Source of the DNA: Arthrobacter sp. cf158
GTDB taxonomy: Bacteria; Actinomycetota; Actinomycetes; Actinomycetales; Micrococcaceae
Length of the DNA: 64,000 nucleotides
NCBI RefSeq assembly: GCF_900106835.1
Contig: NZ_FNNR01000004.1
Location: 337,043-401,042, forward strand
Direction: 5' to 3'
The notes beneath the pieces were generated by a model that was not told the origin of the DNA, made no database searches, and worked only from the letters and a program-made list of their open reading frames with translations. Below, one piece after another: positions 1-64,000 of the stretch. The position numbers and the translations under genes are program-made. Position 1 is the first letter of the stretch, and every line of letters starts with the position of its first letter.

Positions 1-2
1 CC

Positions 3-653
3 GGAATTGCCTTCATGGTGGTCGGGTTCCAGCGGCTCTTGCCCATCTTTCTGCAGCTGGGCTATGCAGAGCATCTCATTGTCCTCGCTGTCCTTTGCCT
101 GCTGATGGTGTTGGCATGCCGGGGAGTGCTCCGGTTCTTTCGGGCGGCCGCAGTAAATGGAAGTCCACTCTGGCGGCGAGCCCTTGTGGTGTCACTTGGG
201 GTGGTGGCCGCCGCAGCGCTCTTGGCCGTCATTCCCGTGAAGCCGGTGACGGTGGCTGGCTACACCTATCAGAGCGGTCAATTGAAGATCGTGACGCCGG
301 TCCAGGGCTCCAACGGGACCCTGTCATCCGGCGATCACGTCACGTTGCAGTCGCAGGGAATGATCATTCACGAGAATCTGGGCCGGGCCACCATCACTGG
401 CCAGCCGCCGTCGAACTCCATGGCGCCCCTGGACACTCTGGTCCCCGTGGCGCTGGCGGGTGACAACCTGCCGTCCGTTGCCTTCGTTGCAGAGCTCGAA
501 TCAGGGACAAATCTCTCGTCCTCCGGGCGGGCGGAAGTGGCCAGTAAGCACCAGACAAGCCTGGGGGAGTGGCTCTGGACGTCGATCACCACGTCACCCC
601 TATGGCCGGGTCAGGCCGGGCAATCCACAGATTCCACGAAAGGGCAGCCATGA
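3..653 (+). CDS. Membrane protein, 5'-truncated by the window edge
   Basis: The frame is open to the first base of the window, so the true start is probably upstream; the first internal ATG is at 15. The visible part has hydrophobic segments near its start and around residues 50-75. A hydrophilic, probably extracytoplasmic beta-type region follows (GQLKIVTPVQG, then SGDHVTLQSQG), loosely like the lipoyl/HlyD-like tail of membrane M50 peptidases or membrane-fusion proteins. It overlaps the ABC ATPase start by four bases (ATGA), so it is the first visible gene of an exporter operon. An M50-like or adaptor role is inference from context and weak sequence resemblance; no catalytic motif is present in the visible part. 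Confidence 0.6.
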   Translation, partial: GIAFMVVGFQRLLPIFLQLGYAEHLIVLAVLCLLMVLACRGVLRFFRAAAVNGSPLWRRALVVSLGVVAAAALLAVIPVKPVTVAGYTYQSGQLKIVTPVQGSNGTLSSGDHVTLQSQGMIIHENLGRATITGQPPSNSMAPLDTLVPVALAGDNLPSVAFVAELESGTNLSSSGRAEVASKHQTSLGEWLWTSITTSPLWPGQAGQSTDSTKGQP

Positions 654-1360
654 CTATTCACGCCAGCTTTGAGCGGTTCAGCAAGAAGAGGGGTGCCTAT
701 TTTGCCGTCGAAGAGCTGACCTTTGACGTGCCTGCGGGCCGGGTGGTGGGACTGATCGGCCCCAACGGTGCCGGGAAGAGCACTGCGCTCGCCGGTCTTA
801 CGGGTCTGGTGGAAGCGACGTCCGGCCGAGCATCGGTTTTTGGTGTCGACTACCGGTCCCTTAGGAGGCCGTCCAGAAAGGTGGGGGTGAACCTGGACGG
901 AATGGACATTGAACCCGGGCTGACGGGACGCCGGCACTTGCAGATCCATCAACTCGCTGCCGGGGTCCACCGGGAGAACGTGGACCGGGTGCTGGTGCAG
1001 GTGGATCTTGCGCGCGAAGCAAACAAGAAGGTCCGGGACTACTCGCTGGGCATGCGGCAACGGCTGGGGATTGCCTCTGCGCTGGTGGGGAATCCCCAGT
1101 TGCTTGTCCTTGACGAGCCAGCCAATGGCCTGGACCCGGAAGGCATCCAGTGGCTGCGACGCTTCCTGCGCGAGTTTGCCGTTGCTGGTGGGAGCGCCCT
1201 GGTTTCAAGTCACCAACTGATGGAACTGGAGCAGGTGGCTGACCAGGTTGTCATCCTCAAGCAAAAGGTCCTGTTCCGCGGAACCCTCGCTGAGGCCAAA
1301 GCGCATGGTGGTGGCAGCCTTGAAGCCGCCTACTTCAAGATCCTGGCGGGCGCCCAGTGA
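650..1360 (+). CDS. ABC transporter ATP-binding protein
   Basis: A 236-residue nucleotide-binding subunit of an ABC-2 type exporter. Walker A is GPNGAGKST at residues 37-45, the signature is LGMRQ at about 133-137 and Walker B is LLVLDEP at about 151-157, followed by a switch His in SSHQ. The ATG at 650 overlaps the upstream stop, which makes it a better start than the upstream in-frame ATG at 569. The GTGA overlap at its end couples it to the first permease. The C-terminus is short, as in bacitracin/lantibiotic-type exporters. The substrate cannot be told from sequence. Confidence 0.93.
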   Translation: MTIHASFERFSKKRGAYFAVEELTFDVPAGRVVGLIGPNGAGKSTALAGLTGLVEATSGRASVFGVDYRSLRRPSRKVGVNLDGMDIEPGLTGRRHLQIHQLAAGVHRENVDRVLVQVDLAREANKKVRDYSLGMRQRLGIASALVGNPQLLVLDEPANGLDPEGIQWLRRFLREFAVAGGSALVSSHQLMELEQVADQVVILKQKVLFRGTLAEAKAHGGGSLEAAYFKILAGAQ

Positions 1361-2130
1361 AGAATCCTGGCTGGCACACAGTAACCAGAGGCGCCCTGGA
1401 GGAAGTGACAGGTGGAGTCCGTTCCGAGCTCCTCAGGTACGTCAGCGGGTACTCCACTCTGGGCATCGTGGCATTCAGCGCGGTGGTTCCCTGGTTCGTG
1501 GCCAACTTCCTGGGATGGCCCCATGACCCTGGCGTTCTGACGGCGGCGGACAACATCCGCATCTTTTGGTCGCTCTCAGCGAGCATCGCACCGGTGGCAG
1601 CATTTGCAGGGAGCTACTTGGTAACCAGGGAAGCGTATTACGGGACGCTTCGGCGCAGTGTAGTGACGTCCGGCATGGCCACTGTGATGGTCAGTAAATA
1701 CATTGCCGCGCTGCTTGTGGGACTTGGAACTGTCATCACAGGAATCGGGGTGTGGGGCGCGAGCATCGCATTATCGCTGCCACCGGACGTGGCCTGGCAG
1801 CTCCTGGCACCCGAATCTCTTGGAAGATTGCCAGGGGTGCTACTGGCTTCGGTTCTCGCTTCACTTTGGGGTTGCTCGCTCGGCTGGGTATTTCAGCACT
1901 ACTACGCGACGACGATCCTCACTTTGGTGATTCCGCTCGCCGTCGAACTGCCCTTGATGGTGAACGCTCCCGACCTGGCCCGATGGCTTCCGTCCGGCGC
2001 GTTGGCTGGCATCTCATCCGTGCCATTCGAGGGCCTTCTTGACCCTGCACCGGCTGTGTTCGTGTCTCTTGGTTGGCTGCTCGCAGCAGGCTGCGGTGCA
2101 GTGTGGTCCCTCCGCGGAAAGGAGCTTTAG
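1357..2130 (+). CDS. ABC-2 type permease subunit (first)
   Basis: A 257-residue polytopic membrane protein with about six hydrophobic segments, beginning at a GTG that overlaps the ATPase stop. Order and size (ATPase, then two permeases of 230-260 residues) fit an ABC-2 exporter such as those for antimicrobial peptides. No residue-level family motif is clear, so the assignment rests on topology and operon position. Confidence 0.75.
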   Translation: MKNPGWHTVTRGALEEVTGGVRSELLRYVSGYSTLGIVAFSAVVPWFVANFLGWPHDPGVLTAADNIRIFWSLSASIAPVAAFAGSYLVTREAYYGTLRRSVVTSGMATVMVSKYIAALLVGLGTVITGIGVWGASIALSLPPDVAWQLLAPESLGRLPGVLLASVLASLWGCSLGWVFQHYYATTILTLVIPLAVELPLMVNAPDLARWLPSGALAGISSVPFEGLLDPAPAVFVSLGWLLAAGCGAVWSLRGKEL

Positions 2131-2131
2131 C

Positions 2132-2815
2132 GTGGTGCCGGCTTTCCTGTCTGAACTGCGGCGCCCATGGCTGTGGAAGGGGTGGGCACTGGGAATCATC
2201 CTGGTTCTGGGCTTCATTGCCCTGCTGCTCCTTGCTGCCTGTCTTGAGGATGGGGTCTCGCTGGCAGGGCTCCAGGGTCCCTTGCTCGAAGCCGCTTTGA
2301 CGCTCACGCTGACGGGGTCCGCAGTGGTGGGTTCGTTCGCATTTACTGCGGACTACCGCACCGGAGGCTTCAGACGGCGGGTCTTGCTGTTCCAGCGATG
2401 CCCGGCGTTCCTCGCCCGGGCAATCGCCACAACTCTGACGGGGTTCCTCAGCGGTCTCTTCATGGGCCTGATATTTGGCCTTGCCGTGCAGGTGCTGGAT
2501 GAGGAATGGCACGTGCGCCCGCCCACTATCCTGGCCTTCGCCGGCCTCGCCTGGATGGGAGCAGGCTGGGGCTTCCTGTCCGGATCCCTCATCCGCAATC
2601 ACCTGGTGAGCCTCTTCGCCGTGCCCCTTAGCCTGCTGCTTCCCGGAATGCTGATGGGGCCGCAGCTTCAGTACTTCCCAGTCCTGGCCAGCGACTGGGC
2701 AAACCAAACAGCTGTCAACATACCGGCCTTGGGCTCTTTCATGGGCGCTGTGGGCTGGCTTCTAGTAATCACAGCAGTAGCTTTCGGAGCTTTCCTGAAG
2801 CGCGATCTGGCCTGA
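2132..2815 (+). CDS. ABC-2 type permease subunit (second)
   Basis: A 227-residue membrane protein. I chose the GTG at 2132 because AAAGGAG lies eight bases upstream and the previous gene ends at 2130; the frame is open further upstream (ATG at 2039) but that part would overlap the first permease. The sequence contains several hydrophobic helices and the motif SFAFTADYRTGGFRRRVLL, similar to the cytoplasmic loop of ABC-2 permeases in which a conserved stretch precedes helix 3. It probably forms the membrane part of the exporter with the first permease. Confidence 0.75.
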   Translation: MVPAFLSELRRPWLWKGWALGIILVLGFIALLLLAACLEDGVSLAGLQGPLLEAALTLTLTGSAVVGSFAFTADYRTGGFRRRVLLFQRCPAFLARAIATTLTGFLSGLFMGLIFGLAVQVLDEEWHVRPPTILAFAGLAWMGAGWGFLSGSLIRNHLVSLFAVPLSLLLPGMLMGPQLQYFPVLASDWANQTAVNIPALGSFMGAVGWLLVITAVAFGAFLKRDLA

Positions 2816-2846
2816 CAGTTCATCCATCTCATTAAGGAATACATTC

Positions 2847-3032
2847 GTGAATCGCAAACCACTGGTATGGCTGTTGCTGGCCTTGGTGCTGGCCGCCTAT
2901 GCCGTCTCAATCTTCATCTCATCTTCAGGCCAATCTCCATGGTCCATGGTCTCTGGAATCATCGTCGCGGCTGCATCGTTGGTCATGGTGTGGAGATACA
3001 GCCGGGAGCTCAAGAACAACCGCCCATCTTGA
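2847..3032 (+). CDS. Small two-helix membrane protein
   Basis: A 61-residue protein starting at GTG with AAGGAAT upstream. It has two hydrophobic helices (residues 6-25 and 35-50) and a basic C-terminal tail (RYSRELKNNR). It overlaps the Nudix start by four bases, so it is translated with it. The family is not recognised; it may belong to the exporter operon. Confidence 0.6.
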   Translation: MNRKPLVWLLLALVLAAYAVSIFISSSGQSPWSMVSGIIVAAASLVMVWRYSRELKNNRPS

Positions 3033-3631
3033 CCGAGCCGGACGAATTGTGGCGCAAACTGTGGAGTACCCGGGCCTACAAGGGCTTTGTCACCGTTAAT
3101 AGGGACACGTATCTGGAAGCCGATGGCTCTGTCTCCGAATGGGACGTGATTGCCGGCCCTGACTCGGCCGCAGTCCTGGCCTTCACAGAGGGCGGCTCGG
3201 ACGTCGTCCTGTTTGAGCAGTTTCGCGTAGGGCCGGGAAGGACGTTGCTGGAACTGCCTGGCGGGTACGTGAAATCCGGTGAAGCCCCCGGAGCTGCAGC
3301 CCAACGCGAGCTGGAAGAGGAAACAGGCTACGAATCGTCAGCTGTCTACTACGCAGGATCCGAGTGGTGGTCCGCCAACTCCTCCCGGCGTAAGCACTTG
3401 GCCATCGCAGCAGAAGCCCGCCTGGTTGGCGACCCATCGTGGGACGTCTCCGAGGCGGGCTTTGTGCGTCTCCTTCCGAGTGACGAACTGTTTGATTTCC
3501 TGATGAGTGGTGAGCTGACGGACGCGGGGCTGGCCTGCCGGGGGCTGCTCAAGTTCGCAGTCAGCACCCAGCAAGATGCTGGACTGGCCAAGCTGCAAGC
3601 GACGGTTCGCGGCCTCTTACCTGGCTACTGA
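3029..3631 (+). CDS. Nudix hydrolase, ADP-ribose pyrophosphatase-like
   Basis: A 200-residue Nudix protein. The Nudix box is intact: GGYVKSGEAP leading to RELEEETGYE at about residues 80-105, with the Glu residues that bind the metal. The length and the upstream stretch (YKGFVTVNRDTYLEADG) fit the ADP-ribose pyrophosphatase branch. I chose the TTG at 3029 because it overlaps the preceding stop; an upstream in-frame ATG at 2867 would run through the small membrane gene. The exact substrate is not determinable. Confidence 0.85.
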   Translation: MTEPDELWRKLWSTRAYKGFVTVNRDTYLEADGSVSEWDVIAGPDSAAVLAFTEGGSDVVLFEQFRVGPGRTLLELPGGYVKSGEAPGAAAQRELEEETGYESSAVYYAGSEWWSANSSRRKHLAIAAEARLVGDPSWDVSEAGFVRLLPSDELFDFLMSGELTDAGLACRGLLKFAVSTQQDAGLAKLQATVRGLLPGY

Positions 3632-3638
3632 CGCCCGC

Positions 3639-5474
3639 TTACCTGCCAGGTTTGACCGGTTTGACCACAATTGCAGACCCACCGCCCCGTCTGGTGGGCT
3701 CTGCGGCCGCGGTCAACTTTCCGTCGCTCCCGAATTCGATCGCCGTTGCGGCACCAATCTCTGCAGCCGAGGTGAACGCGTCCCCGGCCGGAACCAGGTC
3801 ATGCCCCAGCGACTCCAACGCCGGTCCATAGGCTTCAATGAAGGCGGGCTCGGAACTGACAGTGGCACCATTCCGGGGCGCAGCTCGCGGCGCAGCGAGG
3901 GCCTGGGACACTGTCATCCCCATATCAATGCGGTTCAGGATGGTCTGCAGCACCGTGGTGATGATGGTGGAACCGCCGGGGGAGCCCAAGGCAAGGAACG
4001 GCTTCTGATCCTTCAAAATGATGGTCGGCGACATCGACGAACGCGGGCGCTTGTTGGGTTCGATCCTGTTGGGATCCTTCGGGTCGTAGACCGTGCTGAA
4101 ATCCGTTAGCTCGTTGTTCAGCAGGAAGCCCCTCCCCGGAACAACAATTCCCGAACCGCCGGTCTGCTCGATCGTGAGCGTGTACTCCACAACGTTTCCC
4201 CACTTGTCCGCAACAGTCAGGTTCGTTGTGGATATGTTCTCGGTGTCCGATTCATTGGCGAGCGGTGCCGCGGCGGCCGGGCACGCGCCGTCGTACGTTT
4301 GGATGTTGCCGGGGGCTACAGGCTTGGCGGCTGCCGCCGTCGGGCTAATGTCGCAGGACCGTTCCTTCGCGAAGACGGGGTCCAGCAGCGTATTGGTGGG
4401 CACATTGACGAAGGCGGGATCGCCCACGTACGCGCCGCGGTCCGCGAAGGCAAGCGAGCTCGCCTCGAAGTAATGGTGCAGGGCATCCACCGGTTTCATG
4501 CCCTTGAGATCGTAGTTTTCCAGGATGTTCAGCGCTTCGCCTACCGTGGTTCCGCCACTGCTGGAAGGAGCCATGCCGTAAACGTCGTAGCCCCGGTACT
4601 CCACTTTGGTGGCGTCCTGGTCCAGGACTTTGTAATTGGCTAGGTCCTCGGTGGTCATGAACCCCACCGGGACAGGAAGTTTAGTTTCCTTGGTCTCCGG
4701 CGGAGCCTGCACGGTCTTGGCGATTTCCTCCGCCAAGGCGCCGCCATAGAAGGCGTCGGTGCCCTCCTTGGCCAGGAGCCGATACGTCGCCGCGAGGTCG
4801 TGGTTCTTGAAGACACTTCCGACGGCGGGAGCGTCACCACCGGGAAGGAACAGGTCCCTGGTGGAGGTAAAGGCATCGAAACGGACCTCGTTGTCCAAGG
4901 TTTGCTGGCGGAAGGTCTGGTCCACCACGAAGCCGCGGTTGGCCACCTTGATGGCGGGCTTCAGCGCCTCACCCAAGTCCAACGTCCCCCAGCGCTCCAG
5001 CGCGCGCTCCCACGTGGCCGGCGTACCGGGGACACCCACTGAGACACCACTGGTCACAAGGTCGGGCGTGAAGTTGTACGGCTTGTTGGTGGCGGGGTTG
5101 ATGAACGCATCGTTCGGAATGCCCGCCGGAGCGGTTTCACGCCCGTCGATGGTGCCCACTTGTTTGGTCTTGGCGTCATAGAAAACGAAGTAGCCGCCGC
5201 CGCCAATGCCGGCGCTGTAAGGCTCGGTGACACCCAGGGTTGCTGCGGCTGCGACTGCGGCGTCTGCTGCATTGCCACCCTTCTTCAGGACCTCGATGGC
5301 AGCGGCCGAGGCCTCGGGATCCACGGTACTCACGGCACCTCCGTAGCCGGTGGCCGTGGCGTTCTTCTCGGTTTCACGGGGATCGGCGAAGGCCGGACTG
5401 GCCATCGCGCCGCTTGTTGCGGTTAGTGCCAAGGCTGCCGTGACAGCAGCCAACTGACGTCTCACATGTGTCAT
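3639..5474 (-). CDS. ggt: Gamma-glutamyltransferase, secreted
   Basis: A 611-residue Ntn-hydrolase that cleaves or transfers the gamma-glutamyl group of glutathione and related peptides. An export signal is visible (MTHVRRQLAAVTAALALTA, then a small-residue region ending AFADP). The autoprocessing Thr is the first Thr of TTNLTVADKWG, about residue 416, which becomes the N-terminus of the small subunit. Conserved downstream elements are SGIVV, LLNNELTDFS, RPRSSMSPT and GSPGGSTI. Full family length. It is convergent with the Nudix gene, with only a few bases between the stops. Confidence 0.95.
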   Translation of the reverse strand: MTHVRRQLAAVTAALALTATSGAMASPAFADPRETEKNATATGYGGAVSTVDPEASAAAIEVLKKGGNAADAAVAAAATLGVTEPYSAGIGGGGYFVFYDAKTKQVGTIDGRETAPAGIPNDAFINPATNKPYNFTPDLVTSGVSVGVPGTPATWERALERWGTLDLGEALKPAIKVANRGFVVDQTFRQQTLDNEVRFDAFTSTRDLFLPGGDAPAVGSVFKNHDLAATYRLLAKEGTDAFYGGALAEEIAKTVQAPPETKETKLPVPVGFMTTEDLANYKVLDQDATKVEYRGYDVYGMAPSSSGGTTVGEALNILENYDLKGMKPVDALHHYFEASSLAFADRGAYVGDPAFVNVPTNTLLDPVFAKERSCDISPTAAAAKPVAPGNIQTYDGACPAAAAPLANESDTENISTTNLTVADKWGNVVEYTLTIEQTGGSGIVVPGRGFLLNNELTDFSTVYDPKDPNRIEPNKRPRSSMSPTIILKDQKPFLALGSPGGSTIITTVLQTILNRIDMGMTVSQALAAPRAAPRNGATVSSEPAFIEAYGPALESLGHDLVPAGDAFTSAAEIGAATAIEFGSDGKLTAAAEPTRRGGGSAIVVKPVKPGR

Positions 5475-5699
5475 GGTTTCTCCCAGAGTTGTTCCAGACG
5501 GTGATGTGGGTGGACGGTCCGGTCACCCTACCCCGCGGCTCAACGAGGGACAACGGTTGAAATGTGAAGGGTAAGGAGCAGATAATCCCGCTCTTTGGAA
5601 AAGTTTTTTGTTCCCGCTGTAATCAATGGTCCTGTCCCGGAAACTACATAGTCGAGCAGCTGTTCTGCTCGACCATCCAAGGGGGAAGGAACCCAGACC

Positions 5700-6659
5700 A
5701 TGACGTACCACCGGTCCAATCACGCAAAGTATGTAACTCTCGCTGTGCTCGCGCTCTCGCTCACTCTCACCGCTTGCTCACCGACAGGACCGGATGCCGG
5801 TACTTCGATCACGTCTGTGGCATCGGAGGAATTCCTGACCTCCTCCCAGCCGTCTGCCGAACCGGTGGAAGAAATCCTCCCCTCAACAGGGGCCGGTGCC
5901 CCGGCTGGTGTCAGTGAGCCTGTCCGGATCTCCGTGCCGGCACCAACACAGGCCGCTCCGGTTATCGCCACGCCTGTGAGCCCGGCGCCCGTTCCTGTGC
6001 CGACAACTCCCACCACGACAACTCCCACCATGGCGGCCAAACCTGCGGCGCCGGCTCCGGTGGCCACCACTCCGTCCCTTGCACCTGTGGTAACCCCGGT
6101 TGCACCACTGCTTCCGGCAACTCCGCAGACCGGCAGCTATACATTCCCGGATGGGCATATTTCGTTTGAACTGCCGGCGGGTTGGAGCGCGGAGATCGAG
6201 CAGGGCGACTACAACGAGCTGGCTGATCTTCCGGGAGGCAAAGAGAACTCGCTCATCGCCAACATTTACAACGCGGCCGGGGACAACGTTGCCCGCATCA
6301 CCAGTGGTGCTACCGGAGGCAACATCGCAGGCCCGGTGAACCGGACCATCCTGGACTCCCAGAAGCTCGCATCATTCGACAGCCGGGATGGTGCCTCGTA
6401 CTTCGCCATGTTCAAGGACGACTACCCCTTCGATCCGTCCACCACCCGTTACTTCATGGGCGTCGTGACCGAAACCTTCATGACCGAAGGCCCAGAGAGC
6501 CACTCGGCCAATAGCTTCCTCATCATGGGCAACGGTGTAGCCCAAGCAATGGCCCACATCGACGTCACCATGTCCCCGGAAAGCGCGGCCAGCTGGATGG
6601 AATCCGAGCAGTACAGCAATCTCCGCTCGCTTCTGACCAGCCTTCACTACACGGCATAG
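5700..6659 (+). CDS. Secreted lipoprotein with Pro/Thr-rich linker
   Basis: A 319-residue lipoprotein. A signal peptide ends in the lipobox LTAC at about residue 26. Residues 60-140 are very rich in Pro, Thr, Ala and Val (many TTPT/APVPV repeats) and look like a wall-spanning spacer. A globular domain of about 175 residues follows, starting TGSYTFPDGHISFELPAGWSA. No enzyme motif is visible. GGGGGAAGG lies just upstream of the ATG. The gene is divergent from ggt and ends before a strong bidirectional terminator. Confidence 0.8.
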   Translation: MTYHRSNHAKYVTLAVLALSLTLTACSPTGPDAGTSITSVASEEFLTSSQPSAEPVEEILPSTGAGAPAGVSEPVRISVPAPTQAAPVIATPVSPAPVPVPTTPTTTTPTMAAKPAAPAPVATTPSLAPVVTPVAPLLPATPQTGSYTFPDGHISFELPAGWSAEIEQGDYNELADLPGGKENSLIANIYNAAGDNVARITSGATGGNIAGPVNRTILDSQKLASFDSRDGASYFAMFKDDYPFDPSTTRYFMGVVTETFMTEGPESHSANSFLIMGNGVAQAMAHIDVTMSPESAASWMESEQYSNLRSLLTSLHYTA

Positions 6660-6686
6660 CAGCACCGCCCAGAAAGGGAGACAGAG

Positions 6687-6719
6687 AAGGCCGCGACCCC
6701 CAGCGGGGGTCGCGGCCTT
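6687..6719. terminator. Bidirectional hairpin terminator
   Basis: A 14-base stem with arm AAGGCCGCGACCCC and its exact complement around a five-base loop (CAGCG), between two convergent lipoprotein genes. Suitable to stop transcription from both sides. Confidence 0.8.
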
Positions 6720-6734
6720 GAGCGTGCTGGACTG

Positions 6735-7457
6735 CTATTTAATCAGTGCGGCGGCCTGCTCCATGAGGTCTCCTGCCGTGGCTACACCGTTGGCTTCAGC
6801 GCCCTTGCCGGATGCCGTGGCGGAAATCAGTACCCCATCCTTGATGGCGTAGGCCATGTAGGTGGTTTGTGCCGAACCGCTGGCCGTAGACATTTCCGTT
6901 TTGTAGGCCACAGTACCGGGGACCGTGTTGATGCCGTCGAACTTTTCAGTGGCGACGTTCATGGATTGACCGGACATGGACAGAGTCATCGTCGCGCACT
7001 TCTCGGCCTGGACACCGTTCTTGTCGATGCTGTCCTGGAGCTTCTGCTTATCGAGCCCGGACGTCAGGGTCACCATGGTCATTACGCTCGATGCAGCGTC
7101 CAAGTCGGCGCCGGCAGCCGTGGTTGAACCGGCGAGGGTCTCACTGCCTCCCAGAGTTGCAAGGTCCTTGCACTCGGCTGGTTCGATGGTGAACATGCTC
7201 ATGAGTGCCTTCATGGGATTCTCTTGGGCGAGTTCTTCGCTGGAAGCGACGGTCAATTCCTTGCCGGACTTGGGCTTGATCTGCTTGACCAACTCAACCA
7301 GTTCGTCGTTGGTGTATTGCTTGGCGGCTGTTGGCGAGGGCGACGCCGTAGCTTCCGGCGAAGCGGCATCTGTGGACCCGGTTGATCCGCCGCAAGCGGT
7401 CAATGCCATCATTACCATTGCCGAAATACCGACGCTCTGCAGCGCAAACTTTTTCAC
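6735..7457 (-). CDS. Lipoprotein, unknown function
   Basis: A 240-residue protein with lipobox LTAC at about residue 22, followed by a Ser/Thr/Pro/Ala-rich linker (residues 25-45). The mature part has two Cys residues (in AECKD and EKCAT) that could pair. It contains no recognised catalytic motif. It is convergent with the previous lipoprotein and may be a cell-surface or solute-related protein; nothing more can be said. Confidence 0.75.
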   Translation of the reverse strand: MKKFALQSVGISAMVMMALTACGGSTGSTDAASPEATASPSPTAAKQYTNDELVELVKQIKPKSGKELTVASSEELAQENPMKALMSMFTIEPAECKDLATLGGSETLAGSTTAAGADLDAASSVMTMVTLTSGLDKQKLQDSIDKNGVQAEKCATMTLSMSGQSMNVATEKFDGINTVPGTVAYKTEMSTASGSAQTTYMAYAIKDGVLISATASGKGAEANGVATAGDLMEQAAALIK

Positions 7458-7541
7458 TCTATTCCCCCATCGGGTCTTACTTTTGAAAGCCGGGCGGTTG
7501 CCAGCCGAGATAACACTATCTGTTTTTGACGTTCCGGCCCG

Positions 7542-8501
7542 TTAGTCCGGGATTGCCCGTGGACCTCCCTCCAAGCCCCTGCGTGAGGCGAGGGCATGCG
7601 CTCCAACTCCCACCAGGCCGATGGCCAATGCCACCACTAGGGTGGGCAAAGCCCCTCCATCCGGGCCGAGCGTTGCTGCGAGGATTTGCCTGCTCATCAG
7701 CAGCATCTCCTGGAGGTCCCCGGCCAGTACCCGGGTCCCCAGGACGTACTGCACGGATATGAACAGGGCCGGAATCGCCCACAGGAACGCAAGGTTGAGA
7801 ACCCAAGCCACTATTCGTCGGGCAGGCCGGAGTCCGCACCACGCCAGGGCACAGCCCACCAGGACCGCGGGCACCCATCGGGCAATTGTCGGCACGGCAG
7901 TGGGTACGTTGATGTATCCCACCACGCCGACTACCCATTCGACGGCCCAGGATGTGAGAGGGACCGCCATGAGCCCACATCCGATAGTGGTCGCGACCGT
8001 TGACCTGGAAGCGATCAGCACCAAGGCGACCAGCGCTGCAATCATGGAAGCGATGACGCCGGCCAAAAGCCCACCGAAGTAGAGGCCGGACGTACTCCCG
8101 GGGGCGAGGCCCTGGTTCAGTACCAAGAATGACTGGGCCGTGGCGAGGAGCTGGACACTGAAAACGCCGCCTATTGCACACCAGGTGACGAGCCGACGGC
8201 GGGCGGGTGACCAGATGCGAACGGCGAAACCGGCTGCTGCGCCGCCCACAGTGAGGAGCGCGACGATGGTTGTCAGTTCGTATTGGCTCAGCGGCAGAAA
8301 TCCGAGGGGCATCTGATCCGGCATAGCCTGGGTCGCCCACAGGTTCTGCACGGGGAGTCTGGCACCGGTGATCCACCAGGGGGCCAGCCCAAGAGCTCCG
8401 GCGAGGAGGCCAACCAGCCAAGCCCGGGCGGCGTCGCGGCCCGGGGCTGGGTGGTGATAGGCCGGGTCTTTTTGTTCCGTTGCATGGTGGGGATGGCTCA
8501 C
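7542..8501 (-). CDS. Polytopic membrane protein, unknown
   Basis: A 319-residue integral membrane protein with about eight hydrophobic segments. I chose the GTG at 8501 (start VSHPHHATEQ) because GAGGAG lies just upstream; the longer frame to 8564 adds residues with no ribosome site. A large shadow frame covers the same stretch (7516-8562) but is Arg/Pro/Gly-rich and lacks helices, so this frame is the real one. No family is recognised. Confidence 0.75.
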   Translation of the reverse strand: MSHPHHATEQKDPAYHHPAPGRDAARAWLVGLLAGALGLAPWWITGARLPVQNLWATQAMPDQMPLGFLPLSQYELTTIVALLTVGGAAAGFAVRIWSPARRRLVTWCAIGGVFSVQLLATAQSFLVLNQGLAPGSTSGLYFGGLLAGVIASMIAALVALVLIASRSTVATTIGCGLMAVPLTSWAVEWVVGVVGYINVPTAVPTIARWVPAVLVGCALAWCGLRPARRIVAWVLNLAFLWAIPALFISVQYVLGTRVLAGDLQEMLLMSRQILAATLGPDGGALPTLVVALAIGLVGVGAHALASRRGLEGGPRAIPD

Positions 8502-8598
8502 GGAAGCTCCTCGGAGTGAGTCGGGAGATGAGTCGCCCGCACGGCGAAAGCGGACCAGCCACAATAATACACCGAATGGATTAACGACTTACTGAGCC

Positions 8599-9753
8599 TC
8601 AGACCCGGGCCCGCCCCAGCACACGCTCCCCAATCTCCCGCCCGATCTGCCGGAGCAAATCGCCTGACAACTCTGGGTCCTTGGAGGAGTCGCTGTCTGT
8701 GTAGTCAGTCAATGCGTACACCGACTCCAGGGACATCCCGGCCCACTGTTCCCGAGCCAGGAGCGAGCGACCCGCGACGGCGATGACTTGCCGGGTGCCG
8801 GAACGGCGGGCGACGGCGGCCGGCAGCTTCCCTGCCAGCGTCTGCTCGTCGATGCTGCCTTCGCCGGTAATAACCACATCGCAGGCCTCCTTGCGGACGT
8901 CGAAGTCCAGGAGGTCCAGGAAATAGTCCGCGCCGGAAACCTGCTTCGCGCCGAGCAGCAGGCACGCGAAGCCGATACCCCCGGCGCTGCCGGAACCAGG
9001 GTGGTGAGCCAGATCCACAGCGTCGGCCGGGAGAACCCCTGAATCGGCGAGCTTCGAGGCAAAGTGGGCCAATCCGGCGTCGAGCGTTGAAACGTCGGCG
9101 GAAGTGGCCCCCTTCTGCGGGCCGAAAACGGCAGCCGCGCCAGTGGGACCGCACAGCGGGTTGTGGACATCGCTGGCGAGGATGAGTTCGACGCCGGCAA
9201 GTTCCGGGACCAGCGAGCCGGTCACCGAGTGAACCTGGGACAGCGAGCGGCCGGAGCCCTCCAGTACATGCCCGGAGAGGTCGAGGAACTGCAGGCCCAA
9301 AGCGGTGAGCATGCCCATGCCGCCGTCGGTGCTGGAGCTGCCACCCAACGCCAAAACAACCCGGGATGCCCCAAGCCCCAACGTGAACAGGACAGCTTCG
9401 CCGAAACCGCGGCTTGTCGCGTCCATCGGCTCCAGAACAGCTCCGGGGAGGACGGCCAATCCGCAGGTGTTGGCGACCTCCACAACGGCCGTGATGCCGT
9501 CGAACGCAACAGTCGCGCGGACGGGCTGCCCGGTGGGACCAGCAACGGCGCAGCTGTGGCGGCCGAAGCCGGAGGCGATGGCGGCGTCCACACTGCCGTC
9601 ACCTCCGTCTGCGAGGGGAAGGATCTCGCAGTGGACCGTCCCGTTGCCGTGCGATCCCGCGGAGCGGAGCCCTTCAGCCAGGGCCTCGGCCACCTGGCCA
9701 GCGGTCAGGCTGCCCTTGAATTTGTCGGGAGCAATAAGAACGGTGGTGGTCAT
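8599..9753 (-). CDS. glxK: Glycerate kinase
   Basis: A 384-residue glycerate kinase of the GlxK/GarK type, phosphorylating D-glycerate. Seen in sequence: the N-terminus VLIAPDKFKGSLTA, the LALGGSSSTDGGMGML motif near residue 125, the GSGSAGGIGFA stretch, and DVVITGEGSIDEQTL, all typical of the family. The ATG at 9753 is used because DctA ends one base upstream; the open frame to 10002 is inside dctA. It is last in the LysR-dehydrogenase-DctA-kinase operon and would phosphorylate the glycerate made by the dehydrogenase. Confidence 0.95.
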   Translation of the reverse strand: MTTTVLIAPDKFKGSLTAGQVAEALAEGLRSAGSHGNGTVHCEILPLADGGDGSVDAAIASGFGRHSCAVAGPTGQPVRATVAFDGITAVVEVANTCGLAVLPGAVLEPMDATSRGFGEAVLFTLGLGASRVVLALGGSSSTDGGMGMLTALGLQFLDLSGHVLEGSGRSLSQVHSVTGSLVPELAGVELILASDVHNPLCGPTGAAAVFGPQKGATSADVSTLDAGLAHFASKLADSGVLPADAVDLAHHPGSGSAGGIGFACLLLGAKQVSGADYFLDLLDFDVRKEACDVVITGEGSIDEQTLAGKLPAAVARRSGTRQVIAVAGRSLLAREQWAGMSLESVYALTDYTDSDSSKDPELSGDLLRQIGREIGERVLGRARV

Positions 9754-9754
9754 G

Positions 9755-11248
9755 TCAGACGGTCTCCGAGTAGGCGGGGCGGCGGTCGGATGGGGAGGTG
9801 TGCCTGGCTGGCCCCTCGTCCGGTGAGCCGCTCTGGGCGGTGGGGTGCTTGGGGCCGTGGTGTCCGTATTCAGCCAGGTCATCGTCGATGTCGATGACGT
9901 CCTCCGCGTGGACAGGGTCCTCTGCGGGCATCGGCTCAACGGCTTCGCCCCGGAAGACGCGGCGGGCTCGATCAGCGTCGAGCGTGCGGTCCCACCAGGC
10001 AATGAAGAGCGTGGCGACGGCGTTGCCGGTGAAGTTCACCAGGGCGCGGCATTCAGACATGAACTTGTCGATGCCGAAGATGAGCATAATGCCGGCCGCG
10101 GGAATGGTCCCGAGGGTGGTGAGCGTGGCGGTAAGAGCAATGAATCCGCCACCCGCCACTCCTGCAGCGCCCTTGGACGTCAGCAGCATGACTGCCAGAA
10201 GTCCCAGCTGCTGCCCGATGGTGAGATCCGTGTTGGTGGCTTGGGCGATGTAGAGGGCCGCGAGGGACAGGTAAATGGCGGCGCCGTCCAGGTTGAAGCT
10301 GTATCCCGTGGGGACAACCAGGCCCACCGTTTCCTTCTTCACCCCGGCGTGCTCCAGTTTGCGCATCAGCCCAGGTAAGGCGGGTTCAGCAGTGGAGGTG
10401 CCCAGGATGAGCATGTACTCCTCTTTAAGGTGTCGGATCATGGTGAAGATGTTCAGCTTGAGGAACGCCATGACGGAGCCAAGGACAATCACCACGAACA
10501 GGATTGAGGTGACGTAGAACAGCGCGATCAGTCCACCCATGCTGGTGAGCGAGGAGACACCGTACTTGCCCACGGCGTAGGCCATGGCACCGAATGCGCC
10601 CAGCGGGGCGGCTTTCATGATGAAGCCCAGGATCTTGAACATCACGCTGGTGAGCCGCTGAATACCATCCAGCACAGGCGCCCCCACCTTGCCCATGGCA
10701 TTGAGGGCGATGCCGAAAACAACCGCGATGAAGATGATCTGCAGAATGTTGCCTTCAACGAAGGGCGAGACCATGCTCTCCGGAATGATGTGCGTGAGGA
10801 ACTGCCACCATTCCTGGTGTTGCCCTGCGTCGATCAGCTTGGCGGCCGAGTCCGAGGTCTGGATGGTGCTGGCATCCGCGTTGACGCCGTCACCCAGACG
10901 GAAGATGTTGATGGCCACGAGACCGAAAACCATGGCGCAAATGGTGCCGATCTGGAAGTAGGTCAGGGCCTTCAGACCCGTCATCCCCACCTTTTTCAGG
11001 TCGGCAACACTCGCGATGCCACCCACGATGGTCAGGAATACGATGGGGCCGATGAGCATCTTCATGGCATCAACGAACGTGGTGCCGATCGGTTCCATGG
11101 CGATGCCGGCCGCTGGAGCCAGCCACCCCACCAGGATGCCGATGACGATTGCGGTCAGTACCCAGAAGTACAGCTGTTTGTACCAGCGGGTCTTTGTTGG
11201 CGCCTTAGTGCGTGAAGCGGCTGCGCCGGCAGTGCTGCTGTGATCCAT
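9755..11248 (-). CDS. dctA: Dicarboxylate:cation symporter, DctA type
   Basis: A 497-residue SLC1/DAACS carrier with about eight transmembrane segments. Family motifs are present: MLIGPIVFLTIVGGIAS, GTSTAEPALPGLM (hairpin), VVPTGYSFNLDGAAIYLS and FMSECRALVNFTGNAVATLFIA. It has an acidic, His-rich C-terminal tail of about 70 residues, longer than in typical DctA. In this operon tartrate or malate is the likely substrate. A perfect 15-base hairpin lies between it and the dehydrogenase gene upstream. Confidence 0.92.
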   Translation of the reverse strand: MDHSSTAGAAASRTKAPTKTRWYKQLYFWVLTAIVIGILVGWLAPAAGIAMEPIGTTFVDAMKMLIGPIVFLTIVGGIASVADLKKVGMTGLKALTYFQIGTICAMVFGLVAINIFRLGDGVNADASTIQTSDSAAKLIDAGQHQEWWQFLTHIIPESMVSPFVEGNILQIIFIAVVFGIALNAMGKVGAPVLDGIQRLTSVMFKILGFIMKAAPLGAFGAMAYAVGKYGVSSLTSMGGLIALFYVTSILFVVIVLGSVMAFLKLNIFTMIRHLKEEYMLILGTSTAEPALPGLMRKLEHAGVKKETVGLVVPTGYSFNLDGAAIYLSLAALYIAQATNTDLTIGQQLGLLAVMLLTSKGAAGVAGGGFIALTATLTTLGTIPAAGIMLIFGIDKFMSECRALVNFTGNAVATLFIAWWDRTLDADRARRVFRGEAVEPMPAEDPVHAEDVIDIDDDLAEYGHHGPKHPTAQSGSPDEGPARHTSPSDRRPAYSETV

Positions 11249-11295
11249 GATTCCTACCTCGTTGTGGAATGTCTCTGGAGGGAAAACTGAAGGTG

Positions 11296-11331
11296 ACGTT
11301 CGACGGCGGCGGGCTGGCCGCCGTCGAACGT
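11296..11331. terminator. Intra-operon hairpin
   Basis: A perfect 15-base stem (arm ACGTTCGACGGCGGC) with loop GGGCTG, between the dehydrogenase stop and the dctA start. There is no clear U-tract, so it may attenuate or stabilise the mRNA rather than end it. Confidence 0.6.
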
Positions 11332-11342
11332 GAAGTCTGTGG

Positions 11343-12440
11343 TCAGACGGTCGCGAGAGTGGTGACGAGTGCCGCGATGATGGCCTCGGTGACGTCGTCG
11401 GTGGTGGCGGTGCCGCCGACGTCGCGGGTCAGATGGCCCGAGCCGGTGGCCGCTTCGATGGCTGCCTCCACACGGCGTGCTTCCTCATGCAGGCCGAAGT
11501 GGTCCAGCATGAGTGCGGCGCTGGCGATGGCACCGATCGGGTTGCTGATGCCCTGGCCGGCGATGTCAGGTGCAGATCCGTGAACAGGTTCGAACATGGA
11601 CGGGAAACGGCGCTCCGGATTGAGGTTGGCGCTCGCTGCCAGGCCCAGGCTGCCCGCGAGGGCAGAGCCGAGGTCCGAGAGGATATCTGCGTTCAGATTG
11701 GACGCCACCACAACGGACAGATCCTCGGGCTTGAGGATGAACTTGGCGCTCATGGCGTCAACCAGAACGCTCTCGGTCTGCACGTCCGGGTAATCCAGGG
11801 CGACGCGCTGGAAGGTTTCGTCCCAGAGGACCATGCCGTACTGCTGGGCATTGGATTTGGTGACCGAGGAAACTTTCTTCACGGTGCGGGTCCGGGCGAG
11901 ATCGAACGCGAACCGCATGATGCGCTCGCAACCTTTCTCCGTGAACAGCGCGGTCTGCAGTGCCACCTCGTTGCCAGGGCCGCGACCGCTCAGGTTGCGG
12001 CCGCCCAGTCCGGCGTATTCGCCTTCGCTGTTCTCGCGCACAACCACCCAGTCGAGTTCGGTGGTGTCTGCTTTGCGGAGCGGGGACTGGACTCCGGGGA
12101 GGAATTTGACCGGGCGGATGTTGGCCCACTGGTCAAAGTTCTGGGTGATGTTCAGGCGCAGGCCCCAAAGGCTGATGTGGTCCGGGACGTTCTCCCAGCC
12201 GACGGCTCCGAAGTAGATCGCGTCGAATTCCTTGAGGGCCTCCAAGCCCTTGGGGTCCATCATCTGCCCGGTCTTGGCGTAGTACTCCGAGCCCCAGGGG
12301 AACTCGGTCCAGTCGAAAGCGAACTTGCCGTTGGAGTCCTCAGCCAAGGCTGCCAGGACGCGGCGGCCCGCGGAAACAACTTCCTTACCTACACCGTCTG
12401 CGGGGATCGATGCGATGCTGAATTTCTGGGTGGCGCTCAT
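11343..12440 (-). CDS. Tartrate dehydrogenase / D-malate dehydrogenase family
   Basis: A 365-residue NAD-dependent beta-decarboxylating dehydrogenase of the isocitrate/isopropylmalate family. It has the tartrate/D-malate hallmarks: IPADGVGKEV, FDAIYFGAVGWENVPDHISLWGLRL, VVVRENSEGEYAGLGG, the Lys in VTKSNAQQYG, the metal Asp residues in VVASNLNADILSDLGS, and EPVHGSAPDIAG. The ATG at 12440 follows AGGAGGTAGGC. With tartrate the expected product is D-glycerate, the substrate of the kinase in the same operon. D-malate is the main alternative substrate. Confidence 0.9.
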   Translation of the reverse strand: MSATQKFSIASIPADGVGKEVVSAGRRVLAALAEDSNGKFAFDWTEFPWGSEYYAKTGQMMDPKGLEALKEFDAIYFGAVGWENVPDHISLWGLRLNITQNFDQWANIRPVKFLPGVQSPLRKADTTELDWVVVRENSEGEYAGLGGRNLSGRGPGNEVALQTALFTEKGCERIMRFAFDLARTRTVKKVSSVTKSNAQQYGMVLWDETFQRVALDYPDVQTESVLVDAMSAKFILKPEDLSVVVASNLNADILSDLGSALAGSLGLAASANLNPERRFPSMFEPVHGSAPDIAGQGISNPIGAIASAALMLDHFGLHEEARRVEAAIEAATGSGHLTRDVGGTATTDDVTEAIIAALVTTLATV

Positions 12441-12558
12441 GCCTACCTCCTCGTTGAGTTTGTTAGCAGTGAGCCTGTTATGCGGGTCACACTGTTCTTC
12501 CTCTTCAAGTACACGGGGGAGGGGTAGGCGGCGTCCAAGACTTAGTTTCGATACGCCT

Positions 12559-12575
12559 GATAGGTACTGCCTATC
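12559..12575. promoter_or_regulatory. LysR-type operator upstream of the dehydrogenase
   Basis: GATAGG, TACTG, CCTATC form a perfect 6-5-6 inverted repeat with the T-N11-A pattern of LysR sites. It overlaps the stop codon of the LysR gene and lies about 120 bases upstream of the dehydrogenase start. The same GATAG-N7-CTATC pattern recurs at 13516. Confidence 0.75.
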
Positions 12576-13479
12576 TGTCTGCTCCGGAGCCACGTTCAGT
12601 GTGGTGGGCAGCCACCTCCAGGAAGGCCTTTGCAGCCGGCGTGAGGTTCTCCTTCCGGCTGAGTACGGCCACATCGAGGTAATTCACCGGCTCCACCAGC
12701 AAAGTCCGAAGCCCGGCCTTATGAGCTGTAGGCGCCCACGACGACGGCATCACAGCATGCCCGACGCCCGCCAGCACCAGCGGCAGGATGGACGTCCGGT
12801 GCGCCACCTCCACCACGATCTCCACCTCTACCCCGTGGGCCAAAGCGTCGTCCACGAGCCACCGCATCAGAGATCCGCGCTGACTAGCGATGAGCCGGTG
12901 TCCGCCCAGTTCTTCGCGCTGGATGGCTGTGCCGGTGGAGGGGAATGTATCCGCATGCGGGTTGACGATCAGGATCAGCGGTTGCCGCTCGAGCTCCAGG
13001 ACCTCGACGCCGGGGACCTTGATGGGAGTCGATGAACCGGCAAGTCCAACCTCGTGACTGCCGCTGCGGACAGATTCAATGACTTCTTCCGGAGTGAAGG
13101 CGGCGCCGACATTCAGCCGAACCGACGGGTGAAGTTGGGTGAAGGAGGCAATCATTGACGTCAGGGGCTCTATGCCCGGAGACGGCATGGTGATGATGTC
13201 CAGTTTTCCGCTGCGGATCCCGCGCAGGGATTGAACGGCGGACTGCGCCGCGTCCAGGTCCCGCATCACGAGTCGGGCCGGGCCCACCAGTTCCTTGCCT
13301 GCTTCGCTGAGGACAGCCCGCCTGCCGATGCGGTGAAAAAGGGGAACGCCGAGCTCCTTCTCAAGGCCCGCTATGGTTTGGGACAGCGATGGCTGGGCGA
13401 TGAGGAGATGTTCAGCAGCGCGATTGAAGCCGTCGTGATCCACCACGGCGAGGAAGTATTTGAGCTTGCGCGTGTCCAT
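12571..13479 (-). CDS. LysR-family transcriptional regulator
   Basis: A 302-residue regulator. The N-terminal winged helix is typical (LKYFLAVVDHDGFNRAAEHLLIAQPSLSQTIAGLE, residues 6-40), followed by a linker and an effector domain from about residue 90. It is transcribed in the same direction as the tartrate genes, with identical palindromes both upstream of itself and after its stop. The likely effector is tartrate, malate or a related acid. Confidence 0.93.
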   Translation of the reverse strand: MDTRKLKYFLAVVDHDGFNRAAEHLLIAQPSLSQTIAGLEKELGVPLFHRIGRRAVLSEAGKELVGPARLVMRDLDAAQSAVQSLRGIRSGKLDIITMPSPGIEPLTSMIASFTQLHPSVRLNVGAAFTPEEVIESVRSGSHEVGLAGSSTPIKVPGVEVLELERQPLILIVNPHADTFPSTGTAIQREELGGHRLIASQRGSLMRWLVDDALAHGVEVEIVVEVAHRTSILPLVLAGVGHAVMPSSWAPTAHKAGLRTLLVEPVNYLDVAVLSRKENLTPAAKAFLEVAAHHTERGSGADR

Positions 13480-13515
13480 GGCCTGGGGTCCTTTGGAATG
13501 TCGGGCGAGGGCATC

Positions 13516-13532
13516 GATAGTTTATGCCTATC
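13516..13532. promoter_or_regulatory. LysR-type operator upstream of lysR
   Basis: GATAG, seven bases, CTATC: the same half-sites and spacing as the site at 12559, 37 bases upstream of the LysR start. It suggests autoregulation. Confidence 0.75.
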
Positions 13533-13555
13533 AACCCTCCTGGGCGCCGGTTGGA

Positions 13556-14458
13556 TCACACCACCAGCCGCAGCGGCGTGCGCCCCAGCTGAACCACAAC
13601 TTCCTGTCCCCACGACGCCGTCAGCCGGTCGTCTTCCATGCCGTCGCCGAACACCACCAGCTGATCGGACGCTACGGTCATCCGGAGAACCTCCCCGGCT
13701 TCCAGGACGCCTTCCGTCAGTGAGGCGCCGGTGACAGGTGAGGGCCAGGCTTCGCGGACAAACCACGCGAGCCGGGGATCGGTGGGTGCCGGCAAGGTAC
13801 GCCCGCCGCGTTCGAGGGCTATGGAGGCGCACCAGCCGGTGGCGCCGGTGCCCGTGGACACGATCAGGCCGGACGATGATTGCCGTTCGGTCTGTCCGCC
13901 CGCCTGGGTGAAACTCGGGGCCGTGATGGAGTATTTCGCCGATTGGTGTGAGGCATGCCCGATGAAAACTTCGTTGAGCGCCGAAAGCTGCTGGCCGTCG
14001 TCGAGGGTTGCTGTCACGGTGGTGAGGTCCTGGCAGTGCAGCCGCCCGACGTCACCTGCACTGAGCAAGGCAGCGGCGGCAGCCGGTGTGTGGCGGACCA
14101 GGATGCCAGGGTTGGCGCCGGGCTCGGGATCGATGCCGATCACGGGCTGGCCGTTCAGGTACTTGGCCACATTCGCCACCAATCCGTCTTGTCCCACCAC
14201 GGCGATGATGTCCTCCGCGGTGAGCAGGAAGCGGCTGAGGTCTGCGCGTTCCACCTCGGCTTGCCGCCAATCAGACGGTACCGAGGCCCTGATAGTTGCC
14301 AGTGCGTCAGTCAGGCGGTCATGCCGATCCTGAACGTCCTGGATTCCCCGGCCGCGGGTGCTGAGGAAGAATTCGGCCTGTCCGCGGGTGGCATGGCGGT
14401 CCAGGAGTTCCTGAAGTTCGGTCCGCCGGTGGACGATGACGATGCGCGGGGTTGCCAT
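13556..14458 (-). CDS. NAD(+) kinase-like protein
   Basis: A 300-residue protein resembling ATP-NAD/DAG-kinase superfamily members. The expected glycine-rich GGDGT element is replaced by VVGQDGLVAN at about residue 87, followed by PVIGIDPEPGANPGIL where NAD kinases have a similar strand. A later stretch, GLIVSTGTGATGW, matches the family's substrate region. It starts nine bases after the SPFH gene in the same operon, opposite an NrtR regulator of NAD metabolism, which supports a role linked to NAD or a related nucleotide. The altered motif leaves activity uncertain. Confidence 0.75.
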   Translation of the reverse strand: MATPRIVIVHRRTELQELLDRHATRGQAEFFLSTRGRGIQDVQDRHDRLTDALATIRASVPSDWRQAEVERADLSRFLLTAEDIIAVVGQDGLVANVAKYLNGQPVIGIDPEPGANPGILVRHTPAAAAALLSAGDVGRLHCQDLTTVTATLDDGQQLSALNEVFIGHASHQSAKYSITAPSFTQAGGQTERQSSSGLIVSTGTGATGWCASIALERGGRTLPAPTDPRLAWFVREAWPSPVTGASLTEGVLEAGEVLRMTVASDQLVVFGDGMEDDRLTASWGQEVVVQLGRTPLRLVV

Positions 14459-14467
14459 GGCGGGTCC

Positions 14468-15487
14468 TTACTTGGTGATTTCGGCGGTTGCGGCGGGTTC
14501 CTTGAACAGTCCGGCCAGGGCTCCGCTGAGCAGGTCCGGAGTGATGGTGAGGTTCCCGATGTTCGGCAGGCTGCCGGCTGCGTCCTTGAGCGCCAGGGCC
14601 AGCAGGGTGGCTTGTTCCATGCCCCGGTAAACCTCCATGGTGGCGGCTTCCCGGGCTGCGGCGGCCTCACCCACAAGACGGATTTGCTGGGCCTCGGCGG
14701 CAGCTCCGATGCCCTTTCGTTCAGCCGATCCTTGGGCCTCGATGAGTCCCGCGGCTGCCTTCTCTTCAGCAGCGCGCCGGGCGTTGGCGCCTTCCTGTGC
14801 TACCAGGTTCTCGCGGCGGACGGCCAGTTCGATCTGGCTCGCCATCTCGTTTTCGGAGATAGTGCGTTCACGTTCGACGGCGACCGCTCGCCTTTCGTAC
14901 ACAGCCCGGTCCGCTTCGGCTTGAAGCTGCTCACGAACCGGCGTCTGCAAAGCGCGTTCGACGTCGGCCTCCGGGCGAATCGCGAGGACCTGCACGGCCA
15001 GGATCTCGATGCCGGTGGACTGGAGCCTCGCGTCGGCACGGAGTGCGTCGGTCAGCACCAGCCGGAGTTGGCTGACGCCGCGTTCAAGGGCTTCGGCGAG
15101 CGTGGTGGTGGCGATCTGGTCTATCGCGTGGCTCTGGCACAGCTGGCCGATGATGGTGGACACCTGCTCGCGTCCGGTTGCCGGCGCCTTGCCCGCTGAC
15201 TGCAGTCCAAAGTCCAGGCGGGTTGAAACGGCCACGGGATCGATGAAGCGGTAGGTCACGTTGGCCTGAACGCTGACGTCCTGGTGGTCGCGGGTAATGG
15301 CGTGGAAGAGGGTGGGCAGTTCCTGATCGTCCACGGGAACCTCGCTGAGGACGGAGTTCGCGGGGCGGAAGAAAAATGCCTGTCCAACTCCCTGGTGCTT
15401 GACGGCGCCCTTCTGCAGGTGGACGACATAGCCGGTGGGACTGCCAAGGAAGTGGCTGATCCAGGGGTAGCGCTTGATGATGGCCAT
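14468..15487 (-). CDS. SPFH/Band 7 (prohibitin-stomatin) domain protein
   Basis: A 339-residue SPFH protein. The core is at about residues 20-190 (NVTYRFIDPVA, LRLVLTDALRADARLQSTGIEILAVQVLAIRPEADV). An Ala/Glu/Arg-rich coiled-coil follows at 190-285, and a C-terminal tail of about 45 residues. There is no clear N-terminal membrane helix. The ATG at 15487 follows AAGCGAGAAC; the frame extends to 15565 but that part covers the operators. It is first in a two-gene operon with the NAD-kinase-like protein and divergent from nrtR. Confidence 0.85.
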   Translation of the reverse strand: MAIIKRYPWISHFLGSPTGYVVHLQKGAVKHQGVGQAFFFRPANSVLSEVPVDDQELPTLFHAITRDHQDVSVQANVTYRFIDPVAVSTRLDFGLQSAGKAPATGREQVSTIIGQLCQSHAIDQIATTTLAEALERGVSQLRLVLTDALRADARLQSTGIEILAVQVLAIRPEADVERALQTPVREQLQAEADRAVYERRAVAVERERTISENEMASQIELAVRRENLVAQEGANARRAAEEKAAAGLIEAQGSAERKGIGAAAEAQQIRLVGEAAAAREAATMEVYRGMEQATLLALALKDAAGSLPNIGNLTITPDLLSGALAGLFKEPAATAEITK

Positions 15488-15510
15488 GATGTTCTCGCTT
15501 TCATTTGTTC

Positions 15511-15525
15511 TCGTCAATTTGACGA
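15511..15525. promoter_or_regulatory. NrtR-type operator, proximal to the SPFH gene
   Basis: A perfect palindrome: TCGTCAA, T, TTGACGA, followed by TAA. It lies 24 bases upstream of the SPFH start. A similar sequence occurs 45 bases away. Confidence 0.65.
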
Positions 15526-15555
15526 TAACTAAACAGTAGAGCGGCCTCGGCATTA

Positions 15556-15570
15556 TTGTCAACATGACGA
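15556..15570. promoter_or_regulatory. NrtR-type operator, proximal to nrtR
   Basis: An imperfect copy (TTGTCAA, C, ATGACGA, then TAA) 21 bases upstream of the nrtR ATG. On the minus strand it contains TTGACA, a good -35 element for the SPFH operon, with TACTGT 18 bases downstream as a possible -10. Confidence 0.6.
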
Positions 15571-15590
15571 TAAGTACCTACGATTGATGC

Positions 15591-16313
15591 ATGCCTGAAT
15601 CCCATCCGGCGCCTGAGCGCTTCCCGGTGACCGTCGACGTCGTCGCCCTTACTGTTCGCGATGGCGAGCTGAACGTCCTGCTCATCACCCGTCTCATCGA
15701 GCCCTTCCGCGGCAAACTCGCACTGCCGGGCGGCTTCGTCCTCGCAGGGGAGGACCTGCTTGAGGCGGCGGGGCGGGAACTGGCGGAGGAGACCGGCGTC
15801 GAACATCTCCCCGGGCACTTGGAGCAATTGGGAAGCTATGGCCCGAAGGGGCGCGACCCCCGTGGTGACGTCCTGACCGTTGCCCACCTGCTGTTGGCGC
15901 CGGACTTCCCGGTGCTGGCGGCGGGCAGCGACGCCGAACAGGCCGCGTGGTACCCGGTTGCTGAGGTTCCGGAATTGGCCTTCGACCACGCGCGTATCCT
16001 GGACGACGCACTGGAGAGGGCCAAGGCAAAACTTGAATACTCGCCGCTCGGTGCGGCCTTCTGCGGTGAGGAATTCACCATCGCCCAACTCCGGGCCGTC
16101 TATGAAGCTGTGTGGGGCACACGCCTGGATCCGCGGAACTTCCACCGAAAAGCGACCGGGACGCCCGGCTTCCTGGAAGAAGCCGGACGGATGACAACAG
16201 GCGACGCCGGGCGCCCGGCTGCACTGTTCAGGCTCGCCCCCGAGGCGCGTCCGACGGCGGGCCAACCCACGCGCGCGGTCCTGAACCCGCCGTTGATGCG
16301 CCCGAGGGACTAA
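15591..16313 (+). CDS. nrtR: NrtR-type Nudix transcriptional regulator
   Basis: A 240-residue protein with an N-terminal Nudix domain (residues 10-140, box GGFVLAGEDL to RELAEETGVE, intact) fused to a C-terminal winged helix (FTIAQLRAVYEAVWGTRLDPRNFHRKATG, 160-190). This architecture is the NrtR family, which binds ADP-ribose and represses NAD-salvage genes. The start is directly after two palindromes, with no strong ribosome site. It faces the SPFH/NAD-kinase-like operon, its probable target. Confidence 0.88.
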   Translation: MPESHPAPERFPVTVDVVALTVRDGELNVLLITRLIEPFRGKLALPGGFVLAGEDLLEAAGRELAEETGVEHLPGHLEQLGSYGPKGRDPRGDVLTVAHLLLAPDFPVLAAGSDAEQAAWYPVAEVPELAFDHARILDDALERAKAKLEYSPLGAAFCGEEFTIAQLRAVYEAVWGTRLDPRNFHRKATGTPGFLEEAGRMTTGDAGRPAALFRLAPEARPTAGQPTRAVLNPPLMRPRD

Positions 16314-16642
16314 AGTGGCTGACACTGAACTGGGGCGGTCGCGGAAGCGGATTCCCCAGCGCTCAGGATGTTGAAGAGCCAGCAAGAACGAACGTTCACC
16401 CCCCACGACGATCATCGTTCGGCGCTGGCGCTTACGCACCCGGGTGACACTCCGATTAGTCAGGACACGCTGCTGTTGTCCCGTAAGGGGATCCCTGATA
16501 GGACGCCCTTCGGGGAGCGTCCTGCGGCTGTGACTTGCAGGAGGTGCCCGAATGGGTAGGCTCGCGGCATGGCATGCTCTCATGTACCGCTGGCTTGGTT
16601 CGACAATGGCATGATCCAAAAGCCCACAGAACTGGGGAAAAG
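16314..16642. other. Left junction of the cassette array
   Basis: No convincing gene. The only structure I see is the first copy of the array palindrome at 16478-16504. Confidence 0.5.
16478..16504. repeat. Array palindrome R0
   Basis: Left arm GTCCCGTAAGG, centre GGATCC, right arm CTGATAGGAC. First, partly degenerate copy. Confidence 0.6.
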
Positions 16643-16825
16643 ATGACCGCCGGACGATGGGGACTGCTCGTCGTTGCAGTAGCAGTCCTGATCGTCTCCG
16701 TAGTTCTCGCCGTTCAGGGTTCAATGGGCCTATGGTTCACCGCAACAGCAATGGGCATCCTGATCGTCGCTACCCTGCGTGCAGCACTCAAAGAAAAACG
16801 GCGGTCCCCGGACAGCAATAGGTAG
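16643..16825 (+). CDS. Small membrane protein (cassette)
   Basis: A 60-residue protein starting at ATG after GGGGAAAAG. Two hydrophobic helices (residues 5-22 and 26-43) and a basic tail (KEKRRSPDSNR). The frame extends upstream to 16535, but that part has no ribosome site. First gene in the array, between R0 and R1. Function unknown. Confidence 0.6.
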   Translation: MTAGRWGLLVVAVAVLIVSVVLAVQGSMGLWFTATAMGILIVATLRAALKEKRRSPDSNR

Positions 16826-16848
16826 AACCGTTCCAGAGGCCTTCTTAC

Positions 16849-16875
16849 GTCCGGTAAAGGATCCTCTGCTGGGAC
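16849..16875. repeat. Array palindrome R1
   Basis: Left arm GTCCGGTAAA, centre GGATCC, right arm TCTGCTGGGAC. Confidence 0.7.
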
Positions 16876-17005
16876 ATCTGGCGATGCGGTCAGTCGGGAT
16901 GCGAGGCCATAACGTCTCAAGGTAGAGTCAGGCCACCGGTGCGCGACTCGAACTCTCAGAGCTAATCCAGATCCGACAGAGCCACGAATCCGAGAAAGGT
17001 AAATC

Positions 17006-17374
17006 ATCAAGTCTCTACGGGCGATCAAACGGCTATTCACCGAGCTGCCTCAGCCAGCCAGGACCTTCCAGAGGTGCTTCATCGGTTTTTTCCTGGGAAC
17101 TTTCGTTCTCCTGGTGATAACCCGGGTGAACTGGTTTGCCCTCGGCATGAGTGTGTCTGGCGTCTTCGTTTTCATGTTTGGGCTGCACGTGTTCCGGGAC
17201 CTCAATGGCACCGCCAGCACATGGTCGAAGATCTATAAAGAGAGCCACGGTATCAGGCCAGAGGGCTTTACGTTCGCCGACGTACCCACGATAAAGGGCA
17301 TGGGATTCATGTACATGCTCATGGGCGGGGGCCTCGCGGCAATGGGCATAGCGCTGCCGGCATCTCAACTCTGA
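17006..17374 (+). CDS. Small membrane protein, probable non-canonical start (cassette)
   Basis: The first standard start is the GTG at 17114 (86 residues), but it falls inside the first membrane helix. The same frame is open back to a TAA at 17000. It reads IKSLRAIKRLFTELPQ, then a hydrophobic helix (CFIGFFLGTFVLLVI), with AGAAAGG eight bases before the ATC at 17006. I therefore place the start at ATC 17006 (122 residues, two to three helices), or the gene has lost its ATG by mutation. No family is recognised. It lies between R1 and R2. Confidence 0.5.
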   Translation: MKSLRAIKRLFTELPQPARTFQRCFIGFFLGTFVLLVITRVNWFALGMSVSGVFVFMFGLHVFRDLNGTASTWSKIYKESHGIRPEGFTFADVPTIKGMGFMYMLMGGGLAAMGIALPASQL

Positions 17375-17414
17375 ACAGTTCACGCGAGCCGAGGATGAGC
17401 CGTCATAGCGCAAT

Positions 17415-17440
17415 GTCCGGTTGAGGATCCTTCACCGGAC
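17415..17440. repeat. Array palindrome R2
   Basis: Left arm GTCCGGTTGA, centre GGATCC, right arm TTCACCGGAC. Nearly perfect symmetry. Confidence 0.85.
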
Positions 17441-17468
17441 AGGGCTATGCGCGCTTTCATAGGCGAAG

Positions 17469-17831
17469 ATGCTAGATATGCACGATTCGAACCTTTTCGC
17501 CCAGACGCAGCTGACCGCCAGGTTCGGGGCTGTCCCCACACCGCCGTTGCCGGGCGTTAAGGTGGGAGTCTCCAAGAACGTGCGGTCGCCAGATGTTCAT
17601 CCCCTCAACGGGCTGAGGCATCCAGCCGCTGCTGGGACGAGTGGCTGGTTCATCTGGCGGGGTGAAGATCTCGGAACGGCGGATGACTTCTTCGATCCGT
17701 TGCACGTCGAGCATCTGACGACCTGGTGTCCTGAAGTCGTTCCCTATCTCGCTTTGCCCGCGGGGTGGCGATTCCTCTTGGCGCCTGGCTACGAAGATGT
17801 CTGGTTTGACGAGTCGTTGTTGAATATTTGA
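17469..17831 (+). CDS. Imm33-like immunity-type protein (cassette)
   Basis: A 120-residue protein with an aromatic-rich C-terminal core: SGWFIWRGEDL at about residue 58, then DDFFDPLHVEHLTTWCPEVVPYLALP and GWRFLLAPGYEDVWFDESLL. This pattern matches what I remember of proteins annotated as Imm33-domain immunity proteins in actinobacterial toxin loci; I cannot run the comparison. It is the only gene between R2 and R3 and lacks an adjacent toxin. There is no signal peptide, so it is probably cytoplasmic. Confidence 0.6.
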   Translation: MLDMHDSNLFAQTQLTARFGAVPTPPLPGVKVGVSKNVRSPDVHPLNGLRHPAAAGTSGWFIWRGEDLGTADDFFDPLHVEHLTTWCPEVVPYLALPAGWRFLLAPGYEDVWFDESLLNI

Positions 17832-17874
17832 GGGAAGCTGACCCGGACGGCTCAATCTCCCATTCGGGATTCGC

Positions 17875-17900
17875 GTCCGGTGAAGGATCCTTTGCCGGAC
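17875..17900. repeat. Array palindrome R3
   Basis: Left arm GTCCGGTGAA, centre GGATCC, right arm TTTGCCGGAC. Confidence 0.85.
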
Positions 17901-17998
17901 GTTCCATGGTGGCTGCCGGCTGTGCAGGCGCACTCACGTGCCGGACTTGTTACGGAGCTATTGTGGCTGCAGTATGTCGAAGTGATGGAGGATGAGCT

Positions 17999-18928
17999 GT
18001 GAATGCGCATGAAAGGGTTCAGTTCGACCTCGATGAGGATGAGCGCGAGGTACTGAGGCGGGGCCTGACCGACTGGGCCGGTCCGGCGGCCCCCACGGAG
18101 GCCATGGCCTTGGCTATGGGCTTTCGTGTCGTTGCTGATTTGATTACCGACGGCGAGCGAATTGCTGCGTTCATCCGGGCCGGACGATCCCTAACAAAAG
18201 CTGACTGGCGCCGGGCCCTGCTGTCAACCGAGATTGCTTTTGCTAGCAGCACAGTTGGGGCTGGGCTGGACTGGTCTATCGTCACCGGCTATCAAGACGA
18301 CGAAACCATAAGGATCCTCAGAGCGATCCAACGCAAGATGGGTGGCAGTAGAACCTGGCCTGAGAATGGGCCTTCAACATCCGAGTCTCCGGATCGCGAT
18401 TCAGAGTGGACAAAGCCTCTCTTCCCTCCACCGGACAGTTGGAGGGTCCCTGTGCACCCGCAGATGGAGCCGACCGCGGCGCTGCCAATGGAGGCGGGTG
18501 AGAATATAGCAGGAATGGGATCCGTGACAACGCGTCAACAGACAAGGCGGATAGCGGAGGGCTTGGCGCTAGGTGTCCTGGCCTACAACGTAGTACGACT
18601 GCCCAACGAAAGGACCGCACTCGAAACGGCTTTGAACAGTGCCTGGGAGTCGTGGCCCAGAGCGGGAGACTTCGGCAACGTACGCGTGCCAGAGGCTGGA
18701 CGAGACATCTGGACTGGCATGGAAAAGTCGGGAAGCCGCCGTGGTGTTATCGCGGCGTGGGAGGAACACTCCGTTCCTCACCTATTGCCAGCCTTTGCGG
18801 ATGTGCCGATCGCCGACTGTCTAAGTCGCATTGCCGACGAGCAAGCGACAGCAGACGATTGGATTTACCTTGGGTACCTATTCTTAAAAGCCCTGTACCA
18901 AACAACTGTGACCGAGCCTCAAGGGTAG
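17999..18928 (+). CDS. Two-domain hypothetical protein, possible fusion of two cassettes
   Basis: A 309-residue protein from a GTG start. Residues 1-115 (FDLDEDEREVLRRGL ... LRAIQRKMGG) resemble a stand-alone small actinobacterial family as I remember it. Residues 116-170 are low-complexity (Ser, Pro, Glu). Residues 175-305 form a second helical region (RRIAEGLALGVLAYNVV ... IYLGYLFLKALY). The linker DNA contains an arm-like TCCACCGGAC at 18427-18436. Two neighbouring genes may have fused when a repeat decayed. The function of either half is unknown. Confidence 0.6.
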   Translation: MNAHERVQFDLDEDEREVLRRGLTDWAGPAAPTEAMALAMGFRVVADLITDGERIAAFIRAGRSLTKADWRRALLSTEIAFASSTVGAGLDWSIVTGYQDDETIRILRAIQRKMGGSRTWPENGPSTSESPDRDSEWTKPLFPPPDSWRVPVHPQMEPTAALPMEAGENIAGMGSVTTRQQTRRIAEGLALGVLAYNVVRLPNERTALETALNSAWESWPRAGDFGNVRVPEAGRDIWTGMEKSGSRRGVIAAWEEHSVPHLLPAFADVPIADCLSRIADEQATADDWIYLGYLFLKALYQTTVTEPQG

Positions 18929-18948
18929 TCGTGTGGAGCCGGCCTCCC

Positions 18949-18974
18949 GCCCGTAAAGGGATCCTTTACCGGAC
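18949..18974. repeat. Array palindrome R4
   Basis: Left arm GCCCGTAAAG, centre GGATCC, right arm TTTACCGGAC. Confidence 0.8.
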
Positions 18975-19192
18975 GGAGGTGCTGCCTCGATGAGCTCCCT
19001 CTTGGGCGTTTTTCGTGGTCCTGTTACGTGCCGGAGACTCGGTGGATCAGGGGGTGCCTTGGGGTTGACCGGGAAGGGACCAGCGATGGGGTCAACCTGT
19101 TCCACGCGTGGGCTTCGGCTGGAAGCGAAGCATTCTCTTTCGGGGAGGCGGACGGCACGTGATGTGTTCGTGGCCGGTTCAATTTAGGGCGG

Positions 19193-21361
19193 TTAGATGA
19201 TCAGGTTCATGGTATTCCAGCCGGAGCCGACCATGGTGCGGGGTAGCCAGCCAGCGGGGCCGTTGCTCGGGTAGAGCCACAGGAATCCTGTGGCGTCACG
19301 GGCCAGGAGGTCCACGTAGCCGTCGCCGTTGAAGTCGCCGGGCCCGATGATAGCGGTCATGTCGTTCCAGCCCGTGCCCACCTGGGTGGGACCGGAGTAG
19401 TAGGGCCACGGGCCGCCGTTGTAATAAGTCATCGCCCCTTGGTAGAGGCGAAGGCCGCCGTTGCCGTCGCGGGCCAGAAGGTCGGGGTAGCCGTCTCGGT
19501 TGAAGTCGCCTGGCCCTATCACGGCGGTCATGATGTTCCAGCCCGACCCAACATCGGTCCTGGCGAGCCAGCTGCCTTTCCCGTTGCTGGGATAGAGCCA
19601 AAGTACGCCTCTTGAATCGCGGGTGACGAGGTCTGCGTTTCCGTCCAGGTTCAGGTCTCCTGCTGCGGTGATGGCCGACATGTTGTTCCATCCTTGGCCT
19701 ATCTGGACCCGCGGGAACCAGCCGCCATGGCCGTTGCCGGGGTAGAGCCACAACGCTCCGGTGGTGTCGCTGGCTATCACGTCCGGTTTACCGTCGCCGT
19801 TGAAGTCACCGGGGGCCACTATCGATGCCATTTCGTTCCAGCCCTGGCCAACCCGGGCCCGTGCCAGCCAGCCACCGCCGCCGTCCCCGGGGTAAAGCCA
19901 TAGGATTCCGTTCGCGTCGCGTGAGAGAACGTCGGGTTTACCGTCGCCGTTGAAGTCGTGGGTGATCGGCGCTGCCTTGATGGTGACGGTGAATACCGGA
20001 CTCGTTGCGTCGGGGCTGTAACCATTGCTGGCTGAAATACTGAAAGTGAAGGTACCGGGCTTCGTCGGGATTCCGTAGAGGCCCCCACCAGCTGAGAGAG
20101 ACAAGCCCGGCGGTAGGGAGCCGCTGGCTAGTTTGAATTGCGGAGTCAGCGAACCGGCAGCAGTAAACCCAGAGGAGTAGTACGTGCCGACGGTGCCATT
20201 CGCCTGGGGTTTACCCGAGGTCAGTGTCGGGGGGACGTTCTTACCGTCGATAACAACTATCCCGCTGGTGTTTTGACCACTATCGGCGGTCACTGGGATG
20301 TCGCTGACATAGATCTTGTTTCGCTTCGTGTCCACGGCCATGGGGCCGGGAATGCGGAAACCCTGCAGGAGTCCCGAAGCGTTGGTTGTGCCGTCGAAAA
20401 CTCTGACGGCCTGCTTGTATTGGTTGCCGACGTAGACCTTGTTGGTGGCCTCATTCACGGCCATGTAGAACGGCGAGTCCCCTGCTGGAGAAGTCACGAA
20501 AGTGTTGGAGCTGGCATCCAAGACAATCATGGTTGGGGTCGGGGTGTGATCCAGAACATAGACCTTGTTGTTGCTGCGGTTTATCACCAGTTGCATGGGA
20601 TAGCTGTTAGCGCCTAGTGGGATGGTTGTGATCGATTTGGTCGCGCCATCCAAGGCTACGATCGTCCCTGCTGAAGGGCAGGTGGCATAGACCTTGTTCG
20701 TGGCGTCGTTAATTGCCAAACCGTAGACTCCGGTACTACAGATAGGGATGGTGGTGGTAACGGCGTTGGTGGCCCCGTCCAGCACGATCAGTTGAGTGCC
20801 ATCACGGCTGACACCATAGATCTTGTTTGTCTTCGCGTTGACAGCGAAAGTGGAGCTGGCAACCGGGAGAGGCGTCGCTGCGTTGGTGGCGCCGTCAATA
20901 ACAGTAATGCCGCTGGCGCCGGCAGTTGAGACGTAGACCTTGTTGGTTAGCTTGTTTGCCGTAATGGCATCAGGATTACCTGGGAGCGGCACTGTCGTGG
21001 TGGTACCGGTGGCACCGTCGATGACGCTCACAGAGGAAGAACCGCTGTTCGAAACGTAGATCTTATTCGTGACCTCATTGATGGCCAGTTCGCGGGGGTA
21101 CCTTCCGACCGGAATGGTCGTAACGGATTTCGAGGCACCGTCTATTACCGTCACGGTCCCAAGGGTTTCGTTAGTGCCGTAGAGCTTGTTCGTCGTTTCG
21201 TTCATGGCCAGGGCATGTGGCAACAGGCCAGTCTGAATACGATCCGCGACCGTGTCCGCGTGCGCGGGCAAAGCAGCGACGCTGACGAGAAGGACCGAGG
21301 CCATGGCAGCAGCCGCGAGCATGGCATAAATCCGGTAACCGAAGATACGGAACAACGGCAT
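19193..21361 (-). CDS. Secreted beta-propeller / FG-GAP repeat protein
   Basis: A 722-residue exported protein. An N-terminal signal (MPLFRIFGYRIYAMLAAAAM ... LPAHAD) is followed by about nine YVTN-type repeats of some 42 residues each (pattern NEVTNKIYVSNSGSSSVSVIDGAT). Next is one putative Ig-like domain (VGTYYSSGFTAAGS ... LPPGLSL), then about six FG-GAP/VCBS-like repeats with Ca-binding DFNGDGKPD or DFNRDGYPD. The start at 21361 follows GAGG seven bases upstream. It probably folds into two beta-propellers on the cell surface or outside the cell. It is by far the largest gene in the array region and the only clearly secreted one. Confidence 0.85.
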   Translation of the reverse strand: MPLFRIFGYRIYAMLAAAAMASVLLVSVAALPAHADTVADRIQTGLLPHALAMNETTNKLYGTNETLGTVTVIDGASKSVTTIPVGRYPRELAINEVTNKIYVSNSGSSSVSVIDGATGTTTTVPLPGNPDAITANKLTNKVYVSTAGASGITVIDGATNAATPLPVASSTFAVNAKTNKIYGVSRDGTQLIVLDGATNAVTTTIPICSTGVYGLAINDATNKVYATCPSAGTIVALDGATKSITTIPLGANSYPMQLVINRSNNKVYVLDHTPTPTMIVLDASSNTFVTSPAGDSPFYMAVNEATNKVYVGNQYKQAVRVFDGTTNASGLLQGFRIPGPMAVDTKRNKIYVSDIPVTADSGQNTSGIVVIDGKNVPPTLTSGKPQANGTVGTYYSSGFTAAGSLTPQFKLASGSLPPGLSLSAGGGLYGIPTKPGTFTFSISASNGYSPDATSPVFTVTIKAAPITHDFNGDGKPDVLSRDANGILWLYPGDGGGGWLARARVGQGWNEMASIVAPGDFNGDGKPDVIASDTTGALWLYPGNGHGGWFPRVQIGQGWNNMSAITAAGDLNLDGNADLVTRDSRGVLWLYPSNGKGSWLARTDVGSGWNIMTAVIGPGDFNRDGYPDLLARDGNGGLRLYQGAMTYYNGGPWPYYSGPTQVGTGWNDMTAIIGPGDFNGDGYVDLLARDATGFLWLYPSNGPAGWLPRTMVGSGWNTMNLII

Positions 21362-21988
21362 AGAAAAACCTCGAGGAGCCAACGGCTCAACCCCCAAAAT
21401 CCAGTTCGCGACCATCGCGTCAACCAGCGAATTCTATAGCTACCGGTCTGCGCATCGTTAGCGGGAACCAAAATATTCCAATCGGAAGGATAAAGAGAAC
21501 CGTGAAGCGCCAAGGGAGCTGACGGTCCTGCTTTCTGATTCAGCGCCTGAAATCGCCGGCGAGCCATAAATCAGCGCACAGGTTGCCCGGAACTTTCCAG
21601 CGTGGCGCCTCAAACATCCCCGGTGGCATAACAGCGGCCGAAAGAGCATCAGCCATCACGAGAAGACAAGACCGGCACGCCCGGAAGCCGGTGGCTCTCC
21701 GGACACTCTTCAAGTGTCCCGGTGAAGGATCTTTTACCGGACACGAAAGTAAGTCGATCCAGATTCCTGGGCGGACGTCTCGTTCGGCGGTGGCCAAAGA
21801 GCCACGGCTCATTCCGAGGGCACGGCAATTGTATGAGCTCATAAACGGCTTCGCTCCTGTCAGCTTGGGGCGCCATGTGGGCACCTCTTTCTACGAGCGA
21901 CCGTCAACCCAAACGGCTGAGTGCTGTCATAGCCGCTTTGGAAGTGAGAGGAACGCCCACGAGACGGCTGATCGCGTGGCACAGCCGC
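21362..21988. other. Long gap with one palindrome
   Basis: I see no convincing gene in either the 350 bases before R5 or the 245 bases after it. The region may hold the promoter of the propeller gene and decayed cassette material. Confidence 0.4.
21716..21742. repeat. Array palindrome R5
   Basis: Left arm GTCCCGGTGAA, centre GGATCT, right arm TTTACCGGAC, with flanking GT and AC extending the symmetry. Confidence 0.8.
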
Positions 21989-22486
21989 TCAGGAATGGAC
22001 GACTACATCGACACGACCAATACCTGGCTGGGTCCAGGGTAGCTGGCCAGCCCCGTCCATGAACTCATTGGCGTCTGCCAAAGCAGTCTTCAGGCGTTCG
22101 CCTTTCTCCTCGATTGCGACGATGAAGGGGATGTCCTCCTGAGTGCGCCACCGATCGAGAATATTTGGAAACAATGACACGAAGTCACCCGCGATGGGTG
22201 AGGAGTCGTCAGCCCCGCGGACGAGTATCAAGTAACCTCGCGAGCTCCCGAACCATTCAAGGTCCGAAATCAGTGATATCGCGGCGTCAAGTCCCCGAGT
22301 CGGGAAGGGGTACATGAACTCCCGTGCGAGGTACTGGCAGAGCGCTTCGACGTCCGCGAGTCCCGCCAGGTCATGTTCGAAAACCATCATCCCGTGCGAG
22401 CGAGCATCAGCCTTGAGCTGATCCCGAAGCGAAGCGGTAACACCCAGATGAACTGCGAACTTTTTGCCAATCTCGTCAATTTCCAT
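21989..22486 (-). CDS. Barstar-like protein (cassette)
   Basis: A 165-residue protein, likely start ATG 22486 after AGGGAAG; the frame continues upstream to 22576. The central part, LADVEALCQYLAREFMYPF, then TRGLDAAISLISDLEWF and GYLILVRGAD, follows the order of the barstar fold: helix, then a conserved Asp in a loop where barstar has GxNLDALWD, then a hydrophobic strand. Barstar proteins inhibit barnase-type RNases. No RNase toxin is present. The resemblance is by eye and moderate. Confidence 0.55.
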   Translation of the reverse strand: MEIDEIGKKFAVHLGVTASLRDQLKADARSHGMMVFEHDLAGLADVEALCQYLAREFMYPFPTRGLDAAISLISDLEWFGSSRGYLILVRGADDSSPIAGDFVSLFPNILDRWRTQEDIPFIVAIEEKGERLKTALADANEFMDGAGQLPWTQPGIGRVDVVVHS

Positions 22487-22617
22487 GGGCTTCCCTGATC
22501 GACACTGGTGGATACAAGTCAACTTGGAGTGTGCCATACCGGGCAAGAAGCCTCTCTTCCCATAATCGGGTCCCACTCGCTTGGCAGGCTAACGCTGCAA
22601 GTCGATCCTTGACCGGT

Positions 22618-22644
22618 GTCCCGGTGAAGGATCCCTTACCGGGC
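22618..22644. repeat. Array palindrome R6
   Basis: Left arm GTCCCGGTGAA, centre GGATCC, right arm CTTACCGGGC. From GATCC onward it is identical to the copy at 30660. Confidence 0.85.
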
Positions 22645-23110
22645 GGTTTGAAGTTGGTCGACCGAAAGCGGCTCGGCTGCCTGTTCTTCCGGGCGTGTAA
22701 GCCCCGTGACTAGTTACCGCTTGGCGGGCCGTCTCGGACTTCGGTCTCATCCTGCGGCAGCCGCAATCGCGGCGTGAAGTCGACTTTCCAACTATCGAGC
22801 TCAAAGAGGTCCTCGTCCCGGTCTACGAACAACGCCAGCGCGACGGGCACTCCGTCCAGGTCCTTGAACCATCCTTCCGCGACAGTTCGTCCATAGCGGG
22901 GATGGTTCTTGCCGGAAACGAAGCGAAGGCTGCCCATTCCTCCGTCATCCATGTCGCATACTCTCAGCGCGCTCAGATTAACAGGTCCGCCGTTCCAATC
23001 GTTTGCCCGCTTCAAAAGCACCGACAGTATCAAGGCCTCGCCGTCTTCTAGTTGCCGCTCCGTCATTTGAAGATCCTATTGCTCCGCTAGGGCATGTCCG
23101 ATGAACGACC
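22630..23110. repeat. Duplicated cassette, copy A
   Basis: About 481 bases matching 30672-31152 without gaps; I count five differences by eye. The match starts inside the left palindrome and stops at the edge of the right one. Confidence 0.85.
22710..23066 (-). CDS. DUF6984-like protein, copy A (cassette)
   Basis: A 118-residue acidic protein. Characteristic stretches are DGEALILSVLLKRANDW, VCDMDDGGMGSL and YGRTVAEGWFKDLDGVPV, ending DLFELDSWKVDF. The family is, to my memory, the uncharacterised DUF6984. It is nearly identical to the copy at 30752 (Asn/Asp and Arg/Gly differences) and clearly related to the protein at 29198. No signal or membrane segment. Function unknown; an immunity or inhibitor role is inferred from the array. 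Confidence 0.8.
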   Translation of the reverse strand: MTERQLEDGEALILSVLLKRANDWNGGPVNLSALRVCDMDDGGMGSLRFVSGKNHPRYGRTVAEGWFKDLDGVPVALALFVDRDEDLFELDSWKVDFTPRLRLPQDETEVRDGPPSGN

Positions 23111-23136
23111 GTCCGCAAGACGATCCCCAACCGAAC
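23111..23136. repeat. Array palindrome R6b, degenerate
   Basis: Left arm GTCCGCAAGA, centre CGATCC, right arm CCAACCGAAC. The position fits the edge of the duplicated cassette. Confidence 0.6.
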
Positions 23137-23148
23137 GCAAGACGGCTT

Positions 23149-23496
23149 TTATGTACGTAGAAGTGTGTCGTGGACCGTCACATGCTCGCCGACCCTCACG
23201 ATCAGCTCGCCGGCCATTCCTTCCCAGCGGGACCAGACGTGGAACTCAATGACCCCGCGTTCGTCTCGGACACTGACCTTCACCGGGGTCTCTCGTTCAA
23301 GAACAAGGCGCACTTCGTCACCGTTGAGCCAGCGGATGCTCGCTGACCCAGCGATCTCGTCCCAGGTAAGCGTTACGGTGCTTCCGTCGTTCGCCCACGC
23401 GACCAGAGAGACCACCCCAGGCTGATCGGACGGCTCGACCCCAACCCCGATATCATTCAGGTCTTCAAGCCTTGGAACTTCAAGCTGCGCGCTCAT
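23149..23496 (-). CDS. Small beta-rich hypothetical protein (cassette)
   Basis: A 115-residue protein; likely start ATG 23496 (MSAQLEVPRLEDL). The frame is open to 23688 but the upstream part crosses palindrome R7. The sequence alternates polar and hydrophobic residues (VVSLVAWANDGSTVTLTW, ELIVRVGEHVTVHDTLL) as in beta proteins, with many Trp and acidic residues. No family is recognised. Confidence 0.6.
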   Translation of the reverse strand: MSAQLEVPRLEDLNDIGVGVEPSDQPGVVSLVAWANDGSTVTLTWDEIAGSASIRWLNGDEVRLVLERETPVKVSVRDERGVIEFHVWSRWEGMAGELIVRVGEHVTVHDTLLRT

Positions 23497-23541
23497 AACC
23501 ACATGCTGCCATACCAGCCAGCCACAATGACCGGGCCAGCT

Positions 23542-23567
23542 GCACGCTGGAGGATCCTTCACCGGGC
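23542..23567. repeat. Array palindrome R7
   Basis: The centre GGATCC and right arm TTCACCGGGC are good; the left arm GCACGCTGGA has decayed. Confidence 0.6.
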
Positions 23568-23753
23568 GCTGGCCGGCTTCTACCTTCCACAGGTGTGACA
23601 ACATGTGTTCGTGTACTTCCAGCGCTTCCGAGACGATGACAGCACCGCAGGCGCGTGGAGAGTTGAATGCGCCGGGGCCTCCGGCCATCTATCGTGCGAG
23701 AGAATCCAGAGCCGAATTTCGTACCCGTGGATTCAGACGGTGACGTGGCAACG

Positions 23754-24161
23754 ATGAGAATGACTTACGCAAACTTAGACGCTGACAACATCGGAGGAAC
23801 CAGCCAAGCTGACTACTTGGTTGGTATTGATGCCGATTTCACCGTCTCGGAAGGGTCGGTGCTGCTCTATCGAGAGCAAGCCTTTCCCGTAGTCGAACTA
23901 GCTCGCAGCCTGGTCGTCTGGCTCAACGCCAACCCTCGAGGCGACTTCGTGTTCGACTCGATGTCCTTCGAAGAGGTGGGGACGGTTTCACTGAAACGAG
24001 CGTCATCGGGATGGCTGATGGAGTCAGTATTCAGTCCTGGTGTTGTCAGCAATCCACTCGATTGGGCGGATGTTGAGCATGGGTGCAAGGAATTTTTGGA
24101 CCAAATCGAATTCGATCTTTTGTCGTTGGGACTTGACCCTGCTGACGTGATCCATCGTTGA
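23754..24161 (+). CDS. Hypothetical protein (cassette)
   Basis: A 135-residue protein from ATG 23754 (MRMTYANLDADNI); a GTG three codons earlier is possible. Order: YLVGIDADFTVSEGSVLLYREQAFPVVELARSLVVWL, then DFVFDSMSFEEVGTVSL, then an acidic C-terminal helix. It looks like a small cytoplasmic alpha/beta protein of a family seen in actinobacterial accessory regions; I cannot name it with confidence. Confidence 0.65.
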   Translation: MRMTYANLDADNIGGTSQADYLVGIDADFTVSEGSVLLYREQAFPVVELARSLVVWLNANPRGDFVFDSMSFEEVGTVSLKRASSGWLMESVFSPGVVSNPLDWADVEHGCKEFLDQIEFDLLSLGLDPADVIHR

Positions 24162-24203
24162 ATCAACTTCGTCACCAACGAGATCCGCCCTCGCTGAGAA
24201 GGT

Positions 24204-24230
24204 GCCCCCGTAAGGGATCGCCTTACGTGT
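24204..24230. repeat. Array palindrome R8
   Basis: Left arm GCCCCCGTAAG, centre GGATCG, right arm CCTTACGTGT. Confidence 0.65.
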
Positions 24231-24305
24231 GCTCTGCTGTGCACCCAGCGCTACAGTTGACCGGACCGCGCGATTCATCGGACATGGCGGGTAGGGAGGC
24301 CGACG

Positions 24306-24722
24306 TTGGGAAGGTACTTTGAGCATGAAGTTCTTAGGGGCTTCTACCTGGAAGACAGCTGGGTATTGGACATCAACGCAAGCCGAGGGCAGCTTGTCAT
24401 CACCGCGGAGTTCGTACTGACCGAGGAACACCCCTCTCATGCCCCGGCACGCCCCGGAGAGCAATACTGCTACCGCAAGGGGGTGCTGGTGTTCGATGGT
24501 GTAACAGATTTGACCTGGACTGGTCAGCTCAGTTCCCGGCCTTCGCGTGACCCTGACGGCTCAGTTGACTACGGCAATATCGACTCGCTCATCATCGAGG
24601 GAGACCACTACACCGTTGAAGGGGACCTCGGGAAAATCGACCTCCACGCTGCATCCATCCGCGTGGCACTGGTCTCGGACGGCACTATCCTCACGTCGCA
24701 CGGCGCCGCTGCTGACCTCTAG
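24306..24722 (+). CDS. Hypothetical protein (cassette)
   Basis: A 138-residue protein from a TTG start (MGRYFEHEVLRGFYLEDSWV). Beta-strand-rich: VLDINASRGQLVITAEFVL, YRKGVLVFDGVTDLTW, LIIEGDHYTVEGDLGKIDL. It is similar in pattern to small soluble proteins found beside toxins, but the family is not identified. It lies between R8 and R9. Confidence 0.6.
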   Translation: MGRYFEHEVLRGFYLEDSWVLDINASRGQLVITAEFVLTEEHPSHAPARPGEQYCYRKGVLVFDGVTDLTWTGQLSSRPSRDPDGSVDYGNIDSLIIEGDHYTVEGDLGKIDLHAASIRVALVSDGTILTSHGAAADL

Positions 24723-24727
24723 CACGC

Positions 24728-24753
24728 GTCCGGTGAAGGATCGGCTAAAGACA
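24728..24753. repeat. Array palindrome R9
   Basis: The left arm GTCCGGTGAA and centre GGATCG are clear; the right arm GCTAAAGACA has decayed. Confidence 0.65.
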
Positions 24754-24761
24754 GAGCGAAA

Positions 24762-25241
24762 ATGAAACCAATGATCTCCAGATTCGTGGCGAACGGCAGG
24801 GTGTTCTCAATCGTCCAGACACCGACATCTGATATTCGGCGGACGGAACTGACCATCACTTTGCGCGGGGCCCATGGTTGGGACTTCGTGGTGCCTGGCT
24901 GGCGAGATGTATCTTTCGGCATCAGCGGTGAGATTGCCTATGTATGGTCGGCAAGAAGCATAATCGTTCTGCCTTCACATAAGGATGCAGACCCAAAAGT
25001 TATCCCCTTTGATGAGGAAGACATCATCGTGGTTTTCGTTGCTGGACCATGTTGGTTACTAGTGTGCGAAACCTCCGTGTGGCTGATTGGGCCGGATGGG
25101 GAAAAAGGCCAGGCTCACTTCAGAGAAGTAGTTGAGGAAGCATCCTTTGATGGCCACATCGTAGTTGTCAGGGACGTCGACTCTGCGGAATACCGCTTTG
25201 AAGTATCCGCGACCAATTTGGTCGAGATCATCGATTCGTAA
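24762..25241 (+). CDS. Hypothetical protein (cassette)
   Basis: A 159-residue protein. It starts nine bases after R9, at ATG 24762 or 24771. Strand-rich with several Trp (GAHGWDFVVPGW, GEIAYVWSARSIIVLPS, CWLLVCETSVWLIGPDG), suggesting repeated blades of a small beta-propeller or a beta-sandwich. No family is recognised. No signal peptide. Confidence 0.65.
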   Translation: MKPMISRFVANGRVFSIVQTPTSDIRRTELTITLRGAHGWDFVVPGWRDVSFGISGEIAYVWSARSIIVLPSHKDADPKVIPFDEEDIIVVFVAGPCWLLVCETSVWLIGPDGEKGQAHFREVVEEASFDGHIVVVRDVDSAEYRFEVSATNLVEIIDS

Positions 25242-25309
25242 CGACTCTGCGATTGCAGTACGGCAGCCGGGAGTGACTCGTTAGCGCCCGGAGCTCCTAG
25301 AAGCGCGGT

Positions 25310-25335
25310 GTCCGGTGAAGGATCCTCCTACGGAC
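25310..25335. repeat. Array palindrome R10
   Basis: Left arm GTCCGGTGAA, centre GGATCC, right arm TCCTACGGAC, with GT and AC continuing the symmetry outward. Confidence 0.8.
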
Positions 25336-25399
25336 ACGCGTTCCTTATAAGGCAGGGGTGTTCGCTCCAGCCCGCCAGCATCGTTTCCCCCGCGCCGCG

Positions 25400-25615
25400 T
25401 CACTGGACTTCCTCGACTTCGTCCCCCAATTCCGACAAACCTCGTACCAGCATGAAAGTGTCGAAGGTTCCAAAGGAAGTCAGATTTGGTTCAATCCCGA
25501 TGGACCAAATCGCGTCGCATTCAACACAGAGCTGAAAGAGTTCGCCCGTCTTTACAAGACGGTATGGTTTGACCCAGTCTTGCCCGCATCTTGGGCAAAC
25601 TATGTCGTGGCTCAC
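25400..25615 (-). CDS. Small zinc-ribbon protein (cassette)
   Basis: A 71-residue protein with two zinc knuckles, CPRC at residues 7-10 and CVEC at about 30-33 (DIVCPRCGQDW, then LFQLCVECDAIWSI), and an acidic C-terminus. This is a typical single zinc ribbon. The overlapping plus-strand frame (25358-25822) runs through palindrome R11 and is judged a shadow. Confidence 0.7.
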   Translation of the reverse strand: MSHDIVCPRCGQDWVKPYRLVKTGELFQLCVECDAIWSIGIEPNLTSFGTFDTFMLVRGLSELGDEVEEVQ

Positions 25616-25642
25616 GGGAACGGGAACGCTGTCACTACAGTC

Positions 25643-25668
25643 GTCCGGATTAGGATCCCTTCACCTGT
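25643..25668. repeat. Array palindrome R11
   Basis: Left arm GTCCGGATTA, centre GGATCC, right arm CTTCACCTGT. The 110 bases between this and R12 hold no convincing gene. Confidence 0.65.
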
Positions 25669-25778
25669 TCGGCGGCCAACGCCGCTTCGCTTTCGCATTG
25701 CTACAACATACCTGCATGCAGGGTCGCCCCAAGCCGGGGCCAGCCTCCAAAAGTCAGATTTTGGACACTATCCCGAAC

Positions 25779-25804
25779 GTCCGTTAGTCGATCCTTTACC
25801 GTGC
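25779..25804. repeat. Array palindrome R12
   Basis: Left arm GTCCGTTAGT, centre CGATCC, right arm TTTACCGTGC. The stop codon of the deaminase gene lies within its right arm. Confidence 0.65.
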
Positions 25805-26476
25805 AGCCTGGACGCGGAATGAGACACGCGACAGCACGGCGTCTTCGGGCATCAATGGGTAGTGAGATTTCAATCCTCGTACGTGCTCAGCGTCGAGATC
25901 CTGCAACCTCGTCTGCTCGACAGAGATGATCTCTCCCTCCACATGCGCGGATTCGGGATGGTCCTCGAAAACGAACGTCGCTGGCCCGGCAGTTACTGGT
26001 TCATCCCAGCGAATAGTTGTGGTCTTCTCACCGGACAGTACGGCGTCGTGATACCGCTTATTAAACCGGAAGATACGGCGCCCCCGGGCGTCCGGGTAGA
26101 AGTAAGTGTCGGGCAGGAGCTTCAGGACCGGCCGAACAACTGGGCCCGATTCGGAGGGCACAGCGATGAGGATGTCTGGATGATGGTCAAGTAGAACTTG
26201 CCGGCATCGACCGCATGGAGGGATCAGGCCCCGCCCTCGGTCACCAGCTGCGGCGATGGTCAGAAGCTGCTTTGCTCCCGCTGCGGCCGCGACTCCCAGG
26301 GCGACGAGTTCGGCGCACGGGCCGCCGTTGAAGTGGTAGACATTCACTGCTTGGTGAATACGTCCATCTACATCCATCACCGCTGCCGCAACGGTGTGAT
26401 TGTCGTTGTCTCCGAGGCTGCGCGCCAAGGCTTCGGCAGCATCAATGACCCGGCGCTCAGTTTCAAGGGGTTCCAC
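25796..26476 (-). CDS. Cytidine deaminase-ASCH domain fusion (cassette)
   Basis: A 226-residue fusion. Residues 1-130 are a cytidine-deaminase-like zinc domain: GGPCAELVALGVAAAAGA (catalytic Glu after the zinc Cys) and PPCGRCRQVLLDH (two zinc Cys). Residues 135-225 are ASCH-like: FNKRYHDAVLSGEKTTTIRWDEP, EGEIISVEQTRLQDL and AVLSRVSFRV. ASCH domains bind RNA or modified cytidines; some hydrolyse N4-acetylcytidine. Together the two could convert modified cytidines to uridine. It is flanked by R12 and R13. Confidence 0.82.
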   Translation of the reverse strand: MEPLETERRVIDAAEALARSLGDNDNHTVAAAVMDVDGRIHQAVNVYHFNGGPCAELVALGVAAAAGAKQLLTIAAAGDRGRGLIPPCGRCRQVLLDHHPDILIAVPSESGPVVRPVLKLLPDTYFYPDARGRRIFRFNKRYHDAVLSGEKTTTIRWDEPVTAGPATFVFEDHPESAHVEGEIISVEQTRLQDLDAEHVRGLKSHYPLMPEDAVLSRVSFRVQAAR

Positions 26477-26505
26477 AACGGACCACGCTAACAGGCGCTG
26501 TCTTT

Positions 26506-26532
26506 GTCCTGTTTATGGATCCCTTACCGGGC
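26506..26532. repeat. Array palindrome R13
   Basis: Left arm GTCCTGTTTAT (partly decayed), centre GGATCC, right arm CTTACCGGGC. Confidence 0.7.
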
Positions 26533-26559
26533 ATCTTGATGGAGCACCTTGTACTGAAT

Positions 26560-27501
26560 TCAGGGGCTATCCGTTGCGGACATCGCCGCTTCGATGACGG
26601 CATGGAATTCAGGGCTGACGTGGATGGATAGGTTGCCGTCCTCAGCGAGCTGTGTCAATTGCTCGTAGCCTGTCCCGTTCCACCAGTAGACATGAGGACT
26701 CACCGGACCAGGAGCATCGCCGTATCCCAAGGCCGTGAACCGGACCATGCCATCGAGCGCTGCAATTACGCTATCGCCTTCGATGAAGTGCCACACCAAC
26801 TGATGGCGGTTTGGAACGCTCATCAGCCAACCGAAGTCCTTGCTTGGGTATTGTCCCGTGAGTTCGGCAGCAAGCCCGGGCAGCAGAATGGACTTCCCCG
26901 CTGTGTACACGGAATCTCCTAGCAACGCTGTGAACGAGCCGTCACCCTGCGTTGGAACAGTATGGATCTGCTCGTCGTTGAGGGCACGAAGGTTAGCAAT
27001 GCCCTGTGCGCGGAGGGCCTCCCAGCCGCCGAACGTGGTCGCATGATCCCGATTGAATACAGCCACTGTTTCCGGAAGGTCGAGTGCCAGCATTTCGACG
27101 ACACCTGGAGCGAATTGGCTGTGAGGATAGTGGTCGAGGTTTGGAATGCTTGCTTCGTCATAAAGACGCGCATACGTCCGGCGGGACACCTCATCCGGTG
27201 TGAACTCGTCAAAAGGGTCCGCCGCCTCGAAGCTCGCCAAAACCCGCTGAAGATGTAGGCGGATGATGTCGCGCCACTGAGACTCCGGTCCGTTGTGACA
27301 CGACGCGGCAACATTCCAGAATCCATAGCCGCGTCCAGCAGCATCAGTGGCGTGGTCCGAGTGAATCTGCACCTCGTAACCCAGCTCGGCGAAGACTTCG
27401 CGCGCCATCGTCCGAAACTCTTGAGCTTCAGAGACTGTGAAGAAGGTCAGATCCTCATCGGCCACTTCTTGCCGGGAGGGTTTCTTTTTGAAGAGGCCCA
27501 C
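26560..27501 (-). CDS. Hypothetical protein, 313 residues (cassette)
   Basis: A soluble protein starting MGLFKKKPSRQEV, with RBS-like GAAAGCGAGA upstream. Residues 25-85 (EAQEFRTMAREVFAELGYEVQIHSD ... WRDIIRLHLQRVL) form one region. The C-terminal half has short Trp-rich strands (DFGWLMSVPNRHQLVWHFIEG, VYWWNGTGYEQLTQL). Sequences of this kind occur in actinobacteria without known function as far as I recall. No signal peptide. Confidence 0.7.
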   Translation of the reverse strand: MGLFKKKPSRQEVADEDLTFFTVSEAQEFRTMAREVFAELGYEVQIHSDHATDAAGRGYGFWNVAASCHNGPESQWRDIIRLHLQRVLASFEAADPFDEFTPDEVSRRTYARLYDEASIPNLDHYPHSQFAPGVVEMLALDLPETVAVFNRDHATTFGGWEALRAQGIANLRALNDEQIHTVPTQGDGSFTALLGDSVYTAGKSILLPGLAAELTGQYPSKDFGWLMSVPNRHQLVWHFIEGDSVIAALDGMVRFTALGYGDAPGPVSPHVYWWNGTGYEQLTQLAEDGNLSIHVSPEFHAVIEAAMSATDSP

Positions 27502-27536
27502 AAAGTCTCGCTTTCGTCGTGGCAGATGGTGAGGTC

Positions 27537-27590
27537 ATTCGTTGAGCTGGAACTCGTCCCCGGATTCTGGGAAGACTACTACAACAGAGA
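27537..27590 (+). pseudogene. Remnant of an LVPGFWEDYY-family gene
   Basis: The plus strand encodes ELVPGFWEDYYNREPVL, matching LVPGFWEDYYDGDPDAA in the complete gene at 28179-28943. The surrounding frame has no other similarity and the DNA is also alike over this stretch. It looks like a scrap of a second, lost family member. Confidence 0.5.
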
Positions 27591-27596
27591 ACCCGT

Positions 27597-27753
27597 TCTT
27601 CATCGGAATTCCAGCATTTCGCCGGTTGCCGAATAACCGCCTAAAGACAAACGCCAATGCCACCCTTGATTGAAGGACGGGACTTCCCAGAGAATCGACC
27701 TCTCCTGAGGTGAACGTGAACATCTGCCCAGGAGCCGGTAGCTCTCCCTGCAC
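27597..27753 (-). pseudogene. Possible frameshifted small gene
   Basis: One minus frame reads GELPAPGQMFTFTSGE and another continues with SILWEVPSFNQGWHWRLSLGG to a stop at 27597. Joined by one shift near 27700 they would give a plausible Trp-rich protein end. Each alone is short. This is inference only. Confidence 0.3.
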
Positions 27754-27760
27754 TCCAAGC

Positions 27761-27798
27761 GCCCGTTACGGGATGGGTCAGCGTGCTCTAACCGTACG
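27761..27798. repeat. Array palindrome R14, degenerate
   Basis: A left arm-like GCCCGTTACGGGAT and right arm-like CTCTAACCGTACG are separated by about 11 extra bases. The stop of the next gene lies within it. Confidence 0.4.
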
Positions 27799-28078
27799 TT
27801 TGTTGAGCCCAGAAAGGCCAAGATCCGGCGTCCGCGTCCAGATCGATGCCTTGCAGGCGGATAAGACAAACGTCGCCCGGGGATCGCGTAGTTGCCCAGA
27901 GGCTGTACGATCGGCCTTTGGCTTGGGTGGGTATCCATTTGAGTACCTCGTGAAGGTCTGCTCCTGAAAGCTCCCACTCTTCTTTAGCTCCGCCATCGTC
28001 AGCCCAGAAGTACACCCTGTAGGTCGGATCATCGACCTGCGTGGTCTGATCCCGCGGATCAATGAGTTCTGTTCGCAT
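27788..28078 (-). CDS. Small hypothetical protein (cassette)
   Basis: A 96-residue acidic, Trp-rich protein: TYRVYFWADDGGAKEEWELSGADLHEVLKWI at residues 19-49, then LWATTRSPGDVCLIRLQGIDLD. It is compact, soluble and lacks a signal. Similar small proteins occur in Streptomyces-type genomes without known function; I do not recognise a named domain. The stop codon is within the degenerate palindrome. Confidence 0.7.
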   Translation of the reverse strand: MRTELIDPRDQTTQVDDPTYRVYFWADDGGAKEEWELSGADLHEVLKWIPTQAKGRSYSLWATTRSPGDVCLIRLQGIDLDADAGSWPFWAQQTYG

Positions 28079-28111
28079 CTACCGACCGTACTCCGAGACG
28101 CAGCACCTGGT

Positions 28112-28138
28112 GTCCCGCATGCCGATCCCTTACCGGCC
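28112..28138. repeat. Array palindrome R15
   Basis: Left arm GTCCCGCATGC (decayed), centre CGATCC, right arm CTTACCGGCC. Confidence 0.65.
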
Positions 28139-28178
28139 GGCCGTTGCCGGCGGTCTGGGATAGCAGGGTCAAGGGTCT

Positions 28179-28943
28179 TCACCAGATGTCCCAGACCACG
28201 CCCGCGAACCATTCCGCTGTACCAGACTGGGAGTCCTCGTCGCCCAGGGGTTCCAGGACGCACAGCAGTGCTCGGGCGAACCTTGTGCCTGGATTGGTGG
28301 GATGCCTGTGCGTCTCGCATCCGTCCAGGTAGTTCCAACATTTGCCTTTGGCCGTCTCCAGAGTCTCGGGGATTCCCCTTCCCAGCAACCAGTACGCTTC
28401 TGCTGTGGCCAAGACAGGCTGCAGCTCAAGAGGCGACGGTAGTTCTCTGATGTGATGGAGCAGCACCAGCATCAAGCCCTTCCATCTGTCTATTCCTTGG
28501 GCGGACGCGACCTGCTCGCCCGCGGATTGCAGTTCCTGTGAAGTCATCGGCCCGTTCAGGGCAGGCATGCCGGGGTGCATTTGGCAGCCGGCGATCTTGT
28601 CTAGTTCTTCCTTGACCGTCTCGGCGGCATCGGGGTCACCGTCGTAATAGTCCTCCCAGAATCCGGGCACAAGCCATGTATGCGGTGCGAGTTTGAGCAC
28701 ACCGCCGTCCCCAAGTCTGGCCTCCCAGCTTTCCGGAATTGCTCCGTCAATGGTCATAACGGCTCTGGAATCAACCCAAGCCAGGCTCCTTTGATCGTCT
28801 ACAAGAAGCTGTATCTCTACCCGCCCGCTGGGATATGCCAGTAGGGAGGTCACCGTATATTCGGTGTCGAGTTCGAGCCAACCGCTACCTTCGAGAGACA
28901 GGTCTTCGACCAAGGAGGCGGCCTGTGTATAGATGACCTTCAC
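28179..28943 (-). CDS. Hypothetical two-region protein (cassette)
   Basis: A 254-residue protein; I favour the GTG at 28943 (VKVIYTQAASLVEDL), though the frame is open to 29012. The first region is strand-rich (SGWLELDTEYTVTSLLAYPSGRVEIQLLVDD) and ends with the motif LVPGFWEDYYDGD. The second region, from about residue 115, is helical (WKGLMLVLLHHIREL ... ATAEAYWLLGRGIPETLETAKGKCWNYL). The motif is repeated in a plus-strand remnant at 27537. Family not named. Confidence 0.65.
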   Translation of the reverse strand: MKVIYTQAASLVEDLSLEGSGWLELDTEYTVTSLLAYPSGRVEIQLLVDDQRSLAWVDSRAVMTIDGAIPESWEARLGDGGVLKLAPHTWLVPGFWEDYYDGDPDAAETVKEELDKIAGCQMHPGMPALNGPMTSQELQSAGEQVASAQGIDRWKGLMLVLLHHIRELPSPLELQPVLATAEAYWLLGRGIPETLETAKGKCWNYLDGCETHRHPTNPGTRFARALLCVLEPLGDEDSQSGTAEWFAGVVWDIW

Positions 28944-29118
28944 GGGTTTGACCGAACTGCGGCTGGTTCTTGACGGGCGAGCCGTGGGATGGAATGGGGT
29001 ATTTTCCACCAATGTTGGCCCGGGACTACTTCTTCCGGACCGGACGGGTCCTCTCTATACGTCCTTCGAGGTGACCATTTCTTCGACATTCTGACAGTGT
29101 ATGGCTGACCCACCCCGC

Positions 29119-29144
29119 GTCCGGTGAAGGATCGGCTTACGGAC
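29119..29144. repeat. Array palindrome R16
   Basis: Left arm GTCCGGTGAA, centre GGATCG, right arm GCTTACGGAC. Confidence 0.75.
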
Positions 29145-29197
29145 GGGTCGTTCACTGGACGCACGCCCTGGTGAGACCTGAGTATTAGGATCATCAA

Positions 29198-29557
29198 ATG
29201 AAGGAGCGGCGGCTAGAAGAGGACGAGGTCTTGATCCTCACCGTTCTGCTGGGTCGAGAACTAGATTGGGACCGGCAGCCTGTCGATCTTCGGGCAGTTC
29301 GGGTCTCTGACATGGATGACGGGGGCATGGGAAGCCTCCGATTCGCTTCGGGCACCCTGGATCCGGTGTTCGGGAGAACGGTCGCCGAAGGTTGGTTCAT
29401 GGATGACGACGGCCTGCCCGTCATGCTCTGGTTAAACCTGGACCAGAACGACGACCTTTTTGAGCTCGACAGCTGGAAAGTAGATTCGTCTCCTCGCAGG
29501 AGACTGCCCCGTGACAGATCTGAAGTACTCGATGGAGACCCTCACGCCGCGTACTAG
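29198..29557 (+). CDS. DUF6984-like protein, diverged paralogue (cassette)
   Basis: A 119-residue protein, related along its whole length to the pair at 22710 and 30752: EEDEVLILTVLLGRELDW, VSDMDDGGMGSLRF, FGRTVAEGWFMDDDGLPV and DLFELDSWKVD are shared or nearly so. It lies on the opposite strand from the pair. The three copies show both an old and a very recent duplication in one array. Confidence 0.8.
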   Translation: MKERRLEEDEVLILTVLLGRELDWDRQPVDLRAVRVSDMDDGGMGSLRFASGTLDPVFGRTVAEGWFMDDDGLPVMLWLNLDQNDDLFELDSWKVDSSPRRRLPRDRSEVLDGDPHAAY

Positions 29558-29608
29558 GGGCAAGCAGCTAAGTGGGCTTCACTCAAGGGTCGGACTTAAT
29601 AGACGATC

Positions 29609-29634
29609 GCCCGGTGAAGGATCCCTTACCGGGC
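29609..29634. repeat. Array palindrome R17
   Basis: Left arm GCCCGGTGAA, centre GGATCC, right arm CTTACCGGGC. Close to a perfect palindrome. Confidence 0.85.
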
Positions 29635-29754
29635 AGCTGGAGAGGTGCCCGCTTTGGGGACACAGGAAGGCCGTCAACGCCGATTCCGCAATGCCCGTAC
29701 ACTTTCCCGAGGGGTGGGGACAACTGCCCGAGATAAGAGAATGGGTGAGCTGCG

Positions 29755-30090
29755 GTGGCACTATTGAAGGCAATGAACGGGTCCCGCGAGACATGGGAGG
29801 ATCCCTCCGAGGACGCCCTGTTTTTCCTGCTCGAGGACATCGAGCAGGGACACAAAAAATTCCTGGTCATCGAGCGCATAGCTGACACAACCCGCCAGAC
29901 GTATATCCAGTCCATCCGCAATGACGCTGGAGAGTTTGTAGTGGAATTCCGCGACGGTAGCCCAGACCAGCACTTCGGCACCGTGGTCGCTGACATGCGC
30001 GCCGCTCATGACCTCATCACGGCGTGGTCCTTTGGCAGGGATGGCTGGCGCGAGGCGGCCGACTGGAGCCATATTCCGTTCGATGAATGA
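29755..30090 (+). CDS. Imm1-like hypothetical protein (cassette)
   Basis: A 111-residue protein from GTG 29755 (or ATG 29773, MNGSRETWEDPSED). Its pattern is DALFFLLEDIEQGHKKFLVIER, then TYIQSIRNDAGEFVVEFRDGSPDQHF, then a C-terminal helix and aromatic end (LITAWSFGRDGWREAADWSHIPF). It is reminiscent of Imm1-type deaminase-immunity proteins, a weak resemblance by eye. It shares one cassette with the next gene, with no palindrome between them. Confidence 0.55.
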   Translation: MALLKAMNGSRETWEDPSEDALFFLLEDIEQGHKKFLVIERIADTTRQTYIQSIRNDAGEFVVEFRDGSPDQHFGTVVADMRAAHDLITAWSFGRDGWREAADWSHIPFDE

Positions 30091-30184
30091 GTTGGATGCG
30101 CCGCAGCAAGCTCTGATGAGCCTCCGCAGGCCATGACCCAAAAGGCCTTGATAAGGTGTGTTCTTTCGCTAAAAAGGAACCTAC

Positions 30185-30583
30185 ATGGGCATTTTCGAGA
30201 CATCCGTTTACAAAGCGGGGTCGTGGTCCGGGAACGAAGAGTCGAATGACTGGCTGTTTCGGATTTCGGTACATGACAGCGACATAGCTACGATCGACTA
30301 CCGTTCCGATGAGGGAGCCTCGGGCCGGTTCTATTTGGGCTTTCAGCCGCGGGACTATTTCGATAATCCGGATGCCAGCGAGCCCGTGGACCTAGTGGCC
30401 GTTTCGAACAGCTTTTCCTCCTGGGCTTCCAGAGAGGTTGGTACTACTGTCTCCCCGGAAGAACTGAGGGCATTCATGGCCTCTGAAGCCGTTGAAGAAC
30501 CAGACGACATATTCGTGGAGGACACCGTCGTCCGGCTTCTTGAGCGGCTCGGAATCCCTCTGCCGAATTGGCTGGAGGACTGA
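30185..30583 (+). CDS. Hypothetical protein (cassette)
   Basis: A 132-residue acidic protein with AAAAAGGA upstream of the ATG. Notable stretches are WLFRISVHDSDIATIDYRSDEGASGRFYLGFQP, FSSWASREVGTTVSPEELRAFM and VRLLERLGIPLPNWLED at the end. Soluble; no family is recognised. Second gene of a two-gene cassette. Confidence 0.65.
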   Translation: MGIFETSVYKAGSWSGNEESNDWLFRISVHDSDIATIDYRSDEGASGRFYLGFQPRDYFDNPDASEPVDLVAVSNSFSSWASREVGTTVSPEELRAFMASEAVEEPDDIFVEDTVVRLLERLGIPLPNWLED

Positions 30584-30659
30584 CCTGGGCAGACGATCGA
30601 CAATGTGGGGAGTGAGCGAGGCTCAAAAGGTGGGGTGGCGCTGGCGACCGACTGAAACG

Positions 30660-30686
30660 GCGCCGTAAGCCGATCCCTTACCGGGC
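30660..30686. repeat. Array palindrome R18
   Basis: Left arm GCGCCGTAAGC, centre CGATCC, right arm CTTACCGGGC. It matches R6 from the centre rightward only. Confidence 0.75.
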
Positions 30687-31152
30687 GGATTGAAATTGGT
30701 CGACCGAAAGCGGCCCGGCTGCCTGTTCTTCCGGGCGTGTAAGCCCCGTGACTAGTTACCGCTTGGCGGGCCGTCTCGGACTTCGGTCTCATCCTGCGGC
30801 AGCCGCAATCGCGGCGTGAAGTCGACTTTCCAACTATCGAGCTCAAAGAGGTCCTCGTCCCGGTCTACGAACAACGCCAGCGCGACGGGCACTCCGTCCA
30901 GGTCCTTGAACCATCCTTCCGCGACAGTTCGTCCATAGCGGGGATGGTTCTTGCCGGAAACGAAGCCAAGGCTGCCCATTCCTCCGTCATCCATGTCGCA
31001 TACTCTCAGCGCGCTCAGATCAACAGGTCCGCCGTTCCAATCGTTTGCCCGCTTCAAAAGCACCGACAGTATCAAGGCCTCGCCGTCTTCTAGTTGCCGC
31101 TCCGTCATTTGAAGATCCTATTGCTCCGCTAGGGCATGTCCGATGAACGACC
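30672..31152. repeat. Duplicated cassette, copy B
   Basis: The second copy of 22630-23110, same orientation, 8042 bases away, no gaps. Confidence 0.85.
30752..31108 (-). CDS. DUF6984-like protein, copy B (cassette)
   Basis: 118 residues, almost identical to the protein at 22710. Asp replaces Asn in GGPVDLSALRV, and Gly replaces Arg in DDGGMGSLGFVSG. The near-identity includes the upstream and downstream DNA, so the copy is recent. Function unknown, as for copy A. Confidence 0.8.
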   Translation of the reverse strand: MTERQLEDGEALILSVLLKRANDWNGGPVDLSALRVCDMDDGGMGSLGFVSGKNHPRYGRTVAEGWFKDLDGVPVALALFVDRDEDLFELDSWKVDFTPRLRLPQDETEVRDGPPSGN

Positions 31153-31178
31153 GCCCGGTAAGGGATCCCTCACCGTAC
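31153..31178. repeat. Array palindrome R19
   Basis: Left arm GCCCGGTAAG, centre GGATCC, right arm CTCACCGTAC. Confidence 0.75.
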
Positions 31179-31254
31179 GCGCGTCTGAGTTGCCTCGACG
31201 GTCTAGTTACTGGATTGGTGCCGGGCCTTGGGTCTGAATCGCAGTTGGGCCGAC

Positions 31255-32460
31255 TCATGGCGCCCTCAGTGGGGACGGTATGGTGGCAGCTACCGGCTGC
31301 TGGGGAAGGCAGAAGTCATAGGGTGCGGTGAGGTCTTCGGGCAACCAACTGGAGGTAGGCCCTGGGAGTAGGGCCATGATTTCATCGCGGTTGAGGGGTT
31401 TGTCGCCGTAGCTGTGAAACAACGCCCCGTGCGCCTCCTCGACGTTGCCCGTCATGTGAGGCCTGACAAGTTCAGCGTAGAGTGGACCGAAATAGCTCCA
31501 CCAGACGGGGTGCGCAGGAAGCCCCCGCCACATGCCCCGAGTCCATTGGTTCGAAGCCTCCTCGGCCTGCTTTACCTTTTCGGCGGTCACGTGGCTTCGT
31601 GTAATTTCGGCGCTTGCAAAGAAGACCTCTAGGCGTTCTGCAAGTGCCAGGAAGAACGGTCTCAGCCGGGACACTGTGCCTGCATCCGCACCTCCATAAG
31701 CTGACAGGCTCAGAGATATGGTTCCGACGTTCATTGGCGCCGCATCCACGTCGTCGACGAGCTTCGAGAATCCGAGGTTCTGCACAAAGCCCGAGCCCGT
31801 TGCCCGCAGCCACGGCATCACGTTGGACTGCAGCGCCTCCAGAAACGATGCGTCGTCGTCCGGGTGCTCCCAAGGCGTTCTGCCGAGACCTCGTTGGTAA
31901 TTGCTGGGCAGGGCTTGCGGAAGATGCTCCCGGCACACGTCTAAGTACTTTTGCCCCAGCAAAGCAGGGTCCTCGTGCTGAACGAAGTACCACTGTGCGG
32001 TGACAGAGTTGAGGTAATCCCCGGGTGCCAGATGCTCGTAGAACTCTTCGTAAGCGGTGAGCGGCGGCGCCTTTGGCTCCGGCCACGTCCCGTCGGTCTG
32101 CGCATCTATGGCCACCCCGCTGACAGCCTTGGCCAGCTTTTTCGCGAAAGCCCAGGCATGGGGGATTTCCGTTGCAGGACCGCCGCCCTCGACGCTGATG
32201 TCGTACCGGTACCTAATGCCGCGGATGACGACGCTTGCTTGGCGTTCGTCAATGTCCTCCCCACTGTCAGGGTAAGGACCCTCGACTGTGAAACTATAGT
32301 TCCGTCGAGTGCCACGGTGGACCAAAAAGCCCCAGGTCTGTGCATCCGAAGGCCCGCTTTCAGCAAGGTCGAAGCTCAGCCCGCGAATGTTGCTGATGCG
32401 CGTAGCGACGTCGTCGTGGCTGAGCGCCTCTGAACCGTAAACAAAGAAATCGTAGGACAC
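31255..32460 (-). CDS. Hypothetical protein, 401 residues (cassette)
   Basis: A soluble protein starting MSYDFFVYGSEALSHDDV. The N-terminal third has alternating strands (YSFTVEGPYPDSGEDIDERQ, YRYDISVEGGGPATEIPHAWAFAKKLAKAV). The C-terminal two thirds contain NVGTISLSLSAYGGADAG and an aromatic stretch (RGLPAHPVWWSYFGPLYAELV). It is the largest non-secreted protein in the array. N-termini beginning MSYDxxx are common among uncharacterised immunity-like proteins, but no domain can be named. Confidence 0.7.
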   Translation of the reverse strand: MSYDFFVYGSEALSHDDVATRISNIRGLSFDLAESGPSDAQTWGFLVHRGTRRNYSFTVEGPYPDSGEDIDERQASVVIRGIRYRYDISVEGGGPATEIPHAWAFAKKLAKAVSGVAIDAQTDGTWPEPKAPPLTAYEEFYEHLAPGDYLNSVTAQWYFVQHEDPALLGQKYLDVCREHLPQALPSNYQRGLGRTPWEHPDDDASFLEALQSNVMPWLRATGSGFVQNLGFSKLVDDVDAAPMNVGTISLSLSAYGGADAGTVSRLRPFFLALAERLEVFFASAEITRSHVTAEKVKQAEEASNQWTRGMWRGLPAHPVWWSYFGPLYAELVRPHMTGNVEEAHGALFHSYGDKPLNRDEIMALLPGPTSSWLPEDLTAPYDFCLPQQPVAATIPSPLRAP

Positions 32461-32582
32461 CGGCTCAGCATAGCTTTGCTGCCAGTTGGAAGTCTGGCGT
32501 TACCACATCCTTGGTTTTGAACACTCTTGGTCAGACACTTGCCCGGATCCGTATGTCGCATACGAAGTCGGCTATATTGGGC

Positions 32583-32608
32583 GCCCGTTAGCCGGTCCTT
32601 CACGGTCC
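32583..32608. repeat. Array palindrome R20
   Basis: Left arm GCCCGTTAGC, centre CGGTCC, right arm TTCACGGTCC. Confidence 0.55.
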
Positions 32609-32691
32609 GCGTTTCACTCCGGAGAAGCTCCTAGCCAAATCCCCGTAACTTCGGGGCCATTCGGATTCCCGTAAGACCCGCCCGCAAAACT

Positions 32692-32717
32692 GCCCGGTGA
32701 AGGTGCCCTAAACGCTA
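32692..32717. repeat. Array palindrome R21, last copy
   Basis: Left arm GCCCGGTGAA, centre GGTGCC, right arm CTAAACGCTA (decayed). Confidence 0.55.
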
Positions 32718-32824
32718 CACGTCCCCTTTGAAAGTAGCGGTGCTCTTCGAGTTGGCCCCACCATGTGTATTCATTGCGAAACTACTGCGACGAGAGTTGA
32801 AAGCCACCCGCCGTTATCTGCCAA

Positions 32825-33307
32825 TCACTTGCGGGCGTGGGCGAGGATGGACGCGGCTGTGAACTCGGGGTCCGGCGTGGAGATCAGCCAGGTGCGGCTG
32901 GGGGTCTCCAGGACGATGGCCGGACCGCCGACCAGCAGCCCCCACGTTCTCTGGCCCAAGTACCGGACGCCGAAACCTTCGATCATCGAACTGGATGGTG
33001 CAGGGGCGGCATCAACGATGTCCTGCAGCGGGATCGTCTTGGAGTAGAACGGTCGGCATCTGACCGTCAGGTTCTGATCTGTGGCTTCAATAGTCACCGT
33101 GATGCGAAGTACTGAGACTGTCAGGAGGGCAATGACCGCAACCAGGCCTGCGCTGACTAGAAGTACACCGCTGGGAATGGCGGTCACGATGACGAAGACG
33201 CAAGCCAGTCCCATGACGCTGGCGATGACCTTCTGCGAGCCGCGACTGATCCCAGCTTCTGAAATCAGTCTTGAAACTTTAGCGCCGCCCAAGATCGTGT
33301 ATCTCAC
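32825..33307 (-). CDS. Membrane protein with PH-like domain
   Basis: A 160-residue protein. The GTG at 33307 has AAGGAG eight bases upstream. Two hydrophobic helices (about residues 30-65) precede a region resembling bacterial PH (bPH) domains: RITVTIEATDQNLTVRCRPFYSKTIPLQDI, then IEGFGVRYLG and GGPAIVLETPSRTWLIS. It overlaps the small gene upstream. Unknown role; the family sits at membranes. Confidence 0.65.
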   Translation of the reverse strand: MRYTILGGAKVSRLISEAGISRGSQKVIASVMGLACVFVIVTAIPSGVLLVSAGLVAVIALLTVSVLRITVTIEATDQNLTVRCRPFYSKTIPLQDIVDAAPAPSSSMIEGFGVRYLGQRTWGLLVGGPAIVLETPSRTWLISTPDPEFTAASILAHARK

Positions 33308-33485
33308 GCAAGGAACTCCTTTGCGCACGTTTCGACTGCACGAGCCTTTCGACATACAAAACAGCCGCAACTACAACGAGGCCGATCAGCAGGGCATAAA
33401 TAGCGCCCACCGGCCGCATCAATGAAGCGTACGTCCCGAATCCGAACACGAAGATCAGCAGACTGCGTCTGGTTTTGGTGCTCAC
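33279..33485 (-). CDS. Small membrane protein
   Basis: A 68-residue protein from a GTG start (VSTKTRRSLLIFVFGFG). Two hydrophobic segments (residues 8-20 and 26-44) and a basic tail (RLVQSKRAQRSSLREIHD). It overlaps the PH-like gene by about 29 bases, so the two are probably coupled. No family is recognised. Confidence 0.55.
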   Translation of the reverse strand: MSTKTRRSLLIFVFGFGTYASLMRPVGAIYALLIGLVVVAAVLYVERLVQSKRAQRSSLREIHDLGRR

Positions 33486-33562
33486 GAATTTTCCCCCAAG
33501 AACGCGTAGTTGGTATGGGCCGAGCATACCCGGCAAGCGACGGGGAGCAAGTCAAGCCAGGT

Positions 33563-34156
33563 TTAGAGGCGGGGGAAGGCCGCTTCTTCGCTTGCGACCG
33601 AGATGACCCGGTTTAGCTGGGCCAAGACTTCGCCAGGCTCGCCGTCGGCGTCCACCTCAACAAAGTTTTCATACTCAGGTAGAGAACGGTATGCCTCCCG
33701 GAATGCCTCCAGATGGGCAAGGGACTCTTTATCGGTTCCGCGGGCGGTGACGCGTTGGTGGGCGAGGCGGGGATCGACGTCGAAGTGCACGTGCAGGTCA
33801 GGGGTTGGGAGTTTCTCGAGTAGCCGAGGAATCAACCGGCCCCGCTGCAACCCATTGGCCTGGCGCAGCGCCAGTTGGCAGTGCAGGTGGCGGTCCATCA
33901 CCACTAAACCGTCGAATCGCTGGGCGCGGGCGTGGTTGACCAGTACGTTGAACAGGCGAACGCCGGTCTCGATGAAGTCGGCAATGCGTGGCGGCAACTG
34001 CCAGCCGAAGCGCTCGCTGAGCACCGACATTCGCCTCCGGGCAGCGTGATTACTGAGCAGCAGGGCGCTCCGTCCTTCAGCGCGAGCCGAATCGACCAAG
34101 GCGCGGGCCGCCGTCGTTTTTCCTGAGCCGTCAATTCCCGTCAGAACAATGAGCAT
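33563..34156 (-). CDS. Thymidylate-kinase-like P-loop kinase
   Basis: A 197-residue nucleotide kinase-type protein. The P-loop GIDGSGKTT is at residues 7-15, the DRH motif (VVMDRHLHCQLAL) is where dTMP kinases have DR, and PDLHVHFDVDPRLAHQRVTARG is the LID-side strand. The ATG at 34156 begins directly before the P-loop strand; the longer frame to 34315 lacks a good site. It may phosphorylate a nucleotide or be a distant relative. The main dTMP kinase is expected elsewhere. Confidence 0.75.
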   Translation of the reverse strand: MLIVLTGIDGSGKTTAARALVDSARAEGRSALLLSNHAARRRMSVLSERFGWQLPPRIADFIETGVRLFNVLVNHARAQRFDGLVVMDRHLHCQLALRQANGLQRGRLIPRLLEKLPTPDLHVHFDVDPRLAHQRVTARGTDKESLAHLEAFREAYRSLPEYENFVEVDADGEPGEVLAQLNRVISVASEEAAFPRL

Positions 34157-34305
34157 GAGGCCTCCCCTCGTCACCATTACAACGCGGCGAGTGCCCGGAT
34201 TGTGCCTGCATGAGGTGCAGGTCACGTTTTTCGCCAGAGGATGAAGCCCCATAAAACCGTCAAAAGAGGACCGAAAGTGTCCGCATCCAACGGAAGAATG
34301 GATGC

Positions 34306-35492
34306 ATGACAACATCGGAGATTCGCCCTTTCCGCATCGAAATCCCTCAATCCGAAATCGACGGATTGAGTCGCCGCCTCAGCGAGGCCCGCTACCCTCA
34401 TCCGCTGCCGGAGGCCAGCGATAACTGGCCTTCACCGGTGGGCGCGGAGTGGTCGCGCGGTATCCCTGATACCTGGCTTCGCGAATTGGTTGACTACTGC
34501 GGGACGGCTTCGACTGGCGAGCCATGGAGCAGAGAATCAACGCCATCCCGCAGTTCATCACCGAGGTGGACGGACAACCCATCCACTTCGCCCACGTCCG
34601 TTCAAGTAGTCCGGACGCCACACCGCTGATCCTGGTACACGGGTGGCCGGGTTCCTTCCTGGAATTCCTCCAACTGGTGGGCCCCCTGACGGAACCTCAG
34701 GACCACGGCGGCGATGCGAAGGACGCCTTCCATGTGGTGATCCCGTCAATTCCCGGATTTGCCTTCTCCAGCCCGCTATCCGATGCCAGCTGGGACGACG
34801 GGCATATTGCGCGAGCTTTCGCAGAGATCATGGCGAGACTCGGGTATGAGCGGTTTGGCACCCAGGGCGGAGACGCGGGCGCCGGGATCGGTCCCGAAAT
34901 TGCACGGGCGGCCCCGGACCGCGTCATCGGCGTCCATGTCAACGGCACAACGGGTCCCCTGCCGGAGCTCCCGCTCACAGACCTGGAACTTGCTGGATTG
35001 ACCCCTAGGGAACGGCACGCTATTGACGATATCCAGCAATTCATGTGGCAGCAGTTTGCGTACATTTCCCTCCAGTCCACCAGGCCAGGCTTGATCGGCA
35101 CCATGCTCAGCGACAGTCCCGTGGCCCAGCTGGCTTGGATCATGGATAAGTTCCAAGCTTGGACGTGGCCCATCGAAAAAGACGTTCTCCAGATCCTGGA
35201 CCGGGACGTCCTCCTTGCCAACGTGTCACTGTACTGGTTCACCCGAACTGCAGGATCCGCCGCGCTCACGGGCTACGCGCAGGACAGCGGTTGGGGTACT
35301 TCCAAGGAACGCACGGCCGTTCCCACGGCCGTCCTCAACTTTGCCCACGACTACGCCATCCGTAAGTACGTCGAGAAGGAGAACACCGTGGTCCGATGGA
35401 ATGACGTGGACAGGGGAGGCCACTTTGCCGCGCTGGAAGAACCAGAACTGCTGACCGCGGATGTCCGGGCCTTCTTCCGCGAGCTGCGCTGA
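34306..35492 (+). pseudogene. Epoxide hydrolase (EHN/alpha-beta hydrolase), frameshifted
   Basis: The N-terminal part (34306-34507, MTTSEIRPFRIEIPQSEIDGL ... WLRELVDYC) is in one frame and the rest in another: GFDWRAMEQRINAIPQF joins in the frame of 34524-35492. One base seems missing near 34506-34508, where ACGGCTTC would be expected to read ACGGGCTTC. Elements of the hydrolase are HGWPGSFLEF (oxyanion), QGGDAGAGIG (nucleophile Asp), and a C-terminal His in RGGHFAALEEP. Either a pseudogene or a sequencing error. If intact, about 395 residues, microsomal-type epoxide hydrolase. Confidence 0.8.
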
Positions 35493-35493
35493 G

Positions 35494-36327
35494 TCAATCC
35501 ACAGGCCGCCACCTGAACTGCGGCTGCTCACGGTTAAGGAACGCGCTGATGCCGATCTCCATGTCCGGACTGTCCGGCATGGCAGCCCAGGCGTCAGCCC
35601 ATTCCCGATCAGCGTCGGACGGTGCGGCGTCCGTGGCGTCCACCAGTCGCTTCATGGAATGCATGGAGAACCGCGAGCGGCTCCTCAGTGAACTGACAAG
35701 CGCCGCGGACTTCTCTTCAAAGGACGCTGAAGGAACGACGTCGGCCACCAGGCCAAGTGCCCGGGCTTCGGTTGCGCTGAACGTCCGTCCCGTGAGGAGG
35801 ATGTACTTCGCATTGGCTTGCCCCACCAACCGGACCAGCCGTTCCATGCCCGGGCGAGGGTAGATGATCCCGATTTTGGCCGGAGTCAGCCCGATCACCG
35901 CACGTTCGTTGGCGATGATGAAGTCGCAGGCTGAGGCTATCTGCCAGCCGCCGCCCATGCAGGCACCATCCACCAAAGCGACGGAGGGCTTGGAGAGGGA
36001 AGCGATGGCGGCATCGGCCCCACTGAGATGATCCACGGAGGTGCCGTCCGGTTGGGGATCCACCAGCACAGAAGAGAGTTCACTGATGGAGGCCCCGGCG
36101 CAGAACGTGTCCCCGGAACCACGCAGCACAACAACGGCCACGTCCGCGTCTGCCTCCAGTCGCGGCATCAGTTCCTGGATCTCCCAGCACATATCCCGGG
36201 TCAGGGCGTTCCGCTGTGCCAGGTTGCTGATCTCCACGGTGGCCACACCATTGGCGATGGAGACGGAGATGCGGCCTGCACTGGAAGCACCGCTGCGGAC
36301 CCTTTCGGTGGAGGAGAGGACGGTCAT
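35494..36327 (-). CDS. Enoyl-CoA hydratase/isomerase family
   Basis: A 277-residue crotonase-fold protein. Motifs: NALTRDMCWEIQELM, the oxyanion region RGSGDTFCAGASISEL and VDGACMGGGWQIASACDFIIA, then AKIGIIYPRPGMERLVRLVG. The ATG at 36327 overlaps the stop of the CoA-transferase gene (ATGA). It works with the CoA transferase in degrading a CoA-activated acid. The exact reaction (hydratase, isomerase or dehalogenase) is not determinable; one usual catalytic Glu position is occupied by Pro-Arg-Pro. Confidence 0.88.
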   Translation of the reverse strand: MTVLSSTERVRSGASSAGRISVSIANGVATVEISNLAQRNALTRDMCWEIQELMPRLEADADVAVVVLRGSGDTFCAGASISELSSVLVDPQPDGTSVDHLSGADAAIASLSKPSVALVDGACMGGGWQIASACDFIIANERAVIGLTPAKIGIIYPRPGMERLVRLVGQANAKYILLTGRTFSATEARALGLVADVVPSASFEEKSAALVSSLRSRSRFSMHSMKRLVDATDAAPSDADREWADAWAAMPDSPDMEIGISAFLNREQPQFRWRPVD

Positions 36328-37541
36328 CGCTGTGCTCCAATCTTTGCCGGCCCGCACACAATGCGGCCCTCGCGCTCAAGCCGGGTGACGTCGTCGTGCG
36401 TCATTCCAAACTCCATCAGTACATCTGCGGTGTGCTCGCCCAGAAGCGGTGGGGGCGAGAGGATCTCGCTGGCCTCGCCATCCAGGCTGAGGGGGCCGCG
36501 GAGCAGGGGGAGCTCGGAGCCGTCCAGGCGCTCGCGGCGTTGCACGAGTCCCAAAGCCGCGACCTGTTCCGAGGCGAGGGCCTGCGTGTAGTCATAAATA
36601 GGGCCGCAAGGAATGCCGGCCTGGCTGATCAGCGGAACCCACTCGGCGGCGGATTTGGCCGCCAAGGCAGTTTCGACGAGCCCCGACAACTGATCGCGGT
36701 TAGCTGACCGGTCCGCCCCGGTGATGAAACGGGGATCCTCCATTGCTGATGGAACGCTGAGCAGGCCGCAGAATGCCCGCCATTGCTTGTCGCTGCCCAC
36801 CGCGATGTTGATCGAGTCCGTGGCCGTAGCGAACATGCCGTAAGGCGCAATGACGGGGTGGTTGTTGCCCTGTGGCGTGGGTGCTTCGCCCAGGCTCAGT
36901 GCCTTCTGCCCTTGGAACGCGGACAGGTTCAGGGCGGTCTCCAACAAGGACGTTGACACCCGGCCGGGGCGTTCGCCGTTCCGGGCTCCCAAGAGAGCTG
37001 AAACTATGCCAAACGCACAGATCATTCCGGAGGTGATGTCCACGATCGGCACGCCCACACGATAAGCCGAGCCAGGCCCGGGGCCGGTGACGGACATCAG
37101 CCCGGACATTCCCTGGATGACCTGATCCAGTCCGGCGTCGTCCTTGAGGGGGCCGGTGTTTCCGAATCCGGTCACGGAGCCCACTACGAGCCCGGGGTTC
37201 AACTCATCAAGCCGGGCAGGAGTGAAACCCATTTTCTCCAGCGTGCCAGGCTTGAAGTTCTCCACCAGAACATCAGCGTCGGCGATCAGGCCGGAGAGGA
37301 TGTCTTGTCCCTCGGACGAATAGAAGTCCAGGCACACTGACACTTTGTTCCGGTTGACGGAGTCGAAGTAGAGGCTGTGCCCGTCCTGGAAGGGAGGCCA
37401 CTGCCGGGCGGTATCGCCCCCGTTGACGCTTTCCACCTTGATGATCCTGGCACCCATATCGGCCAGGAGTGCAGTGCAGTAGGGGCCTGCGAGAGCTCGG
37501 CTGAGATCGATCACGGTGATTCCGCGAAGTGGTTTGAGCAT
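36324..37541 (-). CDS. CaiB/BaiF (class III) CoA transferase
   Basis: A 405-residue formyl-CoA-transferase-family enzyme. Motifs: LRGITVIDLSRALAGPYCTALLADMGARIIKVE, then LYFDSVNRNKVSVCLDF, DVLVENFKPGTLEKMG and GFGNTGPLKDDAGLD, whose final Asp is the catalytic nucleophile. It converts a free acid to its CoA thioester. The ATG at 37541 is chosen over the longer frame to 37706, which intrudes on the transporter gene. It is the middle gene of the MatC-CaiB-hydratase operon. Confidence 0.93.
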   Translation of the reverse strand: MLKPLRGITVIDLSRALAGPYCTALLADMGARIIKVESVNGGDTARQWPPFQDGHSLYFDSVNRNKVSVCLDFYSSEGQDILSGLIADADVLVENFKPGTLEKMGFTPARLDELNPGLVVGSVTGFGNTGPLKDDAGLDQVIQGMSGLMSVTGPGPGSAYRVGVPIVDITSGMICAFGIVSALLGARNGERPGRVSTSLLETALNLSAFQGQKALSLGEAPTPQGNNHPVIAPYGMFATATDSINIAVGSDKQWRAFCGLLSVPSAMEDPRFITGADRSANRDQLSGLVETALAAKSAAEWVPLISQAGIPCGPIYDYTQALASEQVAALGLVQRRERLDGSELPLLRGPLSLDGEASEILSPPPLLGEHTADVLMEFGMTHDDVTRLEREGRIVCGPAKIGAQR

Positions 37542-37569
37542 GGTAGGCACCTTTCGTGCGTGGGACTGG

Positions 37570-38976
37570 TTAGAGACTGGACGGAAGAACAAGGGCGCCA
37601 ACAAGCAATAGGGGACCGGCCACCACCATGGAGAGCCCCCACCGCGTGAGGAGTCTGGTGATGCGGGGGCGCTCATCAGCGTCGACGGTGGCCACGAACG
37701 TGGCACCTACGGTGGAGAACGGCGAGACGTCAACGATCGAAGAACACACGCCCAAGGCGGCAATGACAGCCCACCCGGCGATGTCCCCGGACGCCACCAG
37801 TGGGAGGGCCAGCGGCACCAGTGCCGCGAGCATGCCAGTGGTGGAGGCGAACGCTGACACCAGGCCGCCGATCGCGCAGATCACCAGGGCGGCCAGCAAC
37901 GGAGTTCCGACGGCGCCGGCTGCTTCGCCCAGCAGGGCGACGGCTCCCATGGTCTGAAGGACTCCGACGAACGTGATGATCCCGCCCACCAACAAGACGG
38001 TGGACCAGTCGATCTTGCTGACGGCAGATTTGCCCGATTGCGGATCACAGAGTGTGAGGACCGAGGCGAACGCAAAGCACAGGACGCCGATGTCCGGATT
38101 CGCGCCAAGGATGGACATCAGGATGACGGTGAGCACCAAGCCAGCCATGCAGAGCACCGTGATGATTTGGTTGCGGTTCAGCCGAAGGCTCGACGCCGGT
38201 GCCTCCGTGGGCGGTTCGCCGCCTTCCAGGACCTGGACGGTTTTGGCGGTCGCCTTCTGGCCCCGGGCAATGTTGCCCTCACGCTCAAAAGGGTGCGACG
38301 GCGTCGGGCGGCTTGCGCTGAAGCGCGGCACAGTGGTGCCAAAACCGTCAGCGGTGCGCGTGTGGAGTAGCTTGAACCCGCCGAACAGAACGTAAGCCGT
38401 AGCCAACAGCAAGAGGTTGGTGCCCAACGCCACGCTGAAGAGGACCAACGGGTCGAGGTCGATCCCGGCAGCCCGGGCCGTGCCGTAGGTGACGATTCCG
38501 AAGAGGCTGGTGGGGGCAAATCCTCCGGCACTGAGGCCCGAGCCGATCGCAATTCCCATGAGCATGCGGTCGATGCCGTATCTCTTGGGCAATGGCATTC
38601 CTATGGGCGCCATGACCAGGCCGGCCAAGGGCGAACCCATGGCCGAGATGCCGATGGTCAGCGCAAAGAAGGCCACCGGCAGAAAGAAGGCGCGGTCACC
38701 CACTTTGGTGATTGCCATTTCGATAATGCGGTCGATGGTGCCGTTGGCCTGGGCGATCGCGAAGAAGTAGGTCACTCCGACCAGGAGGACCAGGATTCCG
38801 ATGGGAAAGCCCGCCACCACCTTGTCGATTGTCATCCCGGCCATCCAGACGCCAACCCCGGCAGCCGCTGCGAACATGAGCACTCCGATGTGCACCTTGC
38901 GCAGTGTTGCCAGGACAAAGACGCCCACAAAGATGGCCAGGGCAAGTATTTGCCATTCCATAAGCCCGTTCTCCAA
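37570..38976 (-). CDS. MatC-type dicarboxylate transporter
   Basis: A 468-residue carrier with about 12 hydrophobic segments. The N-terminal part (LALAIFVGVFVLATLRKVHIGVLMFAAAAGV) fits the MatC N-terminal region, and the whole is of the ion-transporter/DASS type. A central hydrophilic loop (residues 210-265) is Arg/Pro-rich. It probably imports the acid that the CoA transferase activates, perhaps malonate or another dicarboxylate. Divergent from the IclR regulator. Confidence 0.8.
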   Translation of the reverse strand: MENGLMEWQILALAIFVGVFVLATLRKVHIGVLMFAAAAGVGVWMAGMTIDKVVAGFPIGILVLLVGVTYFFAIAQANGTIDRIIEMAITKVGDRAFFLPVAFFALTIGISAMGSPLAGLVMAPIGMPLPKRYGIDRMLMGIAIGSGLSAGGFAPTSLFGIVTYGTARAAGIDLDPLVLFSVALGTNLLLLATAYVLFGGFKLLHTRTADGFGTTVPRFSASRPTPSHPFEREGNIARGQKATAKTVQVLEGGEPPTEAPASSLRLNRNQIITVLCMAGLVLTVILMSILGANPDIGVLCFAFASVLTLCDPQSGKSAVSKIDWSTVLLVGGIITFVGVLQTMGAVALLGEAAGAVGTPLLAALVICAIGGLVSAFASTTGMLAALVPLALPLVASGDIAGWAVIAALGVCSSIVDVSPFSTVGATFVATVDADERPRITRLLTRWGLSMVVAGPLLLVGALVLPSSL

Positions 38977-38988
38977 TCAAACTTCGTC

Positions 38989-39015
38989 GGTTCACTGGAT
39001 GAACCATTGGTTCAT
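38989..39015. promoter_or_regulatory. IclR-type operator between matC-like gene and iclR
   Basis: Overlapping palindromes: GGTTCA, five bases, TGAACC (38989-39005), then ATGAACCA, T, TGGTTCAT (38999-39015, perfect 8-1-8). Three half-sites of the type GGTTCA/TGAACC lie between the divergent starts. Confidence 0.7.
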
Positions 39016-39073
39016 TTTGGGAAGTCGCCTGTAATGTAGGGCACTGGGAGTAGTCGGTCAAGCGGGAGGATGA

Positions 39074-39838
39074 ATGAGTACGCAGAGCGTGGTCACGGCG
39101 ATACGCGTATTGGAAGCCGTCTCGGATAACCAGCCTGCGGGGCTGTCCGAGCTGAGCCGCGAGGTGGACGTGCCCAAGGCAACGGTCCTCCGGATGCTCA
39201 GGACGCTGGCCGAGCTTGGCTGGGTTGCGCAGTCAGAAGCGCAGGCCGGGAAATGGGTGCTGACCAACCATGCCTTCGCTGTAGCCAGCCGTGGAAGCAG
39301 CGGTTCCGTGATCCGCGATGCCGCCATGGGCCCGCTCAACGCGCTGCAGTTGGACACCACTGAGACCGTGCACTTGGCGGTGCCGGACCGTGGCTACATG
39401 CTGATCATCGAGCGCCTGGACACCCAGCACGTCCTCCGGGCATTCCTGCCACTGGGGTCGCGGCTCCCCATGCACGCCTCTTCCACAGGCATGGCCTACC
39501 TGTCTGCCGCGGATGAGGTCTTTGTCAATGAGTATCTGGCCGGGCCGCTTGAGGCGCTGACGCCGCAAACCGTTGTTGATCCCGCGGTGCTCAGGGCGAT
39601 GATCGTGGACACCCGCGCCCGTGGGTACTCCATCAATGAGCAGGGTCTCAGCACGGGCATTACCTCGATCGGCGTCCCGTTGCTGGGCCCGGGCGGTGTG
39701 GCGGCCGGGTCCATCTCCATCTCCGGGCCCTCAAGCAGGATTGTGCCCGCGAAGTATCAGGAGTACGGCGAGGCTGCTGCGGGGACTGCCCTGGAAATCA
39801 GCCGTGCCCTGGGGGCCTTCTCCACAAAGGGGTACTAA
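39074..39838 (+). CDS. IclR-family transcriptional regulator
   Basis: A 254-residue regulator. The N-terminal helix-turn-helix is at residues 1-60 (VLEAVSDNQPAGLSELSREVDVPKATVLRMLRTL). An effector domain follows (HLAVPDRGYMLIIERLDTQH, then PMHASSTGMAYLSA and RARGYSINEQGLSTGITSIGVPLLG). GGGAGGATGA precedes the ATG. It should control the divergent transporter/CoA-transferase operon. Confidence 0.93.
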   Translation: MSTQSVVTAIRVLEAVSDNQPAGLSELSREVDVPKATVLRMLRTLAELGWVAQSEAQAGKWVLTNHAFAVASRGSSGSVIRDAAMGPLNALQLDTTETVHLAVPDRGYMLIIERLDTQHVLRAFLPLGSRLPMHASSTGMAYLSAADEVFVNEYLAGPLEALTPQTVVDPAVLRAMIVDTRARGYSINEQGLSTGITSIGVPLLGPGGVAAGSISISGPSSRIVPAKYQEYGEAAAGTALEISRALGAFSTKGY

Positions 39839-40070
39839 GTTTCCTGACCAAACTACTTCGCGGCGACCCAAAGGGTGCTTATCATGATGCTGTGAACGTG
39901 CTCCGCCCGGGCATCAGTTCGATTTTGAACCCTATCCGGGTGGGTGCGTAACGAAAATGGAGATGCATGTCTCCATTCGGTGCCCGTTGGCATGGGTGGC
40001 GCTCCGTTAGCGGAGTGTCAGCGGACGCCTTCCTGAATAAACAACAGTTATTGAAGGGACGCGTAGCTCA

Positions 40071-40229
40071 ATGAACACACTCCTGATAATCGCCGGTGTT
40101 ATTGCGATCATCCTGCTCCTGGTTGGAGGACTCAACCAGGCTCTCAGTTTCTTGCTGTGGGTTGGCATCATCCTGCTCGTCCTGGCAGTTCTTGGCTGGG
40201 TTCTGGGCCGCGGGCGGTCTCGCGTATGA
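40071..40229 (+). CDS. Small hydrophobic membrane protein
   Basis: A 52-residue protein. It is almost wholly hydrophobic: two helices (LLIIAGVIAIILLLVGGL and FLLWVGIILLVLAVLGWVL) and a basic end (GRGRSRV). The ATG follows GAAGGGACGCGTAGCTCA. It overlaps the next gene by four bases (ATGA). No family is assigned; similar small proteins lie in actinobacterial stress regions. Confidence 0.75.
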   Translation: MNTLLIIAGVIAIILLLVGGLNQALSFLLWVGIILLVLAVLGWVLGRGRSRV

Positions 40230-40462
40230 CAACTGATCCAAGTGAGGTAGCCGGTTTCGATCAGGTTCGCGATGGAACCACAACCCCGGGAAATCCCATC
40301 CCGCGGGATCCCGCATCAGCTCAGACCGGCCGCCAGCCTTCAGTCGGTGACGCATCGTCGGAAAGTCCGGACGACGCCGTCGATGCTGGTCCCAGCGAAT
40401 CAGCCACCCCGCCTGGTCCGGCGGAACAAAAGGACGAAAGACTGCGGACAACCGGGGTCTGA
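40226..40462 (+). CDS. Small disordered hydrophilic protein
   Basis: A 78-residue protein, rich in Pro, Ser, Asp and Ala, with no predicted helices (MTTDPSEVAGFDQVRDGTT ...). It is translationally coupled to the small membrane protein through ATGA and followed by a terminator. Unknown function; possibly a stress or desiccation-type protein. Confidence 0.6.
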   Translation: MTTDPSEVAGFDQVRDGTTTPGNPIPRDPASAQTGRQPSVGDASSESPDDAVDAGPSESATPPGPAEQKDERLRTTGV

Positions 40463-40497
40463 CAACCGAAACCAATCCCACGGATTGATCGGGCCAC

Positions 40498-40537
40498 GTG
40501 CGGCCGCGGCGGGAGCAATCCCGATCCGCGGCCGCAC
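40498..40537. terminator. Rho-independent terminator
   Basis: Arms GTGCGGCCGCGG and CCGCGGCCGCAC form a perfect 12-base stem with a 16-base loop, followed by TTCTTT. Confidence 0.75.
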
Positions 40538-40611
40538 TTCTTTGGCTACCAGGGGTTTTGTCAGTATGCTTACTAATAGCTGGGGGTGTTGGTTCAGCGA
40601 TTGGAGCAGTG

Positions 40612-40815
40612 ATGCGAATCGGTTCAATCATTGGATTGCTGGTGGTGGTATGGCTCGTTATCGGGGCCGTGGCCGCCGGGCAGCGGGGCTATTTCACGGC
40701 TCCGCCGGCGCAGTGTTCGCAGTTCGCGACGATTGCGTTGAATATCGTTGCGGGTCCCTTGAATTACACGGGACTGGATCCCCAAGGGGGATGTGAAATT
40801 CCGCAGCCCTCGTGA
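40612..40815 (+). CDS. Small membrane protein with C-terminal extracytoplasmic tail
   Basis: A 67-residue protein from ATG 40612 with TTGGAG upstream. The N-terminal helix (SIIGLLVVVWLVIGAVAAG) is followed by an outward tail with two Cys (APPAQCSQF and QGGCEIP) that could pair. The frame extends upstream to 40498, through the terminator, so the shorter start is preferred. Family unnamed, but I believe it is recurrent in actinobacteria. Confidence 0.65.
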   Translation: MRIGSIIGLLVVVWLVIGAVAAGQRGYFTAPPAQCSQFATIALNIVAGPLNYTGLDPQGGCEIPQPS

Positions 40816-40961
40816 TTTCAGAGGCAGTACCTTAGCGCGTTTATTCAGATATTGCTAAGATTGCTGATTAATTTCGTGCAGGCATGGACATCCCGTCAAC
40901 TGCGCTTATAGGTTCGAAGAGTTCCATAAACACGTTCACCGCTGAGGAAAGGACAGGTCGC

Positions 40962-41339
40962 ATGGACAAGAAAGACGCCACACCGGAAGAGGCAGTGGGA
41001 GGCTATGGCACCCCAACCGCAGAGCAGGAAGCAGGCGGAGGGCAAGCCCAGCCCCGCGTGGAAGAGGACCTGTCTGAAGCCGGTTTGAGCCAAGACAGTC
41101 CCGACGGCGAAACGTACGCCACAGGCGCACCCAACCTCAGCCATCTGGATCCTGAGAATTCAGACAGCGCGGGGGAACCCGGCGCAGGCCGCTTTGGCGG
41201 GATCGACGAGCAGTCGCACGCCGAGCAATCCTTGCAGCCCGATGGCGGTGCCGAGGACTTGCCGGATGGCAGCGGCAACGATCTCCCGCAGGAACAGTCA
41301 CCGAATGACGATGACGAAGAAAGTTTTGACGCCGGCTAA
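40962..41339 (+). CDS. Acidic disordered protein
   Basis: A 125-residue, strongly acidic, Gly/Gln/Pro-rich protein (MDKKDATPEEAVGGYGTPT ... NDDDEESFDAG) with no hydrophobic core. GGAAAGGACAG lies upstream of the ATG. It sits with other small proteins (membrane, disordered, SRPBCC) that look like a stress or envelope cluster. Function unknown. Confidence 0.65.
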   Translation: MDKKDATPEEAVGGYGTPTAEQEAGGGQAQPRVEEDLSEAGLSQDSPDGETYATGAPNLSHLDPENSDSAGEPGAGRFGGIDEQSHAEQSLQPDGGAEDLPDGSGNDLPQEQSPNDDDEESFDAG

Positions 41340-41348
41340 GAGCTTTGG

Positions 41349-41402
41349 CTGGCGCGCTTGAACTGGCGCGCCACTGGTTAAGCAGCCAGCTGGCTGGCGC
41401 GC
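41349..41402. repeat. Three copies of CTGGCGCGC
   Basis: CTGGCGCGC occurs at 41349, 41363 and 41394 in the gap before the SRPBCC gene; two copies end in the GGCGCGCC palindrome. The role is unknown. Confidence 0.5.
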
Positions 41403-41452
41403 CGCCCCACTTGACGAAACAGCACCCGAGACACGATCGAAGGAGCAAAACC

Positions 41453-41956
41453 TTGGCAACCGTCAATAAGTCAATCGAAGTAGATGTCCCCGTATCTGTT
41501 GCCTACAACCAATGGACGCAGTTCGAAGCCTTCCCCGAGTTTATGAACGGGGTGGAGGCCGTTGAACAGATCGATGAGACGGCCCTTCACTTCTCCACCA
41601 ACGTGGGAGGTGTGAAGCGCGAATACAATGCCCAGATCATTGAGCAAGCTCCGGACTCCCTGGTGAGTTGGGCCAGTGTTGACGGTCCTCGCAATGGCGG
41701 CACTGTGCGCTTTGAACCCCTTGGGCCAGCCCGGACACGCGTCGATGTCGAGATTGTCTGGGAGCCGGAAGGCTTAGCGGAGAAAGCTGGATCCGCCCTG
41801 GGCGTGGACGGCATGCGGGTTGGTGCAGATCTGGACAAATTCAAGAAGTTCATCGAAGCCCAGGGCCATGCCACCGGGGCTTGGCGTGGCACGGTGTCAG
41901 GTGGCGATGTGGATGATACGGGTGAGTCCACCCGTCCTCGCTCCATCGACATCTAG
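41453..41956 (+). CDS. SRPBCC/polyketide-cyclase-like protein
   Basis: A 167-residue protein. The TTG at 41453 is chosen because AAGGAG lies eight bases upstream and the product begins MATVNKSIEVDVPVSVAYN, the usual start of these proteins. The pattern is QWTQFEAFPEFMNGVEAVEQIDET, then VSWASVDGPRNGGTVRFEPLGPARTRVDVEI and a C-terminal helix (DLDKFKKFIEAQG). The fold binds hydrophobic ligands. The specific role is unknown. A terminator follows. Confidence 0.85.
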   Translation: MATVNKSIEVDVPVSVAYNQWTQFEAFPEFMNGVEAVEQIDETALHFSTNVGGVKREYNAQIIEQAPDSLVSWASVDGPRNGGTVRFEPLGPARTRVDVEIVWEPEGLAEKAGSALGVDGMRVGADLDKFKKFIEAQGHATGAWRGTVSGGDVDDTGESTRPRSIDI

Positions 41957-42010
41957 CGCTGGGGTTCTTCCTGACCCACACTGGATACAGCACCAATAGA
42001 TAGCTCCAAC

Positions 42011-42041
42011 GAGGGCCGGCCACCACAACGGGCCGGCCCTC
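42011..42041. terminator. Hairpin terminator
   Basis: Arms GAGGGCCGGCC and GGCCGGCCCTC with a nine-base loop, followed by TTGG, after the SRPBCC gene. Confidence 0.7.
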
Positions 42042-42084
42042 TTGGCATACCGGAAACAACCACGAGTGAGGAGTTCTGACGGCC

Positions 42085-43617
42085 ATGGCAACGTCCAGCA
42101 ACGTGGAGGCCGAGCGGAAATTCGACGCCGATGCATCAACTCCGCTTCCGGCGCTCCACAAGATCGACGGGATTGGAAAAGTTGGCGACCCCACCAGCCA
42201 CAGCCTGGAAGCCATCTACTTTGACACCCGCCATTTGGCCCTCGCCGCCCGGGGCATAACGTTGCGGCGCCGCACGGGAGGCCTGGACGCCGGCTGGCAT
42301 CTCAAACTCCCGCTCGGCCCTGGCAAGAGAACCGAGATCCACGCGCCTCTGGGTAATGCCGAGACTGTCCCGGTGGACATCATGGACCGTGTTCTCGCCT
42401 ACACCCGTGGGCATGCAGTGGCGGCAATCGCCACCCTCACCACAGACCGCACCACGTACGCCCTGTACGGCAGCAACGGAGAGCGGGTGGCTGACTTTGT
42501 TGATGACCATGTCAGCGCCCATGTGGTGGTCGGTGAGCCACGGGAGCTGCGATGGAGGGAGTGGGAGGTGGAACTGGCTGCGCAGGACGGCGCAGCTGAC
42601 ATGGACCTCCACCCGCTGGACATCATGACCGAACAGCTCTCAGCGGCGGGAGCGAAGCCCAGCGAACGAACGTCCAAGCTGGCCACTGCATTGGGTGAAT
42701 CCTGGCCCGAAGCCAAGGGAGCCGACCAGGAAAAACCGGGAGGCAAGAGCGCCGCTGTGGTTCCTGTCCTCGATTACCTCGCAACGCAAGTTGCCGATCT
42801 CCTTCTTCAGGACGCCCACGTGAGGCTGGGCCGCGATGATTCGGTCCATCAAATGCGGTCAATCATCCGCCGGATCCGGTCGGTGCTGCACACGTACCGC
42901 AATCTCTTCACCAAAGATTCTTCCGGTAGCGTCGAGACCGGGCTGAAGTCGCTTGCCAAAACACTGGGCCGTTATCGCGATACTGAAGTCCTGCACCACC
43001 GGCTCAGGAACGATCTTGAGGAGCTCCCGGGAAAGCTCGTTGTGGGTCCACTGCACGATCACCTCGATCAACGGATGGCCATCAGGGCGGATACTGCCAT
43101 GGCGGCGGTCAAGAACCGGCTGAACAGCCCCCGCTATTTCAGGCTCCTGGACGAGTTGGAATCGTTCATCGACGCCCCGCCGCTGGCTCCCAAAGGAAAG
43201 AAGCGGGCCACGAAGACCACCGCCAAGCTCGTCAACAAGGCCGCCAAGAGGCTTGGCGAACGCCACGAAGCCGCGGTGGGCGCCGCCGTCGGGCCTCAAC
43301 GTGACACTGCGTTTCATGAGGTGCGGAAGTCCGCCAAGAAGCTGCGCTTTGCAGCAGAGGCCGCGGTGGGCGTCCATGGTAAGCGGGCCGAACGGCTGGC
43401 GGATGCGGCGCATAAAGTCCAGTCGATACTGGGTGAACACCAGGACAGCGTGATGGCCCGCGCTGAACTGCTGAAGCTGGGCTCGGCCCCTGACGTTGGC
43501 AACAGTGCTTTCACGTACGGACTGCTCCATGCGATGGAACGTTATGCTGCCGACGCTACGGAGCAGGAGTATTTGCAGAACGGCGCCAAGGCGCGGAAGC
43601 TGCGGCTCAGGAAATGA
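42085..43617 (+). CDS. CYTH-CHAD domain protein
   Basis: A 510-residue protein. The CYTH domain at about residues 5-205 begins with the EAERKF form of the ExExK triphosphate-binding motif and has YFDTRHLALAARGITLRRRTGG; a CHAD domain follows from about 225 to 505, helical and Lys/Arg/His-rich (VHQMRSIIRRIRSVLHTYRNLF, FHEVRKSAKKLRFAAEA). CYTH domains hydrolyse inorganic or nucleoside triphosphates; CHAD domains bind polyphosphate. A role with polyphosphate is likely from family knowledge. It ends before a bidirectional terminator. Confidence 0.92.
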   Translation: MATSSNVEAERKFDADASTPLPALHKIDGIGKVGDPTSHSLEAIYFDTRHLALAARGITLRRRTGGLDAGWHLKLPLGPGKRTEIHAPLGNAETVPVDIMDRVLAYTRGHAVAAIATLTTDRTTYALYGSNGERVADFVDDHVSAHVVVGEPRELRWREWEVELAAQDGAADMDLHPLDIMTEQLSAAGAKPSERTSKLATALGESWPEAKGADQEKPGGKSAAVVPVLDYLATQVADLLLQDAHVRLGRDDSVHQMRSIIRRIRSVLHTYRNLFTKDSSGSVETGLKSLAKTLGRYRDTEVLHHRLRNDLEELPGKLVVGPLHDHLDQRMAIRADTAMAAVKNRLNSPRYFRLLDELESFIDAPPLAPKGKKRATKTTAKLVNKAAKRLGERHEAAVGAAVGPQRDTAFHEVRKSAKKLRFAAEAAVGVHGKRAERLADAAHKVQSILGEHQDSVMARAELLKLGSAPDVGNSAFTYGLLHAMERYAADATEQEYLQNGAKARKLRLRK

Positions 43618-43620
43618 CAA

Positions 43621-43652
43621 GGCCCGACGCCGGAACAACCGTGCGTCGGGCC
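43621..43652. terminator. Bidirectional hairpin terminator
   Basis: Arms GGCCCGACGC and GCGTCGGGCC between the CYTH-CHAD gene and the convergent hydrolase gene. Confidence 0.75.
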
Positions 43653-43669
43653 CATCAGTTTGGGTTGGG

Positions 43670-46384
<2,715 letters not shown>

Positions 46385-46388
<4 letters not shown>

Positions 46389-48355
46389 GCGCCGTATCAG
46401 CCGGTCCCCGCGGACCGCAGCGGCCAGCCATGGGACCTGGCCGCGGAGGACCGTTCGCCGGTATGAACATCCCCGCCGAGAAAGCGTCCAACTTTGGGGC
46501 CTCAGCGCGCAGGTTGTTGGGTACGTTGCGGCCTGAACGTTCTTGGTTGATTCTGGTGTTGGTCTTTGCCGTGGTCAGTGTGGCCTTGTCCGTGATTGGG
46601 CCGAGGCTGCTGGGCGAAGGCACCAACCTGATCTTCGCCGGCGTCGTGTCCAAACAGCTGCCAGCCGGGGTTTCCAAAGCTGACGTCATCGCAGGACTCC
46701 GCGCCTCAGGTGATGACAGCAAGGCAGACATGCTGGGCGCCATGACCCTGACACCCGGCGTCGGAATCGACTTTGCTGCACTGTCTTCGGTGCTGCTGTG
46801 GGCGCTGGCGCTGTATGTCCTGGCCTCAGCATTTGGCTGGATGCAGGCGTACGTGCTCAACGGCGTCGTGCAGCGGACCGTCTACCGGCTCCGCCAAAGG
46901 ATCGAAGCGAAAATCCACCGGCTGCCGTTGCGCTACTTCGACTCCATCCAGCGCGGTGAACTGCTGAGCCGGGTGACCAACGACGTAGACAACATCTCCC
47001 AAAGTCTCCAGCAATCCATCAGCCAGGTGGTCTCGTCCCTGCTGACAGTGCTGGGCGTGCTGGTGATGATGTTCCTGCTCTCTCCGCTCCTGGCCTTGAT
47101 TGCACTGGTCACCATCCCGCTGACCCTGGGAACTACGCTGCTGATTGCCAAGCGCTCGCAGAAGCTCTTTGTGGCGCAGTGGAAGAACACCGGCGAACTC
47201 AACGGGCAGATCGAGGAAACGTACACCGGGCACGCTTTGGTGAAGGTGTTCGGGCGGCAGAACGAGGTTCAGGAGAAATTTCGGGCGAAGAACGGCGAGC
47301 TGTATCAGGCGAGCTTCGGTGCGCAGTTCGTGAGTGGCCTGATCATGCCGGCAATGACGTTCATCGGGAACCTGGTGTACGTGGGAATCGCCGTGGTGGG
47401 TGGCCTGCAGGTGGCCTCCGGTTCCATGCAGTTGGGCGACGTTCAAGCCTTCATCCAGTACTCGCGTCAGTTCACCATGCCGCTGGCCCAACTTGGGTCC
47501 ATGGCGAACATGCTGCAATCCGGCGTCGCATCGGCAGAGCGGGTGTTCGATCTGCTGGATGAGGAAGAAGAGTCCGCTGAGCCCGCCCCAGTTCCGCAGT
47601 CCGGTCCTTCGCGGGGGCGTTTGGTGTTCGAGAACGTGTCCTTCGCGTATTCTCCCGACAAGCCGCTGATCACAAACCTCAGCTTGGTCGCCGAGCCGGG
47701 GCAGAGCATCGCCATCGTTGGGCCTACAGGTGCCGGCAAAACCACTCTGGTGAACCTGATGATGCGCTTCTACGAGCTGGACGCCGGGCGGATAACGCTC
47801 GACGGCGTGGACGTCGCCTCGATCCCGCGGCACGAGCTGCGCTCGCGGATGGGGATGGTCCTCCAGGACACCTGGCTGTTCGGAGGGACGATCCGCGACA
47901 ACATTGCCTATGGACGGCCTGCTGCTTCCGAAGAGGAAATTTTGGAAGCGGCCCAGGCAACCTACGTGGACCGTTTTGTTCGCTCGCTGCCAGAGGGTTA
48001 CGACACCCTGCTGGACGACGAAGGCGGCAACGTTTCCGCTGGCGAAAAGCAGCTGTTGACCATCGCCCGGGCCTTCTTGTGCCGGCCATCGGTGTTGATC
48101 TTGGACGAGGCCACCAGTTCAGTGGATACCCGAACCGAAGTATTGGTGCAGAAAGCCATGAATGCCCTGCGCTCGGACCGCACCAGCTTTGTGATCGCCC
48201 ACAGGCTCTCCACCATCCGCGACGCGGACCTCATCCTGGTGATGGAGGCCGGGCAGATCGTGGAGCAGGGGACCCACTCGGAGCTGCTGGCCGCCGGTGG
48301 GGCGTACGCCCGGCTGTACGAGGCACAGTTCGCGGCGCCGGTGGCTGAGGTGTGA
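46385..48355 (+). CDS. ABC exporter half, consensus catalytic site
   Basis: A 656-residue half-transporter. The N-terminal 50 residues are an extra Pro/Gly-rich tail and the membrane domain spans about 50-390. It has a full consensus nucleotide-binding domain: Walker A GPTGAGKTT, signature VSAGEKQLLTIARA, and Walker B LILDEATSSVD with catalytic Glu. A large loop between helices 1 and 2 carries KQLPAGVSKADVIAGLRASGDD, unlike its partner. Partner of the preceding half. Confidence 0.93.
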
Positions 48356-48470
48356 GGTTACTGTTTGCGGTGCCCGTGGCCCAGCTTGGGATGAGGGAAG
48401 GCCCGTCTGCCACCCGATGTGGTTGAGTTCGGCTAACTTCCACCCAAAGAAGGGCTACTTCCGTTCCGGA

Positions 48471-49043
48471 TTACGGCAACCGCGACGGCCGCAGAACCTT
48501 CGCCTCCCCGGCCTTGGCGGGATCCATTGGCATAGGGCTTACCAGCACCGCATGCCCCCGATGCAGCAGACCGCCGGAGATCACCTGGCAACGCACGCCC
48601 CCGCGCCCGCGCATCGCTTTGTGGGCGCCGGGAGCCAGCATTTCGTCCATCCAGGCACATGGGTGTGCGGGGCGGCCGGCCTTGAGCCGCACCGTGTCTC
48701 CGCCGGACTCCAGCGTGAACTCATGGCCAAGCAGCGGAGCCAGCTCGACTCCGCGCAGAACCACATTTCGACGGGTCAGGAGTGGATCGAAGGGCCCAGC
48801 CCCGAGTTCGGCGGCGATGGCTTCGAGAGCTTCCACGGCGAAGACCGTCACGGCTGCATCCATGTGTGCGGCCTTGCCGAAGAACCTGTCGCCAACAATC
48901 CCTTTGCCTGTGACCAGTTCGGCCTGGTCGGCGTCAGTAGTGGGCACGTCAGCGGCGCCTTCCCTTGCGCGGCCAAAGTAGGCGTGGGCCGGCGACACCA
49001 AAAGGTGCAGCACCTCGACGTCGTACCTGTACTCAGCGGTCAT
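48471..49043 (-). CDS. MOSC domain protein
   Basis: A 190-residue protein with a MOSC core: KGIVGDRFFGKAAHMDAAVTVF, then LLTRRNVVLRGVEL, and CAWMDEMLAPGAHKAMRGRGGVRCQVISGG, whose conserved Cys is CAWMD. MOSC domains transfer sulfur to molybdenum cofactor or act in related metal-sulfur chemistry. It is stand-alone, without the usual N-terminal beta-barrel. Confidence 0.85.
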   Translation of the reverse strand: MTAEYRYDVEVLHLLVSPAHAYFGRAREGAADVPTTDADQAELVTGKGIVGDRFFGKAAHMDAAVTVFAVEALEAIAAELGAGPFDPLLTRRNVVLRGVELAPLLGHEFTLESGGDTVRLKAGRPAHPCAWMDEMLAPGAHKAMRGRGGVRCQVISGGLLHRGHAVLVSPMPMDPAKAGEAKVLRPSRLP

Positions 49044-49084
49044 CCCTCAACGCTAACCCTCCACCGCGAGCATTGCCTTAGGAT

Positions 49085-49100
49085 GTAAAGGGTGCTTTAC
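49085..49100. promoter_or_regulatory. Operator palindrome for the XRE pair, site 1
   Basis: GTAAAG, GGTG, CTTTAC. It lies eight bases before the ATG at 49108 and has a twin inside the gene. Confidence 0.7.
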
Positions 49101-49107
49101 TTCAAAG

Positions 49108-49545
49108 ATGAGTAAAGCTTCCTTTACATCAAGGCGTGCGCCGGTACATCACTACGTCCTCGCGGTCATCCTCGGCGCCATCCTGACCATCGCCGTCTCC
49201 TTGTTGGTGGGGGTGTCAAACCCGGGCGACTTCTGGCTCGCAGCGGGGATTGGAGCCCTCTGTGCTGCCTATCCCGCGATGTCGCTAGGGGCCAGGGTTT
49301 TCGTTTCACGCCACACTGTCACCCGCGATCCGCATGGGGAGCAGAGCGTCGAGTTGCAATGGATGCGCCAGGCCGGGGCCGGAGCGTTTCTTGACGTGCT
49401 GGTGGCCACCATTGTGGTTGCCGCGGTGCTGGCTGTAGGCCGGATCGGCGTGGATGCGCTCCCGGTTCTGTTGGGGCTCGTCGGGCTGAGCGCGCTGGAT
49501 GCCGGGCTCCGCTACCTGGCCATCCGGCACCGTGCGCTGAAGTGA
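49108..49545 (+). CDS. Membrane protein paired with XRE regulator
   Basis: A 145-residue protein with about four hydrophobic segments (HYVLAVILGAILTIAVSLLVG, FWLAAGIGALCAAYPAMSLG, DVLVATIVVAAVLAVG, VLLGLVGLSALDAGL). It overlaps the downstream XRE gene (GTGA), a common pairing in which the membrane protein and regulator are co-expressed. Known YvaD-type or bacteriocin-sensing pairs share this layout; no named family is assigned. Confidence 0.7.
   Translation: MSKASFTSRRAPVHHYVLAVILGAILTIAVSLLVGVSNPGDFWLAAGIGALCAAYPAMSLGARVFVSRHTVTRDPHGEQSVELQWMRQAGAGAFLDVLVATIVVAAVLAVGRIGVDALPVLLGLVGLSALDAGLRYLAIRHRALK
49112..49127. promoter_or_regulatory. Operator palindrome for the XRE pair, site 2
   Basis: GTAAAG, CTTC, CTTTAC. 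Same half-sites as site 1, 27 bases away, covering codons 2-7 of the membrane gene. Confidence 0.7.
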
Positions 49546-49733
49546 AGAACAACATCGCCGAGCGCCGGGCCGGGCGCCAATGGACGCAGGCTGACCTGGC
49601 TGCTGCGCTGGGCGTCTCCCGGCAGACGGTCATCTCCATCGAACGGGAAAAGTTTGATCCTTCGCTACCGCTGGCATTCCTCATCGCCCGGACCTTCGAC
49701 TGCGCCATCGAGGACATCTTTACCGCAGATTGA
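49542..49733 (+). CDS. XRE-family helix-turn-helix regulator (minimal)
   Basis: A 63-residue protein consisting only of an HTH domain (RRAGRQWTQADLAAALGVSRQTVISIEREKFDPSLPLAF) and a short tail. Minimal Cro/YgzD-like repressor. Start GTG 49542, overlapping the membrane gene. The GTAAAG palindromes upstream of the pair are its probable binding sites. Confidence 0.9.
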   Translation: MKNNIAERRAGRQWTQADLAAALGVSRQTVISIEREKFDPSLPLAFLIARTFDCAIEDIFTAD

Positions 49734-49787
49734 CGCACTGTGTCCTGCGCCGCAGCACTTTGAGTGTCGCCCGGATACTGTGGCACG

Positions 49788-50567
49788 GTGAACTTTGCGG
49801 AGGCTCCGGATGGCGCCGAACTTGCCTGGAGCGAGTCCGGCGACGGTGACCCGTTGCTGTTGATCGCCGGGCAGGCAACCGCCATGGACGGTTGGGGCCC
49901 GACGGCGGAGCTGCTGTCCCGGTATTACCGCGTGATCCGCTTCGATCACCGGGGGATAGGGCGGAGTGCCAAGGGTACCGCTGAGCGCTACACCACCAGA
50001 CTGCTGGCCGAAGATGCTGCCACGGTACTCAACGCGGCCGATGCGGATTTAGCACACGTGTACGGCCACTCGATGGGCGGGCGTATTGGCCAATGGTTGG
50101 CCATCGATTACCCGCAAAAAGTCCGTACGCTGATCCTCGCAGCGACGAGTGGTGGCAGGTGGCCGGATGCCAGCGCCCAGCCGGATAAAGCTGCCATGGA
50201 GGCCCTGGTCAGCGGTGATATGTCACGTCTGGAAGAACTCTTCTTCGACCCCGCATGGGTCCGCGCCAATCCCGAAGCGACGAACACGTTCTTCAATTCC
50301 CGGGCCTCAGCGTGGGCGAAAGCACGTCACTTCAAAGCCAGTCGCGACCATGACGCCTGGAGCGAATTGGGCTCCGTTCAAGCGCCCACGCTGATACTTC
50401 ACGGCACGGAAGACAAGCTCACTCCGTTGCCAAATGCCCTGCTCCTTCGTCAGCACATCCCTCGCTCAGTGCTGGTGCGCGTACCCGGCGCGGGGCACGG
50501 TTTGCATCTGGACCATCCGGAGACAGTCGAGTGGATCCGGCAGTTCATCACCCGGAAAGCCCGCTAA
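49788..50567 (+). CDS. Alpha/beta hydrolase
   Basis: A 259-residue hydrolase. The nucleophile motif is GHSMGGRIG (Ser about residue 88), the Asp is in HGTEDKLTPLP and the His in GAGHGLHLDHP. The GTG start is at 49788. It ends four bases into the convergent TetR gene. Esterase or lactonase activity is typical; the substrate is unknown. Confidence 0.88.
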   Translation: MNFAEAPDGAELAWSESGDGDPLLLIAGQATAMDGWGPTAELLSRYYRVIRFDHRGIGRSAKGTAERYTTRLLAEDAATVLNAADADLAHVYGHSMGGRIGQWLAIDYPQKVRTLILAATSGGRWPDASAQPDKAAMEALVSGDMSRLEELFFDPAWVRANPEATNTFFNSRASAWAKARHFKASRDHDAWSELGSVQAPTLILHGTEDKLTPLPNALLLRQHIPRSVLVRVPGAGHGLHLDHPETVEWIRQFITRKAR

Positions 50568-51163
50568 CCAGAGGGAACCCTCAAAACCTCGAGTGCGGCC
50601 TCTAAATAAGGGACCGGATCGGGATCTGATCCGGCGGCCCATTGCATCCATGCTTCGAAGGTTGTGGCAAGGTACGCGGCGCTCAAATAGCGTGCCGCCG
50701 GGGTGGAAAGGCCGCTCTCCACAAGGAAGGCCAAGGTCCTTTCGCGCTGTGGTGCCAGGGACTCGTAGCTCCGGCTGGTCAGTTCAGCATGCTCGGCGAT
50801 CAACCGGAGCCGTCCGCGGGTCACGGACAGATCCGGAATGACAGCGACTCCAGCAGCCGCAGCCTCTCGGAGCACCGCCAGCACATCGCCGTCGGGCTTG
50901 CCACGCCTGTGGAACGAGCCGAAGGCGAGTGCTGACGCCTCGACCACGGGTTCGGTGCCGCCCCAGACGAGGTCCGCCTTGCTGGTGAAGTAGCGGTAGA
51001 GGCTCTTGCGGCCGATACCGGCGGCGCGGGCGATGTCTTCCATGGAGGTGTTTTCATACCCGTGCCCAGCGAACAGGTCCAAGGCGAGTCTGGCGACGGC
51101 GTCGGGGTCGATGGTGGCGGGGCGACCGCTTGCGCGCGGGGGCTTGGCATCTTCCGAAGTCAT
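50564..51163 (-). CDS. TetR-family transcriptional regulator
   Basis: A 199-residue regulator. The HTH is at about residues 15-60 (DPDAVARLALDLFAGHGYENTSMEDIARAAGIGRKSLYRYFTSK). The ATG at 51163 is preferred over the open frame to 51220, which runs across the operator. It is divergent from an SDR gene, with a 17 bp palindrome between them, so it probably represses both. Confidence 0.92.
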   Translation of the reverse strand: MTSEDAKPPRASGRPATIDPDAVARLALDLFAGHGYENTSMEDIARAAGIGRKSLYRYFTSKADLVWGGTEPVVEASALAFGSFHRRGKPDGDVLAVLREAAAAGVAVIPDLSVTRGRLRLIAEHAELTSRSYESLAPQRERTLAFLVESGLSTPAARYLSAAYLATTFEAWMQWAAGSDPDPVPYLEAALEVLRVPSG

Positions 51164-51187
51164 CCCTCCAGTATTCACTCTTACATA

Positions 51188-51204
51188 ATGACACAGAGTG
51201 TCAT
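51188..51204. promoter_or_regulatory. TetR operator
   Basis: ATGACAC, AGA, GTGTCAT: perfect 7-3-7 palindrome between the divergent TetR and SDR genes. Confidence 0.8.
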
Positions 51205-51243
51205 AAGATGGGTGAATCACCCCGTAAACATCGGAAGGACATC

Positions 51244-52023
51244 ATGGGCAGCGAAGCTTCATGGCAGGAGACCATCACGTCGGGCCGCTTTGCGGGCAAG
51301 ACCATCATCGTCACGGGCGCGGCCTCAGGTATCGGCCAGGCCACCGCGTTGAGGATCGCCAGGGAAGGCGGCAAGGTCATTGCAGCGGATATCAGCAAGG
51401 AGCGTCTGGATGCCCTGGTTGAGGAGAATGGCGGCCTGGACCTGGTGCCAGTCGCAGGTGATATTTCCACTGAGGAAACCGTCGCTTCGGTCCTCGCCGC
51501 GGCAGGGGCTCGCGTGGACGGGTTGGCCAACGTTGCGGGCATTATGGACAACTTCGCTCCCATCCACGAGGTTGATGACGAACTGTGGGAGCGTGTCTTC
51601 CGCATCAACGTCACGTCCCTCATGCGCCTGACCCGTGCAGTGGTGCCGCCCATGCTGGAAGCCGGAACAGGATCGGTGGTGAACGTAGCGTCGGAGGCAG
51701 GCCTGCGTGGTTCCGCAGCCGGAGCCGCCTACACCGCTTCCAAACATGCGGTGGTGGGGCTTACCAAGAACTCGGCCGTGATGTACGGGCCCAAGGGTCT
51801 GCGCTTCAATGCTGTGGCTCCCGGCCCAACCATCACCAACATTGTGGCGAATTGGGGATCGCAGCTCGCTGCCGAACGCTTGGGGCCTCTCATGCAGGCG
51901 ACTGTTCCCACGCCCGCCACTGCAGCGCAGTTGGCGGCCTCCATCACCTTCCTGCTCAGTGACGACGGCACCAACGTCAATGGCGCCATCCTGGCGTCCG
52001 ACGGCGGCTGGTCGGCTTTATAG
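51244..52023 (+). CDS. Short-chain dehydrogenase/reductase
   Basis: A 259-residue classical SDR. The cofactor motif TGAASGIG is at about residues 24-31, the NAG-type motif is NVAGIMDN, and the active-site Ser-Tyr-Lys is in VNVASEAGLRGSAAGAAYTASKH. An Asp at the end of strand 2 (AADISKERL) suggests NAD preference. GGAAGGACATC precedes the ATG. Regulated together with the divergent TetR gene. Confidence 0.93.
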   Translation: MGSEASWQETITSGRFAGKTIIVTGAASGIGQATALRIAREGGKVIAADISKERLDALVEENGGLDLVPVAGDISTEETVASVLAAAGARVDGLANVAGIMDNFAPIHEVDDELWERVFRINVTSLMRLTRAVVPPMLEAGTGSVVNVASEAGLRGSAAGAAYTASKHAVVGLTKNSAVMYGPKGLRFNAVAPGPTITNIVANWGSQLAAERLGPLMQATVPTPATAAQLAASITFLLSDDGTNVNGAILASDGGWSAL

Positions 52024-52491
52024 GGCTATCTCGTCAAGGTGCCGGACCAGCGCGTCCACGATGGGCAGTTGCCCCTTGACGAGCTTGGTCCGGGCCGTGG
52101 CTTCGTCGAACCAGCGGGCGTCGTCGATTTCCGGGAAATCCTTGATGGTCCCTGAGCCTTTGGGCCATTCCATGGGAAAGGTGTTGCTGACAATCCTGGC
52201 GGGCTGAAAGTCTTTGGCTTCGGCGGCGAATGCGGTGATGAGTTTGCCTGAGGGTTGTTTGAAAACGCCCAGTAATTCATAGTCAGCCGGCGGGGGTGGT
52301 GTCCCGATTTCTTCGGTGAATTCGCGTTTCGCCGCAGCCAACGCTTCTTCGTCCTCAGGGAATTCACCCTTGGGAATGGACCAGGCATGCTGGTCTTTCC
52401 TTGCCCAGAAGGGCCCGCCCATGTGCGCGATCCACAACTCCACTTGCCCGCCTGATGCTTGCCGGTAAAGGAGTATGCCTGCGCTGCGAAT
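52018..52491 (-). CDS. Nudix hydrolase with non-canonical start
   Basis: The conserved core begins IRSAGILLYRQASGGQVELWIAHMGGPFW and includes the Nudix box KGEFPEDEEALAAAKREFTEEIGTP. The first standard starts in frame (GTG or TTG near 52443-52449) would remove the first strand of the fold. Upstream is CGGAGG followed by ATC, ATC, ACC, ATT, with no ATG, GTG or TTG. The start is probably ATC (52500 or 52497) or ATT (52491). It overlaps the SDR gene end. A GDP-mannose/diadenosine-type small Nudix protein. Confidence 0.7.
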   Translation of the reverse strand: MRSAGILLYRQASGGQVELWIAHMGGPFWARKDQHAWSIPKGEFPEDEEALAAAKREFTEEIGTPPPPADYELLGVFKQPSGKLITAFAAEAKDFQPARIVSNTFPMEWPKGSGTIKDFPEIDDARWFDEATARTKLVKGQLPIVDALVRHLDEIAL

Positions 52492-52738
52492 GGTGATGAT
52501 GGCCTCCGGAAAGCGATGCTGCGCGTGGAGCGGGCGGACAGGTCAAGGTTACTCCTTGCTGAAGTGCCGTTATCCAATTGATGTTGAAAAGCCAATCTTG
52601 CTGGTTCATTTATCTTCCGGCGGATCACGTACTCGTCGATAATCGAGGAGTTGCACGTTCCTCAGGGGGTGGAACGTCACGGCGGCCCCCGGCAATTGCC
52701 GGAGGCGTTTCTGGGCGCATCAGCAGGAGGACACAGCT

Positions 52739-54109
52739 ATGGCACTTTCAGTGAGGCTCCTTCCATATGGGGGAAGAAAAGTAATGGGTTTGGCCGTCAT
52801 TATGGCGGTAGGTTTATCGATGTTCACGGGCATGAGCCCGTCAAGAGCCGCGGATACCACTCCGATGGCTGAGGATCCCGGGCCTGTGGGCAGCTTCGCC
52901 TGGAAGGGGTTCAACTGGCAAAAGCGCTTTTGGGGTGGGGCACCCATGTACAACGCCAGTTGGGACGCCAACAATGTGAGCAACCCTGACGCCAACGGGT
53001 ACGTCAAGCTCTCCATCAGCAACCCAACGGGTTCCTCTCCCAAGGGTGCAGAGTTCCAGTCCACGCGTGAAGGTTTCGGCTACGGCACGTACAGCACCAC
53101 GGTGGAGAAGGACGTCAGCGCCCTTCAGAAGGAAGTGGTGTGGGGCTGCCTCTTCACGTATGACCCCGCAGCCGAACCGGGCTACACGGAGATCGATCTC
53201 TGCGAAGCGTCGGCTTGGGGCGGCGGCGCCGCGTACGGTGAAAACTGGCCGGTGACTCAAGGGCATGGCTATTGGTTCGATGCCACCTTGCCCCCTGGCC
53301 AGGGCAACAACACCGTGACGTTCGATGTCACCAACGCCCCGATCCTCACCCACAGGATGGTCTGGGAGCCGGGCAAGCTGACCTTTGAAACCTTCGCCGG
53401 AGAGGGCTACGGCGGAACACTGCTGAAGAAGACCGTTCTGCAAGGATCCACGGTGCCGCTGCCGGCCAATGAACAGATCCACTTCAACCTTTGGGTCACC
53501 GGTGGTGGCGGCGGAGATGCGGCACACGTTGCTCCTGAAACCGTCACGATTCGTGATTTCTCGTTTGTCCCAGGCATCCCGTTGACCGCTCCGACTCCTA
53601 CGGTGTCCGGAACAGCTGCCGTTGGATCAACCCTGACGGCCAATCCGGGAACGTGGACCGCCGGAACTGCCTTGGGCTACCAGTGGTACAGGAATGGTGT
53701 GGCGATCTCCGGAGCTACCGGTTCCACCCGCGTTCTTGCCGCCGCCGATCAAGGCACCAAGCTGACTGTCAGGGTGACAGGAACCAAGGCCGGATACGCA
53801 ACAACCACCAAGGAGTCGGCACCAACAGCCACTATTGTGGCGGGCACTCTGGTGGCGCCCGTTCCCACCATTACTGGAACCCTGACTGTAGGCTCCACAT
53901 TGACCGCCAACGTGGGCACCTGGACGTCCGGAACCACCCTGACCTACCAGTGGTACCGGTCTGGAGTCGCAATTGCGGGAGCCACCGCCAAGTCCTACGT
54001 GCTGGTGAGTGCCGACCAAGCGGACACCATGAGCGTGAAGGTCACCGGCACCAAGGCCGGTTACACCACAGTGGCTAAAACCTCGGCGAGCACGGCGCCC
54101 GTAGCCTAA
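52739..54109 (+). CDS. Secreted GH16-like protein with two Ig-like repeats
   Basis: A 456-residue exported protein. The signal region is MALSVRLLPYGGRKVMGLAVI ... SPSRAAD. A concanavalin-like domain follows at about 50-280 with the GH16-type catalytic pattern EIDLCEA (Glu, Asp, Glu), and Trp-rich KGFNWQKRFWGG. Two tandem Ig-like repeats of about 85 residues start GSTLTANPGTWTAGTALGYQWYRNG and GSTLTANVGTWTSGTTLTYQWYRSG. GGAGG precedes the ATG by eight bases. It probably cleaves or binds a beta-glucan; the substrate is unknown. Confidence 0.85.
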   Translation: MALSVRLLPYGGRKVMGLAVIMAVGLSMFTGMSPSRAADTTPMAEDPGPVGSFAWKGFNWQKRFWGGAPMYNASWDANNVSNPDANGYVKLSISNPTGSSPKGAEFQSTREGFGYGTYSTTVEKDVSALQKEVVWGCLFTYDPAAEPGYTEIDLCEASAWGGGAAYGENWPVTQGHGYWFDATLPPGQGNNTVTFDVTNAPILTHRMVWEPGKLTFETFAGEGYGGTLLKKTVLQGSTVPLPANEQIHFNLWVTGGGGGDAAHVAPETVTIRDFSFVPGIPLTAPTPTVSGTAAVGSTLTANPGTWTAGTALGYQWYRNGVAISGATGSTRVLAAADQGTKLTVRVTGTKAGYATTTKESAPTATIVAGTLVAPVPTITGTLTVGSTLTANVGTWTSGTTLTYQWYRSGVAIAGATAKSYVLVSADQADTMSVKVTGTKAGYTTVAKTSASTAPVA

Positions 54110-54157
54110 GCAGTGTTTTTCTGTGGCCGGTCCGTGCGGCCTCGTGGCCATGGAAAC

Positions 54158-54215
54158 AACCAGCCCGCAGTTGTATCGCGCTGGGGGGAATTAGCGATAC
54201 ACCTGCGGGCTGGTT
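54158..54215. terminator. Long hairpin between convergent genes
   Basis: Outer arms AACCAGCCCGCAG and CTGCGGGCTGGTT, inner arms GTATCGC and GCGATAC. Terminator between the secreted protein and the convergent small gene. Confidence 0.75.
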
Positions 54216-54236
54216 GGGCTTATGGGGAAGAAGCGG

Positions 54237-54416
54237 CTAGGCCTTCTTCTCTGCGCGGACCGGGACGATCCTCTTGATGGCGAGGCCCAAGGCCAGCATG
54301 GCGAATGCTGCCAGTGCGAACCAGAACAGGTCTCCGGCGCCGGTTGCGGCGAGTGTGCCTGAGCCCATCCCGGCTGCGGTGACTCCGGTAAGGGGAGCTA
54401 CTGGGTTGTTGTACAT
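54237..54416 (-). CDS. Small protein with sorting-signal-like tail
   Basis: A 59-residue protein (MYNNPVAPLTGVTAAG ...). It carries LAATGAG followed by a hydrophobic helix (LFWFALAAFAMLALGLAI) and a basic end (KRIVPVRAEKKA), the layout of a sortase substrate's C-terminus but with LAATG instead of LPXTG, and almost no mature protein. It follows the glycosyltransferase gene closely. An anchored fragment, a membrane peptide or a non-sortase protein are all possible. Confidence 0.6.
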   Translation of the reverse strand: MYNNPVAPLTGVTAAGMGSGTLAATGAGDLFWFALAAFAMLALGLAIKRIVPVRAEKKA

Positions 54417-54423
54417 GAGTCGT

Positions 54424-55554
54424 TTACCAAACTTTCTTGCGGTTGAGTGCTGCATCCAGGTAGGCCTTGGCGTGAACGGCCTGCAGGAAGATATCGATGA
54501 CGGTTTCGTACATGGTTGCGGCCAGCAGCATGTACCTCCAGCCCCGGAACCGCAGTGTGACGATGCGTTCCAGGACGAAGATGGCGGTGACTGCGATCCA
54601 GAATGGCTGGAGGTTCAGCCCCATTCCGGTGGTCAAGGCGAAGATGATGGAACCGAAGTAGGCCAGGGTCACCAGGACACCGATCATGGAGAGAAACTGG
54701 CGTCCCCAGTACGGCCTGGTGATTTTGGTCCATCCGTACTGCACGCAGTTCTCCACGGCGCCGCGCTTCCAGCGGAGCCGTTGGGCCCACAGTTCACGCC
54801 ACGTGGGCATGACCTCGGTGACAAGCGTGCAGTTTGAGGGTGAAGCAATGCGGTACCCGAGAGTCAGTAGAGCGAAGGAGAGCTCGTTGTCCTCGGTCAG
54901 GACTGAGGTGTCGTAGACACCACCCTTGCCGTTGCCCGGAGGAAGGGTGCCTTCCAAGCGGGCTGCGACCACGTCCCGCAGCGTCTTGACCCGGAAGAGC
55001 GCGGCCGTTCCGGTCACCACCAAGCATTTGCCGTGGAGGCGCTTGACGTCGCGGGCGTAGCGGGCGTACTCGTTGCGCTGCAAGTGACCTACGAAGCCGC
55101 CGCCCGGACCGCCGCTGAACACTCCACCAACAGCACCGAGCAATTCGTCGGTCAGCAGGTTCTTGGTGGCGTTCTCGATGAAGTCCAACGCGAGTTGCGA
55201 GTCAGCATCCTGAACCAGGACCAAGTCCTCGGGGTCGGCATCAGGAAGGAGCTCGCTGAGGGCGAAGTTGAGGGCGCCGGCCTTCTTGTCCTTGTTACCA
55301 ACAGTCCGGATGACCTCTGCGCCCTGGGCAAGCGCGAGGGCCTCGGTGTCGTCGGTGCAGTTGTCAGCCACCACAATGATGCGGTCCGGACGACGGGTCT
55401 GGTTGTTCAGGGAGACCAGCGTCTCTGTGATGCCCGCGGACTCGTTGTGTGCCGGCACCAGAACCGTGACAACTCCGCCGGCGGCACGGTGGGATCCGCG
55501 GGGTGCGGCAGCCGTGTCCGGTGCGTCCGTGTGGACTGTGGTTTCCGTGAGCAT
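54424..55554 (-). CDS. Family 2 glycosyltransferase, membrane-bound
   Basis: A 376-residue processive-type GT2. The N-terminal catalytic part has VTVLVPAHNESAGITETL, DNCTDDT, VLVQDADSQLA (DxD), a TEDNEL motif and the QRLRWKRGAVENC motif; the C-terminus has about four membrane helices. It resembles poly-N-acetylglucosamine, hyaluronan or cellulose-type synthases. The start at 55554 is the ATG before TETTVHTDA. With the secreted GH16-like protein next to it, it may make an exopolysaccharide. Confidence 0.9.
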   Translation of the reverse strand: MLTETTVHTDAPDTAAAPRGSHRAAGGVVTVLVPAHNESAGITETLVSLNNQTRRPDRIIVVADNCTDDTEALALAQGAEVIRTVGNKDKKAGALNFALSELLPDADPEDLVLVQDADSQLALDFIENATKNLLTDELLGAVGGVFSGGPGGGFVGHLQRNEYARYARDVKRLHGKCLVVTGTAALFRVKTLRDVVAARLEGTLPPGNGKGGVYDTSVLTEDNELSFALLTLGYRIASPSNCTLVTEVMPTWRELWAQRLRWKRGAVENCVQYGWTKITRPYWGRQFLSMIGVLVTLAYFGSIIFALTTGMGLNLQPFWIAVTAIFVLERIVTLRFRGWRYMLLAATMYETVIDIFLQAVHAKAYLDAALNRKKVW

Positions 55555-55737
55555 TGTGATCCCTCCGTTCGAGCGTTGAAGCGTTGACTCACTAAGAGTT
55601 CCAACGCCAACGCAAGAAATGCGCAGGCAAAGCGTCAAGGAAAACTCAAGGTTTGCTCAGGACTTCCCTTTAGGCGTCACGTTTCGGGCTCGAGGGCAAC
55701 TGGTACCTAATACACGCAACCTGCGGATGCGCCTTAA

Positions 55738-55783
55738 ACGCAAGAGGACGACGCCGGTAAGTACCGGCGTCGTCCTCTTGCGT
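55738..55783. terminator. Strong hairpin terminator
   Basis: Nearly perfect 20-base arms, beginning ACGCAAGAGGACGACGCC, between the glycosyltransferase promoter region and a small minus-strand gene. Confidence 0.8.
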
Positions 55784-55797
55784 TGAGTTTGAGCTGC

Positions 55798-55968
55798 TTA
55801 GCGGCTCAGGCTGACCGTGAAGGTTTTCGGTCCGCTGAGGGTCACAGCGATTCCGCAGTTTTCTGCGGCAGCGCGGTGTGAGAGGGACTGGATGGCGGCA
55901 TCGATGGTGTGGTCGATGGCCGACTTGTCCCAGATTTTCAGCGTGATGGAGTCAGTATGTGTCGTCAT
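55798..55968 (-). CDS. Small hypothetical protein
   Basis: A 56-residue protein, MTTHTDSITLKIWDKSAIDHTIDAAIQ, ending GIAVTLSGPKTFTVSLSR. It has alternating strand-like ends and a helical middle, with one Cys. The start at 55968 is used instead of the frame's earlier ATG at 55983. Followed by a strong terminator. Family not recognised. Confidence 0.6.
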   Translation of the reverse strand: MTTHTDSITLKIWDKSAIDHTIDAAIQSLSHRAAAENCGIAVTLSGPKTFTVSLSR

Positions 55969-56148
55969 TGTCAGTACTTTCACTCAGGCCGTTATCAGCC
56001 CCAAGCTTCTTCGCAGGGGCCGCATCCTCGTCGGTGAGGATTGCTGATTCAGCTTGTATGGGAAACGAATTCCCTCATTCATGGTTCATGCTGCCCACTG
56101 CGATTGACAAGCGAATCCGGCCAAGTGTGACCGATTACACGTTCCTCA

Positions 56149-56979
56149 TTACTCCGTGTAACCCGTGCTGACGCTGAGCTCCCGCCAACGGTTCACCTCG
56201 GCCCGTTGGGCTTCTTCCACGGCGTCGAAAGCCTTGGCTGCGTCTTCGCCAAGCAGCAGGAAACCGGGAGTTTCCGGTGCTTCGACGGCGGTCATGATCG
56301 CGGCCGCTGCCTTGTCCGGATCGCCCTGTTGAGTGCCGTGGATGGTGTCGAGCTCCTTGCGGCGCTTGCCTGCGGTATCGGCGTAATCGGCGATCGCCTC
56401 GGCTGACTGGGTGAGCGAACGTCCCGCGAAGTCGGTCCGGAAACCGCCTGGCTCCACCACGGTCACGGAGATGCCCAGTGGCTTTAGTTCCTTGTGCAGG
56501 GAACCGGACAGTCCCTCCAGCGCGGCCTTGGTAGCGGAGTAGTAGCCGGAACCGGGAGGCGAGATGCGGGCGCCGATGGAGGAGATGTTCACGATTGCGC
56601 CTGATCGCTGCGAACGCATCCCCGGAAGGACGGCTTTAATCATGGCGACGGGACCAAAGACGTTGGTGTCGAACAGCGTGCGGACGTCGGCGTCGTCGCC
56701 CTCTTCAATCGCCGCGCGGTAACCATAACCCGCGTTGTTGACCAGGACGTCTACGGAGCCGAAGCGTTCCTGGGCCTGCTGTACCGCTGCGTCAACCTGC
56801 GACTGCTTGGTGACGTCGAGCGCAACGGCGAGTGCCGTCGTCGGGAATTGTGCGGTGAGCTCCTGGAGAGTTGAGGCGTCGCGGGCGGTGATGACGGCGT
56901 TATCGCCACGTGCGAGAACGGCCTGCGCCAGTGCGCGGCCAAGTCCGGTGGAGCAGCCTGTGATGAGCCAGGTAGTCAT
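56149..56979 (-). CDS. Short-chain dehydrogenase/reductase
   Basis: A 276-residue classical SDR: TGCSTGLG at residues 7-14, VLVNNAGYGYRAAIEE, and the active site in NISSIGARISPPGSGYYSATKAAL. The C-terminus is longer than usual (VEPGGFRTDFAGRSL ... DTIHGTQQGDPDKAA), as in the oxidoreductases of the KR-like subfamily. Divergent from an HTH regulator with a palindrome between them. Confidence 0.92.
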   Translation of the reverse strand: MTTWLITGCSTGLGRALAQAVLARGDNAVITARDASTLQELTAQFPTTALAVALDVTKQSQVDAAVQQAQERFGSVDVLVNNAGYGYRAAIEEGDDADVRTLFDTNVFGPVAMIKAVLPGMRSQRSGAIVNISSIGARISPPGSGYYSATKAALEGLSGSLHKELKPLGISVTVVEPGGFRTDFAGRSLTQSAEAIADYADTAGKRRKELDTIHGTQQGDPDKAAAAIMTAVEAPETPGFLLLGEDAAKAFDAVEEAQRAEVNRWRELSVSTGYTE

Positions 56980-57018
56980 GATGTTCCTTTCATGGGTGGT
57001 CCATTCCATTGGAACGCT

Positions 57019-57038
57019 ACTCCCGGGGCCGCGGGAGT
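57019..57038. promoter_or_regulatory. Operator between SDR and MmyB-like regulator
   Basis: ACTCCCG, six bases, CGGGAGT; a further half-site TACTCCC follows at about 57054. It lies between the divergent starts. Confidence 0.6.
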
Positions 57039-57102
57039 GCATGGTCTTCCGGGTACTCCCAGTGCCTCCCTGTTCGGCGGGCGGCGACCTACGCTTGGGT
57101 GC

Positions 57103-57996
57103 ATGGACAACCGAAGTGAGATCCGTGAATTCCTGTCGACGCGCAGGGCACGGATCAGCCCCGACCAAGCGGGGTTGCCGGCGTATGGCGGGAATCGTCG
57201 TGTCCCGGGGCTGCGGCGCGAAGAGGTAGCGCTGTTGAGCGGCATGAGCATTGACTATTACATCCGGCTGGAACGCGGGAATCTCAGTGGGGTGTCCGAG
57301 GGTGTCCTGGAGTCGTTGTCGCAGGCCTTGCAACTTGACGACGCCGAGCATGCCCACCTGTTCGACCTCGCCCGGGCTGCCGGCTCACCCAAGGCCCCGC
57401 GCCGGAAGCCCGTCGAGCAGCAGGTCCGGCCCACTGTCCAGCGGATTCTGGATGCCATGACCGATGTCCCGGCGTATGTGCGCAACGGGCGTCGCGACAT
57501 CTTGGCGGCCAACAAACTGGGGCATGCGCTGTACTCCGAGCTGTTTGCGGATCCCGGACGTCCGGTGAACGTGGCGCGTTTTGTGTTTCTCAGCCCGAAG
57601 GCCCGCGCGTTCTTCATCGACTGGGAGGGCGCAGCGAATGACCTGGTGGCAGTCCTGCGCACGGAAGCCGGCCGCAATCCCTACGACCGCGCCCTGACGG
57701 ACCTGGTGGGCGAACTGTCCATGCGCAGCGAAGAATTCCGGACGCGGTGGGCAGCACACAATGTCCGCTACCACCGGACAGGCCTCAAACGTATCCATCA
57801 CCCCGTGGTGGGGGATCTCGAATTGTCTTTCGAAGCCATGGACCTTCCGGCTGATCCCGGGCTGTCCTTGATTGTTTACAGCACAGAGCCCGGCTCGGCG
57901 GCGGAGGAGTCACTCAAGTTGCTGGCGAGTTGGTCCGCGAGCGACGGCGATCCAGCGTCAGCGCCTCAGGCGGCCGACGGCAAGTCCAGCGTGTAG
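57103..57996 (+). CDS. MmyB-like XRE transcriptional regulator
   Basis: A 297-residue regulator. The N-terminal HTH includes FLSTRRARISPDQAGLPAYGG and VPGLRREEVALLSGMSIDYYIRLERGNLSGVSEGVLESL; a larger ligand-type domain follows from residue 105 (VRNGRRDILAANKLGHALYSELF ... FFIDWEGAANDLVAVLRTEAGRNPYD), as in actinobacterial MmyB-like proteins. It probably controls the divergent SDR. It overlaps the convergent GNAT gene end. Confidence 0.92.
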   Translation: MDNRSEIREFLSTRRARISPDQAGLPAYGGNRRVPGLRREEVALLSGMSIDYYIRLERGNLSGVSEGVLESLSQALQLDDAEHAHLFDLARAAGSPKAPRRKPVEQQVRPTVQRILDAMTDVPAYVRNGRRDILAANKLGHALYSELFADPGRPVNVARFVFLSPKARAFFIDWEGAANDLVAVLRTEAGRNPYDRALTDLVGELSMRSEEFRTRWAAHNVRYHRTGLKRIHHPVVGDLELSFEAMDLPADPGLSLIVYSTEPGSAAEESLKLLASWSASDGDPASAPQAADGKSSV

Positions 57997-58508
57997 ACCA
58001 CCAGCTGCACCTTCGGCGCAGGGCGTTCCTTCTCGCGTTCGGGCCGGCGGACGTAGCCCAAGCGGCGGTAGAGGCGCTGCGAGGTCTCATTGTCGACGGC
58101 GGTGTCCAGCACCACGCGCTCGGCACCTTGGGCCGCAGCCAGACGGGCGGACTCGTCGAGGAGTTTCTGGCCAAGACCCGTGCGGCGCGCTTCCGGGAGC
58201 ACGGCCAGCAGCCTCAGTTCCACTTCGCCGTGTTGTGCCTGCCGGCTGAGGTGTGAGCCAAAGGGCAGGAGGCTTGCGGTGCCCACCAAACGTCCGGTTT
58301 CCACGTCTTCGGCAACCAGCAGCACGCCTTCGCGTGCCCGTGCCGCGGCGTCCAGCAAGAGTTCGAGACGCTGTTCGTCGGGCTGACGGGCGCCGGGAAG
58401 ATGATGACCGAACCCTTCGTACGTCAGCCGCCCCACGGCGTCGTACTCTTCGGGGCGGGCGTGGCGAATCACGTGGGTGCCGGTGGCAACGGTTGGTGTG
58501 GTGGTCAT
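57966..58508 (-). CDS. GNAT-family N-acetyltransferase
   Basis: A 180-residue acetyltransferase. The acetyl-CoA motif is LLAVLPEARRTGLGQKLLDESARLA (pattern RRTGLG, residues 105-110), followed by AERVVLDTAVDNETSQRLYRRLGYV. The stop overlaps the HTH gene on the other strand by about 31 bases. It overlaps the monooxygenase gene upstream by ATGA, so it is the last gene of the MetQ-monooxygenase operon. Substrate unknown. Confidence 0.92.
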   Translation of the reverse strand: MTTTPTVATGTHVIRHARPEEYDAVGRLTYEGFGHHLPGARQPDEQRLELLLDAAARAREGVLLVAEDVETGRLVGTASLLPFGSHLSRQAQHGEVELRLLAVLPEARRTGLGQKLLDESARLAAAQGAERVVLDTAVDNETSQRLYRRLGYVRRPEREKERPAPKVQLVVYTLDLPSAA

Positions 58509-59854
58509 GATTGTCCTTTCGGCTGCGGATCGAGTCCGAGGTGCGATCTCAGGGTGGTGCCCGCGTACTCAGTTCGCGCAAGGCCGCGTTCCTGGAGCAG
58601 GGGGATGACGCCGGTGGCGAAGCGCTCCAGATCCTGGGGGAGGAGGGAGAACATGAGGTTGAAGCCGTCCGCGGCGCCCTCGGCGTGCCAGCGGGCCAAA
58701 GAGTCAGCCACATGGCGGGGCGTTCCGATGAAGTCGTGGTTCCGTTTGTCGCCCGTGAGGATGGAGTAGAGGTCCTTAAGCGTGACCTCGTCCTCGCGTC
58801 CGTGGATCTGTTCCCCGGCGGAGCGGAAGTCCGTCCTGGGCTGCGTGATGGTGGGAATGCCGGACTGGGCCACTGTGGCGTCAGCACCGAGCCCGGTGAA
58901 ATCCAGCTGGCCTGCGAAGTATTCCTGCAGGAAATCCAGCACCTGCTGATCGGTGATGAGGCTGTCCAACTCCCGGATGCGTTCCAAAGCTTCGTCCCGG
59001 GTGTCCGCGACCACGGGCGAGATGGCCTGGTAGACGTAGATTTCGTCGGGATTCCGGCCGAACGCCTTCGCCTGAGCCCGGACGGACTCCCGGTACTGCC
59101 GAGCCTGCGGAATGTCGGGGTGGCTCGCGAAAAGGGCGTTGGCGAAGCGGGCCCCCAGCTTCTGGCCCGGGACGGATGTTCCTGCCTGGGCCAGCAAAGG
59201 GGAGTGCTGCGGGGAGGGACCGATGTTCAGCGGCCCGGCGACCCTGAAGAATTCGCCCTGGTAGTCCAGCCGGCTGAGTTTGCGCCGGTCAAAGAATCGT
59301 CCTTGCGCTTTGTTGTAGAGGAAAGCGTCCGCGTCCCAAGAATTCCAGAGCCCTTGGGTGACCTCCACAAACTCTTCAGCGCGGCGGTAGCGGAGGCTGT
59401 GGTCGAAGTGCTCATCGGCACTGAAGTTGCCGGCCGTGCTGTTGGTGAGGTCCCGCGTGGTCACGATGTTCCAGCCAACACGGCCGCCGCTGATGTGGTC
59501 CGCAGTGAGGGCCGCGCGGGCGAAGTTGAAGGGCTCGTCATAGGACGTGGAGGACGTGGCGATGAGGCCGATGTTGCTGGTGACTGCTCCAAGGGCCGTG
59601 ACGAGGCCGATGGGGTCAAATCTGTTAAGAATGCCCGGATTGGACGTCTCATCGATCGCGAGGGAGTCGCCCAGGAAGATCGCATCGAACTTGGCTTCTT
59701 CGGCAGTTTTGGCGAGCTGTACCTGGTGGGCGAAGTCGATGCTCGCCTGAGGGAACGCTGTCTCGTGGCGCCATGAAGCCAGGTGGATGCCGGTGCCCAC
59801 GAGGTAGGCGAAGAAGTGGATCTGCTGGCGTTCACGGATGAGTGTCTGGTTCAT
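58505..59854 (-). CDS. NtaA/SnaA/DszA-type flavin-dependent monooxygenase
   Basis: A 449-residue LLM-class monooxygenase that uses reduced FMN from a separate reductase. Family stretches: FFAYLVGTGIHLASWRHE, FDAIFLGDSLAI, LTADHISGGRVGWNIVTT and RFFDRRKLSRLDYQGEFFRVAGPLN, as in DszA/SnaA/NtaA. The ATG at 59854 lies just after the MetQ gene. Genes of this type cleave organosulfur or aminopolycarboxylate compounds. Confidence 0.92.
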   Translation of the reverse strand: MNQTLIRERQQIHFFAYLVGTGIHLASWRHETAFPQASIDFAHQVQLAKTAEEAKFDAIFLGDSLAIDETSNPGILNRFDPIGLVTALGAVTSNIGLIATSSTSYDEPFNFARAALTADHISGGRVGWNIVTTRDLTNSTAGNFSADEHFDHSLRYRRAEEFVEVTQGLWNSWDADAFLYNKAQGRFFDRRKLSRLDYQGEFFRVAGPLNIGPSPQHSPLLAQAGTSVPGQKLGARFANALFASHPDIPQARQYRESVRAQAKAFGRNPDEIYVYQAISPVVADTRDEALERIRELDSLITDQQVLDFLQEYFAGQLDFTGLGADATVAQSGIPTITQPRTDFRSAGEQIHGREDEVTLKDLYSILTGDKRNHDFIGTPRHVADSLARWHAEGAADGFNLMFSLLPQDLERFATGVIPLLQERGLARTEYAGTTLRSHLGLDPQPKGQS

Positions 59855-59934
59855 GGGCCTGTTTCGGTGCTGTTTTTCCGGGGGGAGTGTGGGGCAGCGG
59901 TGCTCTGTGGCGCAGGACCGCCGCCCCACAAGTG

Positions 59935-60819
59935 CTACTTGGACTTCTTGATGGCTGCCTCTTCGGCGGTAAGCACTTCCTGCAGCTTGGCAGCGGTCCA
60001 GTCAGCCTTGAACTGCAGGTTGCCGTCGTTGAGCTTGGTCACCGAGGCTTCCACCTCAGGGGTGTGATAGGCGGCCACGATCTTCTTCCACGTGGGATCG
60101 TCCTTGCGGTCTGCCTTCACTACGAAGCCGTTGATGTACGGCGCCAGGGACTCCGAGTTCAGGTCTTCCTTGAAGATGATCTTCTCGTCACCCAAGCCGC
60201 CCTTCTGGGCCTGCGTGTTGTTCACGACGGCGGCATCAGTGGTGCCCTTGAGTGCGTTCACCGTCTGGTTGCTGTCCACCGGCACAACCTTGATCTTGCT
60301 CGAGGTGATCTCAGCCGGGGTGGACAGCGAGTTGCCGCCATCCTTGAGCTGCAGCAAGCCGGCGGTCTGCAGGTTCAACAGTGCACGCGCCTGGTTGGTG
60401 GGGTTGTTGGGGATGGCAACCTCAGCGTCGGCGGGCAGCTCCTCCACGGACTTGAACTTCTCCGAGTACAGCGCCAGCGGGTAAACGGCCGTGGCGCCCA
60501 CCGGAACCAGAGTGCCGTTGCTGTTGACGTTGAACTGGGACAGGTACTTCAGGTGCTGGAACAGGTTGATGTCCACCTGTCCCTGCTGGGTTGCCGTGTT
60601 GATCTGCGCGCCATCGGTGAAGTTCTTCACCTCAAGATCGATGCCCTGGTCCTTCAGCTTGTTCTTCAGCAGCGTCCAGTGCTCCTCAGCGCCGTCGTCC
60701 ACACCGATGACCACCTTGGTGTTCGCGGAGGTTGACGAACCACTCGAAGCACCCCCGCATGCCGAGAGCGATAGGGCGGCGATCAGGCCGACGGCGGCAA
60801 CTAACAAGCGGTTCTTCAT
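59935..60819 (-). CDS. metQ: MetQ-type substrate-binding lipoprotein
   Basis: A 294-residue NlpA-family lipoprotein with lipobox LSAC at about residue 21. Binding-protein stretches: KVVIGVDDGAEEHWTLLKNKLKDQG, INTATQQGQVDINLFQHLKYL, YPLALYSEKFKSVEEL and VAIPNNPTNQARALL. It binds methionine or a related organosulfur compound for the divergent MetN-MetI pair. The typical position is the same operon; here it is divergent. Confidence 0.92.
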   Translation of the reverse strand: MKNRLLVAAVGLIAALSLSACGGASSGSSTSANTKVVIGVDDGAEEHWTLLKNKLKDQGIDLEVKNFTDGAQINTATQQGQVDINLFQHLKYLSQFNVNSNGTLVPVGATAVYPLALYSEKFKSVEELPADAEVAIPNNPTNQARALLNLQTAGLLQLKDGGNSLSTPAEITSSKIKVVPVDSNQTVNALKGTTDAAVVNNTQAQKGGLGDEKIIFKEDLNSESLAPYINGFVVKADRKDDPTWKKIVAAYHTPEVEASVTKLNDGNLQFKADWTAAKLQEVLTAEEAAIKKSK

Positions 60820-61040
60820 GATGCTTCTCCGTACAAAGGGTATTGATGCGAATGGAAGGTGCGGGGTGTTCCCCCTGCCTCACGCTAGGCAGTTGCCATG
60901 GTGGGAATCGAACGCCTTCGCAACACTCCGACGCGCACCGTCAAGGAACGAAACCGCAGGTCACAGGGGGTCATTGGGTTCGATTGGGCGGCAGACGCGC
61001 TGCTGGAATGGGCATTCAAACAACCCCGAAGGAGGCTCCG

Positions 61041-62144
61041 GTGAGCGCGATCGTTTCCCTGCGCGGAGTCAGCAAGCTGTTCCCGGTCCAAGGAAGCAAG
61101 CGCAGCCAACGCACCGAACCAGTGCGTGCCGTTGACGACGTCACCTTGGACATTGAAGAGGGCACGGTGGTGGGCATCGTGGGATATTCCGGTGCCGGAA
61201 AATCCACGCTGGTCCGCCTGCTGAACGGACTGGAACGTCCCAGCGAGGGCCAGGTTTTCGTCAAGGGCCAGGACATCTCCTCGCTCCCCGAAGGCCAGTT
61301 GCGCAAAGTCCGCTCAGGCATCGGCATGATCTTCCAACAATTCAATCTGCTGAAGTCCCGCACTGTGTTCGGAAACGTCGCGTATCCGTTGAAGGTGGCC
61401 GGGTGGCCCAAAGAGAAGATCAAGCCGCGCGTGGACGAACTCCTGGAGTTTGTGGGCATCGCGGACAAGGCCGGCTCCTACCCCCGCCGGCTCTCCGGCG
61501 GACAGCAGCAACGCGTGGGCATTGCCCGTGCTCTGGCAAACGCCCCGGACATCCTGCTCGCTGACGAAGCAACCAGCGCCTTGGACCCCGAAACCACCCG
61601 CGACGTCCTCCGCTTGCTCCGGCGCATTAATAAGGAACTCGGCACCACCGTTGTGGTGATCACCCACGAGATGCACGTTGTCCGGGAAATCTGCGACACC
61701 GTGGTGATGATGGAATCCGGCCGGGTAGTGGAAGCCGGACCCACCTACTCCGTGTTCGCCGATCCCCAGAGCGCCTCCACCCAACGCTTCGTCTCAACCG
61801 CCGTGCACGGCACACCGGAATCGGACACCGTCAGCCGCCTCGCCGCGGCACACCCGGGCCAGCTTGTCTCCATCGGCATCTCCGAGGCATCGCCCACACC
61901 ACTGGTTGCGGCCACGTTCGAGCGCCACGGCGTGGGCTCCAGTGTGGTGTTCGGGGGCGTCACCGAGATCCAGAACAAGATTCTGGGCACACTCACCTAC
62001 GAGCTCACAGGCAGCGACGCCGCGATTGACGCCGCGCTCGCTGACCTGGGCGACATCACCGCCGTCGAACGCCAATTGCCGACGGCGGCCTCCGCCGATA
62101 GTGCCGTTCCGCACCTTCCCGTCCCCGCGAACGCCGGAGAATAG
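61041..62144 (+). CDS. metN: MetN-type ABC ATPase
   Basis: A 367-residue ATPase. Walker A is GYSGAGKST, the Q-loop is FQQFNLL, the signature LSGGQQQRVGIARAL and Walker B ILLADEATSALD. A C-terminal NIL (ACT-like) domain (LVAATFERHGVGSSVVFGGVTEIQNKILG) binds methionine in the known system. GGAGG stands before the GTG at 61041; the frame is open to 60843 but that part is the divergent promoter. First of a plus-strand operon metN-metI-monooxygenase. Confidence 0.94.
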   Translation: MSAIVSLRGVSKLFPVQGSKRSQRTEPVRAVDDVTLDIEEGTVVGIVGYSGAGKSTLVRLLNGLERPSEGQVFVKGQDISSLPEGQLRKVRSGIGMIFQQFNLLKSRTVFGNVAYPLKVAGWPKEKIKPRVDELLEFVGIADKAGSYPRRLSGGQQQRVGIARALANAPDILLADEATSALDPETTRDVLRLLRRINKELGTTVVVITHEMHVVREICDTVVMMESGRVVEAGPTYSVFADPQSASTQRFVSTAVHGTPESDTVSRLAAAHPGQLVSIGISEASPTPLVAATFERHGVGSSVVFGGVTEIQNKILGTLTYELTGSDAAIDAALADLGDITAVERQLPTAASADSAVPHLPVPANAGE

Positions 62145-62146
62145 CC

Positions 62147-62806
62147 ATGACCGACTGGACAACCCTCCTGCCCGTCCTGGGCGAATCCTTCCAACAGACC
62201 ATCTACATGGTGGTCATCACCGTCCTGCTCAGCGGCATCGCCGGACTGGCGCTGGGCGTCACCCTCTACGCCACCAGGCCCGGAAACCTGTTTGCCAATA
62301 AAGCCGTGTTCTCGTTCCTGAACTTCCTGGTGAACATCATCCGGCCCATCCCGTTCATCATCTTCATCACGGCCATTGCGCCGCTGACCTTGATCATCAT
62401 GGGCACCACTATTGGCACGACGGCGGCGATCCTGCCCATGGCGCTCATGGCCGGTGTGGTGATTGGCCGGGTGGTGGAGCAGAACCTGGTGGCGTCCGAT
62501 CCCGGCGTGGTTGAGGCCGCCCGGGCCATGGGTGACAGCCGGCTGCACATCCTGTGGTCCGTGGTGATTCCCGAGTCGCTCGCGCCACTCATCCTGGGCT
62601 ACACGTTCATGATCATCGCGATTGTGGACATGTCTGCCATGGCCGGGTACATCGGCGGTGGTGGGCTGGGCAATTTCGCCATCATGTACGGCTACCAGCA
62701 GTTCAACTGGGAAGTCACCCTGGTGACCGTCCTGATCATCATCGTCATGGTCCAGGCCGCGCAGTTGCTGGGTAACTTCCTGGCCCAGCGCATCCTTCGC
62801 CGCTAA
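62147..62806 (+). CDS. metI: MetI-type ABC permease
   Basis: A 219-residue permease with five to six helices. The EAA loop is VVEAARAMGDSRLHILWSVVIPESLAPL, characteristic of MetI. The start ATG is two bases after the metN stop. Confidence 0.94.
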   Translation: MTDWTTLLPVLGESFQQTIYMVVITVLLSGIAGLALGVTLYATRPGNLFANKAVFSFLNFLVNIIRPIPFIIFITAIAPLTLIIMGTTIGTTAAILPMALMAGVVIGRVVEQNLVASDPGVVEAARAMGDSRLHILWSVVIPESLAPLILGYTFMIIAIVDMSAMAGYIGGGGLGNFAIMYGYQQFNWEVTLVTVLIIIVMVQAAQLLGNFLAQRILRR

Positions 62807-62823
62807 CTTTCAGGAGCCACAAC

Positions 62824-63984
62824 ATGCCTATCGAATTCCTCGGCATGGGTGCCGGCAACGACTCCACCGAGACGTCGCCTGCCACCACGCCCTTCTTCGA
62901 CCCTCAATACGCGGCCCGCATCGCCAGGATCCACGAGGACAACAACTGGGACCACGTACTTTTTGCGTACAACTCCACCACGCAGGACCCCTCAGTCCAT
63001 GCGGCATGGGTCGCTGCGAACACGGAGCGAATCCAGCTGCGCTTGGCGCATCGGCCCAACGTTTCACACCCGACGTTCGCCGCCCGCTCCTTCCTGACGC
63101 TGGACCACATCGCCGAAGGCCGGCTGACCGTGCACTTCATCACCGGTGGAAGCCAAGCGGACCAGGCCCGCGAGGGCGATTTCCTTGCCAAGGATGCGCG
63201 GTACGGCCGGACGCAGGAGTACATGCAGATTGTGCGGAGGGCGTGGTCCGGGGATTCGTTCAGTTGGGACAGTGAGCACTATCGCTTTGAGGACTTTGCC
63301 TCTGGTCTGGGGCCCTTTGCCGGGAAGAGGCCGGGCATTTCCTTTGGCGGTTCCTCCGAGGCCGCGTGGTCTGTGGGCGCCGCTGAAGCTGACATCTATG
63401 CCCTCTTCGGCGAGCCGTTGGCCGACGCAGCTTCGCAACAAGAGCAGATCCTTGCGCGGGCCGCTGCTTTGGGCAGGGTTGAACCGTTGCGCTGGCAGAT
63501 CGCCTTCCGGCCGATCGTCGCGGCAACCGATGAGCTGGCGTGGGAGAAAGCGCACGCCATTCTTGGGACATTCGAGGCGCGCCGATCCGCCGGCGAGGTG
63601 ATTGACCCTGTGCGCCACTACAACCAGAAGCCAGAAGCTGCCGGCACCCAGCGATTGCTCGCAGCTGCGGAACGCGGCGACCTCCACGACCGCGCCCTCT
63701 GGACGGCCCTCGCCAAAGCGGCGGGTGGCGGAGGCGGAAGCGCGACGGCGTTGGTGGGCAGCTACGACACCGTCACCCAGGCGATCCTGGACTACCACGA
63801 GCTTGGATTCGAGATCTTCGGCCTCCGCGGTTACGACTTCGTCCCGGACGCCCTCGAGTTTGGCCGGTACGTCATCCCGCAGTTGAAGCAGGAAGTGGCG
63901 CGCCGGGAGCAGGGCCGCACCGCCGGGGAGCTCCGGGCAGGCCAAGCCGCTGCCCGGGCGCGAGTGTTGGCCGCCGCTTCCTGA
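62824..63984 (+). CDS. SsuD-like flavin-dependent alkanesulfonate-type monooxygenase
   Basis: A 386-residue LLM-class monooxygenase with the SsuD-like pattern FITGGSQADQAREGDFLAKDARYGRTQEYMQIVRRAW and ISFGGSSEAAWSVGAAEADIYALFGEPL. It begins GTGAGNDST-like (MPIEFLGMGAGNDSTET). It is the third gene of the operon after metN-metI; SsuD releases sulfite from sulfonates. The related sulfonate or sulfone substrate is probably imported by the adjacent transporter. Confidence 0.9.
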   Translation: MPIEFLGMGAGNDSTETSPATTPFFDPQYAARIARIHEDNNWDHVLFAYNSTTQDPSVHAAWVAANTERIQLRLAHRPNVSHPTFAARSFLTLDHIAEGRLTVHFITGGSQADQAREGDFLAKDARYGRTQEYMQIVRRAWSGDSFSWDSEHYRFEDFASGLGPFAGKRPGISFGGSSEAAWSVGAAEADIYALFGEPLADAASQQEQILARAAALGRVEPLRWQIAFRPIVAATDELAWEKAHAILGTFEARRSAGEVIDPVRHYNQKPEAAGTQRLLAAAERGDLHDRALWTALAKAAGGGGGSATALVGSYDTVTQAILDYHELGFEIFGLRGYDFVPDALEFGRYVIPQLKQEVARREQGRTAGELRAGQAAARARVLAAAS

Positions 63985-64000
63985 CGCTCTCTCACCTTTG

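What the first reader, a model, noticed from the sequence alone, without database searches (positions are those of the whole stretch)
13556..16313. NrtR-type regulator opposite an SPFH and NAD-kinase-like operon
NrtR regulators control NAD-related genes using ADP-ribose as effector. Here the divergent operon encodes a membrane scaffold-type SPFH protein and an unusual NAD-kinase-like protein, with two TGACGA-containing palindromes 45 bases apart, one overlapping a TTGACA promoter element. The link between SPFH and NAD metabolism is not one I know well.
Basis: partly seen in the sequence, partly recalled or inferred. Interest (0 to 1): 0.6.

Follow-up and report, generated by a model that had tools for sequence, protein, structure and literature searches.

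The report
NrtR-controlled SPFH and NAD-kinase-like pair
A gene switch of the type that senses broken-down NAD faces, and very probably controls, a two-gene unit (a scaffold protein and a relative of the mitochondrial NAD kinase) that recurs in many unrelated bacteria and that we did not find described.

Summary
In detail: an NrtR-family regulator (15591-16313, +) faces an operon of SPFH (14468-15487, -) and a divergent NAD-kinase-like gene (13556-14458, -), with palindromes at 15511-15525 and 15556-15570. It recurs: SPFH is the upstream partner in 91 of 91 loci read, and NrtR is divergent in 58. A 23-bp operator (GTTATCGTCA-N3-TGACGATAAC) occurs in 54 of 54 actinobacterial nrtR/SPFH gaps and twice in 52; 50 of these pairs are 33-34 or 42-45 bp apart, about one helical turn's difference. 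In the window's genome its 21-base form occurs only there. Streptomyces without an adjacent NrtR mostly keep the operator pair, have a related NrtR elsewhere, and carry the operator before pncB, an NAD-salvage gene, in 16 of 16 genomes checked. The kinase-like protein folds like human NADK2 (Z 24.5) and keeps the catalytic Asp, but GGDG has become GQDG. The SPFH protein lacks a predicted membrane helix. Module NrtRs of Actinobacteria keep an intact Nudix box in 53 of 54; nadABC-type NrtRs in 0 of 30. DNA binding, effector and kinase activity are untested.

The parts
13556..14458 (-). NAD-kinase-like protein, 300 aa (NADK2-type fold; GGDG motif reads GQDG; catalytic Asp91, Asn162-Glu163 kept)
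14468..15487 (-). SPFH / Band_7 protein, 339 aa, no predicted transmembrane helix; first gene of the operon
15591..16313 (+). NrtR-family regulator, 240 aa: Nudix domain with an intact Nudix box plus NrtR winged helix
15507..15529 (.). operator O1 (23-bp palindrome, matrix score 33.0), over the expected start of the SPFH transcript
15552..15574 (.). operator O2 (23-bp palindrome, matrix score 29.5), containing the putative -35 elements of both divergent promoters
15533..15562 (-). putative SPFH-operon promoter: TTGACA (15562-15557), 18 nt, TACTGT (15538-15533); TTGACA and the TA of the -10 are invariant in 12 aligned loci. Read from the sequence; the promoter scan did not report it
15556..15584 (+). 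putative nrtR promoter: TTGTCA, 17 nt, TACGAT; would give a nearly leaderless nrtR transcript

Best explanation
This is an accessory NAD-homeostasis module under its own NrtR-type repressor. An NrtR dimer sits on each of two helically phased operators. O2 covers the -35 elements of both divergent promoters and O1 covers the start of the SPFH transcript, so nrtR and the SPFH / NADK-like operon are held down together. When NAD is broken down and ADP-ribose (or a close relative) accumulates, it binds the Nudix domain and NrtR lets go. The cell then makes an NADK2-type kinase together with an SPFH protein that probably forms a ring or shell holding it, so that NAD(H) is converted to NADP(H) when NAD is being consumed. 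Because this NrtR keeps a complete Nudix box in Actinobacteria, it may also hydrolyse its effector and so reset the switch. Shown: gene order, homology, operator conservation, operator spacing, shared operator with pncB in Streptomyces. Inferred: DNA binding, repression, effector identity, kinase activity and substrate, SPFH-kinase complex, reset by hydrolysis.
For: SPFH is the next partner upstream, same strand, in 91 of 91 loci (gap at most 60 bases in 86, up to 369), and NrtR is divergent to it in 58 of 91. In a separate sample of 396 actinobacterial genomes, 12 of the 12 carriers besides the window's own have SPFH adjacent and 9 of 12 have the operator pair. Operator in 54 of 54 actinobacterial nrtR/SPFH gaps, two in 52, 50 of these 33-34 or 42-45 bp apart. 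Only two places of the 21-base form in the window's genome. 19 of 29 actinobacterial loci without adjacent NrtR keep a 33-34 bp pair; 23 of the 27 genomes concerned were searched and 23 of 23 hold an NrtR elsewhere; in 15 of the 16 Streptomyces among them one NrtR falls in a clade nested among the module NrtRs. Operator before pncB in 16 of 16 Streptomyces and 0 of 7 other genomes. NADK2 is best by sequence profile (E 1.9e-20) and by fold (Z 24.5); catalytic Asp, Asn, a region-II Thr and Asp-Gly are invariant in 44 of 44. Nudix box intact in 53 of 54 actinobacterial module NrtRs against 0 of 30 nad-type NrtRs. The genome has a separate canonical NAD kinase, so this one is an extra.
Against: The GGDG motif that defines NAD kinases is not exact (GQDG, or GPDG in 6 of 44) and Pfam NAD_kinase is below its cut-off, so the substrate or even the activity may differ. 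The NrtR also passes Pfam's AraR_C cut-off and its best PDB match is the arabinose regulator AraR, so the effector need not be ADP-ribose; it misses NCBIfam's narrow NrtR equivalog cut-off, 113.8 against 400 bits. Six of 7 non-actinobacterial NrtRs found at module loci lack the intact Nudix box, so reset by hydrolysis cannot be general. Of the 29 actinobacterial loci without adjacent NrtR, 6 show no operator; in 4 of these (L059, L063, L088, L095) upstream sequence is present. Two of the 12 carriers in the separate sample have no site and one has a single site. In the window's own genome pncB has no such operator, and Streptomyces without the module were not checked for the pncB site. The NrtR clade that holds the module regulators also holds NrtRs that stand beside other genes, so clade membership alone does not fix the target. 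The SPFH model has pTM 0.53 only and no SPFH-kinase interface was tested.
Confidence: 0.6

Rival explanations
1. The NADK-like protein is no NAD kinase: it phosphorylates another nucleotide (ADP-ribose, a cyclic or modified ADP-ribose, or a nucleotide toxin), or is a pseudo-kinase that senses NAD(P) and gates the SPFH assembly.
For: The second Gly of the phosphate-binding GGDG loop is Gln in 38 and Pro in 6 of 44 sequences, GQDG in 12 of 12 of a wider set; where canonical kinases have Tyr in region II (aligned) it has Trp in 44 of 44; the genome already has a canonical NAD kinase.
Against: Catalytic Asp, Asn-Glu/Asp and region-II Thr are kept; overall fold and N-terminal region match human NADK2 best.
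Confidence: 0.25
2. It is a conflict or defence module: NAD loss or ADP-ribosylation by a phage or toxin raises ADP-ribose, NrtR is released, and SPFH plus kinase protect NAD or restrict the attacker.
For: Patchy, apparently mobile distribution (17 of 197 family genomes, 13 of 396 phylum genomes, 64 of 72,556 plasmid records). Nudix-HTH regulators have been proposed for ADP-ribosylglycohydrolase conflict systems (PMC9503650, section 3.8 read). A strong operator precedes a STAND NTPase with a SIR2-like N-terminal stretch in one Streptomyces (L219; PADLOC SIR2 match weak, E 0.0052).
Against: No PADLOC match for kinase or SPFH; no recurring defence neighbour among the clusters listed for 91 loci; the operator is shared with a housekeeping salvage gene, pncB; none in 50,697 phage records.
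Confidence: 0.2
3. The NrtR only autoregulates and the divergent genes are neighbours by chance.
For: O2 lies next to nrtR, and MsNrtR of M. smegmatis is an auto-repressor (PMC6800001, abstract start and passages).
Against: The divergent pairing recurs in Actinobacteria and in alpha-, beta- and gammaproteobacteria (L028, L030, L031, L032, L034); O1 overlies the probable SPFH start; most Streptomyces loci keep both operators before SPFH with no nrtR there.
Confidence: 0.05

Closest known systems
NrtR of nadABC operons (Mycobacterium smegmatis MsNrtR, PMC6800001; the same genome's own copy at G000 C24)
   Same: Nudix plus NrtR winged helix; next to NAD genes; 23-bp palindrome beginning GTT and ending AAC (MsNrtR: GTTTTCGA-N7-TCGAAAAC)
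   Different: MsNrtR and 30 of 30 nad-type NrtRs of the family sample have a changed Nudix box; operator core in two relatives is TAGTC..GACTA or TGGTC..GACCA rather than TCGTC..GACGA; separate clade; target is de novo NAD synthesis, not SPFH/kinase
Human mitochondrial NAD kinase NADK2 (PDB 7r4j/7r4l, 7n29)
   Same: Best profile match (E 1.9e-20), best fold match (Z 24.5, 2.9 A over 278 residues); shared ALNEVFIG and SSGL..TGTG stretches
   Different: 23% identity; GGDGT is GQDGL; the human protein has an extra stretch after the TGTG motif; here bacterial and in an operon with SPFH
SPFH proteins (HflK/C, stomatin, prohibitin, erlin, flotillin; vault MVP)
   Same: Band_7 domain and long helix; Foldseek best HflK/C E 9.7e-13, MVP 7.5e-8
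   Different: No predicted N-terminal transmembrane helix and a kinase-like gene in place of an NfeD partner; a 2009 survey reports only subfamilies SPFH8 and SPFH9 as soluble, and its text does not contain nudix, NAD or kinase (PMC2636767, passages and word counts)
ADP-ribosylglycohydrolase systems with a Nudix-HTH regulator (PMC9503650)
   Same: Nudix-HTH repressor proposed to sense ADP-ribose; accessory systems (section 3.8 read)
   Different: Partner genes are ADP-ribosylglycohydrolase, phosphatases and chaperones; that paper's text holds no SPFH or NADK

Membership tests
NrtR family regulators | N-terminal Nudix domain joined to the NrtR winged helix | tested here: met
   PF00293 67.1 bits (cut-off 21.1), PF21906 56.5 bits (cut-off 27)
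NrtR family regulators | NCBIfam equivalog NF050029 score | tested here: not met
   113.8 bits against a cut-off of 400: a member of the family at large, not of that narrow equivalog
NrtR family regulators | 21-23 bp palindromic operator in its own intergenic region | tested here: met
   (sequence only; binding untested)
NrtR family regulators | regulon made of NAD-metabolic genes | tested here: inconclusive
   operator before pncB in 16 of 16 Streptomyces with a related NrtR, but not before pncB in the window's own genome, where the NADK-like gene is the only candidate NAD gene
NrtR family regulators | ADP-ribose releases it from DNA | not testable with these tools
   needs a gel shift
active Nudix hydrolases | Nudix box GX5EX7REUXEEXGU | tested here: met
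   GFVLAGEDLLEAAGRELAEETGV in the window; 53 of 54 actinobacterial module NrtRs, 1 of 7 others
NAD kinases | NADK fold | tested here: met
   pLDDT 92.5, pTM 0.89; NADK2 Z 24.5, canonical NADKs about 20-22
NAD kinases | GGDG motif | tested here: not met
   GQDG 38 of 44, GPDG 6 of 44; the Asp is kept in 44 of 44
NAD kinases | NE/D short motif and conserved region II | tested here: met
   Asn 44 of 44, Glu 41 / Asp 3; Thr207 44 of 44, but Trp in place of Tyr 44 of 44; motif definitions from passages of PMC8553519
NAD kinases | Pfam NAD_kinase gathering score | tested here: not met
   12.6 bits against 25.5
NAD kinases | phosphorylates NAD | not testable with these tools
   enzyme assay needed; therefore filed as NAD-kinase-like
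SPFH proteins | Band_7 domain | tested here: met
   59 bits, cut-off 23.6
SPFH proteins | N-terminal transmembrane segment of the classic subfamilies | tested here: not met
   highest 19-residue hydropathy 1.18; 1 of 43 family members reaches 1.6

The most novel reading that the evidence does not exclude
A soluble SPFH ring or shell that houses or positions an NADK2-type kinase: an inducible, scaffolded NADP-making (or ADP-ribose-processing) body in bacteria, switched by an NrtR that senses and destroys its own effector. On this reading human mitochondrial NADK2 would be a descendant or sister of the SPFH-partnered bacterial kinase family (no tree was made to test that).
Probability: 0.2. Interest if true: 0.85.

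Novelty: new variant of a known kind. Interest (0 to 1): 0.62.

Why it matters
NrtR regulons, NAD kinases and SPFH proteins are each known, but their union in one conserved, mobile unit was not found in the papers searched. It gives a concrete test of what a bacterial SPFH assembly does for a metabolic enzyme, names an uncharacterised NADK2-like family, and offers an NrtR with an intact Nudix box in which sensing and hydrolysis of the same ligand can be separated.

Tried and rejected
Phage origin: no match in 50,697 phage records, two distant loci in viral contigs. Defence annotation: no PADLOC hit for kinase or SPFH; a weak PDC-S07 hit (E 0.0022) covers only the Nudix part. A fixed fourth gene: among the 40 largest clusters listed, none other recurs like SPFH; many are shadow reading frames or Streptomyces-only neighbours, and the one I checked (9 loci) is a short-chain dehydrogenase by eye, a very common family. 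A wider regulon in the window's genome: the 15-base core with two mismatches is hardly enriched (220 against 190 for the control), and the one exact 15-base match elsewhere (C27, L118) lacks the full operator. pnuC / NadR-like operon as a target: in G063 its promoter has two matches 35 bp apart, but the 4 other close orthologues found, one in a genome without the module, have a different core (TTATTATCA..TGATAATAA and variants), so another regulator is likelier. Proteobacterial operators: overall palindrome scores were not significant in L031, L032 and L034; three GTC-N5-GAC cores in each of L031 and L034 (0 of 20,000 shuffles reach three) are suggestive, but these two loci are close relatives, and the core is absent in L028, L030 and L032; L028 and L030 have other, strong palindromes. 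Rodionov 2008, the founding NrtR paper, is not held; what I know of it is recall, so I cannot exclude that it lists this pairing.

Rows and limits: shuffle controls were single-base shuffles and the matrix was built from the same 54 gaps, so the separate 12-genome sample is the fairer test. Nine plasmid loci were chosen by hand from 64 records. Of 31 loci without any NrtR hit, two (L027, L116) are not actinobacterial and are left out of the 29; neither has an operator. Of the 6 actinobacterial loci without operator, L067 and L096 begin too near a contig end to tell. Of 27 genomes with such loci, 4 (L067, L096, L105, L112) were not searched for an NrtR elsewhere. The 30 NrtRs taken as 'elsewhere' are the best-scoring ones given loci, not all matches.
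Full report
What is there. The window (a Paenarthrobacter/Arthrobacter genome, judged from its closest named relatives) carries three genes in the reported place: an NAD-kinase-like gene (13556-14458, -), an SPFH gene (14468-15487, -) nine bases upstream of it, and an NrtR-type regulator (15591-16313, +) facing them across 103 bases. Pfam supports Band_7, NUDIX and NrtR_WHD over their cut-offs; NAD_kinase is only hinted at by Pfam and by weak NCBIfam matches.

Palindromes. TCGTCAATTTGACGA (15511-15525) and TTGTCAACATGACGA (15556-15570) are 45 bases apart. Extended to 23 bases they read GTTCTCGTCAATTTGACGATAAC and ATTATTGTCAACATGACGATAAG on the + strand (L117). The 21-base form with up to three mismatches occurs at these two places only in the 5.1-Mb genome; the reversed control pattern has none. 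Aligning the window with 11 relatives shows both sites strongly conserved, with TTGACA and the TA of a -10 invariant for the SPFH direction; in the nrtR direction a TTGTCA / TACGAT promoter-like match is reported in the window. O2 thus holds both putative -35 elements and O1 overlies the probable SPFH transcript start: a layout for joint repression. The promoter assignments are sequence readings, not measurements, and the scan itself did not report the SPFH one.

The unit recurs. SPFH lies upstream on the same strand in 91 of 91 loci read (9 plasmid, 80 genome, 2 viral), with a gap of at most 60 bases in 86 and 369 at most. An NrtR homologue is found in 60 of 91 and is divergent and next to SPFH in 58, at 48-244 bases in 57 and 821 in one; in Treponema (L029) and L115 it lies farther off and is not divergent. 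In an even sample of 396 actinobacterial genomes 13 carry the kinase-like gene, the window's own included; the other 12 all have SPFH adjacent and 9 have the operator pair, 1 has a single site, 2 none; part of an NrtR falls within the short flanks in 4. In the family sample 17 of 197 carry it, one of them broken. So it is an accessory unit that appears to move, made of these genes; no fourth partner recurs in the same way.

The operator rule. A symmetric matrix over 54 actinobacterial nrtR/SPFH gaps gives GTTATCGTCA-N3-TGACGATAAC. All 54 have one site of at least 14 and 52 have two; single-base shuffles of the same gaps reached 12.9 at most in 10,800 trials. Spacing is 33-34 in 36, 42-45 in 14, and 51 or 733 in the other two of the 52. 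The 44-45 spacing is that of the Micrococcaceae loci and appears again in two genomes of the separate sample (L175, L176). A difference close to one turn of DNA suggests that both repressor dimers must sit on the same face. This is inference from spacing, and related loci are not independent.

A prediction that held. Of 29 actinobacterial loci without an adjacent NrtR, 19 keep a 33-34 bp pair before SPFH, 4 have one site, 6 none. If NrtR controls them it should be elsewhere: 23 of the 27 genomes concerned were searched and all 23 hold an NrtR homologue. In 15 of the 16 Streptomyces among them one falls in a clade of 15 nested among the module NrtRs; in the sixteenth (G197) the corresponding match comes in two pieces and was not in the tree. 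That NrtR has a site of the same kind just before it in six of six Streptomyces genomes scanned (G198, G200, G205, G206, G207, G209). The two genomes in which the search found only a nad-type NrtR (G217, G218) have no operator before SPFH, as expected. Two other loci without operator (L059, L063) lie in genomes that do hold NrtRs of the module clade, which is not explained. That clade also contains NrtRs beside an ADP-ribosylglycohydrolase or an adenylosuccinate-synthetase-like gene, so clade membership does not by itself name the target.

Link to NAD metabolism. In 16 of 16 Streptomyces genomes with the module and no adjacent NrtR the same operator stands 22-111 bases before the start of the pncB match (scores 17.7-22.2; highest of 300 shuffles per locus 14.9), and in 0 of 7 other genomes, the window's included. 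pncB was identified by Pfam NAPRTase. Which Streptomyces NrtR owns the pncB site is not proved, and Streptomyces without the module were not checked. In the window's genome a second NrtR stands before genes that read as nadA, nadB and nadC (gene names from sequence reading). In two relatives, G009 and G039, the palindrome before that NrtR has the core TAGTC..GACTA or TGGTC..GACCA, so the two paralogues may be insulated by about one base pair per half site.

The regulator. The module NrtR keeps the complete Nudix box in 53 of 54 actinobacterial cases, in 1 of 7 others, and in 24 of 30 NrtRs found elsewhere in module genomes (of the six that fail, two are nad-type); nad-type NrtRs of the family sample keep it in 0 of 30. 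MsNrtR has no detectable hydrolase activity and three changed residues in its box (PMC6800001, passages). So this clade may be both sensor and enzyme, but the proteobacterial members show that an intact box is not essential to the unit. The best PDB match is AraR, followed by two 'MutT/nudix family' entries (2fml, 3gz5; that 3gz5 is the Shewanella NrtR is recall), so the ligand is open.

The kinase-like protein. Profile search finds human NADK2 far ahead of canonical NADKs (E 1.9e-20 against 1.4e-6), and the model (pLDDT 92.5) matches NADK2 best (Z 24.5, 278 residues; canonical NADKs about 20-22). Of the three motifs that define NAD kinases (PMC8553519, passages) the GGDG motif is changed to GQDG or GPDG with its Asp kept, the NE/D motif is met, and region II is met with Trp for Tyr. 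It is built on the kinase plan but is not filed as an NAD kinase. A canonical NAD kinase is present elsewhere in the genome (C17, 62 bits).

The SPFH protein. The model is an SPFH domain plus a helix of about 115 residues, confident in the domain and poor at the C-terminus (mean pLDDT 83.6, pTM 0.53); Foldseek finds HflK/C, stomatin, erlin, prohibitin, flotillin and, lower, the vault protein. No transmembrane helix is predicted in the window protein; 1 of 43 relatives reaches a usual threshold. It may be one of the soluble subfamilies SPFH8 or SPFH9 named in PMC2636767 (passages), which I did not test.

What is known. No held paper contains both NrtR and SPFH; the one with NrtR, Nudix and NAD kinase is a plant and mammal review seen as a search listing only. 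By word count the 2009 SPFH survey contains neither nudix, NAD nor kinase, a 2026 Pseudomonas SPFH study neither nudix nor NAD, and the NAD/ADP-ribose conflict survey no SPFH or NADK. The founding NrtR paper was not available. Absence here means absence from these searches.

Verdict. I rate it a new variant of a known kind: an NrtR regulon with a new cargo, widely conserved and directly testable.

Noticed in passing
L219 3063-6449 (G205 C68): A strong operator (score 28.9) lies directly before a 1126-aa protein with a weak STAND NTPase match whose N-terminus looks like a SIR2 domain by eye (PADLOC SIR2 match only E 0.0052); possible defence gene under NrtR control in one Streptomyces.
   Followed up: partly
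L158 4326-6061; similar in L160, L166, L168: A second Streptomyces NrtR beside an ADP-ribosylglycohydrolase (PF03747, checked in L158 only), like the published ADP-ribosylglycohydrolase systems with a Nudix-HTH regulator.
   Followed up: partly
L167 2638-5555; similar in L162, L164: NrtR next to a protein that looks VWA-like by eye (no Pfam hit) and an adenylosuccinate-synthetase-like protein (PF00709 in L167).
   Followed up: no
L163 4843-6463: In Allorhizocola (genome of L059) an NrtR faces a nucleoside-phosphorylase family gene (PF01048) across two sites 44 bp apart: same layout, other cargo.
   Followed up: no
L247-L251, within about 70 bases before pnuC: pnuC / NadR-like operons of Arthrobacter relatives carry palindromes with cores like TTATTATCA-N3-TGATAATAA, two sites 33-35 bp apart in three of five, close to but distinct from the NrtR operator.
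   Followed up: partly
L031, L034 and plasmid hits H74-H80: The NADK-like gene, or C-terminal remnants of it, occurs on plasmids of Proteus, Acinetobacter, Pasteurella and relatives; in the two stretches read (L031, L034) it stands beside tet(J) or tet(H), suggesting these tet genes were once picked up from a genome where the module was their neighbour.
   Followed up: no
L019 (G152 C1:3718223-3718423): A second, C-terminal copy of the NADK-like gene lies just downstream of the intact one in one relative.
   Followed up: no
window 8599-13479 (-): LysR regulator, isocitrate/tartrate-dehydrogenase-type enzyme, a DctA-like transporter and a glycerate-kinase-like gene next to the module look like a tartrate-use operon (function by recall; Pfam checked only for the first two).
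   Followed up: no
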